Positions 1 to 64,000 of a stretch of DNA of 64,000 nucleotides are shown here, piece after piece. Numbering within the stretch: position 1 is the stretch's first letter; each line of letters begins with the position of its first letter. The position numbers and the translations under genes are program-made. The notes under the pieces were generated by a model. That model was not told where the DNA came from, did no database searches, and saw nothing but the letters and a program-made list of their open reading frames with translations. Source of the stretch: Streptacidiphilus pinicola (GTDB taxonomy: Bacteria > Actinomycetota > Actinomycetes > Streptomycetales > Streptomycetaceae); assembly GCF_003258295.1 (NCBI RefSeq), contig NZ_QKYN01000075.1, forward strand, positions 1-64,000, given 5' to 3'.

Positions 1-2
1 AA

Positions 3-158
3 CACGCCGAACACCGACGGGTCCGCGCCCGTGTCGAGCATGCCTTCGCCCGGATGAAGACCTACAAGATCCTGCGCGACTGCCGTGTCCGCGGCGACGG
101 CCTCCACCACGCGGTCCAAGCCGTCGCCCACATGCACAACCTCGCCCTCGCCACATGA
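3..158 (+). CDS. IS5-type DDE transposase, C-terminal end only
   Basis: An open frame enters from the left edge and ends at TGA 156-158, giving the last 51 residues of a transposase. The motif RVEHAFARMKTYKILRDCR is typical of the C-terminal part of DDE transposases of the IS5/DDE_Tnp_4 type found in actinomycete insertion sequences; the glutamate in VEH would be the last acidic residue of the DDE triad. The rest of the gene lies outside the window, so whether the element is intact cannot be judged. It sits just downstream of the lysR gene, which reads towards it. Confidence 0.75.
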   Translation, partial: HAEHRRVRARVEHAFARMKTYKILRDCRVRGDGLHHAVQAVAHMHNLALAT

Positions 159-197
159 AACCCCAGCTCAGACCGCACCCCAGCCTGCCCGCCCACC

Positions 198-213
198 GGA
201 TTGTGCAACACCC
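198..213. repeat. Probable right terminal repeat of the IS element
   Basis: GGATTGTGCAACACCC lies 40 bases after the transposase stop. Many IS5-type elements have short terminal repeats of this kind close after the transposase gene. The left end is outside the window, so the inverted match cannot be checked here. Confidence 0.35.
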
Positions 214-255
214 TTTAGGTGCAGCAGGTGCCGTAGGCCTCGGCTCGGGTACGCC

Positions 256-1224
256 TCACCGCGTGCGCGCCGCCCGGCGCGCCACGTCGAGGAGCAGACG
301 GGCCTGGGGGGAGAGCTCGGTCCCGGCGCGCCAGACCGCGCGCAGGACGCGGCTGAGCTCGACCTCCTCGGCCACCGGCACCTCGACCAGCCGGCCGGCC
401 GCCAGGTCGTCGGCGACGGCGAGCAGGGAGAGGACGGCGGGCGCCGCGCCCTGCGCGGCAGCGCTGCGCAGCGGCCCGGTCGCGCCCAACTCCAGCACCG
501 GCACGGAGGGCCCGACCCACGGCCGCAGCGCGCGCTCCAGCGTCTCCCGGGTGCCCGAGCCCGGTTCACGCAGCAGCAGCGGCGTCTCCGCCAGCTCGGC
601 GCCGGACACGGGGGTACCACGCCGCGCCCACGCGTGGTCCGGCGCCGTCACCACGGCCAACCGGTCACGGCCCACGGCCATCGAGCGCAGGTCCCGGGGC
701 AGGAACGGGCCCTCGATGAACCCGAGATCGGCCTCGCCGTGCCGCAACGCCTCGATCACCTGGTGGCTGTTGGTGACGCGCAGCCCGACGTGCGTCGCCG
801 GGCTGGCCTGACGCAGGCTCACCAGCCAGCCGGGCAGCAGCTGTTCGGCGAGGGTGAGGCTCGCGGCGAGCCGTAGCTCGCCGCGCTGCTGGGCCTGGAG
901 CGCGGCCAGCGCCTCGGCCAGCACGTGCGCCTGGTCCAGCACCCCGCGCGCCCAGTCCGTGACGACCAGCCCGGCCGGGGTGAGCCGCGACCCGCGCCGG
1001 GACCGGTCCAGCAGCTGCAGCGCGAGCTTGCGCTCGAGCGTGCGCAGCCGCGCGCTGGCCGCGGGCTGCGTGATCTGCTGGCGCGCGGCGGCCCGCCCGA
1101 TGCTGCCGGTGTCCGCGACGGCCACGAGCAGCTCCAACGTCTCCAGATCGGGCAACCGCCGCGACGCGGGCAGCCCACCGTTGTCCGCGCCGCCGTGCCG
1201 ATCCGCCCCTGCCGTTCCCGTCAT
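256..1224 (-). CDS. LysR-family transcriptional regulator
   Basis: This 322-residue protein has an N-terminal winged helix-turn-helix at about residues 27-86 (SIGRAAARQQITQPAASARL is the recognition unit), followed by a LysR substrate-binding domain to the end. The length is normal for the family, with about 20 extra residues before the HTH. It is divergent from a YeiH-type exporter. In enterobacteria the LysR protein YeiE is encoded next to yeiH, so this protein most likely controls that exporter in response to a small ligand (inference). Its ATG lies inside a palindrome at 1221-1239, which suggests autoregulation. A start a few codons downstream is possible. Confidence 0.9.
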   Translation of the reverse strand: MTGTAGADRHGGADNGGLPASRRLPDLETLELLVAVADTGSIGRAAARQQITQPAASARLRTLERKLALQLLDRSRRGSRLTPAGLVVTDWARGVLDQAHVLAEALAALQAQQRGELRLAASLTLAEQLLPGWLVSLRQASPATHVGLRVTNSHQVIEALRHGEADLGFIEGPFLPRDLRSMAVGRDRLAVVTAPDHAWARRGTPVSGAELAETPLLLREPGSGTRETLERALRPWVGPSVPVLELGATGPLRSAAAQGAAPAVLSLLAVADDLAAGRLVEVPVAEEVELSRVLRAVWRAGTELSPQARLLLDVARRAARTR

Positions 1225-1239
1225 AGGGAAACCCTATGA
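1221..1239. promoter_or_regulatory. Palindrome of LysR type (T-N11-A) overlapping the lysR start
   Basis: TCATAGGGAAACCCTATGA is a palindrome except for its three central bases and contains T1224-N11-A1236, the classical LysR box. It covers the lysR ATG (1222-1224 on the complement) and precedes the divergent exporter gene, so one bound regulator could control both. Confidence 0.6.
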
Positions 1240-1294
1240 CGTGGGCGCGGCTTTCCGGCTACCGCCCCTCCGCCACGCGCCCAAGAGTGGACCG

Positions 1295-2365
1295 GTGACG
1301 ATCATCCCCGCGCGCAACGGACAGGTTCTGGCCCGGCCCGACGGCTCGCCGTCCCCGGACACCGCTCGCGGCGCGGTGCGGCGGATCGCGCCGGGGCTGG
1401 TCATGGCCGCCGGGGCCACCGCCGTCGCCGCCGGGGTGAACCACCTGGCGCCGGCCGTCTCGCCGATGACCGCCGCGGTCGCGCTCGGCGTCCTGGTCGG
1501 GAACCTGCGGATGCGCGGCGCGGGCCTGCTTCCCGTCGCGACCCGCCCCGGGCTCGGCGTCGCCGCGAAGCGGGTGATGCGCGTGGCCGTCGTGCTGCTC
1601 GGGTTCAAGCTCGCGCTCAGCGACATCCTCTCGCTCGGGTGGCCGAGCCTCGTCCTGGTCTGCCTGGTCGTCGCGGCGACGTTCTTCGGCACGCGGTGGC
1701 TCGGCCGCAGGGCCGGACTACCTGGCGACCAGCCGCTGCTGATCGCGACCGGCTTCTCCATCTGCGGGGCCTCCGCCGTCGCCGCGATGAACGGCGTGAC
1801 CGAGAGCGAGGAGCGCGACACCGTCACCGCCGTCGCCCTGGTGACGCTCTGCGGCACCCTCGCGATCGCCGTGCTGCCGCTGCTGCATCACCCTCTCGGG
1901 CTGACCGACCTGCAGTTCGGGCGCTGGACGGGAGCGAGCGTGCACGACGTGGGCCAGGTGGTGGCGATCGGGCAGACCGCCGGCGCCGCCGCACTCGGCC
2001 AGGCGGTCGTGGTCAAACTGATGCGGGTGGCGCTGCTCGCGCCGCTGGTCACCGGCGTAGCGCTGGCGCGGTCCCGGCGCGGCGGCCGGGCGGCGGGCGA
2101 GAAGCGTCCGGCGCCGCTGCCGCTCTTCCTGGTCGGTTTCCTGGCGTGCGTCGCGATTCGCAGCACCGGCGTGCTCCCCGCCGGTTTCGTGAACACCGCG
2201 GGAACCGTCGACGAACTGCTGACCGCGGCGGCGCTCTTCGCCCTCGGCAGCACCGTGGACGTACGGAACCTGCTGCGCACCGGGCGCCGGGCGCTGCTCG
2301 TCGGGCTGGCTTCCTGGGCCCTGATCGCGGCCGTCTCCTACGCGGGCGTGCTGCTCACCACCTGA
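1295..2365 (+). CDS. YeiH/UPF0324 family putative sulfate exporter
   Basis: A membrane protein of 356 residues with about ten hydrophobic segments. The family signature is clear: an N-terminal unit with MTAAVALGVLVGNL, then GLGVAAKRVMRVAVVLLGFKLAL, then CGASAVAAMNGV, then SVHDVGQVVAIG. This matches the UPF0324 family (E. coli YeiH), annotated as a putative sulfate exporter; the substrate is not proven. GTG 1295 gives a normal family length; GTG 1241 is in frame and would add 18 residues. It is transcribed divergently from the lysR gene with the LysR-type palindrome between them. A hairpin terminator follows the stop codon by 16 bases. Confidence 0.85.
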   Translation: MTIIPARNGQVLARPDGSPSPDTARGAVRRIAPGLVMAAGATAVAAGVNHLAPAVSPMTAAVALGVLVGNLRMRGAGLLPVATRPGLGVAAKRVMRVAVVLLGFKLALSDILSLGWPSLVLVCLVVAATFFGTRWLGRRAGLPGDQPLLIATGFSICGASAVAAMNGVTESEERDTVTAVALVTLCGTLAIAVLPLLHHPLGLTDLQFGRWTGASVHDVGQVVAIGQTAGAAALGQAVVVKLMRVALLAPLVTGVALARSRRGGRAAGEKRPAPLPLFLVGFLACVAIRSTGVLPAGFVNTAGTVDELLTAAALFALGSTVDVRNLLRTGRRALLVGLASWALIAAVSYAGVLLTT

Positions 2366-2381
2366 GCCGGAAAAGCAAAAA

Positions 2382-2400
2382 GCCGGGATTGCATCCCGGC
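2382..2400 (+). terminator. Hairpin after the YeiH-type exporter gene
   Basis: GCCGGGAT-TGC-ATCCCGGC forms a perfect 8-bp stem with a 3-base loop, 16 bases after the stop codon. There is no T-tract. The loop and the start of the right arm double as the -35 hexamer of the helD promoter. Confidence 0.6.
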
Positions 2401-2417
2401 GAATTCCCTCGTATATT
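2389..2417 (+). promoter_or_regulatory. Predicted sigma-70-type promoter of helD
   Basis: TTGCAT (2389-2394), 17 bases, TATATT (2412-2417): near-consensus hexamers at ideal spacing. Transcription would start about 2424, at the base of the leader hairpin. The -35 lies within the preceding terminator hairpin. Confidence 0.6.
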
Positions 2418-2420
2418 GAG

Positions 2421-2458
2421 AGATTCCTCTGCTCGACAGCACAACGAGCAAGGAATCT
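2421..2458 (+). promoter_or_regulatory. Leader hairpin upstream of helD
   Basis: AGATTCCTcTGCTCG (2421-2435) pairs with CGAGCAAGGAATCT (2445-2458): 14 base pairs with one bulged C and a 9-base loop, followed by T residues. The AAGGAA in the right arm is a good ribosome site for an ATG at 2461, which opens a 75-codon frame overlapping the helD start in another frame. It could act as an attenuator, a protein-binding site or an operator; the sequence does not decide. Confidence 0.5.
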
Positions 2459-2491
2459 TTATGGGTTCACTATATCCGAGCGGGAGCGGCT

Positions 2492-4759
2492 TTGTCAAAC
2501 GACGGAATTCGCCAGGAACAGGAATTCATCGACCTGCTCCGCACACGCCTCGCCGTGCTGGAGACGCGGGCCGAGGCCGCCGTCCAGGCCGCGCTGGGGC
2601 AGGAGGTGACCAACGCTCAGACGCGGCTCGAACGCGACGTGCTGGTCGCCGAGAACTCCGGTCTGCTCGCGGCCTACGCGTCAGGTGAACACGGCCTCTG
2701 TTTCGGCCGGCTCTGGTTCCGCGACGGCGCCGACCACCACATCGGCCGGCTCGGCATCCGCGCCGACGACGCGGAACGTACTCCGCTCGTCGTCGACTGG
2801 CGTGCCGACATCGCCCGGCCCTTCTACCTCGCCACCGGCTACGAACCGATGGGCCTGCGCCGTCGGCGTCACCTCACCACCGAGCGCAACCGCGTCACCG
2901 GCCTGCACGACGAGATCCTGGACCTGACCGACGCCGAGCGCTCCGGCTTCGAGGGCTCCGACGCCGACGCGGTGCTCCTCGCCGCGCTCGACGCCGCCCG
3001 TACCGGGCGCATGCACGACATCGTGCAGACCATTCAGGCCGACCAGGACCGGCTCATCCGCGCCCCGCACCAGGGCGTGCTCGTGGTGGAGGGCGGTCCC
3101 GGCACCGGCAAGACGGCCGTGGCCCTGCACCGCGCCGCCTACCTGCTCTACGCCCAGCGCGAGCTGCTGGCCCGGCGCGCGGTGTTGATCGTGGGCCCGA
3201 ACCCGGCCTTCCTCGCCTACATCGGCCAGGTGCTCCCCTCGCTCGGCGAGACCGGCGTGCTGCTGGCCACGCCGGCCGAGCTGTTCCCCGGCGTGCGCGC
3301 GATCGGCACCGACACGCCGGCCGCCGCCGCGGTCAAGGGCGACGCCGCCATGGCCGACGCGCTCGCCGCGCAGCTGCGCGACCGGCAGGCCCTGCCGGAC
3401 CCGGCCCTGGTGATCGAGCACGACGACGGCGTGCTGATCCTGGATCGGGCGATCGCCGCCGCCGCGCGTGAGCGTGCCCGCGCCACGCAGCTGCCGCACA
3501 ACCTGGCCCGCCCGCACTTCGCGTTCGCGGTCATCGACGCGCTCACCGAGCAGCTCGTCGCCCGGCTCGGCCACGACCCCTACGGCGGCCCGAACCTGCT
3601 CGGCCCGGACGACCAGGCGCTGATCGGCAAGGCCGTCGCCGCCAGCTCCGGCGTCCACGCCGCGATCGACGAGCTGTGGCCGCAGCTGACCCCGGAGCAG
3701 TTCCTGGCCGACTTCCTGGAGGAGCCGACGCACCTCCCCGACGCCGACGCGGCCGCCATCCGCCGCGTCCACGACTCCCGCCCGGAGCGGCCCGCGCGTT
3801 GGGAGTGGACGCCGGCGGACGTCCCGCTGCTGGACGAGGCGGCGGAGCTGCTCGGCGAGGACGACTCCGCGCGCCGCGCGGCGGAGGAGGCGCTGCGGCA
3901 GGAGCAGATCGCCTACGCGCAGGGCGTGCTGGACCTCTCCTACGGCTCGCGCACGCAGGAGTTCGAGGACCGCGACGACGAGGACGCCGAGTACCTGGCC
4001 GCCCACGACCTCATCGACGCCGAGCGACTGGCGGACCGTCAGGAGGAGATCGACCACCGCACGGCGGCGGAGCGCGCCGCGGCCGATCGCACCTGGGCCT
4101 TCGGCCACGTCATCGTGGACGAGGCCCAGGAGGTCTCCGCGATGGCCTGGCGCCTGCTGATGCGTCGCTGCCCGACCCGCTCGATGACCCTGGTCGGCGA
4201 CCCGGCCCAGACCAGCGAGCCCGGCGGCTGCGGCAGTTGGGACGCGGCGTTGACCCCGCACGTCCAGGACCGGTGGCAGCGCGTCGTCCTGGACGTCAAC
4301 TACCGCACCCCGTCCGAGATCATGGACGCCGCGGCGGCCGTCCACCGCGCCTCGGACCCGTCCTTCACGCCGCCTCGCTCGGTGCGCTCGACCGGCGTCC
4401 GCCCGTGGGCGCGGGAGGTCGACGCGCCGGACGAGCTGCCGGCGGCGTTGGCCAAGGCGGTCGGCGAACTCGCCTCTCCCGAACGCCGTCTGGCGGTCAT
4501 CGCACCGGCGTCCCTGCTCGACGCCCTCACCCCCGCCCTGCCGGAGGCCGCCTCGGGCGCCGCGCCGGACCTGACCTCCCCAGTCGTCCTGCTCGCCCCG
4601 GGGCAGGCCAAGGGGCTGGAGTTCGACTCCGTCCTGGTGGTCGAGCCCGCCGGCTTCGGCGCGAACGAGCTGTACGTGGCCCTGACCCGGGCCACGCAGA
4701 GCCTCGGTGTGCTGCACACCGAGGCCCTGCCGTTCGGGCTGGAGCTGGAGACGGTCTGA
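2492..4759 (+). CDS. helD: HelD/HelR-like RNA polymerase-associated ATPase
   Basis: A 755-residue superfamily 1 (UvrD-like) ATPase. The N-terminal 60 residues are helical, as expected for the coiled-coil arm that HelD inserts into RNA polymerase. Walker A is GGPGTGKT at about residues 202-209, and the Walker B box VIVDEAQEVSAMAW is at about 541-554. Family knowledge: HelD dissociates stalled RNA polymerase, and actinobacterial HelR can protect it from rifamycins; that role here is inferred. The TTG start is preceded by GGGAG five bases upstream, and the frame has no better start. The gene is single, with its own promoter and a structured leader. Confidence 0.88.
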   Translation: MSNDGIRQEQEFIDLLRTRLAVLETRAEAAVQAALGQEVTNAQTRLERDVLVAENSGLLAAYASGEHGLCFGRLWFRDGADHHIGRLGIRADDAERTPLVVDWRADIARPFYLATGYEPMGLRRRRHLTTERNRVTGLHDEILDLTDAERSGFEGSDADAVLLAALDAARTGRMHDIVQTIQADQDRLIRAPHQGVLVVEGGPGTGKTAVALHRAAYLLYAQRELLARRAVLIVGPNPAFLAYIGQVLPSLGETGVLLATPAELFPGVRAIGTDTPAAAAVKGDAAMADALAAQLRDRQALPDPALVIEHDDGVLILDRAIAAAARERARATQLPHNLARPHFAFAVIDALTEQLVARLGHDPYGGPNLLGPDDQALIGKAVAASSGVHAAIDELWPQLTPEQFLADFLEEPTHLPDADAAAIRRVHDSRPERPARWEWTPADVPLLDEAAELLGEDDSARRAAEEALRQEQIAYAQGVLDLSYGSRTQEFEDRDDEDAEYLAAHDLIDAERLADRQEEIDHRTAAERAAADRTWAFGHVIVDEAQEVSAMAWRLLMRRCPTRSMTLVGDPAQTSEPGGCGSWDAALTPHVQDRWQRVVLDVNYRTPSEIMDAAAAVHRASDPSFTPPRSVRSTGVRPWAREVDAPDELPAALAKAVGELASPERRLAVIAPASLLDALTPALPEAASGAAPDLTSPVVLLAPGQAKGLEFDSVLVVEPAGFGANELYVALTRATQSLGVLHTEALPFGLELETV

Positions 4760-4780
4760 CCGTCGTCCGTCGGTCCCCGC

Positions 4781-5974
4781 CTATCCGACCGGCTTCGCCT
4801 CCACCGGAGCGAGTGCGGCGGGCGGGGACGACTGCTGACGCTTCGCCAGCTCGCGGGCGACCAGCGCGCGCAGGCCCGTCGTCGCCGTCGCCCAGAAGGC
4901 GAGGACGCCGCAACCGATCGCGGTGGCGGCGCTCAGGGCGGTGACGCGGTCGAGGTCGAGGGCGCGCTCGAAGGGGAGGACGCAGAGGACGGAGAAGACC
5001 GGGGCCAGGCTCAGGCCGACCAGGTGGATCCGCCACTCCTCGGCCGCCCAGGGGCGCCCGTCCCGGACGGCGCGGCGGAGCCGCGCAAGCATGACGGCGG
5101 CGGTCAGGGCGAAGGGCAGCAGGTAGCCGAGCAGCAGCCGGTGGTTCTGCGCCCCGCCCGCCGCCAAGAAGGCGTCCGTGATCCATCCCAGCGCCGCCGC
5201 GCCCGCCGCGGCGGCGGCCAGCAGCACCCACCACGGCAGCCAGCTCCCGTTCATGCCGGGCAGTTCCGCCCGGTGGTCCAGCCGCCGCGAGGCCAGCAGC
5301 GCGCCGAAGGCGACGACCGAGCCGAGGTGCATGACCGCGATCTGGTTGATCTGCGCCATCGAGAGCCCGGGGAAGAACACCGGGAGCGCGCCCCACTCGA
5401 AGCGCAGCAGCGGAGCGGTCATCAGGAAGCCGTAGCAGAGCAGCATCCACCGCTGGTGGATCTCCGGCATCCGCTGCACCGCCGCGACGATCCCGGCGGT
5501 GACGCTGAACACCGTGCCGACGAGGATCGCCCCGAGGACGATCCAGAAGGCGGGCCCGCTGAACGCGTCGCGCGGCGCCGTGCGCAGCAGGTAGACCGCG
5601 GCGCCGGCCATCGACACGTAGACGGTGACCGCGAAGACCACCCCGAGCGCGCGGTGCAGCCGCGCCCTGCGCCGTACGGCGGTGAGGAGTTGGAGCGGGC
5701 CGAGCAGCAACAGCAGTCCGCCCAGCACGGAGTGGACGACCAGCGCCGCGAGGCTGTGCCGGTAGGGCCCGAGCCGGTTGGCGACCGCGTCCGCGACGTA
5801 GCGGGGGTTGGTGAGGTGCGCGAGGAACGACTCGCCGATGGCGGGGGCGCCGGGGTGGGCGTAGGGCCAGAGCTCCGTCATCGCGATCGGCGCGTACCCG
5901 ACGCCGACCGCCACCACGACGAGCGCCGCCACCCGGCCCCAGCCGATCCCGACGCTGACCCTCGGACGGTTCAC
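4781..5974 (-). CDS. DUF2306 family multi-pass membrane protein
   Basis: A 397-residue integral membrane protein with about eight transmembrane segments and a GTG start preceded by GAGGGG. The stretch LLLLLGPLQLL followed by RRRARLHRALGVVFAV, and later PEIHQRWMLLCYGFLMTAPLLR, matches predicted membrane proteins of the DUF2306 type, which carry histidines between helices. The function is unknown; a haem or quinone-linked role has been guessed for similar proteins but nothing here shows it. It ends 21 bases from the helD stop on the opposite strand. Confidence 0.8.
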   Translation of the reverse strand: MNRPRVSVGIGWGRVAALVVVAVGVGYAPIAMTELWPYAHPGAPAIGESFLAHLTNPRYVADAVANRLGPYRHSLAALVVHSVLGGLLLLLGPLQLLTAVRRRARLHRALGVVFAVTVYVSMAGAAVYLLRTAPRDAFSGPAFWIVLGAILVGTVFSVTAGIVAAVQRMPEIHQRWMLLCYGFLMTAPLLRFEWGALPVFFPGLSMAQINQIAVMHLGSVVAFGALLASRRLDHRAELPGMNGSWLPWWVLLAAAAAGAAALGWITDAFLAAGGAQNHRLLLGYLLPFALTAAVMLARLRRAVRDGRPWAAEEWRIHLVGLSLAPVFSVLCVLPFERALDLDRVTALSAATAIGCGVLAFWATATTGLRALVARELAKRQQSSPPAALAPVEAKPVG

Positions 5975-6080
5975 GGCGGCCCCTCACGTCTGGTCGATAG
6001 TCCTTCATGGATTATCAGGAAGGTAAGGCGGAACCAGGGAGGGGTCAAGAGCTTGTTACCGGTGAGTCAGAAGAGCGTCG

Positions 6081-6599
6081 TCACTCGGAGGCGCGGCTCG
6101 CCACCCACCGCCAGAACTCGACCATCATCCGCTCGTAGCGGATCCCGAACTCCAGCGCCTCACGCTGGCCACGCGTGATCAGCTCACCCACGGAGTCGGC
6201 CAGGCCCTCGTACTCCGCGAGCGTGCGCTCGTGCTCCTCGACCTGGACCGGCGCGTGCACCTCCGGCCGGGCGCCGAACCAGAGCTTGAGGATGCCGCGT
6301 TCACGCGCCTCCACCGGCACGAACGCGGAGTCGGCGAGCCACCCCGCCAGCGCCCGCCGGCCCGCCTCGGTCAGCCGCATCACCCGGCGGTTGCGCCCGC
6401 CCTCCTGCCGCACCTCGGAGAGCAGGCCGGCCGCGAGCAGCCGGTCGCACTGTGCGTACACCTGCGCGTGCGGCACCGCCCAGAACGGCGCGACGGTCTG
6501 AGCAGCCTCGATCTTCACGTCGTACGGGCTCGCCTCGCCCAGCTGGTCGATGATTCCCAGCACGAGATAGGAGGACGTGGTCAACCGGGTCTCAGCCAT
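6081..6599 (-). CDS. PadR-family transcriptional regulator
   Basis: A 172-residue regulator: winged helix at residues 1-90 (SYLVLGIIDQLGEASPYDVK and VPHAQVYAQCDRLLAAGLL are the PadR core), then a helical dimerisation domain typical of the longer PadR proteins (VirR class, DUF4180-like C-terminal helices). The frame stays open upstream, but ATG 6599 is preferred: it starts directly at the conserved domain, and a TACCGT -10 box lies six bases upstream, the arrangement of leaderless actinomycete genes. It is divergent from the cyclophilin-like gene and probably controls it and itself. Confidence 0.88.
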   Translation of the reverse strand: MAETRLTTSSYLVLGIIDQLGEASPYDVKIEAAQTVAPFWAVPHAQVYAQCDRLLAAGLLSEVRQEGGRNRRVMRLTEAGRRALAGWLADSAFVPVEARERGILKLWFGARPEVHAPVQVEEHERTLAEYEGLADSVGELITRGQREALEFGIRYERMMVEFWRWVASRASE

Positions 6600-6605
6600 G
6601 CGGTG

Positions 6606-6640
6606 ACGGTATCGCGAGACAGCATTGACAAATTGTTGAA
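6606..6640. promoter_or_regulatory. Divergent promoter region of padR and the cyclophilin-like gene
   Basis: On the minus strand TACCGT (6606-6611) ends six bases before the padR ATG. On the plus strand TTGACA (6625-6630) is a perfect -35 hexamer, though no good -10 follows it. The AT-rich symmetric core ACAAATTGT (6628-6636) overlaps it and is the likeliest regulator site in this 61-base gap. Confidence 0.4.
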
Positions 6641-6660
6641 GGCCACGCTTCCCTGCTGCC

Positions 6661-7035
6661 ATGCAGATTCGCTTCATCTGGCCGGCCGGCACCGCGACGG
6701 CCACGCTCGGCTCCACGCCGACCACCGAGGCCCTCCGGGCCGCCCTCCCGATCCAGTCGACGGCGAACACCTGGGGCCAGGAGGTCTACTTCCGCACCCC
6801 CGTCAGCCGCCCCGTGGAGCCGGACGCCCGCCAGGTCGTCGACCCGGGCACGGTCGCCTTCTGGACCGACGGCGACAGCATCGCCCTGCCGTTCGGCCCC
6901 ACCCCGATCTCACGGGGCGACGAATGCCGCCTCGCCAGCCCCTGCAACCTCCTCGGCACCCTCGACACCGACCCCAGGACCCTCGCCACCGTCCGCGACG
7001 GCGACCCGATCCGCGTCGAGCTCGTCGCCGACTGA
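6661..7035 (+). CDS. Cyclophilin-like fold protein (PF04126 type)
   Basis: A 124-residue protein. The N-terminal MQIRFIWPAGTATATL, the central NTWGQEVYFRTPV and the segment VVDPGTVAFWTDGDSIALPFGPTPIS match the TM1367/PF04126 family of small proteins with a cyclophilin-like beta-barrel. These lack shown isomerase activity and their function is not known. It is divergent from padR, a common arrangement for a regulator and its target. Its 3' end overlaps the convergent Nudix gene by 126 bases. Confidence 0.75.
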   Translation: MQIRFIWPAGTATATLGSTPTTEALRAALPIQSTANTWGQEVYFRTPVSRPVEPDARQVVDPGTVAFWTDGDSIALPFGPTPISRGDECRLASPCNLLGTLDTDPRTLATVRDGDPIRVELVAD

Positions 7036-7617
7036 GCCCGGGGCCGCGCCACCGCTCAAGGCCCGCCGCAGCTTGCGGGCGAACCGGTGCATGTGCGGAT
7101 CGAGCGTCACCAGCGGTTCGCGCAGCACCTGCTCGATCGTCAGCCAGCGCAGCGCCGAGAACTCCCGCTCGTCGTACCAGCCGACAGCGGACGCCTCGGC
7201 GCTGAGCAGGTACCAGAGAGACACGTCCGTGTGCCCGCGGTCCCTCGTCTCCGTCACCGTCACGAAGAACGGCCGCTCCCCTGCCACGCCCGCCGCGACG
7301 GCCTCGATGCCCAACTCCTCACGGCACTCCCACACCGTGCACGCCCACGGCTCCTCCCCCGGCTCGACGTGCCCACCCGCCGGCAACCACAGCCCGGCCT
7401 TGCGGTGCGCCCCGAGCAGCAGCTCACCCCGCTCCTCGTCCAGCACCACGAAGTAGCTCACCAGGTGCATCGGCGGCACGTCCGACCGCCCCGCCCGGTA
7501 CAACGGCGCCCCGCTGCCGACCCATGCCACGACGGCCTCGACATGAGCCCGCTCCACCTCGTCCCCGGGCTCGACACCCGCCACCAACCCGACCAGCCGA
7601 CCCCGTTCGCCACTCAC
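6910..7617 (-). CDS. Nudix hydrolase
   Basis: A 235-residue Nudix hydrolase of the type that removes nucleoside diphosphate-linked groups; the substrate cannot be deduced. The Nudix box lies at about residues 82-104 (GHVEPGEEPWACTVWECREE, then LGI), with Trp in place of the usual Arg of REUXEE but both catalytic glutamates kept. GTG 7617 gives the expected N-terminal extension of about 50 residues. The C-terminal 60 residues are Gly/Ala/Val/Asp-rich and read antisense to the cyclophilin-like gene, so the real stop may have shifted during evolution. The gene follows the HEAT-repeat gene by 40 bases on the same strand and is probably co-transcribed. Confidence 0.82.
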   Translation of the reverse strand: MSGERGRLVGLVAGVEPGDEVERAHVEAVVAWVGSGAPLYRAGRSDVPPMHLVSYFVVLDEERGELLLGAHRKAGLWLPAGGHVEPGEEPWACTVWECREELGIEAVAAGVAGERPFFVTVTETRDRGHTDVSLWYLLSAEASAVGWYDEREFSALRWLTIEQVLREPLVTLDPHMHRFARKLRRALSGGAAPGSVGDELDADRVAVADGGEGPGVGVEGAEEVAGAGEAAFVAP

Positions 7618-7657
7618 CCGCGCATCGTCGCAGAGGCCACTGACAACAGCCGCGCCC

Positions 7658-8551
7658 TCAGGGCTCCTCGTCCTCCCGGACGAGCGCGACCGCCTCCCGG
7701 ACGGCAGGGGAGGGGTCGGCGGCGAGGCTGTCCAGCAGGAATGCGCCGCGCGGGCCCGGGTGGTGGGAGAGGGCCCAGACCAGGGATTCGCGGACGTCGG
7801 GTGACGGGTCGCGGGCGAGGGCGGCCAGGAGGTCCAGGGTGCCGGGAGTCGACCAGCCCGAGACCGCCGAGACAAGCGCCTCCCGGACCTCCGGATCCGG
7901 GTGGTCGGCGAGCGGGGCCAGCGCGGGGACGGGGCCGCGGCGGCGGAGGCCGAACCAGTGCAGGGTGTCCTTGAGGGAGGCCGAATCCGCGTCGGCGGAG
8001 AGGCGGGCCAGCAGCGCCGGGACCGGCGGGGGCGGACCGTCGAGGGGGTGCGGAAGGCGGGTGCGGAGACGGCGGGATCCGTAGGTGCCGGGTTGGCGGC
8101 AGCCGCAGCAGGTGCAGGGGCGGCTCCCGTGCGCGTCCGGGACGTGACGCCAGCCGAGCGCCCGCGGGGCGCGACGGATCCGGTGGATCTCCGCGGCGCG
8201 GACCGCGCGCGGGACGAAGACCTCCCATCCGCGCGGGTCGTCCAGCGCGGCGACGCGCCGCACCGCCTCCGCCGCCGGAACCGCGGCCTGCGCGCCCCGC
8301 GCACGGTCGCGGTAGTGGCCCACGAGCACCGGCTGCGCGTCGTCGAGGCGCACCTGGACCGCGACCAGCCCGCCGCGCGTGCCGAACCGCGCGATCTCGC
8401 CCAGCCACTGATGGGTCAACGTGTACGAGGGGAGCACCGGGAAGCAGTGGACGCCCCGCGCGCCGTCCTGGCCGCGGCTCGCGGCGCGCAGACCGGCCCG
8501 GCGGACACGCCGCTCGTCCGCGGCGGAGGTGAGGTGCACGAACATGGCCAT
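7658..8551 (-). CDS. HEAT-repeat protein with unknown N-terminal domain and Cys cluster
   Basis: 297 residues. The C-terminal third (about 178-297) has HEAT-like repeats: LAPLADHPDPEVREALVSAV, LAALARDPSPDVRESLVWAL and DSLAADPSPAVREAVALV. The N-terminal 125 residues, starting MAMFVHLTSAADERRVRRAG, form a globular domain I do not recognise. Between them C146, C148, C149 and C151 form a cluster (CTCCGC) followed by an Arg-rich stretch, possibly a small metal site. It starts inside one arm-flanked half of a symmetric divergent promoter and appears leaderless. It is probably followed by the Nudix gene in one transcript. Function unknown. Confidence 0.8.
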   Translation of the reverse strand: MAMFVHLTSAADERRVRRAGLRAASRGQDGARGVHCFPVLPSYTLTHQWLGEIARFGTRGGLVAVQVRLDDAQPVLVGHYRDRARGAQAAVPAAEAVRRVAALDDPRGWEVFVPRAVRAAEIHRIRRAPRALGWRHVPDAHGSRPCTCCGCRQPGTYGSRRLRTRLPHPLDGPPPPVPALLARLSADADSASLKDTLHWFGLRRRGPVPALAPLADHPDPEVREALVSAVSGWSTPGTLDLLAALARDPSPDVRESLVWALSHHPGPRGAFLLDSLAADPSPAVREAVALVREDEEP

Positions 8552-8608
8552 GGCCGCCCACGATAAGGGCTCGCTCCCCCACCGGGCCGCGCTTATCGTG
8601 GGCGGATG
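8549..8608. promoter_or_regulatory. Mirror-symmetric leaderless divergent promoter
   Basis: CCGCCCACGATAAG (8554-8567) is the exact reverse complement of CTTATCGTGGGCGG (8592-8605). Each arm abuts a start codon: ATG 8606 on plus, ATG 8551 on minus (two bases further). Each arm carries TATCGT about six to eight bases before the ATG, fitting TANNNT of leaderless genes. The 24-base centre is C/G-rich without a clear -35. Confidence 0.55.
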
Positions 8609-9220
8609 AGCAGCCAGGACCGACCGCTGAACGTCCGCACCGCCGGAGCCGACGACGTCGACGCCGTCGTCGCCACCCTGACCACCGCGTTCTTCCGGGA
8701 TCCGGTGTGGGGCCCGGCCTTTCCTGACCCCGGTCGGCGCGCCGCACAAGCCGGCGCGCTGTGGCGGCTGCTCGCAACGTCCGCACTGCGCTACCCGTGG
8801 CTGCTGGTGACCGGGAACGTCGAGGCCGCGGCGGTGTGGATCCCGCCGGGCGGCGAGGAGCTCACCGAGGCCGAGGCGGACGGCTTCGCGGGCTTCCTCC
8901 GGGAGATCACCGACGAGGCGACCGCCGCCGGGATCCTGGCCGTCCTGGAGCCGATGGAGGCTGCCCGGCCGAAGGAGCCGCACTTCTACCTCAGCCTGCT
9001 CGGCACCCACGACGACCACCGCGGCCAGGGCCTCGGTGTGGCGCTGCTGCGCGAGAGCCTGGTCCGGATCGACGAGCTGCGGATGCCCGCCTACCTCGAG
9101 TCGAGCAACCCCGCCGCCAACGACAAGCGGTACGCCGCCCTCGGCTTCGTGCCGAACGGCGAGCTGGTCATGCCCGACGGGCATGTCGTCACCACGATGT
9201 GGCGCCCCGCGCGCGGCTGA
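8606..9220 (+). CDS. GNAT family N-acetyltransferase
   Basis: A 204-residue protein of the GNAT fold. The segment HFYLSLLGTHDDHRGQGLG at about residues 130-148 holds the acetyl-CoA pyrophosphate loop (R/Q-x-x-G-x-G/A form HRGQGLG), followed by YLESSNPAANDKRYAALGF, the usual C-terminal strand and helix. The N-terminus VRTAGADDVDAVVATLTTAFFRDP is typical of this subgroup, often seen next to regulators. The substrate is unknown. It shares a symmetric promoter with the HEAT-repeat gene, so the two are probably transcribed from facing leaderless promoters. Confidence 0.88.
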   Translation: MSSQDRPLNVRTAGADDVDAVVATLTTAFFRDPVWGPAFPDPGRRAAQAGALWRLLATSALRYPWLLVTGNVEAAAVWIPPGGEELTEAEADGFAGFLREITDEATAAGILAVLEPMEAARPKEPHFYLSLLGTHDDHRGQGLGVALLRESLVRIDELRMPAYLESSNPAANDKRYAALGFVPNGELVMPDGHVVTTMWRPARG

Positions 9221-9267
9221 CGGGGAGGCGTGGGCCGCGCGCGGAGCGATTCACCGGAGCGGCGTCG

Positions 9268-11562
9268 TCACGGGTAGCTGACGACGTCGCTCGGGCCGCC
9301 GAAGGTGGAGCTGACGGCGGCGCCGGTTCCGTTGATCACCGAGTCGATCCCGCCACTGCCGTTGAGGAACACGGTCAGCAGGTCGTGGAACTGGACGCCC
9401 GCGTTGTTCGGGGCCTGGAAGGCCATCGAGCTGTGGATGTCCTGCCCCTGGTCGAAGTACGAGTAGCTGCCCATGCCGTAGCCCTGGAAGCTGGTGACAC
9501 CGGGCGCGACGTAGAGGGCGGGGTAGCCCTTCTGCGTCGAACTCGACATCCAGGAAGCCTGGTTCGGCACCTCGTACGGGTTCTCGTTCTGGAAGAAGAC
9601 GACCTCGCCGCCCTGGCCGTTCCAGACCGTCTCGTTCTTCTGGAAGTGCTCGACGGCCAGGCCGGTCGCCAGCACGTTGTTCCCGTTGACGACGAGACCG
9701 GTGTCGCTCTGGTCGCCGGTCCAACCGCCGGCGCCCGCGCCGTGGTCGGCGCGCCAGATCCACGCGTCGTCGATGAGGGAGTTGTTGCTGTTGTCGACCA
9801 GCGCCGTGGTCGCCGAGCCCGCCGTCGCGCCGCCGATGCGGAAGAAGACGTCGTCGAGCGTGACCGGGTCCGCGGCGTGGCTCACGCCGGAGCCGGCCGT
9901 GCCGACCGTCACCAGCGTGGACGAGTTCACCGGGCCCGCGTCGAAGATGACCCCGGTGACGTTGACGCCGTCCACGTCGGCGATGTTCAGCGTGGTGTTG
10001 CCGTTGCTCGGCACCAGGGTCGGGAAGCCGAGGCCGACGATCTTCGTGTCCGGGTTGGTGACGTTGATCGTGCTGGGCGCCTGGTAGACGCCGGGCGTGA
10101 AGAGCAGGTTGTCGCCGGCGGCCAGCGCCGCGTTGATCTGGTCGGTCGTCGCGCTGGGCTGGACCACGAAGAAGGTGGACAGCGGCAGCGAGACACCCGG
10201 CGTGCCGCCGTTCAGCCAGGTCGGGCCGGAGGAGTTGGTCTGCGTGGACGGCACGAAGACCTGGTAGTTGCCGCCGGAGTCCAGGTAGAGGTAGGGCGCC
10301 TCCCGGGTGACCGGGCAGGTGGCCAGCGTGGTGTAGGAGTTGGGACCGCCGCTGTCACCGGAGTTGGACGCGAAGCTCTGCGCGGGCGCGCCCGGGTCGC
10401 CGCAGAAGACCTGGTTCCACACGGCGTTGCTCCAGCCGTCCAGGCTGGAGTTCCGGGTGAAGAACTGCTGCTGCGAGCCGTTGGTGACGGTGCCGCCGGT
10501 GAACTGCGAGTCGGCGACGAAGCCGCCGCTGGCCCAGTCCGGGGAGCCGGTGCAGTAGTCCATCAGGCTCAGGTTGCCGTTGATGTGGACCCGGCGCAGC
10601 GGCGCGGCCTGGGAGACGGCCCAGAAGTCGTCGCCCGCGTAGCAGCCGGTCATGCCGGTGACGTTGACGGTCAGGTTGGTGAGCGAGCGCCAGAAGTTGG
10701 TGGTGGCGTAACACTGGGTCTGCACGCCGCCGTTGCACTGGTTGTAGACGTCGACCGTGCCGTTGATGACCGTGTCGCCGGGGTTCTTGCCCAGACCGGC
10801 CACGCTCTCGTAGAAGCCGACGGAGAAGATCAGCGGATTGGCGGTCGAGCCGTAGGTGCCCGGCTTGAACAGGATCGCGTAGCGCGCGGTGCCGAACTCG
10901 TTGCCGCCCTGGGCGTTGGCGATCGAGTTGAGCTGGCTCTGGATCGAGGACTGCGACATGCTCGGGTCGAAGACGATGACGTTGGAGCCGAGGCTGCCGC
11001 CGGTCGGCGGGGGCGGGGTGCCGCCGCCGGACCCGGAGCCGTAGACGGAGAACTCCCAGAGGCTGTAGCCCCACTGGGTGTTGCGCTGCGTCCCGTACAT
11101 CCGGATGTACCGGCCGGAGCCCGAGACGTTCAGCGTCTCCGTGCCACCCGGGCCGGACGTGGTCGAGTAGACGGTGGTCCAGTTGGTGGCGTCGTTCGAG
11201 GTCTGGATCTGGTAGGCCTTGCCGGAGGCGGTCTCCCAGTTCAGCACGACCTGGCAGACGGTCTGGGTCGAACCGAGGTCCACCTGCAGCCACTGCGGAT
11301 CGGCGAAGGCCGAGGACCAACGGGTCCCGGTGTTGCCGTCGACGGCGTTGGACGCGGGGAAGCTGCTGTTCTCCAGCGACGAGGCGGTCGCCGGCCGGTT
11401 TAGCGCGAGGTCGGTGGTGCCACAACTCGCGGCTGCCGCACGGGAGGCGACCCCGGCCTGGGCCGCGAGCGCGGCGAGGAGCAGGGCGAGGACAGCGATC
11501 AGGGCGGGCAGCGGTCGGCCACGCGAACGGCGGCCTGCGGGAAGGTACGCGACAGATCTCAT
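9268..11562 (-). CDS. Secreted discoidin (F5/8C) plus beta-helix protein
   Basis: 764 residues. ATG 11562 has AGGAG seven bases upstream, and the protein then begins with a basic N-terminus and a hydrophobic signal peptide ending near AAAAS. Residues about 45-180 form an F5/8 type C (discoidin, CBM32-like) domain (LALNRPATASSLENSSFPAS, later SLWEFSVYG). A Gly/Pro linker leads to a long right-handed beta-helix region of pectate-lyase type, with NPGDTVINGTVDVYNQCNGG and NLTVNVTGMTGCYAGDDFWA. Similar actinomycete proteins are often mislabelled adenylyl cyclase. GH55-like beta-1,3-glucanase activity is possible, but catalytic residues could not be assigned. A LacI-type palindrome lies 51-72 bases before the ATG. 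Confidence 0.8.
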   Translation of the reverse strand: MRSVAYLPAGRRSRGRPLPALIAVLALLLAALAAQAGVASRAAAASCGTTDLALNRPATASSLENSSFPASNAVDGNTGTRWSSAFADPQWLQVDLGSTQTVCQVVLNWETASGKAYQIQTSNDATNWTTVYSTTSGPGGTETLNVSGSGRYIRMYGTQRNTQWGYSLWEFSVYGSGSGGGTPPPPTGGSLGSNVIVFDPSMSQSSIQSQLNSIANAQGGNEFGTARYAILFKPGTYGSTANPLIFSVGFYESVAGLGKNPGDTVINGTVDVYNQCNGGVQTQCYATTNFWRSLTNLTVNVTGMTGCYAGDDFWAVSQAAPLRRVHINGNLSLMDYCTGSPDWASGGFVADSQFTGGTVTNGSQQQFFTRNSSLDGWSNAVWNQVFCGDPGAPAQSFASNSGDSGGPNSYTTLATCPVTREAPYLYLDSGGNYQVFVPSTQTNSSGPTWLNGGTPGVSLPLSTFFVVQPSATTDQINAALAAGDNLLFTPGVYQAPSTINVTNPDTKIVGLGFPTLVPSNGNTTLNIADVDGVNVTGVIFDAGPVNSSTLVTVGTAGSGVSHAADPVTLDDVFFRIGGATAGSATTALVDNSNNSLIDDAWIWRADHGAGAGGWTGDQSDTGLVVNGNNVLATGLAVEHFQKNETVWNGQGGEVVFFQNENPYEVPNQASWMSSSTQKGYPALYVAPGVTSFQGYGMGSYSYFDQGQDIHSSMAFQAPNNAGVQFHDLLTVFLNGSGGIDSVINGTGAAVSSTFGGPSDVVSYP

Positions 11563-11612
11563 GGCACTCCTAGCACGGTGGGTGGGAGTGGTGCACGGTT
11601 TGCCGTGGAACG

Positions 11613-11634
11613 AGAGAGCGCTCTCTGAGCGCTC
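11613..11634. promoter_or_regulatory. Overlapping LacI-type palindromes before the discoidin gene
   Basis: AGAGAGCGCTCTCT (11613-11626) is a perfect 14-bp palindrome, followed at once by GAGCGCTC (11627-11634). It resembles the CebR operator of Streptomyces (consensus TGGGAGCGCTCCCA), pointing to control by a LacI-family sugar repressor encoded elsewhere rather than by the adjacent ROK protein. Confidence 0.55.
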
Positions 11635-11718
11635 TCCGGTGTGCATCGTGGAGGCCTGTCGAGCCGGTGTCAATACAGGAGTTGAAGCTCCACAGCTTCT
11701 CCGTCAGGACGGGCTGGG

Positions 11719-12918
11719 CTACGCGCCCGCCTCCAGCAGCCGCGCGACCGGCAGCGTGGCCGCACCCCTGGCCACCGCGTCCGCGCCCAGCGCGCCGAGG
11801 TCGACCGAGGTCAGCGAGTACGGCAGCCGCAGCGCGTGGTCGCGCACCACCTCTCGGATGCGCGGCAGCAGGCTCGGCGCGAGCGCGAGGCCGGCCCAGC
11901 CGCCGATGATGACCCGCTGCGGATTCAGGAAGTTGACGACGTTGGCGATCCCGACGCCGACCCGCACCGCCGTCTCGTCGAGCACGTCCCGTGCGGCGTC
12001 CCCGGCCGGCCCCGACTCCTCGGCCAGTGCCAGGATCTGACGCAGCGTCTCCTCCTCGTCGGCGGCCACGATCTTCGCCGAGCCCTCGGCCTCCGCATAC
12101 CGGGCGATGATGGCCTCCGCACCGACGTAGGCCTCCAGGCAGCCCCGCGCGCCGCAGCGGCAACGGCGGCCCTGATACTGGACGTTGAGGTGGCCCCACT
12201 CCCCCGCGCTGGTGGTCGAGCCGCGGAACGGCGCGCCGTCGGCGATCACGGACGCGCCCGCGCCGGAACCGAGCAGCAGGAAGACGGCGCTGTCCACGTC
12301 CCGTCCGGCGCCGAACCACATCTCGGCCTGGGCCATGGTGGTCGCGCCGTTGTCGATGAAGAGCGGCAGCCTGGTGTGCGCGCGCAGCCGTTCCTCCAGC
12401 GGGAACGCGTCCCAGCCCACGGTCTGGCCGTGGATCACCGCGTAGGGCTGGTGCTGCACGATGCCGGGGACGCCGATCCCGACGCCGAGCAGCGGCGCCG
12501 TCGCGCCCGCGCTCAACTCGGCCAGCCCGGCCGCGATCGCGGGGACCACGGCTTCCGGGTCGAGCGTGCCGTCGAGCACGGGCAGGTCCAGCGCGGCGAG
12601 CTCGCCGAGGCCGAGGTCGAAGCGCTCCAGCCGGATCCGGGTTTCGCCGACGTCGATGCCGATGACCTCGAAGCAGGAGGTGTCGACGCGCAGCAGGATG
12701 CGCGGGCGTCCGCCCTCGGACTCGACGGCGCCGGCCTCCACGACCAGACCGGCGTCCAGCAGGTCCGCCACGACGTTGCTGACCGAGGCAGAGCTGAGCC
12801 CGGTGGCCTGGATGAGATCCTGCCGGCTGAGCGGGCCGTGGAAGTACAGCTGTCTCAACAGCCGCGCACGGTTGGCGCGCCGCAGGTCACGGACGTTTCT
12901 GCGGCCCTCGTCGGTCAT
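11719..12918 (-). CDS. ROK-family transcriptional repressor (NagC/XylR type)
   Basis: 399 residues: a winged helix at about 5-70 (RRANRARLLRQLYFHGPLSR and ATGLSSASVSNVVADLL), then the ROK sugar-kinase fold with an ATP-like loop (IGIDVGETRIRL), the ROK motif with its zinc-binding cysteine cluster (EWGHLNVQYQGRRCRCGARG, then CLEAYVG), and a C-terminal GxG segment. ATG 12918 is preceded by GGAGG at ten bases. It lies between a secreted discoidin protein and a divergent sugar ABC importer with a beta-glucosidase, so it probably represses that operon until its sugar is present. Many related repressors control xylosides or beta-glucosides; the ligand is not readable here. Confidence 0.9.
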   Translation of the reverse strand: MTDEGRRNVRDLRRANRARLLRQLYFHGPLSRQDLIQATGLSSASVSNVVADLLDAGLVVEAGAVESEGGRPRILLRVDTSCFEVIGIDVGETRIRLERFDLGLGELAALDLPVLDGTLDPEAVVPAIAAGLAELSAGATAPLLGVGIGVPGIVQHQPYAVIHGQTVGWDAFPLEERLRAHTRLPLFIDNGATTMAQAEMWFGAGRDVDSAVFLLLGSGAGASVIADGAPFRGSTTSAGEWGHLNVQYQGRRCRCGARGCLEAYVGAEAIIARYAEAEGSAKIVAADEEETLRQILALAEESGPAGDAARDVLDETAVRVGVGIANVVNFLNPQRVIIGGWAGLALAPSLLPRIREVVRDHALRLPYSLTSVDLGALGADAVARGAATLPVARLLEAGA

Positions 12919-12981
12919 CCCCGCCCATCCTCCAAGCTCTGCCCCGGTCGGCACCCTACTGGGCCACCGCCGTCGGATCTG

Positions 12982-13012
12982 TTGACGGTTGATTATCTCA
13001 CAGGTTAAATCA
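12982..13012 (+). promoter_or_regulatory. Promoter of the sugar ABC importer operon with inverted repeat
   Basis: TTGACG (12982-12987), 17 bases, TTAAAT (13005-13010). The segment 12990-13012 starts TGATT and ends AATCA, with partly matched inner bases, so an inverted repeat covers the spacer and -10. This is the likeliest site for the divergent ROK repressor. Confidence 0.55.
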
Positions 13013-13074
13013 CGTCTCGAACTAAGTCATGAGCAAAGCCTTCCCCCGAACCCACCCCGCGAAAGGCTCCCTCC

Positions 13075-14403
13075 ATGCGCGCCTCCAGACCGGCACTGCT
13101 GACCCTCGCCGTCGCCACCGCTCTGCTCGCCTCCGCCTGTTCCTCCTCCGGCGGCTCGGGGTCGGGCAGCGGCGGCGGCTCGGGAGCCGGGACCACGCTC
13201 ACCTACTGGGCCAGCGACCAGGGCGGCTCCATAGCCCAGGATGTCAAGGTGCTCACCCCCGAGCTCAACGCGTTCACGAAAGCGACCGGGATCAAGGTCA
13301 AGCTGGAGGTCATCGGCTGGAACGACCTGCTCAACCGGATCCTCGCCGCGACCAGCTCCGGCCAGGGGCCGGACCTGGTGAACATCGGCAACACCTGGTC
13401 GGCCTCGCTCCAGGCCACCGGCGCGTTCCTGCCGATCAGCGACGACGTGATGAAGCAGATCGACGGCACCGGCCGCTTCCTGCCCGGCGCCCTGGCCGCG
13501 ACCGGCGCGCCCGGACAGCCGCCGGTCGGCGTGCCGATCTACTCGATGTCCTACGCGCTGTACTACAACAAGGCCATGTTCCAGGCGGCCGGCATCGCGC
13601 AACCGCCCACCACCTGGGACGAGTTCGTCGCCGACGGCAAGAAGCTGACCAAGAGCGGCCAGTGGGGCGTCTCCGTCGAGGGCGCGCAGACGCCGGAGAA
13701 CGCCCACCACGCCTTCACCTTCAGCAAGCAGCAGGGCGGCAGCTTCTACGACTCCTCCGGCAAGCCCACCTTCGACACCCCGCAGAACGTGGCCGGCATC
13801 AAGCAGTACGTCGACTTCATGGCGGCGGACAAGATCGCCAACCCGAGCGACGCCGAGTACTCCAACGGCACCGAGGCGGTGAAGGACTTCGCGACCGGCA
13901 AGGCCGCGATGCTGCTGTGGCAGTCGGCCGACGCGACGCTCGCCCAGTACGGCATGCAGCCGAGCCAGTACGGGGTCGCGCCGGTCCCGTTCAACGCGGC
14001 CCAGCCGTCCGGGCCCTCGCACGTCGACTCGATCGTCGCGGGCATCAACCTCTCGGTCTTCGCCAACACGAAGAACAAGGACGCGGCCCTGAAGTTCATG
14101 AAGTTCATGGTCAGCAAGCAGACCCAGACCGACCTGAACAAGGCCTACAGCTCGCTGCCCTCGGTCTCCGACGCCTACACCGATCCGGCGTTCCAGACCG
14201 ACACCGTCAAGACCCTGCAGAGCGTGCTGTCCACCACGGCCGCGCCGATGCCGGCGGTGGCCACGGAGAGCCAGTTCGAGACAGTGATCGGCACCGCGCT
14301 GAAGAACCTGTTCGCGGACGCCGCCGGTGGCAAGCCCGTCACCGACCAGAGCGTCGCCGCCCAGCTGGACCAGGCGCAGCAGCAGCTCCAGGCCGGTGGC
14401 TGA
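13075..14403 (+). CDS. ABC transporter sugar-binding lipoprotein
   Basis: A 442-residue extracellular solute-binding protein of family 1. The signal peptide carries a lipobox LASAC with the lipidated Cys at about residue 22, followed by a Ser/Gly linker. The mature part has LTYWASDQGG, NRILAATSSGQGPDLVNIGN and SYALYYNKAMFQAAG, all standard for sugar-binding subunits of CUT1 importers. It is the first gene of an operon with two permeases and a GH1 beta-glucosidase. No ATPase gene is present in the operon; in Streptomyces these systems usually share MsiK. The sugar is probably a beta-linked oligosaccharide, inferred from the GH1 enzyme. Confidence 0.92.
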   Translation: MRASRPALLTLAVATALLASACSSSGGSGSGSGGGSGAGTTLTYWASDQGGSIAQDVKVLTPELNAFTKATGIKVKLEVIGWNDLLNRILAATSSGQGPDLVNIGNTWSASLQATGAFLPISDDVMKQIDGTGRFLPGALAATGAPGQPPVGVPIYSMSYALYYNKAMFQAAGIAQPPTTWDEFVADGKKLTKSGQWGVSVEGAQTPENAHHAFTFSKQQGGSFYDSSGKPTFDTPQNVAGIKQYVDFMAADKIANPSDAEYSNGTEAVKDFATGKAAMLLWQSADATLAQYGMQPSQYGVAPVPFNAAQPSGPSHVDSIVAGINLSVFANTKNKDAALKFMKFMVSKQTQTDLNKAYSSLPSVSDAYTDPAFQTDTVKTLQSVLSTTAAPMPAVATESQFETVIGTALKNLFADAAGGKPVTDQSVAAQLDQAQQQLQAGG

Positions 14404-15352
14404 GCCGCGCACCCCGGTGGCCGCGCACCCGGCCCGCAACTGGGCCCGGGTGCGCCGCGCCGGACTTCCGTACCTGCTCCTCCTGCCGGCGGTCGTCTTC
14501 GAACTGCTGGTGCACGTGGTGCCGATGCTCACCGGCATCTACATGAGCTTCAAGCACCTGACGGAGTTCTTCATCCGCAACTGGGGCGCGGCCCCGGCGG
14601 CGGGCTGGGACAACTACCGCTTCGCGCTGGACTTCAACGGCGCGATCGGCAGGCAGCTGCTCCAGTCCTTCTGGATCACCTGCGCGTTCACGGTGCTCAC
14701 GGTCGGCCTCTCCTGGCTGCTGGGCACCGGCGCGGCGGTGCTGATGCAGGACCCGTTCCGCGGACGCGGGCTGCTGCGCACCTACTTCCTGGTGCCGTAC
14801 GCGCTGCCCGCCTACACCGCGGCGATCACCTGGGAGTTCATGTTCCAGCGCGACACCGGCCTGGTGAACACGCTGCTGGTGCACGACCTGCACCTGTTCA
14901 AGACGGCGCCGTTCTGGCTGATCGGCGGCAACTCCTTCTGGGCGCTGCTGATCACCGCCGTCTGGCGCACCTGGCCGTTCGCCTTCCTGGTCGTCACCGC
15001 GGGCCTGCAGAACATCCCGGGTGACCTCTACGAGGCGGCCGCGTTGGACGGGGCCGGCACCTGGCAGCGCATCCGTTCCATCACGCTGCCGCAACTGCGA
15101 TCGGTGAACCAGGTGTTGGTCCTGGTGCTGTTCCTGTGGAACTTCAACGACTTCAACACGCCCTTCACGCTCTTCGGCAACGTGCCGCCGCCGCAGGCGA
15201 ACCTGATCTCGGTGCAGATCTACGACACCTCCTTCCAGAACTGGAACTTCGGCTCCGGCTCGGCGATGTCCGTGCTGCTGCTGCTCTTCCTGCTCCTGGT
15301 CACCGCGGTGTACCTGCTGCTCACCAACCGGAGGGGGAAGTCGGATGCCTAG
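14396..15352 (+). CDS. Sugar ABC transporter permease (first subunit)
   Basis: A 318-residue CUT1 permease with six predicted transmembrane helices. The EAA loop is visible as DLYEAAALDGAGTWQRIRSI, the docking site for the ATPase. GTG 14396 overlaps the end of the binding-protein gene by eight bases, which suggests translational coupling; GTG 14417 is an in-frame alternative. The protein works as a heterodimer with the permease encoded immediately downstream. Confidence 0.9.
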   Translation: MAEPRTPVAAHPARNWARVRRAGLPYLLLLPAVVFELLVHVVPMLTGIYMSFKHLTEFFIRNWGAAPAAGWDNYRFALDFNGAIGRQLLQSFWITCAFTVLTVGLSWLLGTGAAVLMQDPFRGRGLLRTYFLVPYALPAYTAAITWEFMFQRDTGLVNTLLVHDLHLFKTAPFWLIGGNSFWALLITAVWRTWPFAFLVVTAGLQNIPGDLYEAAALDGAGTWQRIRSITLPQLRSVNQVLVLVLFLWNFNDFNTPFTLFGNVPPPQANLISVQIYDTSFQNWNFGSGSAMSVLLLLFLLLVTAVYLLLTNRRGKSDA

Positions 15353-16208
15353 GCCGCCGCGCAGCCCGCTGGCGCCGCCCGCCTCGTTCGTCTGGACCCG
15401 GCGGATCGTGCTGACCCTGCTGGGCGTCTTCACCTTCCTGCCGCTGTGGGTCATGCTCAGCAGTTCGCTCAAGCCCCTGCGGGACGTGCAGGCCGGGTTC
15501 AGCTGGCTGCCGACGCACCTCACCCTCCGTCCCTACGTGGACATCTGGAGCACGGTGCCGCTGGGCCACTACTTCGTCAACAGCCTGGTCGTCTCGTCCT
15601 GTTCGACGGCGATCTCGGTGGTCATCGCGATCCTCGCCGCGTACGCGGTGAGCCGGCACCGCTTCCCCGGCCGCCAGTTGTTCAGCGTGACCGTGCTGTC
15701 GACGCAGATGTTCCCCGGCATCCTCTTCCTGCTGCCGCTCTTCCTGATCTACGTCAACATCGGCACCGCGACCGGCGTCCAGCTCAACGGCTCCTGGCTC
15801 GGGCTGATCGTCACCTACCTGACCTTCACGCTGCCCTTCTCGATCTGGATGCTGGTCGGCTACTTCGACTCCATCCCCAGGGAGCTGGACGAGGCGGCCA
15901 AGGTGGACGGGAACGGCCCGATCGGCGCGCTGGTCCGGGTCATCGTCCCGGCCGCGCTGCCCGGCATCGTCACCGTGGCGGTCTACTCCTTCATGACCGC
16001 GTGGGGCGAGGTGCTCTTCGCCTCGGTGATGACCGACGACTCCACCCGCACGCTGGCCGTGGGCCTGCGCAACTACGCCTCGCAGAACGACGTGTACTGG
16101 AACCAGATCATGGCGGCCTCGCTGGTCGTCAGCGTCCCCGTGGTGGTCGCGTTCCTGCTGCTGCAGCGCTACCTCGTCGCCGGGCTGACCGCCGGTTCGG
16201 TCAAGTAG
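15345..16208 (+). CDS. Sugar ABC transporter permease (second subunit)
   Basis: A 287-residue CUT1 permease with six transmembrane helices. The EAA loop reads [20 protein letters not shown], near residue 180. The ATG at 15345 overlaps the preceding permease stop by eight bases, as expected for subunits made in equal amounts. It ends 56 bases before the beta-glucosidase gene, which has its own ribosome site. Confidence 0.92.
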
Positions 16209-16264
16209 CCACACCCCCACCGACCTTCGCTGTTCTTCACCCGCACCGTGAGCTGAGGAGAACC

Positions 16265-17611
16265 ATGCCTGCGCCCGACACCTCCGCCTTCGGCCCCGCG
16301 TTCCTCTGGGGGGCGGCCACCTCCGCCTACCAGATCGAGGGAGCCGTGGCCGAGGACGGCCGGTCCCCGTCCATCTGGGACACCTTCTGCCGGGTGCCCG
16401 GCGCCGTCGCGGGCGGCGACACCGGCGACGTGGCCACCGACAGCTACCGCCGCTGGCGCGAGGACATCGAGCTGATGCGGCTGCTGGGCCTGACCACCTA
16501 CCGCTTCTCGCTGGCCTGGCCGCGGATCCTGCCCGACGGCACCGGCGCGGTGAACCGGGCCGGGCTGGACCACTACGACCGCTTCGTCGACGGCCTGCTG
16601 GAGGCAGGCATCCGCCCCAACGCCACGCTCTACCACTGGGACCTGCCCCAGGCCCTCCAGGACCGCGGCGGCTGGCCCGCGCGGGAGACGGCGGAGGCCT
16701 TCGCGGAGTACGCGGCGATCGTCGGCGCGCGCCTCGGTGACCGGGTCACCGACTGGGCGACCCTGAACGAGCCGCTGTGCAGCGCCTGGATCGGCCATCT
16801 GGAGGGCAAGATGGCGCCCGGCCTGACGGATCTCACCGCGGCCGTGCGCGCCTCCTTCCACCTGCACCTCGGTCACGGCCTCGCGGCCCAGGCGCTGCGC
16901 GCCGCCGCGCCGGGCGCGATCCGCGTCGGCATCACCAACAACCTCAGCCCGATCGAGCCGGCCTCGGACACCGAGGCGGATCTCGCGGCGGCCCGCCGCG
17001 CGGACGGGCACATCAACCGGTGGTGGCTGGACCCGATCTTCGGCCTCGGCTACCCCGAGGACATGCTCGCCCTCTACGGCGTCGAACTGCCGGCGCAGGA
17101 CCAGGACCTGAAGACCATCGCGCAGCCGCTGGACTGGCTGGGCGTCAACTACTACTTCCGCCAGATCGTGGCGGACGACCCCGGCAACCCCGTCCCCGGC
17201 TTCCGCCAACTCCCCGGCCCGGGGCCGAAAACGGCCATGCCGTGGGAGGTCCACGCCCCGGGCCTGGAGCAGTTGCTGCTGCGCGTCACCCACGAGTACG
17301 GCGCGCGGGACCTGATGGTGACCGAGAACGGCGCGGCCTACGAGGACGTCCCGGGCTCCGACGGCCGCGTCGACGACGTCGACCGCGCGGCGTACCTGGA
17401 ACAGCACGTCGCGGCGTGCGCCCGCGCGGCGGCAGCGGGCGCGCCGGTCTCGGCGTTCTACTACTGGTCCCTGCTGGACAACTTCGAGTGGGCCTACGGC
17501 TACGCGAAGCGCTTCGGCCTGGTCCACGTCGACTACGCCACCCAGCGCCGCACGATCAAGACCAGCGGCCACCGCTACGCCCAGATCATCCGCGCACACG
17601 CGCGCCGTTAG
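16265..17611 (+). CDS. GH1 beta-glucosidase
   Basis: A 448-residue family 1 glycoside hydrolase without a signal peptide, so it acts inside the cell. The N-terminal signature [15 protein letters not shown] is present. The acid/base glutamate is in TLNEP (about residue 167) and the nucleophile in VTENG (about residue 354); the C-terminal [19 protein letters not shown] is also typical. It ends the ABC importer operon, so it most likely hydrolyses the imported disaccharide, for example cellobiose or another beta-glucoside, to glucose. AGGAG lies just upstream of the ATG. Confidence 0.93.
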
Positions 17612-17612
17612 C

Positions 17613-17762
17613 GGCGCGAGGCTCTGCGCGAGCAACCACGGTGTGCGGATGGCCCTGCGCATTGAGGACCATCCGCTCGTGGGTGGCTTGTCGCGCCCAC
17701 GCTGGGGGCACCTCCCGCCCGAAGGGTGGGGGAGGAGCCGCATATCAGCAGAGCCTCGCGCC
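17613..17762. repeat. 150-bp intergenic element bounded by 15-bp inverted repeats
   Basis: GGCGCGAGGCTCTGC (17613-17627) is the exact reverse complement of GCAGAGCCTCGCGCC (17748-17762). Inside are a second inverted pair, GCGGATGG/CCATCCGC, and a strong hairpin of the form CCTCCCGCCC-GAAG-GGGTGGGGGAGG. It fills the space between the convergent beta-glucosidase and secreted-protein genes. It may simply be a large bidirectional terminator, or a small non-coding palindromic element. Confidence 0.45.
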
Positions 17763-17772
17763 CCTGACAGGC

Positions 17773-18258
17773 TCAGGTTCCGGCCACGGCGTTCGCGGGC
17801 TTCGGGAGGGGCCAGACGAAGTGGGCCGGCATGCCGGGCGGGCGGGCGCCCGGGTAGTCGAGCGTCAGCCGGGAGAAGCGCTGCTCGCCCGGGTGGCCCG
17901 TCCACGGGACCGGCTCGTCGAGGCGCACGTCGACCGGGTAGCCGTGGAAGTGGCCCACCGCGCAGTACGGCGTGCAGTCGTTGGCCTGGTCGGTCGCCTT
18001 CGCCGTCGCGGAGTCGGCCGACCACGTCGACCACTGCACGCCGGTCAGGTAGTTGTTGCCGTCGCCGCAGGCCAGCATGTACGTCCCCGGCCGCGTCTGC
18101 GGCGCGCCCGCGCAGTCCAGCAGGACCGACGTCGAGGTGCTCGACGCGGAAGCAGCGGACTGGTGCGCGCCGGAGGTCGTGGACGTGGTCGCGGTCGCGG
18201 CGGGGACGAGGGTGGCCCCGCCCGCCAGAAGGATCGCTGCCAGTTTCAGTAGTGCCAT
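17773..18258 (-). CDS. Small secreted protein of unknown function
   Basis: 161 residues with a signal peptide (MALLKLAAILLAGGATLVPA). The mature part has four cysteines in the pattern LLDCAG, YMLACGDGNNYLTG and NDCTPYCAVGHFHGYPVDV, likely two disulfides. Related secreted proteins with an NDCTPxCAxG core are common in streptomycetes but have no assigned function. It is convergent with the GH1 gene. Confidence 0.75.
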   Translation of the reverse strand: MALLKLAAILLAGGATLVPAATATTSTTSGAHQSAASASSTSTSVLLDCAGAPQTRPGTYMLACGDGNNYLTGVQWSTWSADSATAKATDQANDCTPYCAVGHFHGYPVDVRLDEPVPWTGHPGEQRFSRLTLDYPGARPPGMPAHFVWPLPKPANAVAGT

Positions 18259-18456
18259 TCGCGCGCTCCCCTGCGGCTCTCGGGTAGGCCCAAGGCTACG
18301 TGCACGCTCCCGGATCCGGCTACCCCAACACGGTCGAAAAGCTCCGATACCGGATATCCTCAGGTCAGACAGGCGTTCCCTGTCACATCGGCTGGTTCGA
18401 CGTAGGGGCAGAAGGCGCCGCAGGGAGCGGCGACCGGAGAACGAAGGAGCAGGACG

Positions 18457-18786
18457 ATGCGCTACCTGATGACGGCCCGCAACACCGAGACCACCCCCGC
18501 GCCGGACGAGAAGCTCTTCGTCGAGATGGCCGCGTTCGTCGAGGAGATGACCGCCGCCGGTGTCCTGCTGGCGACCGGCGGGCTCGCCCAGGAGGGCGTG
18601 CGGCTGGTCTCCCGGGGCGACGAGCTGACCGTGACCGACGGCCCGTTCGCGGAGACCAAGGAGGCGGTGGTCGGCTTCGCGCTGGTGGAGGTCGACTCCA
18701 AGGAGCAGGCGATCGAGCTGGCCCGGCGCTTCCGCCGGATCGTGGGCGACGGCGAGAGCCTCGTCCAGCAGATCTTCGGACCGTGA
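18457..18786 (+). CDS. YCII-related DGPF-domain protein
   Basis: A 109-residue protein with the YCII/DGPF fold: MRYLMTARN at the start, the diagnostic VTDGPFAETKEAVVGF at about residues 65-80, and a C-terminal helix. AAGGAG precedes the ATG. Its stop overlaps the GTG of the following sigma factor gene (GTGA). DGPF proteins and group ECF42 sigma factors are a known conserved pair in actinobacteria; the biochemical role of DGPF proteins is not settled. The 198-base upstream gap contains the inverted repeat GACAGG-N5-CCTGTC at 18368-18384. Confidence 0.9.
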   Translation: MRYLMTARNTETTPAPDEKLFVEMAAFVEEMTAAGVLLATGGLAQEGVRLVSRGDELTVTDGPFAETKEAVVGFALVEVDSKEQAIELARRFRRIVGDGESLVQQIFGP

Positions 18787-20885
18787 CCGGGCCGACGGGT
18801 GCGCGGGGCGGCGGCGACGCGGCCGCCCCGGCGCCGGACCGCAGCCCCCCGGCCCCCGGCCCGTCCGGCCGGGACACGCCCGACGTGCACGCGGTCGTGT
18901 CGGCCGTGTGGCGGCTGGAGTCGGCGCGGATCACCGCCGCGCTGGTGCGGATCGTGCGGGACGTGGGCGCGGCCGAGGAGCTGGCGCAGGACGCCCTGGT
19001 GGCCGCACTCGAGCAGTGGCCGGCCACCGGCGTCCCGGCCAACCCGGCCGCCTGGCTTACCACGATCGCCAAACGGCGCGCGGTGGACCGGATCCGCCGC
19101 GCCGAACGCGAGGAACGCAAACACGCGGAACTCGCCCGGGAGTTGGCTGAGCCCATGCATGCGGCCGCCGAGCCGGCCCCGGGCGACGACACCGACGAGT
19201 CGGCCGACGTGCTGCGCCTGCTGCTGCTCACCTGCCACCCGGCCCTGCCCACACAGGCGCGGATCGCGCTGACGCTGCGGCTGCTGGGCGGCCTCACGCC
19301 GGAGGAGATCGCGCGAGCGCTGCTGCTGGACACGACGACGGTCACCCGCCGGATCGCCGAGGGCAAGCGCGTCCTCGCGGACCAGCGCGTCGACTTCACC
19401 GGCAGACCCGCGCCCGAGGAACTGCGCGAACGGATCGGCGCCGCCCTCGAGGTGATCTACCTGGTCTTCAACGAGGGCTACGCGGCCACCTCCGGCGAGG
19501 ACCTGATCCGGCCCGACCTCTGCCTGACCGCGCTCCGGCTGGGCCGGCTGCTGGCCCGGCTCGCCCCGCTGGAGCCGGAGGCGCACGCGCTGGTCGCGCT
19601 GATGGAGTTGCAGGCCTCCCGGCAGGCCGCCCGGACCGGCCCCGACGGGGAGCCGGTCCCGCTGCACGAGCAGAACCGGGGTCGCTGGGATCCGCTGCTG
19701 ATCCGCCGCGGCTTCGAGGCGATGCTGCGCGCCCGTGACCTGCTCGCCGGCGCACGCCCCGGGCCGCCCGGCCCGTATCTGCTGCAGGCCGCGATCGCCG
19801 TCTGCCACGCCCAGGCGCGCACGGCCGAGGAGACCGACTGGGCGCAGATCGCCGCCCTCTACCAGGCGTTGGCCCATCTGCTGCCGACACCCGTGGTGCA
19901 GCTCAACCGGGCCGTGGCGGTGGGGCGGGCCGAGGGCCCGCAGGCCGGGCTGGACCTGGTCGACGCGCTGCATCCGGACCCCACGCTGCAGGACAGCCAT
20001 CTGCTGCCGAGCGTCCGCGCCGACCTGCTGCTGCGGCTGGGCCGCAGGGCCGAGGCGCAGGCGGAGTTCCGCCGCGCGGCCGGGCTGGCCCGCAACGAGG
20101 CCGAACGCGCCTTCCTGTTGCGCCGCGCCGCAGCACTCGGCATCGCGGTCACCGGACCGGATTTGGGCGCGGCGGCGGAGGCCTTCCTCGCCGAGGCCGC
20201 CCTGGACGCGTCCAGCCGCCGCTCCTACGCGCAGACGCTCCGCCGCCTGCGGGCCGGTCTCGGCGAGACCGCGCCGCTCGGCGCGGTGACGGCGGACCAG
20301 GTGGTGCGGGTGTTCGCCACGGCCTGGGGTGACGCGGCGGCCGCGACCTGGAACCGGCACCGCGCCGCGCTGCGCTCCTTCGCCGCCTGGGCCGGACACG
20401 AGGAGCTGGCCGCCGGTCTGCCGCGCCGCCCGGCCGCCTCACCCGCCGCCCGCCCGGCCCCGCCGCCCCGTCGTGACCTGCGCTCGCTGCTGCGCGATCC
20501 GGGCGTGCCGGCCCGTGACCGCGCGCTGTGGCGGGTGCTGCACGAGTCCGGCGCCACGGTCGCCGCGGTGCTGGCGCTGGGCGTCGAGGATCTGGACCTG
20601 GCGCACGACCGTGCGCGCAGCGGCGCGGTCTTCGTCTGCTGGCACCCCGAAACGACGCCCCTGGTCGCCGAGTTGGCCGCCGAGCGGGAGCGTGGCCCGC
20701 TCTTCCTCAGCGCCCGCCGCCCGGCGCCCGCCCGCACTCCGGCCGATGGCGCTGACCTGTGCCCGCGGACCGGCCGCCGCCGGCTCTCCTACGAGCGCGC
20801 GGAGTACCTGTTCAAGCACGCCACCCGCGAACTCGACCCCGCCGGTGCGGGGTTCACCCTGCGCACGCTGCGGGCCGGAATGTGA
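18783..20885 (+). CDS. ECF42-type sigma factor fused to a degenerate tyrosine recombinase
   Basis: 700 residues from GTG 18783, overlapping the DGPF gene by four bases. Residues 35-105 are sigma region 2 (LAQDALVAALEQWP), 140-200 region 4 (LTPEEIARALLLDTTTVTRR), and 210-450 the helical extension typical of ECF42 (YLVFNEGYAATSGEDLIRPD). Such proteins normally end near residue 450. Here the frame continues: 463-540 resembles the recombinase core-binding domain (SSRRSYAQTLRRLRAGLG) and 575-700 the catalytic fold (WRVLHESGATVAAVLALGVE; RRLSYERAEYLFKHATREL). The first catalytic Arg is Thr592, the HxxR box reads RTLR, and the protein stops there without the tyrosine. The recombinase part is inactive, if made; a DNA-binding role is a guess. 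Confidence 0.85.
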   Translation: MTGPTGARGGGDAAAPAPDRSPPAPGPSGRDTPDVHAVVSAVWRLESARITAALVRIVRDVGAAEELAQDALVAALEQWPATGVPANPAAWLTTIAKRRAVDRIRRAEREERKHAELARELAEPMHAAAEPAPGDDTDESADVLRLLLLTCHPALPTQARIALTLRLLGGLTPEEIARALLLDTTTVTRRIAEGKRVLADQRVDFTGRPAPEELRERIGAALEVIYLVFNEGYAATSGEDLIRPDLCLTALRLGRLLARLAPLEPEAHALVALMELQASRQAARTGPDGEPVPLHEQNRGRWDPLLIRRGFEAMLRARDLLAGARPGPPGPYLLQAAIAVCHAQARTAEETDWAQIAALYQALAHLLPTPVVQLNRAVAVGRAEGPQAGLDLVDALHPDPTLQDSHLLPSVRADLLLRLGRRAEAQAEFRRAAGLARNEAERAFLLRRAAALGIAVTGPDLGAAAEAFLAEAALDASSRRSYAQTLRRLRAGLGETAPLGAVTADQVVRVFATAWGDAAAATWNRHRAALRSFAAWAGHEELAAGLPRRPAASPAARPAPPPRRDLRSLLRDPGVPARDRALWRVLHESGATVAAVLALGVEDLDLAHDRARSGAVFVCWHPETTPLVAELAAERERGPLFLSARRPAPARTPADGADLCPRTGRRRLSYERAEYLFKHATRELDPAGAGFTLRTLRAGM

Positions 20886-20892
20886 CGGCACG

Positions 20893-21246
20893 TCATACGT
20901 GCAGCGGCTCCTGCGCCACCAGCGCCACCGTCGCGCCGTGCGCGTCGACGGCGAAGCGCAGCGAGGCGTCGAGCCCGGAGGCGAGCCGGGTGAGCAGGGC
21001 GAGCGTCACGATCACGTCAGCGCCCTCGATGCGTTCCACCATGGTGCGGGACAGGCCGATCCGGGAGGCGAGTTCGGCGACGGAGAGGCCGAGCGCGACG
21101 CGCCGGTCGTGGACGACCCGGGCCAGGGCCATGGTCAGCCGGTGCTCCTGGCGCTCCTGCTCCAGCTCCAGCGACTCGCGGTGTCCGTCCGCGCGGCGGC
21201 GTTCCGCCGGGAGCTTCCAGCGGGTGTGCCCCTTCATCGCGTTCAT
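20893..21246 (-). CDS. HigA-like antitoxin (XRE helix-turn-helix)
   Basis: A 117-residue protein with a helix-turn-helix in its C-terminal half (LGLSVAELASRIGLSRTMVE) and an acidic/basic helical N-terminus that would wrap the toxin. Its ATG shares one base with the stop codon of the toxin gene (TGATG), so translation is coupled and the toxin is encoded first, as in HigBA modules. The frame is open upstream, but the coupled ATG is the natural start. It ends eight bases from the stop of the sigma-recombinase fusion gene on the other strand. Confidence 0.85.
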   Translation of the reverse strand: MNAMKGHTRWKLPAERRRADGHRESLELEQERQEHRLTMALARVVHDRRVALGLSVAELASRIGLSRTMVERIEGADVIVTLALLTRLASGLDASLRFAVDAHGATVALVAQEPLHV

Positions 21247-21641
21247 CACGTGCCACCATCCCCCTCCCGGACGAAGATCCCGTGCGCGGCGGCGTGGGTG
21301 GACTGGCACTCCAGCTTGGCGCGCACCGCGCGCTCGATCTGCGCCTGCTCGTGGGTGCGGGTCTTGCGGAAGACGGTGAGCAGCACGATCCGGCGCTCGT
21401 CCTCGTCGATCCAGTAGGTGACCCTGGTCGCCACACCATCCAGCGACGGCCGCAGCTCGGCGACGCCGTCGCGCAGGGAACGCGCGTACGGCGAGGGCGT
21501 GTCGGGTCCGAGCTCGGCCAGGACCTCGGCGTAGGTCTCGACACGCCGGAACAGCCGCCCGGGCAGCAGCTCAAGCCAGGCCCGGACCTCCGGCTCCAGC
21601 TCGACCGTGTATCCGGCGGCCACGGTCCCCATGGCTCCCAT
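21246..21641 (-). CDS. HigB/RelE-superfamily toxin
   Basis: A 131-residue protein of the phage-derived Gp49/HigB-like family. The core RVTYWIDEDERRIVLLTVFRKTR followed by a helix EQAQIERAVRAKL matches the RelE fold, whose members cleave mRNA on the ribosome. Arg and Lys residues near FRKTR are the likely active-site bases. ATG 21641 is preceded by TACCCT and a six-base gap, so the transcript is probably leaderless. With the adjacent HigA-like protein it forms a type II toxin-antitoxin pair. Confidence 0.85.
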   Translation of the reverse strand: MGAMGTVAAGYTVELEPEVRAWLELLPGRLFRRVETYAEVLAELGPDTPSPYARSLRDGVAELRPSLDGVATRVTYWIDEDERRIVLLTVFRKTRTHEQAQIERAVRAKLECQSTHAAAHGIFVREGDGGT

Positions 21642-21647
21642 AGGGCC

Positions 21648-21653
21648 AGGGTA
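21648..21653 (-). promoter_or_regulatory. -10 box of the toxin-antitoxin operon
   Basis: TACCCT on the minus strand ends six bases before ATG 21641, matching the TANNNT-N6/7-ATG pattern of leaderless genes. Confidence 0.45.
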
Positions 21654-21744
21654 GGTGGCGGCCGTCCGCCCGGCATGTCGGCTGCGCGCCGCACCCGCGC
21701 CGCAATGCCCTTGCGAAATCTTGTAATGGTGTAATCATCGAAGC

Positions 21745-22260
21745 ATGACCAAGAAGAGCACGACCGGGGAGTCCGTCGCCGAGTGGTTCGCGGCGCACCT
21801 GCCCGAGGGATTGTTCGGGGAGACGCCGGAGGTGGTGGTCGACCGTGAGGAGATCACGGTCGTCGGCCCGCTTCCGGCCGACGCGGAGGCTGGCGAGGCG
21901 GCGTCCGTCGACGACGTGGTCGCCGCCTATCGCGAGGACACACGGGCCGCGCGCATGCGGGTGGCCGGCGCCGCCGAGGAGCGCTTCGGCAAGAAGGTGT
22001 CCTGGGGCGTCCGCCACGAGGGCCGCCGGCTGATGTTCACCCACCTCGCCGTCCCGGCGATGACGCGCCTGCGCCAGCCGGAACGCCAGGTGCTGGACAC
22101 CCTCGTCGCCGCGGGCGTCGCCCGCAGCCGCAGCGACGCGCTCGCGTGGTGCGTCCGCCAGGTCGGCGACAACGCCGAGACCTGGCTCGGCGACCTCCGC
22201 GACGCCCTGCGCCACGTCCAGGACGTCCGCCGCCAGGGTCCCGACGGCGGGGCCGCGTAA
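21745..22260 (+). CDS. Conserved hypothetical protein with ribbon-helix-helix-like C-terminus
   Basis: 171 residues, rich in acidic residues in the N-terminal half. The C-terminal segment RLRQPERQVLDTLVAAGVAR, then SRSDALAWCVRQVG, looks like a ribbon-helix-helix or similar small DNA-binding unit (strand, helix, turn with RS, helix). I do not recognise the family. The region just upstream is AT-rich for this genome and holds the direct repeat TGTAAT-N2-TGTAAT (21722-21735), which could be its own operator. Confidence 0.7.
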   Translation: MTKKSTTGESVAEWFAAHLPEGLFGETPEVVVDREEITVVGPLPADAEAGEAASVDDVVAAYREDTRAARMRVAGAAEERFGKKVSWGVRHEGRRLMFTHLAVPAMTRLRQPERQVLDTLVAAGVARSRSDALAWCVRQVGDNAETWLGDLRDALRHVQDVRRQGPDGGAA

Positions 22261-22312
22261 GAGGAGCCGCGCGAGAAGGGCTGCTCGAAGGGCTGAGCGA
22301 GAAGGACTGCGC

Positions 22313-22720
22313 TCAGCCCAGCAGCGCGTAGACCGTCGTGGCCTGGGCCGCCAGCGCGCCGTCCGCCGTCATGGCGACGTCCGCGAAGGCCAGGCTGCGG
22401 CCCAGCTTGCTGAGCCGCGCGGTCACCAGCACGTCCGCGCCCACGACCGGGCGCTGGAAGGACGTGGAGAGCTGGACCGTCGTCATCGGGACGAAGCCGC
22501 CGCGGGCCGAGGCGACGGCGATCACCGTCGCCGTGTCGGCCGCGGCCATCAGCGCCTGGCCGGAGAGCGCGCCGCCCTCGCGGGCGAGGCGCGTGGACCA
22601 GGGCAGGCGCAGGACCGCGTGGGCCTCGCCCGCCTCCTCCACCCCGAGGCCGAGATCGAGCACCCAGGGGGCGAAGTTCTCGGCGAGCAGCTTCTCGGCC
22701 TGGTCCACGGTGATCGGCAT
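22313..22720 (-). CDS. PaaI-type hotdog thioesterase
   Basis: A 135-residue single hotdog-fold protein. The segment GGALSGQALMAAADTATVIAV corresponds to the central helix of PaaI thioesterases, which hydrolyse acyl- or aryl-CoA. The usual catalytic Asp/Glu on this helix would be D67 in the AADTA segment. The C-terminal strands VVGADVLVTARLSKLGRSLA are standard. ATG 22720 fits domain length; ATG 22744 is an alternative. The substrate is unknown. Confidence 0.8.
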   Translation of the reverse strand: MPITVDQAEKLLAENFAPWVLDLGLGVEEAGEAHAVLRLPWSTRLAREGGALSGQALMAAADTATVIAVASARGGFVPMTTVQLSTSFQRPVVGADVLVTARLSKLGRSLAFADVAMTADGALAAQATTVYALLG

Positions 22721-22809
22721 GCGCCCAGCATGACGGCTCGTCATCTCGTCACGCCAGTACCGGCGAAGCCGAGCCGGAACGGCCCGACGCGACAGCGCGT
22801 TCCTCCTGC

Positions 22810-23151
22810 ATGGCTCTCGGCTTGCTGATCACGTCCGCGCTGGTGGCCGTTCCGCTGTTCTTCGCGGCGCTGCGCCATGTGATCGTCCACTACGGCCACC
22901 CCCGTCGGCTCGCCCGCCGCTTCGCCGCCAAAGACGCGCGCAGACCGGGAGGCAGCGCGGGCGGCTTCGGCATCATGGCCGCGGAGGAGCTGCAGGCCTT
23001 CTTCAACGGCAACAAGCGCGTCCAGTTGGAGCACAAGCAGGAGCAGCTCACGCTGCGCGACGACGACCACGCCTCCGGGGCGCCGCCACGGACCGGGGTC
23101 GACCTGGAGCGCGGCACCGCCGTCCTGCGGCTGCCGCCGAGGAAGCCGTAG
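22810..23151 (+). CDS. DUF6191 family small membrane-anchored protein
   Basis: 113 residues: one N-terminal transmembrane segment (LGLLITSALVAVPLFFAAL), then a charged cytoplasmic part ending with NKRVQLEHKQEQLTLRDDD and GAPPRTGVDLERGTAVLRL. This ending, with GAPP followed by VDL, is characteristic of DUF6191 proteins that are widespread in streptomycetes. The function is unknown. No clear ribosome site precedes the ATG. Confidence 0.75.
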   Translation: MALGLLITSALVAVPLFFAALRHVIVHYGHPRRLARRFAAKDARRPGGSAGGFGIMAAEELQAFFNGNKRVQLEHKQEQLTLRDDDHASGAPPRTGVDLERGTAVLRLPPRKP

Positions 23152-23164
23152 GCGGAAGCATGTA

Positions 23165-23178
23165 TCTTGATGTCGAGA
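23165..23178. promoter_or_regulatory. Imperfect palindrome upstream of isocitrate dehydrogenase
   Basis: TCTTGATGTCGAGA, with six-base arms differing at one position, lies 42-55 bases before the GTG start. It is the only symmetric element in this 68-base gap and is a plausible operator. Confidence 0.35.
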
Positions 23179-23198
23179 CGTTCCACACGTGAAGGTAG

Positions 23199-25439
<2,241 letters not shown>

Positions 25440-25455
25440 CGCAGCATCACGCAAC

Positions 25456-25490
25456 GAGGGGCCCCGCGGCACACCACCGCGAGGCCCCTC
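25456..25490 (+). terminator. Terminator of isocitrate dehydrogenase gene
   Basis: GAGGGGCC...GGCCCCTC with an inner CGCGG/CCGCG pair forms a strong hairpin beginning 17 bases after the stop codon. Confidence 0.75.
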
Positions 25491-25554
25491 GCCGTTGTCA
25501 CAGGTCTGGAACAAGCCGCCGCGGCACGGTCGCCGGTCGGGCAGGATGCTCCGC

Positions 25555-26265
25555 ATGCCTACCGTCAACGACTATGACGTCCTCGCCGAGGGGTACGATG
25601 CCGCGAACGAGTCCGGCCTGGCGAACGCCTACTACGAGCGGCCCGCGACGCTGGCCCTGGCCGGGGAGGTGACCGGCCGCCAGATCCTCGACGCAGGCTG
25701 CGGCTCCGGCCCGCTCCTCGCCGAACTCCGGGACCGCGGCGCCGTCGTGACCGGCGTCGACGCCAGTGCCGGGATGCTGGGGCTGGCCCGGCGGCGGCTC
25801 GGCGACACGGTGGAGCTGCGGGTGGCGGACCTTCGGGACCCCCTCCCCTTCGGCGACGGGATGTTCGACGACGTCGTCGCCTCCCTGGTGCTGCACTACC
25901 TGGAGGACTGGGGACCGACGCTGGCGGAGTTCCGCCGGGTGCTGACGCCCGGCGGCCGGCTGATCGTGTCCGTCGACCACCCCTTCGCCATCTTCGCGAT
26001 GCACCGTATGAGCGGGAACAGGGTCGACTACCAGGCGACCTACCAGTGGTCGGAGGAGTGGACCATGGGCGGCCGGACCGTCCCCATGAGCTTCTGGAAC
26101 CGGCCGCTGCGCGCGATGACGGACGCCTTCACCGCGGCCGGCTTCCGCATCTCCGTGATCAGCGAACCCCACCCCGTCGAGGCGGCCCGGGACCTGTTCC
26201 CCGAGGAGTTCGAGGCCCTGTCGACGGCGCCGAGCTTTCTCTTCTTCGTCCTCACGGTGGACTGA
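25555..26265 (+). CDS. Class I SAM-dependent methyltransferase
   Basis: A 236-residue methyltransferase. Motif I is [19 protein letters not shown] at about residues 44-62, the acidic end of strand 2 is VTGVDAS, and post-motif residues [19 protein letters not shown] and [17 protein letters not shown] follow the UbiE/type 11 pattern. The substrate is unknown. ATG 25555 with AGGA upstream is preferred over in-frame starts at 25546 and 25495. It is 90 bases from the following helical-repeat gene and may or may not share its transcript. Confidence 0.88.
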
Positions 26266-26354
26266 CGCACGCGCGGACGGGTCGGCCACGACCCTGTCGG
26301 CGCCACGTGATAGGAACTCCCGCGACGGACGAGACCGAGGGGGGTCCACGCACG

Positions 26355-27338
26355 ATGGGGTTGTTCGGACGGCGGCGCAAGGGCGCCGCCGAGGGGGAAC
26401 GGAGCGCGGGCGGCGGCCTGGAGGCCACGCCCGTGCTGGATCCCGCGTTCGGGGATCCGCTGCTGCGCGGCGTGATCGCGCAGGCCGAGGCGCGCGACTG
26501 GCCGGCCCTGCGGGCGAGCCTGCTCGCCACCGCCGACCAGGCGGAGCAGACACAGCTGGTCGCGGTCGCGGCCGAGGTGGCCGGGGTCGAGGAGTGGGCG
26601 CCGCAGGCCGGCGACGACTCGTTGGCGCTGCTGCTCTCCGGCGCCCGGCAGATCAACTGGGCCTGGGAGGCGCGCACCGGCGCCCGCGCGCGGAACGTGA
26701 CGCAGGAGCAGTGGGACGTGTTCCTGCAGCGCCTGGGCGTCGCGGAGGAGCAGCTGCTGGAGGTGGCCGAGCGGGAGCCGACGTGGCTGGGCCCGTGGTA
26801 CTTCCTGCAGATGAGCGCGCGGGGGGCGTCGCTGGACCAGGACGTGGCGCGCTACCGCTTCGAGGCGGCGCTGCGGCGTTCCCCGGGGCATCCGGCCTCG
26901 CACCGGCAGCGGCTGCAGCAGGTCTGCGCCAAGTGGGGCGGCTCGCACGAGGAGATGCACGCGTTCGCGCGCGAGTCGATGCTGGCCGCGGCCCCGGGCA
27001 GTCCGCTGGGCGAGCTGGTGGCGCGGGCGCACCTGGAACGCTGGCTGGATCTGGGCGGCGGCGCGCAGGGGCGCGCCTACATGGGCGGGCCGAACGTCAT
27101 GGCCGAGCTGCAGGACGCCGCGCAGCGGTCCGTCTTCCACCCGGAGTACCGGCCCGAGCGCAGCTGGAAGGCGGTGCACAACACCTTCGCCATGGCCTTC
27201 TCGCTCTCCGGTCAGCGGCACCTCGCACGGCCGCTGTTCGAGGCGCTGAACGGCACGGTCACCGACACGCCCTGGGCGTTCCTCGGCGGCGACCCGGCGC
27301 TCTCCTTCCGCACCCACCGCGCCCGCTGCGCGGCCTGA
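26355..27338 (+). CDS. Helical-repeat protein, first gene of the HSP90/TPR set
   Basis: 327 residues; mostly alpha-helical with TPR-like spacing (EQLLEVAEREPTWLGPWYFL, YRFEAALRRSPGHPASHRQR). The N-terminus is short, basic and Gly-rich (MGLFGRRRKGAAEGERSAGG) without a signal peptide, so the protein is cytoplasmic. The ribosome site is GAGGGGGG before ATG 26355. I cannot assign a named family with certainty. It lies 35 bases upstream of an HSP90-family gene, which is followed by a large TPR gene in overlapping register, so the three are probably one operon and one functional unit. Confidence 0.75.
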   Translation: MGLFGRRRKGAAEGERSAGGGLEATPVLDPAFGDPLLRGVIAQAEARDWPALRASLLATADQAEQTQLVAVAAEVAGVEEWAPQAGDDSLALLLSGARQINWAWEARTGARARNVTQEQWDVFLQRLGVAEEQLLEVAEREPTWLGPWYFLQMSARGASLDQDVARYRFEAALRRSPGHPASHRQRLQQVCAKWGGSHEEMHAFARESMLAAAPGSPLGELVARAHLERWLDLGGGAQGRAYMGGPNVMAELQDAAQRSVFHPEYRPERSWKAVHNTFAMAFSLSGQRHLARPLFEALNGTVTDTPWAFLGGDPALSFRTHRARCAA

Positions 27339-27373
27339 ACCCTCGACCAAGCGACCACGAAAGACCCACCACG

Positions 27374-29266
27374 GTGCCTCTCTTCGAACGCTCCAGCAGC
27401 CCCACGGGCGACCAGGCCGACGCCGCCGCGCACACCTTCCAGGTCGACCTGCGCGGCCTGGTGGACCTGCTCTCCCACCACCTCTACTCGTCCCCCCGCG
27501 TCTACCTGCGCGAGCTGCTGCAGAACGCCGTCGACGCGATCTCCGCGCGGCGCCTGCTCGACGCGGACGCCCCGGCCGCCATCACCGTGCGCGCCGCCGA
27601 CACCCTCACGGTGACGGACACCGGCGTCGGCCTCACCGAGGAGGACGTGCACACCTTCCTCGCCACCATCGGCCGCAGCTCCAAGCGCGGCGCGGACGGC
27701 GGCATCGACGGCGCCGGCCTGGCGTCCGCGCGCGGCGACTTCATCGGGCAGTTCGGCATCGGACTGCTCGCCTGCTTCGTGGTCGCCGACGAGATCACCG
27801 TCGTAACCCGCTCCGCGAAGAGCAAGGACGCGCCGGTCATCGAGTGGCGCGGCCACTCCGACGGCCGCTACACGATCCGCACGCTGCCCTCCGCCGTCCG
27901 GCCGGAGCCCGGCACGACCGTCACGCTGGCCCCGCGCGCCGACGCGCGCGAGTGGACCGAACACGGCCAGGTGGTCTCCCTCGCCCGGGACTTCGGCAGC
28001 CTGCTGCGCTTCGACGTCACCGTGCAGGACGCGCACGGCGGCACGGTGCGGATCAACCGGACGCCGCCGTGGGCGGCGCAGCACGCCTCGCCGCTCGCGC
28101 GCCGCGACGCGTACACGGAGTTCTGCCGCGACACCTTCGACTTCGTCCCGCTCGACACGATCGAGCTGGAGCTGCCCGTGGTCGGGCTGCGCGGCGTCGC
28201 CTACGTGCTGCCGGACGCCGCGCCGCCCTCGCGCCGGGCCGGGCACCGGGTGCACCTCAAGGGCATGCTGCTCTCCGACCAGGCGGACGAACTCCTGCCG
28301 GAGTGGGCCTTCTTCGTCCGCTGCGTCGTCGACACCGACGCGCTGCGCCCGACCGCGTCGCGCGAGGGCCTGTACGCGGACGAGACGCTGGCCGCGGTCC
28401 GCGACGCGCTCGGCGCGCGGATCCGCGAGTGGCTGACGGGGCTCTCCGCCACCGACCCGGCGCTGCTGCACCGGTTCATCGGCGTGCACCACCTGGCCGT
28501 CAAGTCGCTGGCCCGGTACGACGACGAGCTGCTGAAGATGCTGCTCCCGTGGCTGCCGTTCGAGACGACGGACGGCAACGTGACCCTGGACGAGTTCGCG
28601 CGCACCCACCCCGTCATCCTGGTCACCCGCACCGTCGAGGAGTTCCGCCAGGTCGCACCGGTCGCCGGCGCCGCCGGGCTGGGCGTGATCAACGGCGGCT
28701 ACACCTACGACCGCGACCTGGTGCACCGGCTGCCGGAGATCCGTCCGGGCTCCTCGGTGGCGGACCTCGACCCGGGCACCGTCACCGCGCACCTCGACTC
28801 CGTCGACCCGGCCGCCGAGCTGGCCGCGTCCGCGTTCCTCGCGATCGCGCGCGAGGTCGTCGGGCGCTTCGACTGCGACGTGGCGCTGCGCAGCTTCCAC
28901 CCGACCAACGCGCCCGCGCTGCTGCTGGACAACCGCGAGGCACGGCACGAGCGCTCCCGCGCGCAGCTGGCCCAGGAGACGGACGGCCTGTGGGCGGACA
29001 TCCTCGGCTCGCTGCGTGCCGAGGTGCCGCGCGCGCAGCTGGTGCTCAACCACCTGAACCCGCTGGTGCGCCGGGCCGCCACGATCACCCATCGGGAGCT
29101 GGCGGTTACGGCCGTCGAGGCGCTGTACGGGCAGGCGGTGCTGCTGACCCGCCGTCCGCTGCGGGCCAGCGAGAGCGCGCTGCTCAACCGGTCCTTCATC
29201 AGCCTGCTCGACCACGCCATGCTCGGTCACGAGGCCCAGGGCCCCGGGACGGAGGACGCGTCGTGA
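27374..29266 (+). CDS. HSP90-family (HtpG-like) ATPase
   Basis: 630 residues, close to E. coli HtpG. The GHKL ATPase motifs are intact: YLRELLQNAVDAIS with the catalytic Glu, TDTGVGL with the ATP-binding Asp, and FIGQFGIGLLACF. The middle-domain Arg that contacts ATP is kept in TASREGLYADE. The C-terminal dimerisation domain is recognisable by LNHLNPLVRR and GQAVLLTRRPLRASESALLN. No MEEVD-type tail exists (it ends GTEDAS). The start is GTG 27374. The stop overlaps the TPR gene GTG by four bases (GTGA). It is divergent in sequence from standard HtpG, so a specialised chaperone is likely. Confidence 0.92.
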   Translation: MPLFERSSSPTGDQADAAAHTFQVDLRGLVDLLSHHLYSSPRVYLRELLQNAVDAISARRLLDADAPAAITVRAADTLTVTDTGVGLTEEDVHTFLATIGRSSKRGADGGIDGAGLASARGDFIGQFGIGLLACFVVADEITVVTRSAKSKDAPVIEWRGHSDGRYTIRTLPSAVRPEPGTTVTLAPRADAREWTEHGQVVSLARDFGSLLRFDVTVQDAHGGTVRINRTPPWAAQHASPLARRDAYTEFCRDTFDFVPLDTIELELPVVGLRGVAYVLPDAAPPSRRAGHRVHLKGMLLSDQADELLPEWAFFVRCVVDTDALRPTASREGLYADETLAAVRDALGARIREWLTGLSATDPALLHRFIGVHHLAVKSLARYDDELLKMLLPWLPFETTDGNVTLDEFARTHPVILVTRTVEEFRQVAPVAGAAGLGVINGGYTYDRDLVHRLPEIRPGSSVADLDPGTVTAHLDSVDPAAELAASAFLAIAREVVGRFDCDVALRSFHPTNAPALLLDNREARHERSRAQLAQETDGLWADILGSLRAEVPRAQLVLNHLNPLVRRAATITHRELAVTAVEALYGQAVLLTRRPLRASESALLNRSFISLLDHAMLGHEAQGPGTEDAS

Positions 29267-32200
29267 GCGTGGACACCGCCGAGGAGCTGGTCCAGGCGCT
29301 GCGCGCCAACGACGAGCGCCCCTACGGCAAGCAGCGCACCGTCACCGCCGAGGAGCTGGCGGAGGCGGCCGAGCAGCTCTCCGAGGCCGGTCGGCTGGAC
29401 GATCCGCAGCTGCTGGTCGTCGCCCTGTTCGACCTGCAGGAGGCGTACACCTACGACGCCGAACAGCGGAAGTCGCCGGTGGTCTTCGCCAAGGTGCTGA
29501 AGCTGTGGGACACCAAGCCCGAGGCGTTCAACGAGTGGGCCCGCACGCAGCTGTTCTGGCGCTTCAAGTGGGTCGCCTCGGCGCTGCGCGGGCTGCCCGA
29601 GGTGCCGCTCGCGGCGGTGCGCCGCTGGGACGAGGAGATGAGGTCCCGCTACACCAAGGCGGAGCTCGGCCTGCAGCCGTACTACGCGCAACGCTTCTAC
29701 CTGGCCTGGCATCTGGACGGTCCCGGCGGCGACGCCGTGGCGGACGCGTTCGAGCTGTGGGCGGGCCGGCCGCGCACCCGCTACAGCGACTGCGTCGCCT
29801 GCGAGCTGCGCAGCCGCGCCGACTTCCACGCCCACCGGGGCGACGACGCGCGGGCGCTGGAGATCTGGAAGCCGGTGCTGGACGGCGAGAGCACCTGCAG
29901 TGAGGAGCCGTGGTCCAGCCACGCCCATGCGCTGCTGCCGTTCGTCCGCGCGGGCCGCCTCGACGAGGCGCGCTCCAGCCACCTGGTCGGCTACCGCTTC
30001 TCCCGTGGCAAGTCCGCCCAGACCACCGAGGTCGGTCTGCACCTGGAGTTCTGCACGCTGACCCGCAACGAGGCGCGCGGCCTGGAGATCCTGGCCGAGA
30101 ACCGCGACCTGTGGGCCACCGAGGGCAACCCGCTCGGACTGCTCAACTTCCGTGGCGGCGTGGAGCTGCTGCTCACCCGTCTGGACGCCGACGGCCACGG
30201 CGCGCTGCCCGTCAGCGGCCCGCCCGGCGAGAACTGGACGGTGGCGTCGCTGCTGGCCCATGTCCATGCGCAGAACGCGGAGCTGGCGGCACGGTTCGAC
30301 GCCCGTAACGGCACCGACGGCGTCGGCGCCAGGCTGCGCGCCCGGCTGGCCCAGCAGCCGCTGCTGGCCGAGCCGTTGGCGCTGGGAGTGCGGGTTCCCG
30401 GCCTGCCGGAGCAGTCCGGCGCGCGCACCCCGGCCCCCGCCCCGGTCCGCCCGGCCGCCGCCGAGGCCCCGCAGAACCTGGTCGAACTGGTTTGCAGGGC
30501 ACGGGAGTTGTACCGGGCCGGCCATCCGGACGCGGACGCGCTGTGGCTGCGCGTCGCGGAGCGGATCGAGGCCGAGGGCTTCGTCCTCCCCGACGACGCC
30601 GAGCTGGGCCCGCTGGCGCTGCTGCGGGCGGAGGTCGCGCAGCAGCGCGCCTCCGACGCCATGGAGAACCGCGACCGGGCCACCGCCCGCGCCGAGATGG
30701 AGCGCGCCGTCGCCCACTTCGCCGAGGCGGGCCGCGAGGACCGCCGCATCGCGGCGCAGGCCCGGCTGGCCGTCGTGGACGCCGAGCCCGAGGACGGCGC
30801 CACGGACTGGGCGGCCCTGGACCGGCTGCGCGACGCAGCCGTCTCGCTGCGGGCGACGGACCCCGAGGCCGACTCGGACAGCCTGCTGACTGTCCTGCAG
30901 AGCCGTACCTACGCGGCCCACCACGCCCTCTACCGCGCCACGCAGGGCGCGGAGGCAGCCGAAGAGGCGCCCGGCCCGCGGACGGCAGCAGCCGCGGCCG
31001 CGCAGCCGTCGGCCGCGAGCAATGCGAGCAATCCAGGCGAGGCAGACGTGCCTGCCCCGCCCAGCCCGGCCCTGCCGGTTTCGCCCATGGAGCAAGCTGC
31101 GGCACGCTTCGAGGCCGAGAACACCGCCTTCCTGCAGGCGGCAGCCGAGTTCGGGCTGCGGCACCGGGTCTCGCTCGCCCTGCAGTACCGCGCCGACGTG
31201 GCGGCCCGCCAGGGACGCCTCGACGAGGCGGACGCGGCACTGCAGGAGGCACTGCGCCTGCTGGAGGAGGTGCAGCAGCCGTGGCGGGCGCCGCGGGCCC
31301 TGGTGCTGCTGGGCCAGATCCGGGTGCAGCAGCAGCGGCCGCAGCAGGCCGTGGAGGCGTTCCACCGTGCCCTCGGCGAGGCGGCCCGCTGGCCGGACCC
31401 GTCGTTCCCCTACGGCCCGGCCCACTCGATGCTGGGCCAGGCCTGCGCGATGTCCGGCGACCAGCACGGAGCCATCCGGGCCCTGACCGAGGCCGCGTCC
31501 CGCTTCGACCGCGGCGGCGACCCCGAGCAGGCGACCACCGTCCGGCTCAACCTGGCCAACCTGCTCCGCCGTTCGGGCCGCACCGCGGACGCGGTGGCGG
31601 TGCTGGAGTCGGCCGTGGCCGACGCCGACGCGACCGGGCTGGACACGACCACGTCCCCGTCGGGCGGTTGGGGACGGCTGCGGGCCCAGTTGCAGCTGGA
31701 CCTCGCCCGCGGCCTGGAAGCGCTGGACGAACACCGCGACGCCGCCGAGGAGTTCCTCCGGCTCGCGGACGCCGTCGCCGACTGGGAGGACCAGGACGTC
31801 CACACGATGGCCGCCTGCGAGGCCACCGTCGCCCTGGGCGAGGCCGGCCTGCCGGACGCCGCCCGCGCCGCGTTGGAGCGGGCACTGGCCTCCCACGCGG
31901 TCGCGCCGCGCCCCGACCAGATGGCGGCGACGCTGCGCGAGTTCGCCCGCCAACGGATGGAGGCGGACGGCGCGGACGCCCTGGAGGAGGCGCTCGCCCG
32001 GATCGCCGAGTCCGAACGCGTGGGGGCGGACGCGGTGGCCGCGGGCCACGACGTGAACCCGTGGTTCGTCACCGGCTCGGCCCACTACGAGCGCGGCCGC
32101 GCCTACGCCGAGGCGCAACGGCCGGAGGAGGCGCTGGCCGCGTTCGAGGAGTCGATCGCCCTCTACGCGGCGGTGGGCCGCGAGGCGGAGGAGCCGCGCG

Positions 32201-32370
32201 CCGAGTCACTACGCCTGGCCGCGATCGTCGAGGCCGGCCCCCTCGGCCGCCGCGACGCCGCGCTCCAGCGCCTCACCGCCGGCATCACCCGCTGCGAACA
32301 GGCGGGCCTGCCCCAGGCCGCGAAGATCCTCACCGGCCTCCGCGACCGCGTGGCCGCCCAGCGGAACTGA
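29263..32370 (+). CDS. Large TPR protein partnered with the HSP90-family ATPase
   Basis: 1035 residues. The N-terminal half (1-400) is helical with many Trp/Arg residues (ARTQLFWRFKWVASALRGLP) and contains TPR-like turns such as DDARALEIWKPVLDGES. A Pro/Ala linker at about 560-610 leads to a C-terminal array of TPR units (QGRLDEADAALQEALRLLEE, PQQAVEAFHRALGEAARW, and GRTADAVAVLESAVADAD). There is no signal peptide or membrane segment. GTG 29263 overlaps the HSP90 gene stop, so translation is coupled. A perfect 15-bp hairpin terminator ends the set. Eukaryotic HSP90 recruits TPR co-chaperones; an analogous partnership here is an inference from gene order. Confidence 0.85.
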   Translation: MSVDTAEELVQALRANDERPYGKQRTVTAEELAEAAEQLSEAGRLDDPQLLVVALFDLQEAYTYDAEQRKSPVVFAKVLKLWDTKPEAFNEWARTQLFWRFKWVASALRGLPEVPLAAVRRWDEEMRSRYTKAELGLQPYYAQRFYLAWHLDGPGGDAVADAFELWAGRPRTRYSDCVACELRSRADFHAHRGDDARALEIWKPVLDGESTCSEEPWSSHAHALLPFVRAGRLDEARSSHLVGYRFSRGKSAQTTEVGLHLEFCTLTRNEARGLEILAENRDLWATEGNPLGLLNFRGGVELLLTRLDADGHGALPVSGPPGENWTVASLLAHVHAQNAELAARFDARNGTDGVGARLRARLAQQPLLAEPLALGVRVPGLPEQSGARTPAPAPVRPAAAEAPQNLVELVCRARELYRAGHPDADALWLRVAERIEAEGFVLPDDAELGPLALLRAEVAQQRASDAMENRDRATARAEMERAVAHFAEAGREDRRIAAQARLAVVDAEPEDGATDWAALDRLRDAAVSLRATDPEADSDSLLTVLQSRTYAAHHALYRATQGAEAAEEAPGPRTAAAAAAQPSAASNASNPGEADVPAPPSPALPVSPMEQAAARFEAENTAFLQAAAEFGLRHRVSLALQYRADVAARQGRLDEADAALQEALRLLEEVQQPWRAPRALVLLGQIRVQQQRPQQAVEAFHRALGEAARWPDPSFPYGPAHSMLGQACAMSGDQHGAIRALTEAASRFDRGGDPEQATTVRLNLANLLRRSGRTADAVAVLESAVADADATGLDTTTSPSGGWGRLRAQLQLDLARGLEALDEHRDAAEEFLRLADAVADWEDQDVHTMAACEATVALGEAGLPDAARAALERALASHAVAPRPDQMAATLREFARQRMEADGADALEEALARIAESERVGADAVAAGHDVNPWFVTGSAHYERGRAYAEAQRPEEALAAFEESIALYAAVGREAEEPRAESLRLAAIVEAGPLGRRDAALQRLTAGITRCEQAGLPQAAKILTGLRDRVAAQRN

Positions 32371-32397
32371 CCCCACTTCGCACCCCACGCCCGCCCC

Positions 32398-32433
32398 GAC
32401 GGCGCGCAGGACTCCCCCGTCCTGCGCGCCGTC
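32398..32433 (+). terminator. Terminator of the HSP90/TPR gene set
   Basis: GACGGCGCGCAGGAC and GTCCTGCGCGCCGTC pair perfectly over 15 bp around a six-base loop, 27 bases after the TPR gene stop. Confidence 0.8.
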
Positions 32434-32567
32434 GCGCGTTCCGGCGCGGCGGCCGCCGGTAGGGCGCCCGGTCACTCGCCCCGCCCCGGGCCGTCGTCGC
32501 CCGCGGCGGGCCCCGGCCCCACCCGCGCCGTCGTCGCCCGGTCTCCGCGCGCCGCCCCTGGCACATC

Positions 32568-32609
32568 TATGACCGGCGTCATACTCTGGATTCTATGACC
32601 ACCGTCATA
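32568..32609 (+). promoter_or_regulatory. Twin TetR-type operators around a leaderless promoter
   Basis: TATGACCGGCGTCATA (32568-32583) and TATGACCACCGTCATA (32594-32609) are two copies of TATGAC-N4-GTCATA, 26 bp centre to centre. Between them TACTCT (32582-32587) is a -10 box seven bases before ATG 32595, which lies inside the second copy. The TetR gene of the same operon is the obvious binder. Confidence 0.7.
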
Positions 32610-33140
32610 GAGCTTCCCGCGACCACCCTCACCGCCTGGCACATCGCGGAGATCCACCCCGGCGACCGCGCCGACGTGCACCAGCTCTTCGCGGCCTGCT
32701 CGGGCGAGAGCGTCCAGCACCGATTCCGGGCCCGGCTGCCCGCCTTTCCCGCGCGGCACCTGGACGAGCTGCTGGCGGGGCCGCCCGAGATCCACGACGC
32801 GCTGACCGTGCGTGCCGGAGCCGGGCGTGAGCTCGTCGCGCTCGGAAGCCTTGCTGTCCCCTACGGACCGCACGACGGGCACACCGCCGAGCTCGCCCTG
32901 CTCGTCGCCGACGCCTGGCAGCGCCGCGGCCTCGGCCGGGCGCTGGCCGCTGCGCTGGTCGCCCGCGCCGCGCGGCGCGGGGTGACGCGGATCGTCGCGG
33001 AGGTGGAGCACGGGCGCGGCCGGCTGCTGACCGCCGTCGGCCGCGGCCTGACGCCCGTGAGCAGGACCGCCCACCGCGACGGGCTCACGGGGATCTTCGC
33101 GATCCCCGAACTTCCCGCCCTCTATAGGCTGGAGCCATGA
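32595..33140 (+). CDS. GNAT family N-acetyltransferase
   Basis: A 181-residue GNAT protein. The acetyl-CoA loop is AWQRRGLGRALAAALVARA at about residues 109-127, preceded by the strand HTAELALLVAD. The N-terminal half is typical of small GNATs acting on amino acids or antibiotics, but the substrate is unknown. The ATG lies within the second palindrome and appears leaderless. The stop overlaps the TetR gene start by four bases (ATGA), so enzyme and regulator are co-expressed and probably autorepressed. Confidence 0.88.
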   Translation: MTTVIELPATTLTAWHIAEIHPGDRADVHQLFAACSGESVQHRFRARLPAFPARHLDELLAGPPEIHDALTVRAGAGRELVALGSLAVPYGPHDGHTAELALLVADAWQRRGLGRALAAALVARAARRGVTRIVAEVEHGRGRLLTAVGRGLTPVSRTAHRDGLTGIFAIPELPALYRLEP

Positions 33141-33739
33141 CCGAGCAGGGGACGCGCAGCTACTCGCCGCGTGAGCGCATGGTGTTCAGCGCCGCGCAGC
33201 TGATCCGACGCGACGGCGTCGGCGCCACCGGCATGCGCGACGTCGCCGCCCACGCCGACGCCCCGCGCGGCTCGCTACAGCACTACTTCCCGGGCGGCAA
33301 GGAGCAGTTGATCGGTGAGGCGGTCACCTGGGCCGGCCGGTACGCGGCCCGCCGGGTCACCCGCTGCCTGGCCGCGCTCCCCGCGGACGACCGCCGCCCG
33401 AGCCTGCTCTTCGCCGCGCTCGTCGCGCAGTGGACCGAGGAGTGCCTGGCCACCGACTTCGCCTACGGCTGCCCCGTCGCCGCCGTGACGGTGGACTGCG
33501 CCGACACCACCGACACCGCGCGCACCGCCGCCGCGCAGGCCTTCGACTGCTGGCGCGAACCACTCACCGGCGCCCTCGTCGAGCTCGGCGTCCCCGCGAC
33601 GCGGAGCGCGGCACTCGCGACCCTCATGGTCAGCTCCCTCGAAGGAGCGCTGCTGATCGCCCGCGCGGAACGCGACATCCAGGCCCTGACCACGGTCGTG
33701 GACGAACTCGGACCGCTCCTCGACGCCGCAGTGACCTAA
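33137..33739 (+). CDS. TetR-family regulator (LmrA/YxaF type)
   Basis: A 200-residue regulator. The TetR helix-turn-helix spans about residues 12-60 (RMVFSAAQLIRRDGVGATGM, then RDVAAHADAPRGSLQHYFPG, then KEQL). The C-terminal domain, with YGCPVAAVTVDCADTTDTAR, resembles LmrA/YxaF-like proteins (PF21993), which sense hydrophobic compounds. It overlaps the upstream GNAT gene by four bases and probably binds the twin palindromes at 32568-32609, giving negative autoregulation. Confidence 0.9.
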   Translation: MTEQGTRSYSPRERMVFSAAQLIRRDGVGATGMRDVAAHADAPRGSLQHYFPGGKEQLIGEAVTWAGRYAARRVTRCLAALPADDRRPSLLFAALVAQWTEECLATDFAYGCPVAAVTVDCADTTDTARTAAAQAFDCWREPLTGALVELGVPATRSAALATLMVSSLEGALLIARAERDIQALTTVVDELGPLLDAAVT

Positions 33740-33744
33740 TCCAT

Positions 33745-33788
33745 GGCACTCAGTGCCTTGGCAGATGGCACTCAGTACCCTTATGGTG
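33745..33788 (+). promoter_or_regulatory. Paired palindromes and promoter upstream of etfBA
   Basis: GGCACTCAGTGCC (33745-33757, perfect apart from the central base) and GGCACTCAGTACC (33767-33779, one mismatch) are 22 bp apart centre to centre, two turns on one face. TTGGCA (33758-33763) and TATGGT (33783-33788) could be -35/-10 with a 19-base spacer. The second palindrome covers that spacer. The pattern differs from the TATGAC sites of the adjacent TetR operon, so another TetR-like repressor is likely. Confidence 0.5.
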
Positions 33789-33858
33789 CGAGTAACCGGC
33801 CGCGCCGTTCGGACGCTGCGGTGGCCAGTTCACTGAGTCATGAGGTAGGAGACAGGTC

Positions 33859-34644
33859 GTGAGCTTGAGGATCGTTGTCTGTGTGAAGTATGTGCCGGAC
33901 GCGACCGGTGACCGTCGGTTCGGGGAGGATTTCACGACCGACCGTGACGGGGTCGACGGCCTGTTGTCGGAGCTGGACGAGTACGGCGTGGAGCAGGCGC
34001 TGCGGATCGCGGAGGCGTCGGGTGATGCCGAGGTGACCGTGGTGACGGTGGGTCCGGACGACGCGAAGGACGCGCTGCGTAAGGCGTTGTCGATGGGTGC
34101 GGACAAGGCCGTGCACGTGAACGACGACGATCTGCACGGGACGGACGCGCTGGGCACGTCGCTGGTGCTGGCGAAGGCGGTCGAGCAGGCCGGGTTCGAC
34201 CTGGTGGTGTGCGGTATGGCGTCGACGGACGGCACGATGGGTGTGGTGCCGGCGTTGCTGGCGGAGCGTCTGGGTGTGCCGCAGGTGACGCTGCTGTCCG
34301 AGGTGGCGGTCGAGGGTGGCGTGGTGACCGGTCGCCGGGACGGCGACGCGGCGACCGAGTACCTGCAGGCGCAGCTGCCGGCGGTCGTGAGCGTGACGGA
34401 CCAGTCGGGTGAGGCCCGCTACCCCTCGTTCAAGGGGATCATGGCGGCGAAGAAGAAGCCGGTGCAGTCCCTGGACCTGGACGACCTCGGGATCGAGGCG
34501 GAGCAGGTGGGTCTGGCCGGTGCGTGGACGGCCGTGGACAGCGCGGCGGCGCGTCCGGCCCGCACGCAGGGCACGATCGTGAAGGACGAGGGCGAGGGCG
34601 GCAAGCAGCTCGCCGCGTTCCTGGCCGCCCAGAAGTTCATCTAG
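33859..34644 (+). CDS. etfB: Electron transfer flavoprotein, beta subunit
   Basis: A 261-residue ETF beta subunit. It binds AMP and, with EtfA, passes electrons from acyl-CoA dehydrogenases to the quinone pool. Signature blocks are VCVKYVPDATGDRRF at the start, SELDEYGVEQALRIAE, KALSMGADKAVHV, and the ETF-beta signature AEQAGFDLVVCGMASTDG-type region with LPAVVSVTDQSGEARYPSFK. The start is GTG with AGGAG seven bases upstream. It is 24 bases upstream of etfA. Third codon positions use more G than neighbouring genes, as often seen in this gene. Confidence 0.96.
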   Translation: MSLRIVVCVKYVPDATGDRRFGEDFTTDRDGVDGLLSELDEYGVEQALRIAEASGDAEVTVVTVGPDDAKDALRKALSMGADKAVHVNDDDLHGTDALGTSLVLAKAVEQAGFDLVVCGMASTDGTMGVVPALLAERLGVPQVTLLSEVAVEGGVVTGRRDGDAATEYLQAQLPAVVSVTDQSGEARYPSFKGIMAAKKKPVQSLDLDDLGIEAEQVGLAGAWTAVDSAAARPARTQGTIVKDEGEGGKQLAAFLAAQKFI

Positions 34645-34668
34645 TCCATCCATCAGGAGCAATAGATC

Positions 34669-35637
34669 ATGGCTGAGATTCTGGTCCTGGTGGACCACGC
34701 GGACGGCGTTGTGCGCAAGCCCGCCCTGGAACTGCTGACCCTGGCCCGTCGCCTGGGCACCCCGGTCGCGGTGGTGCTGGGTGCGGGCGACGCCGCCGCG
34801 GGTATCGCGGCGAAGGCCGGCGAGTACGGCGCCGAGCGCGTCATCACCGCCGACGCCGCGCAGTTCGCGGACTTCCTGGTGGTACCGAAGGTCGACGCGC
34901 TGCAGCAGATCGCGGGCAGCGTGAACCCGGCGGCGGTGCTGGTCACCTCCTCGGGTGAGGGCAAGGAGATCGCGGCCCGCCTGGCGCTGCGCCTGGGCTC
35001 CGGTGTGATCACCGACGCCGTCGACCTGGCCTCCTCCGAGGGTGGTCCGGTGGCGACGCAGTCGGTGTTCGCGGCCTCCTTCACGGTGCAGTCGCGGGTG
35101 TCGCACGGCACCCCGGTGATCACGGTCAAGCCGAACGCGACCAGCCCGGAGGCGGCCCCGGCCGCCGGCGCCGTCGAGAGCGTGGCCGTGGAGTTCTCCG
35201 CGGCCGCGTCGGGCACGAAGGTGACCTCGCGGACCCCGCGGGTGTCGTCCGGGCGTCCGGAGCTGACCGAGGCCGCGATCGTGGTCTCGGGCGGTCGTGG
35301 GGTGGGTGCGGCGGACGGTTTCTCCGTGGTCGAGGCCCTGGCGGACTCGCTGGGTGCGGCCGTGGGCGCCTCGCGTGCCGCGGTGGACGCGGGCTGGTAC
35401 CCGCACTCCAACCAGGTCGGCCAGACCGGCAAGCAGGTCTCCCCGCAGCTGTACATCGCCAACGGTATCTCCGGTGCGATCCAGCACCGCGCGGGCATGC
35501 AGACCTCCAAGACCATCGTGGTGGTCAACAAGGACCCCGAGGCGCCGATCTTCGAGCTCGCCGACTTCGGCGTCGTGGGCGACCTGTTCGCGGTCCTGCC
35601 CCAGCTCACCGACGAGATCAACACCCGCAAGGGCTGA
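34669..35637 (+). CDS. etfA: Electron transfer flavoprotein, alpha subunit
   Basis: A 322-residue ETF alpha subunit carrying FAD. The C-terminal FAD domain is clear: [40 protein letters not shown], and [20 protein letters not shown], then [20 protein letters not shown]. The ribosome site AGGAG lies ten bases before the ATG, and the gene follows etfB directly, so the subunits are co-transcribed. A strong hairpin terminator follows. Confidence 0.97.
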
Positions 35638-35659
35638 CCCCGCCCAACCGCTGAACCAC

Positions 35660-35694
35660 CGGACCCCGCGCCCCACCAAGGGACGCGGGGTCCG
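35660..35694 (+). terminator. Terminator of etfBA
   Basis: CGGACCCCGCG (35660-35670) pairs with CGCGGGGTCCG (35684-35694), an 11-bp stem 22 bases after the etfA stop. Confidence 0.8.
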
Positions 35695-35715
35695 TCCTAT
35701 GATCGCTTCGGCGTT

Positions 35716-35789
35716 GTCCGGGCGTAGCGCAGAGGCAGGCGCGCGCCTAGCTCAGGCGGTCACGTCGGTTCGAATCCGACCCCCGGGCA
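35716..35789 (+). tRNA. Degenerate tRNA-like sequence
   Basis: The 3' part is a good T-arm: GTCGG, loop TTCGAAT, CCGAC (35764-35780). CCCGGGC (35782-35788) can pair with GTCCGGG (35716-35722) as an acceptor stem, but one extra C separates it from the T-arm, and CG precedes the D-arm-like TAGCGCAGAGGCAG. The middle, TAGCTCAGGCGGT, looks like a second D-arm rather than an anticodon arm; read as an anticodon loop it lacks U33. No isotype can be given. It is probably a tRNA remnant or recombined copy, not a working tRNA. The minus-strand gene at 35747 ends inside it. Confidence 0.4.
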
Positions 35790-36568
35790 GCGTCACCGAC
35801 CGCGGCCAGCAGCGCCGGCAGAGTGCCGTCGAACTCCGGCAGCACGCGCCCGAGTTCGCCCCAGGCCGCCACATCCGTCCCCAACGACGCCCGCACCAAG
35901 GGCGCAAGGGCTCGCTCCGCCTCGGCGAGGTGCAAGGGGAACGCCCAGGTGCCCAGCCCGTACAACGGCAGGACGTCGGCCGCCCGGTAAGGGGACGTCA
36001 GCACCCAATCTGCCGGCGAGTCGTAGAGGCCAACGGCGCGCAACCGGTTCCGGAACTTGGGGTGTTCGCCGAAGGACGCCCGCAACTCGGGCGGGCAGTC
36101 GATCCGTTCGGCGACCGCCCAGCGGGCGATGCCCGGCAGCGGCTCGTCGGCGTGCGCCTGGGCCACCACTGGCCAGTCCGTACCCCGCAGTTGGGCGACA
36201 ATCCGCCGCGCCTTGCCCAACCGGCCCCGGCCTTCCGCGTACCGGAGTCGATACGCGAGCTCAGGACCCGTCAGGTCCCGGACGCCGCGCTCCACGCCCA
36301 GCAGGTCGTGGCGGAGCCCGACCGGCAGCAGGCTGCTGGCGATCAGCATGACCTGGGCCCGGGGTTCGCCCTCGGCCAGGATCCAACGCCAGACCGAGCC
36401 CTCGTCGCGCAGCAGATCACGGATCATGCGGCCCTGGTGGTGGAGCGCCGTCGGCCCCACCGGGCCGTCTCCTGTGACGCCCAGCCGCTCCCGGATCGGC
36501 GCGGCGTCCTCGGCGTCGATCAGGCCCAGCAGATAGCGCACTCCCTGGACCGTCATCTCGTCCGGCAC
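35747..36568 (-). CDS. Hypothetical protein ending in the tRNA-like sequence
   Basis: 273 residues from GTG 36568, which has AAGGAGG upstream. It is soluble and rich in Leu, Ala and Arg, with segments GPTALHHQGRMIRDLLRDEG, LAYRLRYAEGRGRLGKARRI and FGEHPKFRNRLRAVGLYDSP. I do not recognise the family; the even helix spacing suggests a helical-repeat fold. The last 14 codons read antisense through the T-arm of the tRNA-like element (ending SDSNRRDRLS), so the original C-terminus may have been replaced when that sequence arose next to it. It is 56 bases downstream of the dienoyl-CoA reductase-like gene's 3' end on the same strand orientation, but upstream in transcription. Confidence 0.7.
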   Translation of the reverse strand: MPDEMTVQGVRYLLGLIDAEDAAPIRERLGVTGDGPVGPTALHHQGRMIRDLLRDEGSVWRWILAEGEPRAQVMLIASSLLPVGLRHDLLGVERGVRDLTGPELAYRLRYAEGRGRLGKARRIVAQLRGTDWPVVAQAHADEPLPGIARWAVAERIDCPPELRASFGEHPKFRNRLRAVGLYDSPADWVLTSPYRAADVLPLYGLGTWAFPLHLAEAERALAPLVRASLGTDVAAWGELGRVLPEFDGTLPALLAAVGDAARGSDSNRRDRLS

Positions 36569-36624
36569 CCTGACCCCCTCCTTGCAGGGCCATGATGCCG
36601 GACGAGCCTGCCGAACGGACCGCC

Positions 36625-38676
<2,052 letters not shown>

Positions 38677-38680
38677 TCAC

Positions 38681-38710
38681 AACGTAGGGCGCGGCGACCC
38701 GGTTATGCAA
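38681..38710 (-). promoter_or_regulatory. Predicted promoter of the dienoyl-CoA reductase gene
   Basis: On the minus strand TTGCAT (38705-38710), 18 bases, TACGTT (38681-38686). The -35 is part of TGCA-N6-TGCA (38706-38719), a possible operator. The rest of the 243-base gap up to 38890 holds only a short TTTAGG/CCTAAA hairpin next to the upstream gene's stop. Confidence 0.5.
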
Positions 38711-38889
38711 CAAGGTGCAAAACCGCGCCCGCGAGACGTGCGTCACGCCGCGGAGGAGGCGGGCGGAGGCGAGGTCCGTTCCCCGGTGCCGGACCGCGCC
38801 TCCGCCCGCAGGACACAAGGTCTGGGGTGGTGGACGCGGCAGCAGCGTCGCACCGTGGCGGAACGCACGCCAGCCTTTAGGGGCTGGGC

Positions 38890-39891
38890 CTAAAAGCCGC
38901 CGCGTCCGGCGGGGTTGGCGCCGACGAGCGCGTCACCGAGATCGGTGAGCAGGTGCCGCACCCGCTGCCCCTCGCGCACGCTGACGATCAGGTCGGCGTT
39001 GCGCAGCGCCGTGGCGTGCTGGGACGCGGTCGGCGCGGTCACCCCGAGGCGCGTCGCCAGCTCCCCCGTGGTGCAGCCGCCCCCGATCGCGCGCAGCGCG
39101 CGGGCGCGGCCCGCGCCGATGAGCGCGCCCAGCCCGTCCCCCGCCTGCCGCGGCACGACCTGCGGCGCACGGGCCGGGTAGCAGAGCGTCGGCTGTCGCA
39201 GCGGGTCCAGCACCGGCAGCGCCTGGTCCAGCCCGAAGAGGCTCGGCATCAGCACCAGCCCGCGTCCACCCAGCTCGAACCGCGCGCCCGCGGGGAACCC
39301 GGCCAGCCGCACCTCCAGCGCCCGCTCCGCGCCCAGCCAGCGCATCCCGTCGTAGAGCGAGCCGGCGGCGGCCCCGAGCCCCAGCCGATCCGCGCGCTCC
39401 CGCAGGGTCGCGGCGTCGCGCCGCAGCAGGCTCCGCATGGTGTCCCAGCTGTCCCCCATCGTCGCGGCGAAGAGTGCGCGCAACGCGCTCGCCAACCGCT
39501 GCACCTCGCGCCGCCCGCCGTCCTGCAGCCGCAGCAGGTCGCCCGGCGGCGCGGCCAGTCCGGCGCGGTCCAGGTACAACCCGACCTCCACGCCGATGCG
39601 TTCGGCCGCGGTCGCCTCCAGCGCGTCCAGCTCCTCGTCCAGCCGGTCCCCCGCGCCGAGCGGCACCAGTGGGAGCGGCACGAAACGCGGGTGCGCGTTG
39701 ATCATCTCGACCAGCGGCAGGGCACGCGCGGGAATGTTCCGCCGCGCCGACGCCCACCACCGCGCCCGGGCGACACCGCCGTCGGCGCGCGGACCGTCGT
39801 GCAGGGCGTCGACGAGATTGCGCAGCGGGGAGACGGACATCCGGAACCGCGTCAGGTCTTCGACCTCACACCCGAGCAGCAACGCGCTCAC
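38890..39891 (-). CDS. ArsR-like winged-helix regulator with long N-terminal domain
   Basis: 333 residues. The winged helix is at the C-terminus (about 255-325): RARALRAIGGGCTTGELATR, then LGVTAPTASQHATALRNADLI and the wing VREGQRVRHLLTDLGDAL. The N-terminal 250 residues are a helical domain of the type found in DUF5937-containing ArsR proteins of actinomycetes, presumably a sensor. The start is GTG 39891, preceded by GGGAGG. It is upstream of, and on the same strand as, the dienoyl-CoA reductase gene but separated by 243 bases with its own promoter. The ligand and targets are unknown. Confidence 0.85.
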   Translation of the reverse strand: MSALLLGCEVEDLTRFRMSVSPLRNLVDALHDGPRADGGVARARWWASARRNIPARALPLVEMINAHPRFVPLPLVPLGAGDRLDEELDALEATAAERIGVEVGLYLDRAGLAAPPGDLLRLQDGGRREVQRLASALRALFAATMGDSWDTMRSLLRRDAATLRERADRLGLGAAAGSLYDGMRWLGAERALEVRLAGFPAGARFELGGRGLVLMPSLFGLDQALPVLDPLRQPTLCYPARAPQVVPRQAGDGLGALIGAGRARALRAIGGGCTTGELATRLGVTAPTASQHATALRNADLIVSVREGQRVRHLLTDLGDALVGANPAGRGGF

Positions 39892-39991
39892 CGCGCCCCC
39901 TCCCCTGGCCCCCGCAGACCCGAGGATATCCCGCACATGACACCACGTCAGCAGCCCCTTCTGGGGCGCGGGGAACTGCGCCCCAGAAGCG

Positions 39992-41170
39992 TCAGCGCTT
40001 CAGCGCGCGGAGGATGACGAACTTCGGGCTGCCTGCAACCGTGCGGCAGTTGCCGAAGAGGCGCTGGAGGCGGACGTGGTAGCCGAGGTGGCGGTTGCCG
40101 ACGACCCAGAGTTCGCCGCCGGGGCGGAGCGCGCGCTTCGCGTCGGCGAACATCCGGTGGGCGGTGGCGTCCGTGGAGGCCTGGTAGCTGTGGAACGGCG
40201 GGTTGTTGAGGATCAGGTCCGCCGAGCCCGGCGGCAGGCCGCCCGCGCCGTCGGCCACGACGAACCGCGCCTTGGTCGCCGGGTCGGCGTTCGCGCGGAA
40301 GGTCTCCTCCGCGGAGGCGACCGCGCCGAAGGACTCGTCCAGGAAGGTGACCTCCGCGCCCGGCGCGGCCAGGGCCGCCGCGAGGCCTAGGACGCCGTTG
40401 CCGCAGCCTAGGTCGACGACGTGGTGACCGTCGGCGGCGACCGGCAGGTGTTCCAGGAAGAAGCGCGTGCCGATGTCCAGCCGCTCCGCGGAGAAGACGC
40501 CCGCGTGGTTGGTGACGGTGCGTCCGGCCAGCAGGACGCCTGCGCCGGGGACGTCGGACGGGAAGGGGTACCGCTGCGGCCACGGGTTGGCCGGGCGCGC
40601 GGCGAGGACCTCCGGGTCCGGCGCGCAGAAGATCAGCCGGGCCTTGCGCTGCGCCAGCGACGTGCGGGTCGGGCCCAGGATGCGCTCGAACAGTTGCAGC
40701 GTCGAGGTGTGGATCTCCTTCACCATGCCGGTGCCGACGACGACCGTGCCGGGATGGACGGCCGGCGCCAGCCGCAGCAGCTGGTCCTCCAGCAGGGCCA
40801 GGCTCTTCGGCACCCGGACCAGCAGCACGTCCACGCGCGCCGGTGGGTCGTCGCGGGTGGAGCGCAGCCGCACCGCGTCCGCCGGGCGGCCGTTGCGGGC
40901 GAGGTTCTCCGCCGTGGCGCGCTGGGCGAGGTACGAGTCGGTGATCTGGACCGGCGCGTGGTCGGCGAGGGCCGTGGCCAGCCCACCCCAACGGTCGCCG
41001 AGGATCACCAGGTCCCCGCCCCGGTGCGCGTCGAGCGGGCCTTCAGCCTCAGCCAAGTGACCGAGGAGATATTCGTCCGATGCGTCCCATGCGCGAAGGC
41101 TGTCCCTGGGATCGACCGGGAAGCGAACAAGATCGAGTCCGGCGCCGCCGGGCAGGGCGAAGTGATTCAT
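39992..41170 (-). CDS. rlmG: RlmG-like 23S rRNA guanine-N2 methyltransferase
   Basis: 392 residues with two methyltransferase-like domains, as in RsmC/RlmG. The N-terminal domain lacks a proper SAM motif and ends with GMVKEIHTSTLQLFERILGP and SLAQRKARLIF, the RlmG pattern. The C-terminal domain has motif I VVDLGCGNGVLGLAAALAA at about residue 248 and the catalytic NPPFHSYQ at about 315, diagnostic for N2-guanine methylation. By analogy it would modify G1835-equivalent in 23S rRNA. It is divergent from the PAP2 gene. Confidence 0.88.
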   Translation of the reverse strand: MNHFALPGGAGLDLVRFPVDPRDSLRAWDASDEYLLGHLAEAEGPLDAHRGGDLVILGDRWGGLATALADHAPVQITDSYLAQRATAENLARNGRPADAVRLRSTRDDPPARVDVLLVRVPKSLALLEDQLLRLAPAVHPGTVVVGTGMVKEIHTSTLQLFERILGPTRTSLAQRKARLIFCAPDPEVLAARPANPWPQRYPFPSDVPGAGVLLAGRTVTNHAGVFSAERLDIGTRFFLEHLPVAADGHHVVDLGCGNGVLGLAAALAAPGAEVTFLDESFGAVASAEETFRANADPATKARFVVADGAGGLPPGSADLILNNPPFHSYQASTDATAHRMFADAKRALRPGGELWVVGNRHLGYHVRLQRLFGNCRTVAGSPKFVILRALKR

Positions 41171-41203
41171 GGTGCAGTCAGTCTGCCCGATCTGGGGGCC
41201 GGG

Positions 41204-41234
41204 TTGCGCGAAGAGCTAACGTACGGCGTACGGT
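41204..41234 (+). promoter_or_regulatory. Promoter region of the first PAP2 gene
   Basis: TTGCGC (41204-41209) and TACGGT (41229-41234) are 19 bases apart; TAACGT (41217-41222) is an alternative -10. The palindrome CGTACGGCGTACG (41220-41232) overlaps both possible -10 boxes. Confidence 0.35.
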
Positions 41235-41276
41235 ATGCAGTGTCCATGAGATGAACAGGCGGGGGGAGCTCGGCAT

Positions 41277-42230
41277 ATGGCAGGCACCGTGGCACCAGTC
41301 GAGCACCGGCCCTCGCCCGAACCCCCGGGGAGGACACCGCCGGACCGCCCCGGGCTGCTCTCGCGGATCCGCCACTGGAAGCCGCGGCAGTGGGGTCTCG
41401 AACTGGTACTGCTCGTGTACGCAGCTTACGACGGCAGCCGCCTGCTTGTGCACGGAAAAGAATCAGTCGCCCGCGAACACGGCGAAATGCTGCTGCGCGC
41501 GGAACGGCACCTGCACGCCGAGCCCGAGCACTGGCTGAACCGCCTCTTCTCCGCGCACTCCTGGCTCGGGATCCCGGCCGACTTCATCTACGCGAGCCTG
41601 CACTACGCGGTCACGCCGCTCGTGCTGATCTGGATGTTCCGCAGCCGCCGGGCCCACTACGCCTTCGCCCGCACCTGGCTGGTGCTGGCGACCGCCCTCG
41701 GACTGGTCGGCTTCGTGCTCTTCCCGACCGCGCCGCCGCGGCTGCTGAGCGACCCCGACGCGTTCCTCGACGTGATGGCGCAGCACGCCGACGTCGGCTG
41801 GTGGGGCGGCAGCGGCAGCGCGCCCGAGGGTCTGGGGGCGATGACCAACGACTTCGCCGCCATGCCGAGCCTGCACTTCGGCTGGGCACTCTGGTGCGGT
41901 CTGCTGATCCACCGTCACGCGCGGCGCCGCTGGGTCCGGATCCTCGGCCTGCTCTACCCGGCGCTGATCCTGGTCGTGGTGATGGGCACCGCCAACCACT
42001 ACCTGCTCGACTGCCTGGCCGGCGGCACGGTGGTGCTCCTCGGCCGCCTGCTCACCGGGCCGCTGCAGCGTCTCGGCGGGCGGCTTGGCCGCCTGCTCCG
42101 GCGGGAGGGACCCACCCCGGTTCCCGACTACGCCCTCGCCGCGACCTCCGAGCGGGTCGCGACCGCGGTGGCGACGGACACGGGGGAGGACGCGCCGCGG
42201 GTCGCCGCCCAACGCGCCCCCGTGGACTGA
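41277..42230 (+). CDS. PAP2-family membrane phosphatase/transferase
   Basis: 317 residues with about six transmembrane helices. The PAP2 active site is present: FPTAPPRLL, then AAMPSLHFGWALWCGL (PSxxH motif) and GTANHYLLDCLAGG (H-x4-D). This is the PAP2_3 subgroup that includes inositol phosphorylceramide synthase-like proteins; the substrate is probably a lipid or prenyl phosphate at the membrane. A paralogue with the same motifs lies at 58163-59035. The C-terminal 60 residues are charged and cytoplasmic. It is divergent from the RlmG-like gene. Confidence 0.88.
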   Translation: MAGTVAPVEHRPSPEPPGRTPPDRPGLLSRIRHWKPRQWGLELVLLVYAAYDGSRLLVHGKESVAREHGEMLLRAERHLHAEPEHWLNRLFSAHSWLGIPADFIYASLHYAVTPLVLIWMFRSRRAHYAFARTWLVLATALGLVGFVLFPTAPPRLLSDPDAFLDVMAQHADVGWWGGSGSAPEGLGAMTNDFAAMPSLHFGWALWCGLLIHRHARRRWVRILGLLYPALILVVVMGTANHYLLDCLAGGTVVLLGRLLTGPLQRLGGRLGRLLRREGPTPVPDYALAATSERVATAVATDTGEDAPRVAAQRAPVD

Positions 42231-42350
42231 CGGCCCCGCACCGGGCGGTCGGTCTCGGCCGTCCGGTCCGTAAAACCCCTGGCAGCACCCCGCCGGCCCC
42301 GTGAGAGGGTGGTTCCGGCGGGGAGCCGGAGCAGGGAGGGGTGGTCGGCC

Positions 42351-43940
42351 ATGTCCACGGGCAGCGGGACCGGGAGCAGCTGCGAGGGAGGGGAGACCGC
42401 GGCGCCACCCGACGCCGCACCGGCGGCCACCGCCGCCCCCGCCACGACCGCGACGCGCCGCCGTCTCGTCGTCGCCGCGCTGATGCTGTCGATGGCGCTG
42501 GTGGCGCTCGACTCCGCCTGCGTGTCGACGGCCGTGCCCCAGATCGTCGGCGAGCTGGGCGGCTTCAGCTTCTTCTCCTGGCTCTTCTCCGGCTACCTGC
42601 TCGCGGTGACCGTCACCCTGCCCATCTACGGCAAGCTGGCCGACTCGCGCGGGCGCAAGCCGGTGCTGCTGATCGGCTCCGCCGTGTTCCTGCTCGGCTC
42701 GCTGCTCTGCGCCGGGGCGTGGTCCATGGGCGCGCTGATCGCGTTCCGGGTGGTGCAGGGCCTGGGCGGGGGTGCGATCCAGGGGACGGTGCAGACCCTG
42801 GCCGCCGACCTCTACCCGCTGGAGCGGCGGCCGAAGATCCAGGCGGCGCTCTCCACGGTGTGGGCGTCCTCGGCCGTGCTCGGCCCCGCCCTCGGTGGGC
42901 TGCTCGCGGGCTACGCGAGCTGGCGCTGGATCTTCCTGATCAACCTGCCCGTCGGCGTGGTCGCGCTGGTGCTGCTCAAGCGGCATCTGCGCGAGGCGCA
43001 GGTCGAGGAGCGCGGCCGGACGCGGATCGACTGGGCGGGCGCGGTCGGCCTCTTCGTCACCACCGGCCTGCTGCTCTTCGCGCTGGTCCAGGGCGGGGTG
43101 GCCTGGCCGTGGCTCTCCGCGCCGAGCGTCGCGCTGTTCGCGGGCTCGCTCGTCGCGGGCGTGGTCACCTTCCTGCTGGAGCGCCGCGCCGAGGAGCCGA
43201 TCATGCCCGGCTGGGTTTGGCGGCGGCGGGTCATCGCCGGGGTCAACCTCACCCTGGGCTGCCTGGGCGTGCTGATGATCGCCCCGATGGTGTTCCTGCC
43301 GACGTACGCGCAGTCGGTGCTCGGCCTCTCCCCCGTCATGGCCGGCTTCGTGCTCTCGGTCTGGACGTTGAGCTGGCCGACCTCGGCCGCGCTGTCCAAC
43401 CGGATCTACCGCCGCATCGGCTTCCGCGACACCGCGCTGATCGGTTCCTGCATCGGGACGCTGCTGCTGGCCGCCTTCCCGTTCCTCCCCTACCGGGGCC
43501 CGGCCTGGGAGCCTGCACTGCTGATGCTGCTGCTCGGCGCGGGCCTCGGGCTGTTCCAGCTGCCGCTGATCATCGGCGTGCAGAGCAGCGTCCCGTGGCA
43601 CGAACGCGGCACGGCGACGGCCTCGGTGCTGTTCTGTCGCCAGGTCGGCCAGAGCGTCGGCGGGGTGCTCTTCGCCGTCATCGCCAACGCGACGCTGACG
43701 AGCCGGCTCCACTCCGCACCGCCCGCGCTGCGCGGAGAGCTGCCGCAGGGCCTCGACAAGACCGCGTCCGCGCTGCTGCACGGCGGCGGCCTGAACGGTG
43801 CGGCCACGGACTACCTGCGCCACGCCCTCGCGAGCGCCGTCGGCCATGTCTACCTGGGCGCGGCGGCGGCCGCCGCCCTCGCCGTGATCTTCCTCGCTAC
43901 AGTGACGCCGAAGCGCTTTCCGATCGTCGAGGGGGACTGA
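42351..43940 (+). CDS. MFS drug exporter, DHA2 (14-TM) family
   Basis: 529 residues with about 14 transmembrane segments after a Ser/Thr/Ala-rich tail of some 35 residues. Motif A is GKLADSRGRKPVLLIG, motif C-like glycine residues are in AVLGPALGGLLAG, and motif D1 is ALDSACVSTAVPQI. These point to proton-driven drug export. ATG 42351 is used because a GGGAGG lies 12 bases upstream; ATG 42309 is in frame. It is followed five bases later by a metallo-beta-lactamase-fold gene, so the two are co-transcribed. Confidence 0.9.
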   Translation: MSTGSGTGSSCEGGETAAPPDAAPAATAAPATTATRRRLVVAALMLSMALVALDSACVSTAVPQIVGELGGFSFFSWLFSGYLLAVTVTLPIYGKLADSRGRKPVLLIGSAVFLLGSLLCAGAWSMGALIAFRVVQGLGGGAIQGTVQTLAADLYPLERRPKIQAALSTVWASSAVLGPALGGLLAGYASWRWIFLINLPVGVVALVLLKRHLREAQVEERGRTRIDWAGAVGLFVTTGLLLFALVQGGVAWPWLSAPSVALFAGSLVAGVVTFLLERRAEEPIMPGWVWRRRVIAGVNLTLGCLGVLMIAPMVFLPTYAQSVLGLSPVMAGFVLSVWTLSWPTSAALSNRIYRRIGFRDTALIGSCIGTLLLAAFPFLPYRGPAWEPALLMLLLGAGLGLFQLPLIIGVQSSVPWHERGTATASVLFCRQVGQSVGGVLFAVIANATLTSRLHSAPPALRGELPQGLDKTASALLHGGGLNGAATDYLRHALASAVGHVYLGAAAAAALAVIFLATVTPKRFPIVEGD

Positions 43941-43944
43941 CGGG

Positions 43945-44805
43945 ATGACAGGCACGGGCAAGGGCTGGGTCGAGGTCGGCGACCGCGTCTTCCAGCGCCG
44001 CTACCAGCCGGTCGACGTGACCGTGACGGTCGTCGCGGGCCGCGAGGGCCTGATGGTCGTCGACACCCGCTGCAGCCTCGCGGAGGCCCGCGAGCTGCGT
44101 GAGCACCTGCGGGAGATCTCCTCGGCCCCGGTGCGCTGGGTGGTCAACACCCACATCCACTGGGACCACGTCTGGGGCAACGCGGAGTTCGCCGCGCCCC
44201 GGCAGGTGCCGCCGGCCGAGTTCTGGGGCAGCGCGGAGATGGTCGCCGAGACGCGCCGCGCCAAGGACGACCCGGAGGCGGCGGCGTTCAAGCAGCGCCT
44301 CGCCGCCCGGAACGAGGTGTGGGCGGCCAAGATGGCCGAGCTGGAGGAGTACGTCCCGGAGAACGCCGTCCGGGGCGCGCACGACCTGGACCTCGGCGAC
44401 GGGCGCGTGGTCCGGATGCGCCGGATCGGTCGCGGCCACACCGACGGCGACCTCGTCCTGCACGTCCCGGACGCGGACGTCCTGCTGATGGGCGACCTGC
44501 TGGAGCAGAGCGGCGATCCGGCCTTCGGCCCGGACTCCTTCCCGCTCGAGTGGGCCCCCACCCTGGACGCGGCGCTCGCCCTGGCCGGTCCCGACACGCG
44601 CTTCGTCCCCGGCCACGGCGACGCCTCGGACGCCTCCTTCGTCCGCGCCCAGCGGGACGCCATCGCCGCCCTGGCCGACCGGTGCCGCTCCCTGCACGCC
44701 GCCGGGGTCCCCGTCGACGAGGCCCTCAAGTCCGGTGACTGGCCCTACGACCCGGCCCAGCTCGAACACGCCGTCAAGCGCGCCTACCTGCAGCTCGGCC
44801 AGTAG
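43945..44805 (+). CDS. MBL-fold metallo-hydrolase
   Basis: 286 residues of the metallo-beta-lactamase fold. The metal-binding motif HIHWDH is at residues 70-75, later ligands are in GRGHTDGDLVLHVPDADVLLMGD and VPGHGDASD. The order matches glyoxalase II/quinoprotein-type hydrolases rather than true beta-lactamases. No signal peptide. It starts four bases after the DHA2 exporter stop and is probably made with it, suggesting a joint detoxification role (inference). Confidence 0.88.
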   Translation: MTGTGKGWVEVGDRVFQRRYQPVDVTVTVVAGREGLMVVDTRCSLAEARELREHLREISSAPVRWVVNTHIHWDHVWGNAEFAAPRQVPPAEFWGSAEMVAETRRAKDDPEAAAFKQRLAARNEVWAAKMAELEEYVPENAVRGAHDLDLGDGRVVRMRRIGRGHTDGDLVLHVPDADVLLMGDLLEQSGDPAFGPDSFPLEWAPTLDAALALAGPDTRFVPGHGDASDASFVRAQRDAIAALADRCRSLHAAGVPVDEALKSGDWPYDPAQLEHAVKRAYLQLGQ

Positions 44806-44830
44806 GCCGGCCCTCCTTCCCGACAACTGG

Positions 44831-44871
44831 TTGCATTGAGCAAGCAACAGGCATATAGTTGCCTCAGGCAA
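44831..44871 (+). promoter_or_regulatory. Promoter with two MarR-type operators
   Basis: TTGCAT (44831-44836), 17 bases, TATAGT (44854-44859). TTGCATTGAGCAA (44831-44843) and TTGCCTCAGGCAA (44859-44871) are two TTGC-N5-GCAA palindromes 28 bp apart, one on the -35 and one starting at the end of the -10. The MarR gene downstream of the exporter is the likely binder. Confidence 0.7.
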
Positions 44872-44894
44872 TCAAAGGAAAGGAGCAGGACACC

Positions 44895-46487
44895 GTGGGC
44901 AAGCACGCGGCAACCCGCCACCCCGTGGCAACGGGCGAGCCAATGAGTCACCGGCAGATCATGGAGGCGCTCACCGGCCTGCTCCTGGGCCTGTTCGTCG
45001 CGATCCTGTCGTCGACGATCGTCTCCAACGCACTGCCGACCATCATCTCCGACCTGCACGCCAGTCAGACCGCCTACACCTGGGTGATCACCGCGACGCT
45101 GCTCGCGATGACGGTCTCCACCCCGATCTGGGGCAAGCTCGCCGACCTGATGAGCAAGAAGCTGCTCATCCAGATCGGCCTGGTCATCTACGTCGTCGGC
45201 TCGGCCGTCGCCGGGCTCTCCCAGAACGCCGGCATGCTGATCGCCGCCCGAGCGGTGCAGGGCGTCGGCGCGGGCGCGCTCACCGCGCTGACCCAGACCA
45301 TCCTGGCGATCATGGTCCCGCCGCGCGAGCGCGGCCGGTACTCCGGCTACATGGGCGGCGTCTTCGCCCTCGGCACCATCGGCGGCCCGTTGATCGGCGG
45401 CGCGATCGTGGACACCTCCTGGCTCGGCTGGCGCTGGTGCTTCTACGTCGGCGTGCCGTTCGCCGTCGCCGCGCTGGTCGTGCTGCAGAAGACGCTGCAC
45501 CTGCCGGTGGTCAAGCGCCGGGTCAAGGTCGACTGGCTGGGCGCCGCACTGGTCACCGCCGCGGTCTCGCTCCTGCTGGTCTGGGTCTCCTTCGCCGGCG
45601 ACAAGTACCACTGGCTCTCCTGGCAGACCGGCGTCATGGTCGGCGGCTCCGTGCTCCTGAGCGCGGTGTTCCTCTTCGCGGAGACGCGGGCGAGCGAGCC
45701 GATCATCCCGCTGCACCTGTTCCGCACGCGCACCGTCTCGCTGGCCGTCACCGGCTCACTGCTGATCGGCGTCGCGATGTACTCCGGCACCACCTTCCTC
45801 AGCCAGTTCTTCCAGCTGGCCCGCGACAACTCGCCCACGAAGGCGGGCATCATGACGCTGCCGATGATCCTCGGCCTGGCCCTCGTCTCGATGCTCTCCG
45901 GCCGGATCATCACCCGGACCGGCCGCTGGAAGGCGATCCTGGTCCTGGGCGGCGTACTGACCGTCACCGGTGTGGCGCTGCTGGGCACCGCCCGCGCGCA
46001 CACCGACTACTGGCTGCTGGCGCTGTACATGTTCCTGGTCGGCTCCGGCCTCGGCATGACGATGCAGAACCTCGTCCTGTCCGTGCAGAACCAGGTCCGC
46101 CCCGAGGAGATGGGCGCGGCCAGCGCGGTCGTGGCCTTCATGCGGACCCTCGGCGGTGCGGTCGGCGTCTCCGCGCTCGGCTCGGTGATGGCCACCAAGG
46201 TCGCCCGCTACACCGGCGACGGCCTGGCCCGGCTCGGCGTCCGCGGCGCCGCGTCCGACGGCGGCGTCCCGAAGCTCTCGGCGCTGCCCGCGCCGGTCCG
46301 GGGCGTGGTCGAGGAGTCCTTCGGTCACGGGATCGGCGACGTGTTCCTCTACGCCGCGCCGTTCGCGGCGCTGGCCACCCTGGCGATCCTGTTCATCAAG
46401 GAGGTCCCGCTGCGCACCGGGGCCAGCACCCCCGTGGCGTCGAACACGCCCGCGACGGCGGACGATACTGTCAGCGCGGCGAACTGA
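44895..46487 (+). CDS. MFS drug exporter, DHA2 (EmrB/QacA-like) family
   Basis: 530 residues with about 14 transmembrane segments. It shows motif D1 LSSTIVSNALPTIISDL, motif A GKLADLMSKKLLIQIG, and a motif C region YMGGVFALGTIGGPLIGGAI. It would export drugs in exchange for protons. GTG 44895 follows AAAGGAG at about ten bases. It is the first gene of an operon with a MarR repressor 47 bases downstream, and its promoter holds two MarR-type palindromes, so induction by an exported compound is likely. Confidence 0.92.
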   Translation: MGKHAATRHPVATGEPMSHRQIMEALTGLLLGLFVAILSSTIVSNALPTIISDLHASQTAYTWVITATLLAMTVSTPIWGKLADLMSKKLLIQIGLVIYVVGSAVAGLSQNAGMLIAARAVQGVGAGALTALTQTILAIMVPPRERGRYSGYMGGVFALGTIGGPLIGGAIVDTSWLGWRWCFYVGVPFAVAALVVLQKTLHLPVVKRRVKVDWLGAALVTAAVSLLLVWVSFAGDKYHWLSWQTGVMVGGSVLLSAVFLFAETRASEPIIPLHLFRTRTVSLAVTGSLLIGVAMYSGTTFLSQFFQLARDNSPTKAGIMTLPMILGLALVSMLSGRIITRTGRWKAILVLGGVLTVTGVALLGTARAHTDYWLLALYMFLVGSGLGMTMQNLVLSVQNQVRPEEMGAASAVVAFMRTLGGAVGVSALGSVMATKVARYTGDGLARLGVRGAASDGGVPKLSALPAPVRGVVEESFGHGIGDVFLYAAPFAALATLAILFIKEVPLRTGASTPVASNTPATADDTVSAAN

Positions 46488-46534
46488 AGCACGCCGCACC
46501 ACACTGGAATGACGGGCGAAGGGCGGTCGGCGCG

Positions 46535-46963
46535 GTGAGCAAGGCGATCGAGGAGATCGAGCAGGAGCTCGGTGTGCTGTTCCGCCGCGGGCGGGCGCTC
46601 TCCCACGAGCTCGCCGAGACCGTCCACCCGGGCCTGGAGCCGGGCCACTACGCCTTCCTGGCGCGGCTCGAGGAGGTCGGCGCGGGCCGTCCCAGCGAGC
46701 TGGCCGCGTACTTCCACATCGGCAAGGCCACGGCGGGACGCCAGCTGACCTGCCTGGAGAGCCTCGGTCTGGTCACCCGCCGCCCCGACCCCGAGGACGG
46801 CCGAGCGCACCTGCTGCAGCTCACCCCGGAGGGCCAGGCCCGGATGCACGCGGCGCGGACCCAGCGCCGGGAGACCTTCCTGACCCGGCTGTCGACCTGG
46901 GAGGAGCAGGACCTGTCGTCGCTGGCGCGACTGCTGTCCCGCTTCAACGCGGAATTCAGCTGA
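46535..46963 (+). CDS. MarR-family repressor
   Basis: 142 residues. The winged helix spans about residues 40-105: HYAFLARLEEVGAGRPSELA, KATAGRQLTCLESLGLVTRR and the wing PDPEDGRAHLLQLTPEGQAR. N- and C-terminal helices form the dimer interface. GTG 46535 is the first start in register with the fold. It is encoded after the DHA2 exporter and probably binds the TTGC-N5-GCAA pair at that promoter, repressing both genes until a ligand binds. Confidence 0.92.
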   Translation: MSKAIEEIEQELGVLFRRGRALSHELAETVHPGLEPGHYAFLARLEEVGAGRPSELAAYFHIGKATAGRQLTCLESLGLVTRRPDPEDGRAHLLQLTPEGQARMHAARTQRRETFLTRLSTWEEQDLSSLARLLSRFNAEFS

Positions 46964-46995
46964 GACGGCGGAGCCGCTGGCCCACAATCGCTTAC

Positions 46996-47361
46996 ATGAC
47001 CTCTGTGGTGCGCCATGTGACGATCGACAGCCTCGACCCCTACGCCCTCGCGACCTTCTGGTCCCAGGTGCTGAGCCTGCCCCTGCACGAGGATGATCAT
47101 CCGGGCGACCCGATGGCCCTCATCGAGGGGGCGGGGCTGCTCTTCGTCACGGTGCCGGAGGTGAAGTCCGGCAAGAACCGGCTCCACTTCGACCTCCAGC
47201 CCCAGGACCGCCTCCGGGACGAGGAGGTCACCCGCCTCCTCGCCCTCGGCGCGACCCTCGTCTCCGACCTCCGCAACCCCGACGGCACCGGCTGGGCCGT
47301 CCTCGCCGACCCGGAGGGCAACGAGTTCTGCGTCGAACGCAGCGCGGCGGAGCGCGCGTAG
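46996..47361 (+). CDS. VOC-family (glyoxalase-like) protein
   Basis: 121 residues forming one vicinal-oxygen-chelate module of the Glyoxalase_6 type: VRHVTIDSLDPYALATFWSQ at the start, KNRLHFDLQPQD in the middle and WAVLADPEGNEFCVE at the end, with the glutamate that usually binds metal. The substrate is unknown. CACAAT lies seven bases before the ATG, so it may be leaderless. It is convergent with the quinone oxidoreductase gene 11 bases away. Confidence 0.85.
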   Translation: MTSVVRHVTIDSLDPYALATFWSQVLSLPLHEDDHPGDPMALIEGAGLLFVTVPEVKSGKNRLHFDLQPQDRLRDEEVTRLLALGATLVSDLRNPDGTGWAVLADPEGNEFCVERSAAERA

Positions 47362-47372
47362 GGCGCGGGGAA

Positions 47373-48383
47373 CTACAGCTCGATCAGGACCTTGCCGACC
47401 GCGCCGCCCTCGACGGCGTCGTGGGCCTCGGCCGTCCGCGTCAGCGGGTAGCGGTGCCAGGGGAGGCCCGCGTCGGCGCCGCTGCGGAGCGCGCCGTCCG
47501 CCACCGCGGCGGTGATCGCCGCGACCGCGGCCAGCTTGGCCGCGTCGGGGATGGTGTAGACGAGGACGCCCAGCCACCGCAGGTTGCGGGCCATGGAGTC
47601 CCGGACCGGGACGGTCAGTTCAGGGCCGCTGCCGTCCGCGTAGAAGGCGACCGTGCCGCCGGTGGCCAGGACCGCGAGGTCCAGGGCGACATTGGCCGTG
47701 GGGGCGACCTCGACCACGAGGTCGACGCCCTGCGGGGCGAGCTCGCGGATAACCGACGCGGCGTCCTGTGCGCGGTAGTCGACGACGTGGTGCGCGCCCG
47801 CGGCCTGGGCGAGCTTGGCCTTCTCCGCGCTGCTGACGGTGGTGAGCACCGTCGCGCCGGCCCAGCGCCCGAGCTGGATCGCGGCGTTGCCGACCGCGCC
47901 CGCGCCGCCGGCGACCAGGACGGTGCGGCCGGCCAGCGCGCCCGGGGCGAGGCGCCCGGGGCTGTCCTCGGCGAGGGTGAGGGCGCGGTGCGCGGTCATC
48001 GCGGGGATGCCGAGGCTCGCGCCGAGCTCCAGCGAGGCGTGCTCGGGCAGCGGGACGGCCTGACGGGCCGGCAGCACGACGTACTCCTGTGCCGTACCGT
48101 CCGCGCGCTGCCACGCGGCCTCCCAGATCCACACCCGCTCGCCGACGCGCGCGGCGTCCACGCCCGCGCCGACCGCGTCCACGACGCCGGACCCGTCCTG
48201 GTTGGGCACCTGCCGCACGCCGGTGGCCGGCTGGGCGTTGGCGCGGGACTTCCAGTCCGTCGGGTTGACGCCCGAGAACGCCACCCGAACCCGCACCTCG
48301 CCCGGCCCGGGCTCGGGCACCGGACGCTCGGTCAGGGAGAGGACCTCGGAACCACCGCTGCGCTCGTACACGATTGCCTTCAT
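47373..48383 (-). CDS. NADPH:quinone oxidoreductase, zinc-independent MDR family
   Basis: 336 residues of the medium-chain dehydrogenase/reductase family: GroES-like N-terminal domain (MKAIVYERSGGSEVLSLTER, GVNPTDWKSR) and a Rossmann domain with VLVAGGAGAVGNAAIQLGRW at about residues 155-174. The catalytic zinc ligands of alcohol dehydrogenases are absent, as in quinone oxidoreductases. It would reduce quinones or activated alkenes with NADPH. Its upstream region is AT-rich (ATACAATTAATT on the minus strand), with TACAAT a likely -10. Confidence 0.9.
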   Translation of the reverse strand: MKAIVYERSGGSEVLSLTERPVPEPGPGEVRVRVAFSGVNPTDWKSRANAQPATGVRQVPNQDGSGVVDAVGAGVDAARVGERVWIWEAAWQRADGTAQEYVVLPARQAVPLPEHASLELGASLGIPAMTAHRALTLAEDSPGRLAPGALAGRTVLVAGGAGAVGNAAIQLGRWAGATVLTTVSSAEKAKLAQAAGAHHVVDYRAQDAASVIRELAPQGVDLVVEVAPTANVALDLAVLATGGTVAFYADGSGPELTVPVRDSMARNLRWLGVLVYTIPDAAKLAAVAAITAAVADGALRSGADAGLPWHRYPLTRTAEAHDAVEGGAVGKVLIEL

Positions 48384-48578
48384 GCCGGGACGAACCCGCA
48401 GGCCGCAGCGGTTGTTCCCGGGTGACGGCGCCCCGCTACTGCTTTCGAATTAATTGTATGACCGGAACGCTACAAGTCGCACACGGACGGTGAGACTCCC
48501 AGCCGAGACAGTCGCGGTGTGTCCCCCGTACCCGGGCACGTTGCCCGAGGTCCGCACCCGACGCCCCGGAGGTGCCGG

Positions 48579-49169
48579 ATGCCCCGCATGCCGCACAGGA
48601 CCCCACGGACGGCCGCCGTCACGCTCGGTGCCGCGCTCGCGCTCGGCTGCGGTCCGCTGCTCGTGCTCGCCCCGCCCGCAGTCGCGGCGGCCCGCCCCGC
48701 CGCGCCGGCCGGCGGTGTGAACGGCGCGGACATCTCGGTCAGCCCGGAGGAGGTCACCCCGGGCCGGACCGTCGGGCTGGTGGTCAACTGCAGCGCCTCG
48801 TTCTTCGGCACGCCCAACCCGACCATGGTCTCGTCCATGGCCTTCGTGACAGCGGTCCACGTGCACCCCATGCCGGGTCAGCCGGGCTTCTTCTCCGGGG
48901 CGGCGACGATCAGTCAGGACGTGAGGCCCGGCACCTACAGCGTCTCGGGCGCCTGCCTGCAGTCCAACACCTCGCTGTCCACCTTCCGCAGCACCGTCGA
49001 GGTGCACGGCCGGCACGAGGACGACCACCACCCGCACGGGCCGGTGCACACCGGCGTCGGCGGCAGCATCGACCCGGGCAGCACCACGCAGGTGGCGGTC
49101 GGGCTGGGCCTGGCCGGACTCGCGGGCGGCGCGCTCTTCCTCAGTCGCCGCCGCGGCAACGCGGGCTGA
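48579..49169 (+). CDS. Secreted protein with C-terminal membrane anchor, sortase neighbour
   Basis: 196 residues from ATG 48579, which has GGAGG six bases upstream. A signal peptide (hydrophobic stretch to PAVAAARPA) is followed by an Ig-like beta domain (ISVSPEEVTPGRTVGLVVNC; two cysteines) and a His/Gly-rich segment (GRHEDDHHPHGPVHTG). The C-terminus is a transmembrane helix ending in SRRRGN. There is no LPxTG motif. Proteins of this shape regularly precede class F sortases in streptomycetes, so it is probably the partner or substrate of the sortase 24 bases downstream. Confidence 0.82.
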   Translation: MPRMPHRTPRTAAVTLGAALALGCGPLLVLAPPAVAAARPAAPAGGVNGADISVSPEEVTPGRTVGLVVNCSASFFGTPNPTMVSSMAFVTAVHVHPMPGQPGFFSGAATISQDVRPGTYSVSGACLQSNTSLSTFRSTVEVHGRHEDDHHPHGPVHTGVGGSIDPGSTTQVAVGLGLAGLAGGALFLSRRRGNAG

Positions 49170-49193
49170 GACCGGCGCGGGGAGGAGCGGTGC

Positions 49194-49817
49194 ATGGGCG
49201 GTAGCATCCGGCTCGCCGCCAAGGCCGTGCTGGTGCTCGGCCTGGTGATCGCCGGCCGGGGCCTCGGCGGCGGCCCGCCGCAGCCCGACGAGAGCGCCGC
49301 CGTGAGCGCCAACGGCGTCTACTGGTACGCGGATCAGGACCGTCCCGCTCCCCCGCTGCCGGCGGCACTGCCGTTGCGCGTGCGCATCCCGTCCATCGGC
49401 GTGGACGCGCCGCTCACCGCGCTTGCCCTGGACCGCAGCGGGCACCTCGTCCCGCCGCCGGAGTCCCGCCGGAACCTGGCGGGATGGTACGCGGACGGCA
49501 CCGTGCCCGGCAGCGCCGGGCCCGCGATCATCGCGGGCCATGTCGACAACGGCCACGGCCCCGCCGTCTTCTACGGCCTCGGCGCGCTGTCGCAGGGCGA
49601 CACCGTGGACGTGGAGCGCGCCGACCGCCGCACGGCGGTGTTCCTGGTCGACCGGGTGCAGGTCTACCCCAAGGCCGCGTTCCCGGACAACGACGTCTAC
49701 GGGCCCACCCCCATCGCCGCGCTCCGCCTGATCACCTGCGGCGGCGGCTACCGCGCCGGCCAGGGGTACCTGGGCAACGTGGTGGTCTTCGCCCACCTGG
49801 TGAGCCGGCATGCCTGA
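49194..49817 (+). CDS. Class F sortase
   Basis: 207 residues: an N-terminal membrane anchor (AVLVLGLVIAGRGLG) and a sortase domain from about residue 58 (LRVRIPSIGVDAPLTAL). The catalytic His is H116 in IAGHVDNGHG and the Cys is C182 in LITCGGG. The active-site Arg is probably R187, slightly displaced from the usual place before the final strand GYLGNVVVFAH. Sortases cleave and attach surface proteins in the envelope; the target here is probably the upstream secreted protein. Confidence 0.9.
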   Translation: MGGSIRLAAKAVLVLGLVIAGRGLGGGPPQPDESAAVSANGVYWYADQDRPAPPLPAALPLRVRIPSIGVDAPLTALALDRSGHLVPPPESRRNLAGWYADGTVPGSAGPAIIAGHVDNGHGPAVFYGLGALSQGDTVDVERADRRTAVFLVDRVQVYPKAAFPDNDVYGPTPIAALRLITCGGGYRAGQGYLGNVVVFAHLVSRHA

Positions 49818-49853
49818 GGGGCGGCCTCCGGAGTCAGGTTCCGGGGCCGCCCC
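49818..49853. terminator. Bidirectional terminator between sortase and amylopullulanase
   Basis: GGGGCGGCC...GGCCGCCCC with an inner CCGGA/TCCGG pair makes a long hairpin between two convergent genes. Confidence 0.75.
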
Positions 49854-49867
49854 TGCGGGCTACGCCC

Positions 49868-52800
49868 TCACTGCTGGACGTAGACCGCCACGGTCCTCGC
49901 GGGGATGGTGAAAGTACCCGTGGCGGAGTCGAAGGTGGACGTCTTGACGACCGGGTCGGCGCCGTCGGCCTGGGCCGGGGCCAACCGCTGGGCGGTGCCG
50001 ACCAGGCCGGTCAGCGTCTGCTGCTGTGCGCTCGGGGTCGCGTTGAAGACGACCGTGACGGACCGGTAGGTGGACAGGCCGCTGCCGTCCAGGTGCAGGG
50101 TGATCACGCCGGGCGTCTCGCCCGCCGTGCCGGAGAGCGGGAAGCTCAGCCGCTGCTGGACCGCGGCCGCCGTGCCCAGCGAGAACAGCGGCGTGGAGGC
50201 CTTGATCTTCAGGAACTGCTGGTAGAGCGCGGAGGCCTGCTGCTGGGCCGAGCAGTCCGCGACCAGCGACGGCTGGGCCAGCAACGGCTTGGCAAAGGGC
50301 CAGAACGCGGAGTTGGAGCCCGCCGCGGGCAGTCCGCGCCCGAAACCGTTGCCGTTGGCGCACTGCCACTGGATCGCGTTGAACCAGTCGCCGCTGTCGT
50401 AGGAGTTGGCGTCGAGCGACTTGCTGCGCAGCAGGTCCGAGCCGGCCACGGAGAAGCCGGGACCCTGGGAGAGCTCGGTGGTGGCGAGGGCCAGCGCCTG
50501 CATACGGACCCGGTCGGCCATGGACGTCCCGGCCGGGAGCTTGTAGGCGAGCGCGTCGTAGAGGTCCAGGTTGTCGTGGGCGTCGACGTAGGTGATCGCC
50601 TCGCCGGGCGCGGCCGTGTAGCCGGTCGGGGAGCCGTTGTAGTCGATCTCCGAGCCGGTGACGGTCTTTCCGGCGCTGTCCGTGAACGAGTAGGCGGCCA
50701 GGTCGCCGGTCAGGCCGACCTTGATCTGGTCCATCTGGTTCAGCAGCCGCGCCTTCTGGTCCGCCGCGCTGCCGTTGACCGCGTCCCCGTTCGGGTCGGT
50801 GAACAGTCCCGAGGCGAAGCCCTGCAGGTGCGGGTTGGTGTCGAAGGGACCGCCGCCGCGCGCCGCGTCGCGGAGCCGGTCGTTGAAGGTGGCGATACCG
50901 GTGCCGGCCATGTTGGCCTGGGTGGCCTGCACGAACCGGGCGTCGTTGGCGACGACGCCGAAGTTCCAGCCCTCGCCGTAGAGGAACTCGTGCCGCCCGG
51001 TGGCCGCGAGGCCCGCCTTGACGTCGAGCATGGTGGCCTTCGGGTCCAGTCCCATCAGGTCGAAGCGGAAGCCGTCGACGTGGTACTGGGTGGCCCAGAG
51101 CCGCGTGGAGTCGACCACGATCCGGTTCATCAGGGCGTGTTCGGGCGCGGTGTCGGCGCAGCAGGAGTCGGTCGTCACGGCACCGTCGGCGGAGAGCCGC
51201 TGGTAGTAGCCGGGGACGATCTGGTCCAGCACGCTGTCGGCGTTCTCGCCGGACGCGGCGGTGTGGTTGTAGACGACGTCCATGACGACGCGCAGGCCGA
51301 TCCGGTGCAGTGCGGCGACCATCGCGCGGAACTGCTCGATGCGGGCGGTGCCGTTGGGGTCGGTGCTGTACGCGCCCTCGGGGACGTCGTAGTGGCGCGG
51401 GTCGTAGCCCCAGTTGTAGGCGTCGCTGGCCGCCTGCTTCGCGACGCAGGCCTGCTGCTGGTCGGAGTCGGCGGCGAAGGATGCCAGGTCGCAGGCGGGG
51501 GTGGTCTGTTCGCTCTTCGCGTCCGGCACGGAGGCGAAGTCGAAGGCCGGCAGGATGTGCACGGTGGTCAGCCCCTGCCGGGCGAGCTGGGCCAGGTGCT
51601 TCATGGCCGCCGAGTTCAGGTCGGTGAAGGCCAGGTACGTGCCGCGCTCGGCCGCCGGGACGGTGGCGTCGGCGACGGAGAAGTCGCGGACGTGCAGCTC
51701 CTGGATCTCCTGCTGTCCGGCGCTGATCGCCTTCGGCGAGCGGTCCTGCCGCCAGCCCTTCGGCGCGAGCGACGGGTCGCTCAGGTCGACGAGCTGGCTG
51801 CGCTTGGCGTCGGTGGAGAGCGAGACCGAGTAGGGGTCGGTGACGTGGTTGGTCACGACCTGCTGGACGCTGGGCGCCCAGACGGTGACCCGGTAGAGGT
51901 AGAACCTGCCGGTCCAGCTCTTGTCACCGCGCACGGTCCAAACGCCGCTGGCGTCCTGACGCCGCATCGGGACGACGCGCCCGGTCGTGGCCGTCGCGGA
52001 GTCGTAGAGCTCCAGGCTGACCTGACGCGCCGTCGGAGCCCAGACGGACAGCGACGGGGTGCCGTCGTGTCCGTAGACGGGCCCGAGCGGGGCTTTCGCC
52101 GCCGCCGCGCCGTAGATCGCGTCGAGCGCGCCGGGCAGCTGCACGCCCGTCGCGGCCAGCAGGGCGCCGTTGGCCTCTCGTTCGGTCATGACCAGCTGCG
52201 AGCGCAGGGCGAGCGGGATGCGCTTGACGTCGCGCGGGTCGACGGTGAAGGCGGCGTATCCCTTGAGCTCCGGGTGCTTGGCGAGTTGGGCCGGCGTCAG
52301 GCCGCCGCTGACGGGCAGCAGGCGCAGCCAGTAGCCGGGGTCGGTGGTGTCTCCGTTCTTGACGGCGATGGCGCCGGTCGGCGAGTAGACCAGCTCCGCC
52401 GAGGAGCCGTTCGGGACGCTCGCGCCGAAGCCCCAACTCGCGGGCACCGCCACGGTGGTGCCGTCGACGAACTGCGCCTTGGCCTTGGTCAGGTCGAGGT
52501 CGGCGGCGTTGGCGGTGGGTTCGGGCAGCAGGTAGCCGGGGGTGGCGTTCAGGATCCAGACCTCGCGCCCGTTCTGGCCGAAGACCAGGGACTGGTCGTC
52601 GGGCAGGTCCTTGGTGTCGCCGTTGTGGAGGATGTAGCTGAGCGAGGTGGCGCCGGCCGCCAGCGGCACGGTGAAGACATCGCCGAAGGCGTCCGTGCCC
52701 GAGGGCTGCAGCGGGGAGGTCCAGCCGGTGGGGTTCGCGGCGCCGGTCCACACGTGCATGCCCCAGCCGGCGTAGTTCCCGTCGGCGCGGTGGTAGTGCA

Positions 52801-55351
52801 CGACCACCTGACCGGCCGGCACGGTGTCCGAGGCGCCGGGGTTGCTGGTGTAGGTCGTGGTGTCACCGGAGTTGACCCACACCTCGCCGGTCTGCGAGAT
52901 GTCGATGGACCGGTCGGCGGGGGTGTCCTTGGTGCCGTTGTTCTCCACGATGAAGCCGACGCTGGTCGCGCCCTGCTTCAACTTGACGTAGGCGAAGGCG
53001 CCGAAGGCGTCACGGCCGACGAACGGGTGCCCGGCCGGCCAGGTGGTGCCTTCGCCGTCGGCGATGTCGCCCCAGGCGTACAGGTTCCAGCCGGCGTAGT
53101 TCCCGTCGGCGCGGTGGTAGTGGACGACGGCGTAGCCGCGCGAGACCGCGGTCGGCTTGGGCGTCGGCGGGACGGCGGCCACGAGCGTGCTGCCGGTCGC
53201 GTCGGCGGTGCGGCCCGCGTTGTCGACGACGACCGCCTTGTAGCGGACGGTCGTCCCGGCCGGGACGCGGCTCAGGTCCTGGGTGACGGCGTAGGGCGCG
53301 TGGTCGGCGCCGCCCAGCACCTTCCAGGCACCGGTGCCGACGGAGGCGGCGAAGACGACCCGGTCGAAGCCGCCACCGGAGACGTCCGCCTTGACGGTGA
53401 CGGTGCCGGAGGAGCCGTCGGCAGGCGCGGTCAGCGCGACGGTGGGCGCGGCCGCGGGCGTACCGAGGCGCGCGTCCGCCTGGTAAACGACCGTCGACTC
53501 GGCCGGGACGGTCACGCTGAGCCTGCTGTCCGCGCCGGTGACGGCGTGGGCCTGACCGGCGCCGTAGATCGGCGTGAAGCCCATGTTCGCCGAGTACGTC
53601 GGCAGGCTCACGCTCTGGTCGGTGGTCGCGTTGTTGACCGCGACCAGGTACTCGACCTGCTGCTTGGCGTCGATCCGGGAGAAGGCGTACACCCCAGGGC
53701 CGTCGGCCGCGTAGCGCTCGACCTGCGCGCCGTTCGCCAGCGCCGGGTTGGCCTTGCGCAGCGCGGCGAGCTGCTCGATCGCCTGGTAGACCGGCCCGTT
53801 CGTGCCGTAGCGGTCGGCCGGGCCGCTGGTGCCGCCGAGGACGGTGTCGCTGTTGTACTCGGCGACCTTGGAGGCGAACATGTCCTGCCGAGCCGCCTTG
53901 TCGCCGCCGACGCCGGTGAAGCCCTGCTCGTCGCCGTAGTAGACGATCGGCTGACCACGCGTCAGGAAGAGCAGCTGCTGGGCGAGCAGGTCCTTCTTCA
54001 GCAGCTCGGTGTCGCTCGCGTTCGGGTTGTCGGTCTTGAGGAAGTACCCGATCCGGCCCATGTCGTGGTTGCCGAGGAAGGTCGGCTGCTCGTAGGCGTC
54101 GGTGCTCGCGGAGGCGTACTTGTAGTCGTCCGCGTAGAGCGCCGAGAGTGCCTGGGCGGAGCCGCCCTGGGAGGCGTAGGCGCGGGCCGCGCTCTGGAAC
54201 GGGAAGCCGAGGGCCGCGTCGAGCTTGCCCTGGGTCACGTAGGAGGAGTTGACGGTCGTGTCGGCGTCGTAGACCTCGCCGAACATGAAGAACTTCTTGT
54301 TGCCCTGCTGCTCGGCGTACTGCTGCAGCGCCGGCGCCCACTGCTGCCAGAACGCCATGTTGACGTTCTTGACCGTGTCGATCCGGAAGCCGTCGACGTC
54401 GTCCTGCTTGACCCAGTTCTCGTAGATCTTCTCGAACCCCTGGATGACGCGCGGGTCCTGGGTGTCGAGGTCGTCGAGACCGGAGAAGTCGCCCTCGGTG
54501 GCGCTCTCGCCCGCGAAGGTGGTGTTGCCGCGGTTGTGATAGAGCGTCACGTCGTTGAGCCAGGCGGGCGTCTTGGCGGTCGCGTCGCCGGGCTGGTCGA
54601 AGACGGGCGTGTAGGGGAACGAGTCCTTGGTCAGCCTGGGGTAGTTCGCCGTCCCGTCGGCGGCGTTGGCGTTCGCGATCGCCGTGGTGTCGACGGGGCG
54701 GCCGTTCGCGTCAAGCGTCGGATAGGCGCCGGTGGAGCGGTAGTCGTAGGTCTTCTCGGCGTAGTCGATGACGTCGGCGGTGTGGTTGGTGATGACGTCG
54801 AAGAAGACCTTCATGCCCATCGCGTGGGCCTTCTGGATCAGCTCCTTGAGCTGCGCGTTGGTTCCGAAGTGCGGGTCGACCTGGGTGAAGTCGGTGATCC
54901 AGTAACCGTGGTAGCCGGCCGAGGCGTTGCTGCCGGTGCCCTGCACCGGCTTGTTCTTGAAGATCGGCGCCATCCAGATCGCGGTGGTGCCCAGCTTCTT
55001 GATGTAGGACAGCTTCTGGATGATCCCGGCCAGGTCACCGCCGTGGTAGAAGCCCGAGTCGGTGGGGTCGTAGCCGTTCTGCAGCCGCGTGCCGGTGATG
55101 CCGCCGGTGTCGTTGGACGGGTCGCCGTTGGCGAAGCGGTCAGGCAGCAGGAAGTAGAACTGCTCCTTGTTCAGCCCGTGCCGGTCCCGCGTCGCGGCAA
55201 GGGACGCGTCCGAGGGAGCGGGCGGCAAGGCCGCGGCGAGGGCGGGACCCGCGGCCACGGCCGCCGGGCCGAACCCGACGACGGCTGGGCTGAGCAGCGC
55301 TGCCGTGACGAGCAGGACTCTCCATCGTGATCGCTCAGGTCTGATGGCCAC
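49868..55351 (-). CDS. Secreted amylopullulanase with two GH13 domains
   Basis: 1827 residues with a signal peptide (WRVLLVTAALLSPAVVGFG, then Ala-rich). The first GH13 domain covers about 55-560: DGFRIDTVKN (nucleophile Asp), FGEVYDAD (acid/base Glu) and FLGNHDMGR. Next come a beta domain (about 620-720) and two starch-binding CBM41/PUD-like modules, each starting VVHYHRADGNYAGW (about 745 and 850). The second catalytic part is of pullulanase type, about 960-1827, with DGFRFDLMG, LYGEGWNFG and VDAHDNLDL. Both active sites look intact, so one chain should cleave alpha-1,4 and alpha-1,6 bonds of starch and pullulan outside the cell. It is divergent from an alpha-amylase gene. Confidence 0.94.
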   Translation of the reverse strand: MAIRPERSRWRVLLVTAALLSPAVVGFGPAAVAAGPALAAALPPAPSDASLAATRDRHGLNKEQFYFLLPDRFANGDPSNDTGGITGTRLQNGYDPTDSGFYHGGDLAGIIQKLSYIKKLGTTAIWMAPIFKNKPVQGTGSNASAGYHGYWITDFTQVDPHFGTNAQLKELIQKAHAMGMKVFFDVITNHTADVIDYAEKTYDYRSTGAYPTLDANGRPVDTTAIANANAADGTANYPRLTKDSFPYTPVFDQPGDATAKTPAWLNDVTLYHNRGNTTFAGESATEGDFSGLDDLDTQDPRVIQGFEKIYENWVKQDDVDGFRIDTVKNVNMAFWQQWAPALQQYAEQQGNKKFFMFGEVYDADTTVNSSYVTQGKLDAALGFPFQSAARAYASQGGSAQALSALYADDYKYASASTDAYEQPTFLGNHDMGRIGYFLKTDNPNASDTELLKKDLLAQQLLFLTRGQPIVYYGDEQGFTGVGGDKAARQDMFASKVAEYNSDTVLGGTSGPADRYGTNGPVYQAIEQLAALRKANPALANGAQVERYAADGPGVYAFSRIDAKQQVEYLVAVNNATTDQSVSLPTYSANMGFTPIYGAGQAHAVTGADSRLSVTVPAESTVVYQADARLGTPAAAPTVALTAPADGSSGTVTVKADVSGGGFDRVVFAASVGTGAWKVLGGADHAPYAVTQDLSRVPAGTTVRYKAVVVDNAGRTADATGSTLVAAVPPTPKPTAVSRGYAVVHYHRADGNYAGWNLYAWGDIADGEGTTWPAGHPFVGRDAFGAFAYVKLKQGATSVGFIVENNGTKDTPADRSIDISQTGEVWVNSGDTTTYTSNPGASDTVPAGQVVVHYHRADGNYAGWGMHVWTGAANPTGWTSPLQPSGTDAFGDVFTVPLAAGATSLSYILHNGDTKDLPDDQSLVFGQNGREVWILNATPGYLLPEPTANAADLDLTKAKAQFVDGTTVAVPASWGFGASVPNGSSAELVYSPTGAIAVKNGDTTDPGYWLRLLPVSGGLTPAQLAKHPELKGYAAFTVDPRDVKRIPLALRSQLVMTEREANGALLAATGVQLPGALDAIYGAAAAKAPLGPVYGHDGTPSLSVWAPTARQVSLELYDSATATTGRVVPMRRQDASGVWTVRGDKSWTGRFYLYRVTVWAPSVQQVVTNHVTDPYSVSLSTDAKRSQLVDLSDPSLAPKGWRQDRSPKAISAGQQEIQELHVRDFSVADATVPAAERGTYLAFTDLNSAAMKHLAQLARQGLTTVHILPAFDFASVPDAKSEQTTPACDLASFAADSDQQQACVAKQAASDAYNWGYDPRHYDVPEGAYSTDPNGTARIEQFRAMVAALHRIGLRVVMDVVYNHTAASGENADSVLDQIVPGYYQRLSADGAVTTDSCCADTAPEHALMNRIVVDSTRLWATQYHVDGFRFDLMGLDPKATMLDVKAGLAATGRHEFLYGEGWNFGVVANDARFVQATQANMAGTGIATFNDRLRDAARGGGPFDTNPHLQGFASGLFTDPNGDAVNGSAADQKARLLNQMDQIKVGLTGDLAAYSFTDSAGKTVTGSEIDYNGSPTGYTAAPGEAITYVDAHDNLDLYDALAYKLPAGTSMADRVRMQALALATTELSQGPGFSVAGSDLLRSKSLDANSYDSGDWFNAIQWQCANGNGFGRGLPAAGSNSAFWPFAKPLLAQPSLVADCSAQQQASALYQQFLKIKASTPLFSLGTAAAVQQRLSFPLSGTAGETPGVITLHLDGSGLSTYRSVTVVFNATPSAQQQTLTGLVGTAQRLAPAQADGADPVVKTSTFDSATGTFTIPARTVAVYVQQ

Positions 55352-55426
55352 GCGTGTCCCTCCCAGGGGCGGCTCGTCGGTGGGGCGAGCCAGAACCTAC
55401 TGGCGCCCGCAAACGTCCGCAAGATG

Positions 55427-55445
55427 TTTCAGCAAGATGCTGAAA
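55427..55445. promoter_or_regulatory. Palindrome between the two starch-degrading genes
   Basis: TTTCAGC-AAGAT-GCTGAAA is a perfect 7-bp inverted repeat, overlapped by the direct repeat GCAAGATG (55419-55426 and 55432-55439). It lies in the 200-base divergent promoter region, 76 bases from the amylopullulanase start and 107 from the amylase start. A LacI-type (MalR-like) repressor is plausible. Confidence 0.5.
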
Positions 55446-55551
55446 ATGTTTCCACAGATGTCTTGGCGGTCAGTAATTGAAGGGCGCACAGTCTCTCGTC
55501 GGCACCATCTCCGCACCATCACCCACCCATCCCTCCCCCACGGAGACGCCG

Positions 55552-58032
55552 ATGCCGCGTCAATCCCGACGTTTGCGCACCCTGTTCGCCTCCAGTGTCC
55601 TGCTCGCCGCGGGGACGCTGACGCCGCTCGCACTGACCAGCGGCACCGCCCACGCCAGCGCGCCCGACGGCGGCGACGTGATCGCCAACCTGTTCATGTG
55701 GAACTGGCCCTCGGTGGCCGCCGAATGCACGAGCACCCTCGGCCCCAAGGGCTACGGCGCGGTCCAGGTGGCGCCGCCGCAGGACTCGATCCGCCTCTCC
55801 GGATCCCACCCCTGGTGGGAGATCTACCAGCCCGTCGGCTACGACCTGGACAGCCGGATGGGCACCGAGGCCCAGTTCCAGGCCATGGTGACGACCTGTC
55901 ACAACGCCGGGGTCAAGGTCTACGCGGACGTGGTGCTCAACCACATGTCCGGCACCGACCAGACCAGCACCGACTCCTACGGAGGCGACAGCTTCAACGT
56001 CTCCTCCCGCAGCTACGCCGAAGTCCCCTACACCTCTGCCGACTTCCACAGCTACCCGGCCAACTGCCCCAACTCCGGTCTGACCATCAACGACTGGAAC
56101 AGCCAGACCCAGGTGCAGGAGTGCGACCTGGAGAACCTGGCCGACCTCTACACCGAGACCGACGACGTGCGCGGCAAGGAGGCCGGCTACCTCAACAAGC
56201 TGATCGGCTACGGCGTCGACGGCTTCCGGGTCGACTCCGCCAAGCACATCAACCAGGCCGACATGGCCAACATCGAGTCCCGCCTGAACAACACGCTGTG
56301 GGGCCAGCGCCCCTACGTGCTGCAGGAGGTCTACCCGGGCGGAAGCGGCAACCTCGCGCCCGCCGCGTTCGAGAGCAACGGCAGCGTCATCGGCTTCGAC
56401 TACGCCGACAACCTGAAGAGCCAGTTCACCGGCAGCATCGCCAACCTCAAGACCTTCGGGCAGTCCTGGGGCCTGGAGCCGAGCGCCGCCGACGGCGCCA
56501 TGGTGACCAACCACGACACCGAGCGCAACGGCAGCACCCTCAGCTACAAGAACGGCGCCACCTTCACCCTGGCCAACGAGTTCATGCTGGCCTGGGGTTA
56601 CGGCGTGCAGCCCTCGGTCTACTCCGGCTTCACCTGGAACAGCACCGACGACTCGCCGCCGGCCGACGCGAACGGCTACGTCACCAACACCGACTGCGCG
56701 AACGGCTGGTCCTGCACCGACCGGATCCGGGGCGTCGCCAACATGGTCGGCTGGCACAACGCCGCACAGGGCGCGGCGGTGGCCGACTGGTACGACGACG
56801 GCTCCAACCTGATCGCCTTCTCGCGCGGCAGCAAGGCCTGGATCGCCATCAACAACGAGTCGGCCACGCAGACCAGGACCTTCCAGACGGGCCTGGCCGC
56901 CGGGACCTACTGCGATGTCATCCACGGCGACTACACGGCGGCGACGGGCAGTTGCTCCGGTCCGACGGTCACCGTGGACGCGAGCGGCGACGCGACCGTC
57001 TCGGTCGCCGCCAAGGACGCGGTCGCGCTGTACGCGACCACCTCCTCCACCACGTCCCCCTCGCCGACCCCGACGGCGACCTCGACCTCGACGGCCGGCC
57101 CCACGGCCAGCCCGACCCCGACAGCCACCTCGACGCAGCCGTCGGGCACCGTGGCCGAGACCTTCACCGTCAACGGCGCGCCGACCAGCGCCCCCGTCTA
57201 CCTGGTGGGCTCGATCAGCGGCCTGGGCAGCTGGGCCCCCGCCTCCGCGCTGCCGATGACGCAGTCCGGCTCGACCTGGACCACCACGGTGAACCTCCCG
57301 ACGTCCACCGCCATCCAGTACAAGTACGTCGAGAAGGACTCCTCGGGCAACGTCACCTGGGAGCCCGGCCCCAACCACACCGCGACGACCGGCTCAGGCG
57401 CCGGCGCCTCGCTGACGGACGGCTACAACGGCACGGCCGCCACCGTCACGGAGACCTTCGACGCCAACGCCACCACCTGGTACGGCCAGAACGTCTACGT
57501 CGTCGGCTCGTTGCCGGCGCTGGGCAGCTGGAACACGGCCGCGGCGGTGCCGCTCTCGTCCGCGTCCTACCCGGTGTGGTCCGCGACGGTCTCCCTGCCC
57601 GCCGACACCGCGTTCCAGTACAAGTACGTCAAGAAGGACCCGGACGGCACGGTCGAGTGGGAGACGGGCGCCAACCGCGCCGCCACCACCGGCACCGCCG
57701 GTGCCACACTCAGCGACAGCTGGAACACGCCCGCGACCAGTCCTGTCGGCGTCACCTTCGACGAGACGAAATCGACCGTCACCGGCCAGAACGTCTATGT
57801 CGTGGGCAGCATCGGTGCGCTCGGGTTCTGGGATCCGACGAAGGCGTTCCCGCTCTCCTCCGCGAATTACCCCGTTTGGGCTACGACGCTCAGCATCGCA
57901 CCGAACACATACTTCGAGTACAAGTACATCGTCATCGACTCATCCGGGAACATCACCTGGGAGTCGGGCGCCAACCGCAGCCACACCACCGGATCCTCCG
58001 GCGCCGTCACCCTTGACGACAGCTGGAAATAA
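55552..58032 (+). CDS. Secreted GH13 alpha-amylase with three CBM20 modules
   Basis: 826 residues from ATG 55552, with GGAG eight bases upstream. A signal peptide (LFASSVLLAAGTLTPLAL) precedes a Streptomyces-type GH13 domain: DGFRVDSAKH with the nucleophile Asp at about 222, QEVYPGG with the acid/base Glu at about 257, and VTNHDTERN at about 320. After a Ser/Thr/Pro linker (501-531) come three tandem CBM20 starch-binding modules, each with YxVGSxxxLGxW (starting about 534, 632 and 731). One CBM20 is usual. The third module uses clearly more A/T-ending codons than the second. It is divergent from the amylopullulanase gene and likely co-regulated. Confidence 0.95.
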   Translation: MPRQSRRLRTLFASSVLLAAGTLTPLALTSGTAHASAPDGGDVIANLFMWNWPSVAAECTSTLGPKGYGAVQVAPPQDSIRLSGSHPWWEIYQPVGYDLDSRMGTEAQFQAMVTTCHNAGVKVYADVVLNHMSGTDQTSTDSYGGDSFNVSSRSYAEVPYTSADFHSYPANCPNSGLTINDWNSQTQVQECDLENLADLYTETDDVRGKEAGYLNKLIGYGVDGFRVDSAKHINQADMANIESRLNNTLWGQRPYVLQEVYPGGSGNLAPAAFESNGSVIGFDYADNLKSQFTGSIANLKTFGQSWGLEPSAADGAMVTNHDTERNGSTLSYKNGATFTLANEFMLAWGYGVQPSVYSGFTWNSTDDSPPADANGYVTNTDCANGWSCTDRIRGVANMVGWHNAAQGAAVADWYDDGSNLIAFSRGSKAWIAINNESATQTRTFQTGLAAGTYCDVIHGDYTAATGSCSGPTVTVDASGDATVSVAAKDAVALYATTSSTTSPSPTPTATSTSTAGPTASPTPTATSTQPSGTVAETFTVNGAPTSAPVYLVGSISGLGSWAPASALPMTQSGSTWTTTVNLPTSTAIQYKYVEKDSSGNVTWEPGPNHTATTGSGAGASLTDGYNGTAATVTETFDANATTWYGQNVYVVGSLPALGSWNTAAAVPLSSASYPVWSATVSLPADTAFQYKYVKKDPDGTVEWETGANRAATTGTAGATLSDSWNTPATSPVGVTFDETKSTVTGQNVYVVGSIGALGFWDPTKAFPLSSANYPVWATTLSIAPNTYFEYKYIVIDSSGNITWESGANRSHTTGSSGAVTLDDSWK

Positions 58033-58051
58033 CGCAACGTGACCGGCCCGG

Positions 58052-58088
58052 GAGCCGTCGCCCCACCGGGCGGCGGCTCGCGGTTTTT
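58052..58088 (+). terminator. Rho-independent terminator of the amylase gene
   Basis: GAGCCGTCGCCC-CACC-GGGCGGCGGCTC hairpin followed by GCGGTTTTT, 19 bases after the stop: the only classical stem plus T-tract in the window. Confidence 0.85.
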
Positions 58089-58162
58089 GCTCCACTAAGA
58101 CCTGAGGGGTATTTCCTTCGAGGAATCCCAGACCAGAGGGTGATCAGGAGAGCCCAGGCCGC

Positions 58163-59035
58163 ATGGCAGACTACTCACCCATGGGGAAGGCAACAGGAGC
58201 ACGCACCGGTAACAGGAGGCCCAAGGGTCACCTGCTCTGGTCGGTGCGTGGACACTTCCGTTCGCCGGGTCGTCCCCGCTTGTGGATCGAGCTGTTGCTG
58301 ATTGCCGTGAGCTACTGGATCTACTCGATGGTCCGCAACGCGGTGCCCGAGATGGAAGTCCAGGCGCAACACAATGCACACGACATCTGGGCGCTCGAAC
58401 AGACGCTGCACATTGATGTGGAGCGTTCAATCAATCACGCGTTCGACTCCGTCACCTGGCTGATCACCGGCCTGGACTACGACTACGCGACACTCCACTT
58501 CATCGTCACAATCGCGGTTCTCGTGTGGTTGTTCCGCGCACATTCGGGCCGCTATGCGGCCGCGCGGCTCTCGCTATTCGTGACGACCGGTTTCGCGTTG
58601 GTGGGCTACTACTTCTATCCGCTCGCGCCACCCCGCCTGATGGTGGACGGCGGATTCATCGACACCGTCGAGAAGCACCACACCTGGGGCTCGATGGCCT
58701 CCGGCGACATGGCCCACGTCTCGAACCAGTTCGCGGCGATGCCCTCCATGCACATCGGCTGGTCCCTCTGGTGCGGCCTGACGATCTGGTTCCTGGCGAA
58801 GCGCACCTGGGTGCGGATCCTGGGCGTCATCTACCCGCTGACGACCCTGATCGTCATCGTGGCCACGGCGAACCACTTCTTCATGGACGCGATCGCCGGC
58901 GCCTGCTGCACCTTCATCGGCCTGGGCGCTTCCCGCCTGGTCTACCGCCGCTGGCCCTACAGCTTCCCAAAGGCCGCACCGGCCCCGCTGCCCCTCCCCG
59001 AACCCGAACCGCAGCCCGTGGGCGCTGGGCGATAG
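58163..59035 (+). CDS. PAP2-family membrane phosphatase/transferase (second copy)
   Basis: 290 residues with about six transmembrane helices. PAP2 motifs: YPLAPPRLM, AAMPSMHIGWSLWCGL and ATANHFFMDAIAGA. It is a clear paralogue of the protein at 41277, sharing the order of motifs and the WVRILGxxYP segment. The C-terminus is Pro-rich. Codons in the first half end in A or T much more often than in the second half, unlike its neighbours. ATG 58163 is the first start; ATG 58181 is an in-frame alternative. It follows the amylase terminator, so it has its own promoter. Confidence 0.88.
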   Translation: MADYSPMGKATGARTGNRRPKGHLLWSVRGHFRSPGRPRLWIELLLIAVSYWIYSMVRNAVPEMEVQAQHNAHDIWALEQTLHIDVERSINHAFDSVTWLITGLDYDYATLHFIVTIAVLVWLFRAHSGRYAAARLSLFVTTGFALVGYYFYPLAPPRLMVDGGFIDTVEKHHTWGSMASGDMAHVSNQFAAMPSMHIGWSLWCGLTIWFLAKRTWVRILGVIYPLTTLIVIVATANHFFMDAIAGACCTFIGLGASRLVYRRWPYSFPKAAPAPLPLPEPEPQPVGAGR

Positions 59036-59107
59036 CCCCGGAGCGCGAGCCGTCAGGAACGCTCCCGCAGGCCGTCGCAGCATCCAGGGGGCTCGTGCCC
59101 CCGATGG

Positions 59108-62100
59108 CTACTCGCCGTAGACAATGTGCTCCATGACCTCCCGCGCCCTGCGGGCGGTGCGTCGGTAGTCGTCGACCATCTCGCCCGCGTGGCCCTCGGC
59201 GTAGCCGAGGTAGCGGGCGACGCCAGCGAGTTCCCGCGGCTCCGCGGGAAAGCTGTCACCCGCGCGGCCGCGCACCAGCATGACCGCGTTGCGTACCCGC
59301 GCCGCCTGGACCCACGCCGCCGACAGCGCCTGCGCGGCGTCCGCGTCGAGCAGGTCCGCGTCGACCGCGGCCTGCAGCGCCCGCAGCGTGCGGGTCGTGC
59401 GCAGGCCCGGCACGGCGTGCCCGTGCTGCAACTGCAGCAGCTGCACCGTCCACTCGACGTCGGCGAGCCCGCCGCGCCCCAGCTTGGTGTGGGTGGTCGG
59501 GTCCGCGCCGCGCGGCATGCGTTCGGCCTCCACCCGGGCCTTGATCCGGCGGATGTCCCGCAACTCGCCCTCGTCCAGCCCGGCGGCCGGATACCGCAGC
59601 GGGTCGATCAGGGCGACGAACTCCTGGCCGAGCGCCTGGTCACCGGCGACGGGCTTGGCCCGCAACAGCGCCTGGCTCTCCCAGGTGTGCGACCAGCGGC
59701 GGTAGTAGGCCGCGTAGGAGGCGATCGTGCGCACCAGCGGGCCCTGGCGGCCTTCCGGGCGCAGGTCCGCGTCGATCAGCAGGGGCGGTTCGGTCGAGGG
59801 GAGCTGGAGCAGCCGGCGCAGCTCCTCGAAGACGGCCCGCGCCGCGTTGCTCGCCTTCGTCTCGTCGGCCTCCGGCAGGGGGTCGTGGACGAACATGACG
59901 TCCGCGTCCGAGCCGTAGCCGAGCTCGTGGCCGCCGAAGCGGCCCATCGCGACGACCGAGAGCCGGGTCGGCAGCGGCTCCCCGGCGGCGGCCTCCGCCG
60001 CCGCGACGCAGGCCGCGAGCGCGCCCGCGAGGGTGGCGCGGTTGATACCGGTGAGCGCCAGCCCTGCCGCCTCCACCGACTCGGGGTCGGTGTCACCCAA
60101 ACGGCCCAACACGTCCGCCGCGGCGGTCCGGAAGAGCTCGCGGCGGCGGACGGAACGCGCAGCTGCCACCGCGGCTGCCACGTCGTCGGCGCGGCCCACC
60201 GCGGAGGCGACCTCGCGGTCCAGCATCTGCGGGGAGCGCGGGACGAGGCCGTCGGCGTCGCCGAGCAGGCCGACCGCCTCCGGCGCGCGCAGCAGCAGGT
60301 CCGGGGCGAGGCGCCCGGAGGAGAGGATGCGGGCCAGGTTCTCCGCGGCCGCGCCCTCGTCGCGCAGCAGCCGCAGGTACCAGGGCGTGGAGCCGAGGCT
60401 GTCGGAGACCTTGCGGAAGCCGAGCAGCCCGGCGTCCGGGTCGGCGGACTCGGCGAACCAGCCCAGCATCACCGGCAGCAGCGTCCGCTGCAGCGCGGCG
60501 CGCCGGCTGACGCCGGTGGCCAGTGCCTGCAGGTGCCGGAACGCGTCGGCGGGCGCGCTGAATCCGAGCGCCGCGAGGCGCGCCTGCGCGGCCTCGGCGC
60601 TGAGCGCGGTGCCGTCGAGACGGGTGGTGAGCCCGGCCTCCTCCTGGTCCAGGTGGGCGACGGCGTCGAGCAGCGGACGGTAGAAGAGCTTCTCGTGCAG
60701 CCGCCGCACCTCGCGGCCGTGCCGCTTCCACTCCGCCATCAGCTCCGCGACGGGATCGGCGCGCAGCCCGAGCGAGCGGCCGAGGCGGCGCAGGTCCTGC
60801 TCGTCGGTGGGGACGAGGTGGGTGCGGCGCAGCCGGAACAGCTGGATGCGGTGCTCCAGCGTGCGCAGGAACCGGTACGCGCTGTCGAGCGCGGCGGCGT
60901 CGGCACGGCCCACGTAGCCGCCGGCGGAGAGGTCGGCGAGGGCGGTGAGGGTGGTGGCGCTGCGCAGCGTCTCGTCGGTGCGGCCGTGGACGAGCTGCAG
61001 CAGCTGCACGGAGAACTCGACGTCACGCAGCCCGCCGGGGCCGAGCTTGAGCTCGCGCTCGACCTCGTTCGGCGGGATCGCCTCGACGACGCGGCGGCGC
61101 ATGTGCTGCACGTCCTGCACGAAGTTCTCGCGCTGCGAGGCCTGCCAGACCATCGGCGTGACGGCGTCGAGGTACTGCTGCCCGAGCTCCGCGTCGCCGG
61201 CCACCGGGCGGGCCTTGAGCAACGCCTGGAACTCCCAGGTCTTGGCCCAGCGCTGGTAGTAGGCGAGGTGGCTGGCGAGGGTGCGCACCAGCGGTCCGTT
61301 CTTGCCCTCCGGGCGCAGGTTCGCGTCGACCTGCCAGATGGTGCCCTCACGGGTGCTGTCCGAGCAGAGGCGCATCATGCGTGCGGCGAGGCGGGTGGCG
61401 GCCTTGACGGCCGTGTCCGGGTCGACGTCCTCGCGCGGCTCGCCGACGAAGACGACGTCCACGTCGGAGACGTAGTTGAGCTCCCGTCCGCCGCACTTGC
61501 CCATCGCGATCACGGCCAGCCGGCAGGCGCGCGCGGCGTCCGGATCCTCCTCGGCGGCGATGTCGAGGGCGGCCTGCAGGGTCGCCCCGGCGAGGTCGGC
61601 GAGCTCGGCGGCGGTCTGGCCGAGGTCGGCGGTGCCGGTGAGGTCACGGGCGGCGATGCTGAGCAGCAGCCGGCGGTAGCCGGTGCGCAGCGCGTCCGCG
61701 CGCGGGATGCCGGGCTGCTCCTCCCAGACGTGCTGGTACAGCCGCCGGACGAACTCCTCCGGGCCGGGGTGGATGTCGTGCAGCTCGAAGGTGACCAGCT
61801 GGTGCCAGTCGTGCGGGTGCCGGGCCAGATGCTCCCCCAGCGCGGCGCTGGCGCCGAGCACGCCCAACAGGCGGTCGCGCAGCGGCTTCGCGGTGGTGAG
61901 GGTGTCCAGCAGCGCGTGCCGCTCGGCCTCGTCAGGGCAGGCCTCGACGAGGCCGGCGAGGCCCTTCAGCGCCTCGTCCGGATCGGCGGTGGCCGCGAGC
62001 GCGTCCAACAGCACGCTGTCGGCGGCGTGCGCCACGAGCGCCGGCTCGGCGAGCCGCGCGGCGGCGGCCTCGGGGTCGGTGAACCCGCGCCGCACCAACC

Positions 62101-62182
62101 GCCCGACCGGACTGCTCCGCCGCGCCCCGCCGCGCTCCGTCTCCAACGCCTCTCGCCTCCACGTCGCCGCGATCCGCTCCAC
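59108..62182 (-). CDS. glnE: Bifunctional glutamine synthetase adenylyltransferase/adenylyl-removing enzyme
   Basis: 1024 residues with the two-nucleotidyltransferase layout of GlnE. The N-terminal, adenylyl-removing unit has GGRELNYVSDVDVVFVGEP at about 230-250. The C-terminal, adenylylating unit has GGHELGYGSDADVMFVHDP at about 745-765. Both GSD/VSD-x-D metal motifs are intact, and each unit repeats WQVDANLRPEG or LIDADLRPEG and LGxGGLxDVE. It switches glutamine synthetase activity by reversible AMP addition in response to nitrogen status. It is single-copy in this window with no PII or glnA gene nearby; the next gene upstream is 73 bases away. Confidence 0.97.
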   Translation of the reverse strand: MERIAATWRREALETERGGARRSSPVGRLVRRGFTDPEAAAARLAEPALVAHAADSVLLDALAATADPDEALKGLAGLVEACPDEAERHALLDTLTTAKPLRDRLLGVLGASAALGEHLARHPHDWHQLVTFELHDIHPGPEEFVRRLYQHVWEEQPGIPRADALRTGYRRLLLSIAARDLTGTADLGQTAAELADLAGATLQAALDIAAEEDPDAARACRLAVIAMGKCGGRELNYVSDVDVVFVGEPREDVDPDTAVKAATRLAARMMRLCSDSTREGTIWQVDANLRPEGKNGPLVRTLASHLAYYQRWAKTWEFQALLKARPVAGDAELGQQYLDAVTPMVWQASQRENFVQDVQHMRRRVVEAIPPNEVERELKLGPGGLRDVEFSVQLLQLVHGRTDETLRSATTLTALADLSAGGYVGRADAAALDSAYRFLRTLEHRIQLFRLRRTHLVPTDEQDLRRLGRSLGLRADPVAELMAEWKRHGREVRRLHEKLFYRPLLDAVAHLDQEEAGLTTRLDGTALSAEAAQARLAALGFSAPADAFRHLQALATGVSRRAALQRTLLPVMLGWFAESADPDAGLLGFRKVSDSLGSTPWYLRLLRDEGAAAENLARILSSGRLAPDLLLRAPEAVGLLGDADGLVPRSPQMLDREVASAVGRADDVAAAVAAARSVRRRELFRTAAADVLGRLGDTDPESVEAAGLALTGINRATLAGALAACVAAAEAAAGEPLPTRLSVVAMGRFGGHELGYGSDADVMFVHDPLPEADETKASNAARAVFEELRRLLQLPSTEPPLLIDADLRPEGRQGPLVRTIASYAAYYRRWSHTWESQALLRAKPVAGDQALGQEFVALIDPLRYPAAGLDEGELRDIRRIKARVEAERMPRGADPTTHTKLGRGGLADVEWTVQLLQLQHGHAVPGLRTTRTLRALQAAVDADLLDADAAQALSAAWVQAARVRNAVMLVRGRAGDSFPAEPRELAGVARYLGYAEGHAGEMVDDYRRTARRAREVMEHIVYGE

Positions 62183-62254
62183 CGCTGCTTCCCAGGTCGC
62201 AGCGCCCGCTCTCGATCCTCCCCGACCCTACGTCCTTCGAACATCCGAAGCGGC

Positions 62255-62512
62255 TCAGCGCTCGGTGTCGTCGCCCTGCGCGGCGAGGTCCAGGAGCAGT
62301 TGCACCGAGGGTGCCTCCACGCGGGCCAGGAGCACGATCAGCAGGGTGGCCACTGGACCGAGCAGCAGGGACAGCAGCCACCAGTTCAGCCCGGAGCGTC
62401 CCTTGCCCTGGGCCAGCCCCGCGTTGATGAGCGACAGCGTCAGCCATCCGACGCTGTATCCCCCGAACCCGCCGACGGAACCGCTCGCTGTGAGGATCTC
62501 CTGACTCAGCAC
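62255..62512 (-). CDS. Small membrane protein
   Basis: 85 residues from GTG 62512, preceded by GGGGGAGC. Two hydrophobic segments, VGWLTLSLINAGLAQ and NWWLLSLLLGPVATLLIVLL, flank a basic loop GKGRSG. The GKxRSGxxWxxLSLLLGPxAT pattern is common in small bacterial membrane proteins of unknown role. It is upstream of glnE on the same strand, 72 bases away. Confidence 0.65.
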   Translation of the reverse strand: MLSQEILTASGSVGGFGGYSVGWLTLSLINAGLAQGKGRSGLNWWLLSLLLGPVATLLIVLLARVEAPSVQLLLDLAAQGDDTER

Positions 62513-62629
62513 TTCTCTGCTCCCCCTGTCCCTGGCCTCGGCCGTCCGTGGCGGGCCGGTTGGCGAGGCATCCAAGCAGCAGGGGCCACGCGGCACAAGG
62601 CCTACGGGCCGGCGAAGGCCGCGACCGCG

Positions 62630-62845
62630 TCAGGGGCGGACGCGGACGGCCCGGTAGTCGTAGCCGTCCTGCTGGAAGCCCGGGGCCTCCCACTCCAGCT
62701 CGACGCGCTGACCGGGCGTCAGGCTGCGGTAGCCGTCCATCTCGATGTTCGAGAAGTGGGCGAAGCAGCCGCCCGGTGTCTCGGCGGAGTCGAGCACGCC
62801 CCAACCGTCCTCGTCGTACCACTCGCGGACCGTCGCGACCGTCAT
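62630..62845 (-). CDS. Cold-shock-domain protein
   Basis: 71 residues, the size of a single cold-shock domain. VREWYDEDGWGVLDSAETPG and GCFAHFSNIEMDGYRSLTPG correspond to RNP1 and RNP2 of CspA-like proteins (usual forms KGFGFI and VFVHF), with Trp replacing the aromatic residue in the first. It ends YDYRAVRVRP as expected. It is one of the divergent actinomycete cold-shock proteins that probably bind single-stranded RNA or DNA. The ATG has GAGGGGGA upstream. Confidence 0.88.
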   Translation of the reverse strand: MTVATVREWYDEDGWGVLDSAETPGGCFAHFSNIEMDGYRSLTPGQRVELEWEAPGFQQDGYDYRAVRVRP

Positions 62846-62885
62846 GGTTCCCCCTCGGCGATGTCTGGACGAGCGCCACCCAGCG

Positions 62886-63014
62886 ATGGCAGCCTGGTCG
62901 TTCGTGATCAACATTCCCACGAGCGGCACCGTGGTCGCCATAAACGGCGGGAGCGGCGGGGGCGACGGGGTCCAGGTCACCGAGGAGATCGTCCCGGCCG
63001 AGCGGCCGGCGTGA
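62886..63014 (+). CDS. Possible small protein ahead of the peptidase gene
   Basis: 42 codons (MAAWSFVINIPTSGTVVAIN followed by a Gly-rich turn and VQVTEEIVPAERPA). It ends three bases before the ATG of the peptidase gene, which would suit co-translation. There is no ribosome site and no family I recognise; it may be chance. Confidence 0.25.
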   Translation: MAAWSFVINIPTSGTVVAINGGSGGGDGVQVTEEIVPAERPA

Positions 63015-63017
63015 CCG

Positions 63018-63650
63018 ATGCGCCTCTACCTCTCGTCCTTCCGCCTCGGCAACCACCCCGAGCGCCTGCTCGCCCTCCTCGGCGACACGGGACCGGGCGA
63101 CCTGACCGTGGTCGCGAACGCCATCGACCACGTGGAACCGGACGTCCGCCGGGCGGGCGTCGAGCGCGAGTTCCAGGACCTCACCGCCCTCGGCTTCCGC
63201 CCACGCGAACTGGACCTCCGGGACTTCTTCGACCGCCCGGCGCCTGACGTCGCGTCGGCACTCGCCCCCTTCCCCGCCGTCTGGGTCCGCGGCGGCAACG
63301 CCTTCGTCCTCCGCCACGCCCTCTCCCGAAGCGGCGCGGACTCGGCCCTCACCACCCGCCTCCGCGCCGACACCCTCCTCTACGCCGGCTACAGCGCGGG
63401 CGCCTGCGTCCTCGCCCCCTCCCTCTCCGGCCTCGAACTCTGCGACGACCCGCACCTGGCGCCACCGCTCTGGGACGGCCTCCACCTCCTCGACCGCCCC
63501 TTCGTCCCCCATGTCGCCTCCCCCGACCATCCGGAGACGGCAGCCTGCGACCTCATCTCCTCCCGCTACCGCGCCCACGGCGTCCCGCACCACGCGCTGC
63601 GCGACGGGGAGGTCCTGGTGGTGGACGGCGAGACGACTCAGGTGCTGTGA
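63018..63650 (+). CDS. Peptidase E-like (S51) protein
   Basis: 210 residues with the class I glutamine amidotransferase-like fold of dipeptidase E. The nucleophile elbow is YAGYSAGACVLAP at about residues 122-134 (Ser in GYSAGA), preceded by VWVRGGNAFVLRHAL, and the likely His is in VPHVASPDHPE. Peptidase E cleaves Asp-X dipeptides; related actinomycete proteins may have other substrates. There is no signal peptide. Confidence 0.85.
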   Translation: MRLYLSSFRLGNHPERLLALLGDTGPGDLTVVANAIDHVEPDVRRAGVEREFQDLTALGFRPRELDLRDFFDRPAPDVASALAPFPAVWVRGGNAFVLRHALSRSGADSALTTRLRADTLLYAGYSAGACVLAPSLSGLELCDDPHLAPPLWDGLHLLDRPFVPHVASPDHPETAACDLISSRYRAHGVPHHALRDGEVLVVDGETTQVL

Positions 63651-63666
63651 GGACCGGGGGCCACAC

Positions 63667-64000
63667 TCATCTGACGAAGGTGAACATCTGCGCGCCAAGG
63701 CTCAACGGTCGGGGCTCCCCCGCGAACCGGTGCACTCCCACCCCGAAGCCGGCGTCGGGCTCGGAGACCCAGATCCGCAGGAAACCGCGCTCCTCCAGCC
63801 ACGTGCAGATCTGCGGGACCAAATCCGGCTTCCTGCGGTTCCGGGTCCAGATGAGAGTCCCGCCGGGCCGGCAGAGCTCGGTGCAGTGGTCGACGGTCCG
63901 CTTCACGTCGTCGTCGGAGATGTTGCCGAATACGCCGCAGACCAGGACGAGGTCAGCGGGTGTCATGCCGTCATAGTGCCTCGTCAGCGAGGCGTCCCCG
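63667..64000 (-). CDS. SAM-dependent methyltransferase, C-terminal part
   Basis: The frame runs off the right edge; the visible 111 residues end at 63667. GDASLTRHYDG then TPADLVLVCGVFGNISDDDV, and ELCRPGGTLIWTRNRRKPDL, match the second half of a class I methyltransferase family common in streptomycetes (after motif II: motif IV-like VCGVFGN and motif VI-like PGGTLIWTR). The N-terminal SAM motif is outside the window, so an ATG at 63966 is not the true start. The substrate is unknown. Confidence 0.75.
   Translation of the reverse strand, partial: GDASLTRHYDGMTPADLVLVCGVFGNISDDDVKRTVDHCTELCRPGGTLIWTRNRRKPDLVPQICTWLEERGFLRIWVSEPDAGFGVGVHRFAGEPRPLSLGAQMFTFVR

Follow-up and report, generated by a model that had tools for sequence, protein, structure and literature searches.

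Organization of the locus

The window (the whole stretch of DNA analysed, 64,000 nucleotides from Streptacidiphilus pinicola) carries three consecutive genes on the + strand. P0001 (26355–27338, +) is an ORF for a 327-aa TPR-like helical-repeat protein, P0002 (27374–29266, +) encodes a 630-aa HSP90-family ATPase, and P0003 (29263–32370, +) encodes a 1035-aa TPR superhelix protein, the partner of the HSP90. All three reading frames of the original prediction are real, with a 35-bp gap between the first two genes, followed by a 4-bp GTGA start/stop overlap (29263–29266, +) between the HSP90 and TPR genes, which points to translational coupling. This arrangement is not due to chance, because it is conserved in many other genomes (see below).

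A TGTCGG...CGTGATA element located 5' of the operon (26295–26312, +) is kept in part of clade A of the pairs. At the 3' side, the 15-bp terminator proposed earlier is borne out as a hairpin of 16 pairs (32397–32434, +; z = -5.8) and not as a terminator call: it is a possible terminator lacking a T-run, and a terminator scan made no call. Upstream of the genes, none of 93 loci contains an HspR HAIR, HrcA CIRCE or ClgR site, and SigR-like matches occur in only four of the 93. On these grounds, heat-shock control was rejected.

P0001 is an accessory gene

In its predicted model (pLDDT 84), P0001 folds into helical repeats resembling TPRs, in line with the earlier description of a helical-repeat protein. 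P0001 has no match in Pfam, and its relatives give weak DUF4034/TPR_14 matches. An assignment to DUF4034 was rejected, since the Pfam gathering score is not reached and only one of 23 homologues, P0001 not being that one, matches at E = 0.01. A fold search with the model returned many TPR proteins of similar Z, with none standing out. Tree and locus comparison confine P0001 to one Streptomycetaceae clade, with one gain; it is a late addition, accessory in that clade. The general three-gene set envisaged in the original prediction thus gives way to a conserved unit of two genes. A general third component was also sought upstream in other genera, where the genes are unrelated; from their sequences, we take them to be kptA-, mshC- and mdh-like.

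The HSP90 belongs to a family separate from canonical HtpG

P0002 is a member of NF010683/PRK14083 (NCBIfam equivalog, 'HSP90 family protein'), which it matches over almost its full length (826.9 bits against a cut-off of 455; model positions 4–597 of 604). It shares with canonical HtpG (E. coli type, NF003555) the N-M-C architecture, the ATPase residues and the middle-domain Arg, but it scores only 186.6 bits against the NF003555 cut-off of 371, and the P0002 family and 17 HtpG proteins form separate clades in the tree (split support 100/100). The partner module described below is found at none of 20 canonical htpG loci. The genome itself has a canonical htpG elsewhere, without this partner. 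The earlier reading of an HSP90-family ATPase stands but was incomplete: the protein belongs to this separate, already named family and is not HtpG. The Listeria HSP90 also lies above the NF010683 cut-off (799 bits); the gammaproteobacterial and cyanobacterial relatives score below it.

In the alignment, the ATPase residues (E47, N51, D54, D82xG84xG86 and G125xF127G128xG130) and the middle-domain R330 are intact, as predicted, and are invariant among P0002, the Listeria and Pseudomonas proteins and the genome's own HtpG. The C-terminus ends in GPGTEDAS, confirming that a MEEVD-like tail is absent.

The lineage of P0002 is probably the HTPG Group C of Chen et al. 2006 (PMC1525184), as judged from an agreeing taxonomic range and from divergence rather than on their alignment. 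Group C was described as a basal, separate HtpG lineage covering Actinobacteria, Firmicutes, gammaproteobacteria and Bacteroidetes, and two HTPG genes are listed for S. coelicolor (PMC1525184). TPR proteins are mentioned neither in the text of that paper nor in the NF010683 family record, and the searchable literature yielded no description of the HSP90–TPR pairing.

The TPR partner and its N-terminal module

P0003 is a TPR protein, as originally proposed: its Pfam TPR matches lie above cut-off, and AlphaFold gives a confident all-TPR superhelix (pLDDT 91.5). By sequence, it has no link to solved structures at E <= 0.01. Its N-terminal module (residues 1–370; 29263–30372, +) is common to the Listeria and Paenibacillus partners and contains a C177xxC180...C212 motif (29791–29898, +), invariant in 24 alignment rows; the three cysteines are kept in 54, 54 and 51 of 55 partners, respectively. 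The module ends with an FDARNG motif (residues 345–350; 30295–30312, +), which, as FDxRN, likewise belongs to the module except in gammaproteobacteria, where both FDxRN and the third Cys are missing. A Priestia orphan partner is without the CxxC. The C-terminal half varies faster among partners. Comparison of gammaproteobacterial partners with the actinobacterial module by hhalign (probability 51%, E = 1.6e-4, alignment starting at the CxxC) is no more than suggestive of homology.

The Listeria lmo0942-type locus keeps the gene order of the Streptacidiphilus pair, with a homologue of the partner module (E about 1e-15) after an HSP90 homologue (35%). It differs in that the TPR neighbours are two proteins of ~320 aa, so that the partner corresponds to the N-terminal module alone, duplicated. 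The function of lmo0941 is entered as unknown in PMC6901971.

Conservation of the HSP90–TPR pair

Rather than being limited to the source strain, the adjacency extends far beyond it: the TPR gene is at position +1 in 92/92 HSP90 loci, which were chosen by similarity. Spacings of -4, -1 and 0 dominate, the overlap being mostly 4 or 1 base. Searching independently with the partner as the starting point places 50 of 56 actinomycete module genes directly 3' of a family HSP90. Among the remaining six, three are alone, two follow YbjN and one follows a gene resembling those for MerR-type regulators. In a census of genomes, both genes occur in 11, the HSP90 only in one, the partner only in three and neither in 381 (p = 5e-18, kinship ignored). 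Copy numbers also agree, with two HSP90 and two partner genes in each of two genomes (G023 and G161). Moreover, the distance matrices of HSP90 and partner are correlated (r = 0.935), to which shared history alone also contributes.

Outside Actinomycetota, pairs of HSP90 with a TPR or repeat protein are found in Listeria, Paenibacillus, P. aeruginosa, Xanthomonas, Salmonella and Pseudanabaena, and in 245/5426 complete E. coli genomes; such frequencies are anecdotal, as the searches centred on Actinomycetota. The pair occupies fixed housekeeping sites, namely recG-fakA in Streptomyces, fdhD in Salmonella and E. coli, and a position beside fri in Listeria. One Streptomycetaceae clade of pairs is found at many sites and also on plasmids.

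A putative two-gene machine and rival readings

Taken together, the family assignments, the order and overlap of the genes, their conservation and joint inheritance, and the predicted fold lead us to lean, by a little, towards a core unit of two genes, in which the NF010683 HSP90 and the TPR superhelix protein form one machine apart from canonical HtpG. The two proteins would be made together through translational coupling. The N-terminal module of the partner would dock on the HSP90 dimer by a non-MEEVD route, the C-terminal TPR superhelix would hold client proteins, and the ATP cycle of the HSP90 would remodel or release them. The machine may also be tuned through the CxxC...C motif, acting as a metal site or a thiol switch. 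A stronger form is put forward only tentatively: in it, the HSP90 of this ancient lineage and a dedicated TPR partner, which carries a thiol/metal switch, would be the two obligate components of a single machine. If true, a bacterial HSP90–TPR partnership would either be older than the eukaryotic co-chaperones or have arisen in parallel without MEEVD docking.

Long conserved operons can also mean a shared pathway without a complex, and, in view of the orphan partners, the TPR protein may be a private client of the HSP90, rather than the co-chaperone or client adaptor originally proposed, or may serve some independent function. At least one genome with an orphan partner (G171) has no family HSP90 anywhere. 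At locus L177 the partner occupies the usual recG-fakA site with the HSP90 missing, the partners of L145 and L203 are also without HSP90, and those of L146, L208 and Actinomyces oris are with YbjN. A family HSP90 without the module was seen only once, as a divergent HSP90 adjoined by another TPR gene. This asymmetry, together with the faster-varying C-terminal half, which fits a target-binding part, favours the TPR protein as the working component, with the HSP90 as a folding or activation chaperone encoded beside its client. We regard this as rather unlikely. The orphans retain the module without an adjacent HSP90, and L145 and the partners linked to YbjN keep the Cys motif as well. Some orphans may depend on canonical HtpG or be decaying, and a -4 overlap would be just as natural between members of a complex. 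A stress or redox-regulatory module, in which the CxxC...C protein is a sensor of thiol or metal status that the HSP90 resets, would agree with the retention of the Cys triad in most partners across phyla and with four loci of one actinomycete family that adjoin a gene we read from its sequence as mshC-like (mycothiol synthesis). These four neighbours are syntenic relatives and hence a single event, however, SigR, HspR and HrcA sites are not enriched upstream, and the cysteine losses in the gammaproteobacterial partners and the Priestia orphan make this role improbable.

GHKL and TPR domains are frequent in defence systems, and a GHKL ATPase with a TPR sensor could serve in phage defence or conflict. 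In Pseudanabaena, the HSP90-like protein is extended at its C-terminus by a stretch that weakly matches a CAP12/Pycsar TIR, and a divergent ThsB TIR is encoded beside it; the scattered and partly plasmid-borne sites of one Streptomycetaceae clade also fit this role. It is nevertheless very improbable and was not supported: PADLOC gives the HSP90 weak N-terminal GHKL matches that fall short of membership and the TPR proteins none, nothing recurs among 85 neighbours of clade A pairs, where each defence match occurs in one member, and elsewhere the pair keeps its housekeeping sites. Relatives in phage records are mostly on short unannotated contigs or bacterial contigs, and a scan of viral contigs found none.

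Comparison with eukaryotic HSP90–TPR systems

Eukaryotic HSP90 works with TPR co-chaperones such as Hop, PP5, FKBP51, UNC45 and SGT1, whereas, to our knowledge, bacterial HSP90 is generally held to act without them. A passage of PMC7688965 describes a Hop orthologue as missing from bacteria. The many genes annotated as 'HSP90 family protein' or 'ATP-binding protein' beside a 'hypothetical protein' should, as our analysis suggests, be studied as pairs. A pair conserved across several phyla would provide a simple two-protein system for how TPR proteins steer HSP90, and would let one ask whether the partnership predates eukaryotes. The likeness is by analogy only and lies in the combination of an HSP90 ATPase with a TPR superhelix protein, the latter supported by Pfam and the AlphaFold model. 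The bacterial pair differs in that P0002 is without the C-terminal MEEVD docking motif, and P0003 is a very long superhelix with CxxC...C and FDxRNG motifs, unlike eukaryotic TPR co-chaperones. Judged from sequence, the conserved pairing hints at a dedicated bacterial HSP90–TPR machine, as in eukaryotes.

An HSP90 distinct from canonical HtpG is encoded in a three-gene operon

The operon spans positions 26355-32370 of the forward strand, and shows the three-gene, same-strand layout of the original prediction. The gene for the 327-aa helical-repeat protein (26355-27338, +) is separated by a 35-bp gap from the ORF of the HSP90-family ATPase P0002 (27374-29266, +), which overlaps the ORF of the TPR partner P0003 (29263-32370, +) at a GTGA sequence. 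In many operons of clade A, the group carrying the 327-aa gene, a TGTC(A/G)G...CGTGATA element lies approximately 50-140 bases 5' of the called start (26295-26312 in the window); it matches no known heat-shock site. Elsewhere in the window, a 700-aa ORF (18783-20885) is an odd fusion of an ECF-type sigma factor containing DUF6596 with a C-terminal phage-integrase SAM-like/tyrosine-recombinase-like region.

P0002 scores 826.9 bits against the NCBIfam family NF010683/PRK14083 (cut-off 455) and 186.6 bits against the HtpG profile, far under the required 371. The GHKL motifs and the middle-domain arginine, previously read as intact in P0002, are invariant throughout an alignment that also includes HSP90s from Listeria, Paenibacillus, Pseudomonas, Xanthomonas, Salmonella, and Pseudanabaena and the genome's own HtpG. 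The suggested search for a second htpG located the canonical gene on a separate contig (C174), where the downstream gene is not the TPR partner. A tree built from 55 paired HSP90s and 17 HtpGs splits the two groups with 100/100 support; its deep branching order is unreadable, as the root is arbitrary and some branches are long.

The conserved unit consists of HSP90 and its TPR partner

The conserved unit is two genes, HSP90 and the TPR partner. We collected 92 loci, 80 from named genomes picked by HSP90 similarity alone, 11 from whole genomes, and one from an annotated plasmid. A homologue of the TPR protein is the next gene downstream of HSP90 in all 92, mostly with a junction of -4 or -1 bases. 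The expected adjacency of both helical-repeat genes holds for the TPR partner and fails for the 327-aa gene, which is present in only 28 of these loci (clade A), in differing surroundings. In the 59 loci of clade B, the pair stands alone, with recG on one side and a FakA/DAK2 gene on the other; the flanking genes are on the opposite strand. The HSP90s accompanied by the 327-aa gene form a single clade, with one gain of this gene. At four loci from one actinomycete family (L193, L195, L197, and L198), the pair follows an mshC-like gene (mycothiol synthesis) identified by eye; this neighbor is intriguing beside a CxxC-containing partner, and the four loci represent one syntenic event only.

Searches from the partner side agree with this arrangement. 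The partner's N-terminal module was found in 14 of 396 actinobacterial genomes and in 49 of 395 genomes of a class-wide draw. In the first set, 12 genomes have a family HSP90 scoring above the cut-off, and 11 of these are among the 14 with the module (Fisher p = 5e-18, not corrected for phylogeny). Where a genome carries two HSP90s, it also carries two partners. Family HSP90 lies directly 5' on the same strand for 50 of the 56 partner genes in stretches fetched from both surveys. The partner-module profile matched none of 20 canonical htpG loci, and it recovered the partner at 11 of 12 loci that have a family HSP90 and flanks of comparable length; at the twelfth (G325), a different TPR gene adjoins HSP90. 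Over 50 pairs, the distances among HSP90s and those among partners are correlated (r = 0.935), in part because the host genomes share descent.

Several partners occur without an adjacent HSP90. At L177 the recG-fakA site holds the partner and no HSP90, and a further pair in that genome is complete. Orphan partner genes are found at L145 and L203; at L145:6802-11441 a transposase-like gene lies immediately 5', where HSP90 would be expected. The module is directly or closely 3' of YbjN genes at L146:8532-10609, L208:5501-7551, and L212:3259-7976, with a 4-base overlap at the first two. In Actinomyces oris, two YbjN-like genes precede the partner, one annotated as YbjN and the second by our reading; also by our reading, a MerR-like gene precedes it at L207.

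Structure of the TPR partner

P0003 (1035 aa) is modeled as a TPR superhelix with a mean pLDDT of 91.5. Residues 1-370 form the conserved module, and the remainder is more variable. Among 55 partners, C177 and C180 are each conserved in 54 and C212 in 51; F345-D346-x-R348-N349, which ends the module, is nearly as constant outside gammaproteobacteria. One helix opens with C177 and C180, and C212 lies in a loop that leads into a later helix; the three may thus share a metal or disulphide site.

Related pairs beyond Actinomycetota

The non-actinobacterial cases were drawn from plasmid, phage, and E. coli collections, and hence show occurrence rather than frequency across phyla. In Listeria, HSP90 is followed by two homologous partners of ~320 aa, which match P0003 at E values of about 1e-15 to 1e-17; in Paenibacillus one partner follows. 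The HSP90 of P. aeruginosa, Xanthomonas, and Salmonella is of a sister type that scores 277-293 bits against NF010683, under the cut-off, and is followed by the gene for a 764-774-aa repeat protein with CxxC. The Xanthomonas protein has TPR matches in a Pfam scan and the other two are its homologues; the evidence that they are homologous to the actinobacterial module is no more than suggestive. The Salmonella-like pair occurs in 245 of 5426 complete E. coli genomes, at a fixed site adjoining fdhD in the two inspected. In one of these (SCU-115, L211:11838-14145), the annotation shows a frameshift and an internal stop in the partner beside an intact HSP90 gene, which suggests that the partner has recently begun to decay in some E. 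coli. On a Pseudanabaena plasmid (L050:5297-10879), the HSP90-like protein is extended at its C-terminus by a region that weakly matches the CAP12/Pycsar TIR domain and is homologous to the gene that follows. A divergent ThsB TIR gene lies nearby, as does a TPR gene, two genes downstream.

Possible mechanism and relation to known systems

The most likely reading, which we consider somewhat better than even, is that HSP90 and the TPR protein form one machine, in which HSP90 would supply an ATP-driven clamp and the TPR protein client binding or regulation. The families, gene order, overlap, and conservation are observed here, whereas contact between the two proteins, the direction of action, and clients are inferred. 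HSP90 is almost never found without a TPR partner, but partners lacking HSP90 do exist. This asymmetry fits a dedicated chaperone-partner unit, and is also compatible with the main alternative, that HSP90 serves the TPR protein and the latter is its private client, to which we give about one chance in four. A role in phage defence is improbable, as neither neighbors nor profiles support it.

Our search of open-licence papers found no description of the HSP90-TPR pairing. For lmo0941, which adjoins lmo0942, the HSP90 gene of Listeria, the function is given as unknown (PMC6901971). The HSP90 family itself is already named in NCBIfam (NF010683/PRK14083), and a basal 'Group C' of HtpG, separate from the others and with members in Actinobacteria, Firmicutes, gammaproteobacteria, and Bacteroidetes, was described in 2006 (PMC1525184).
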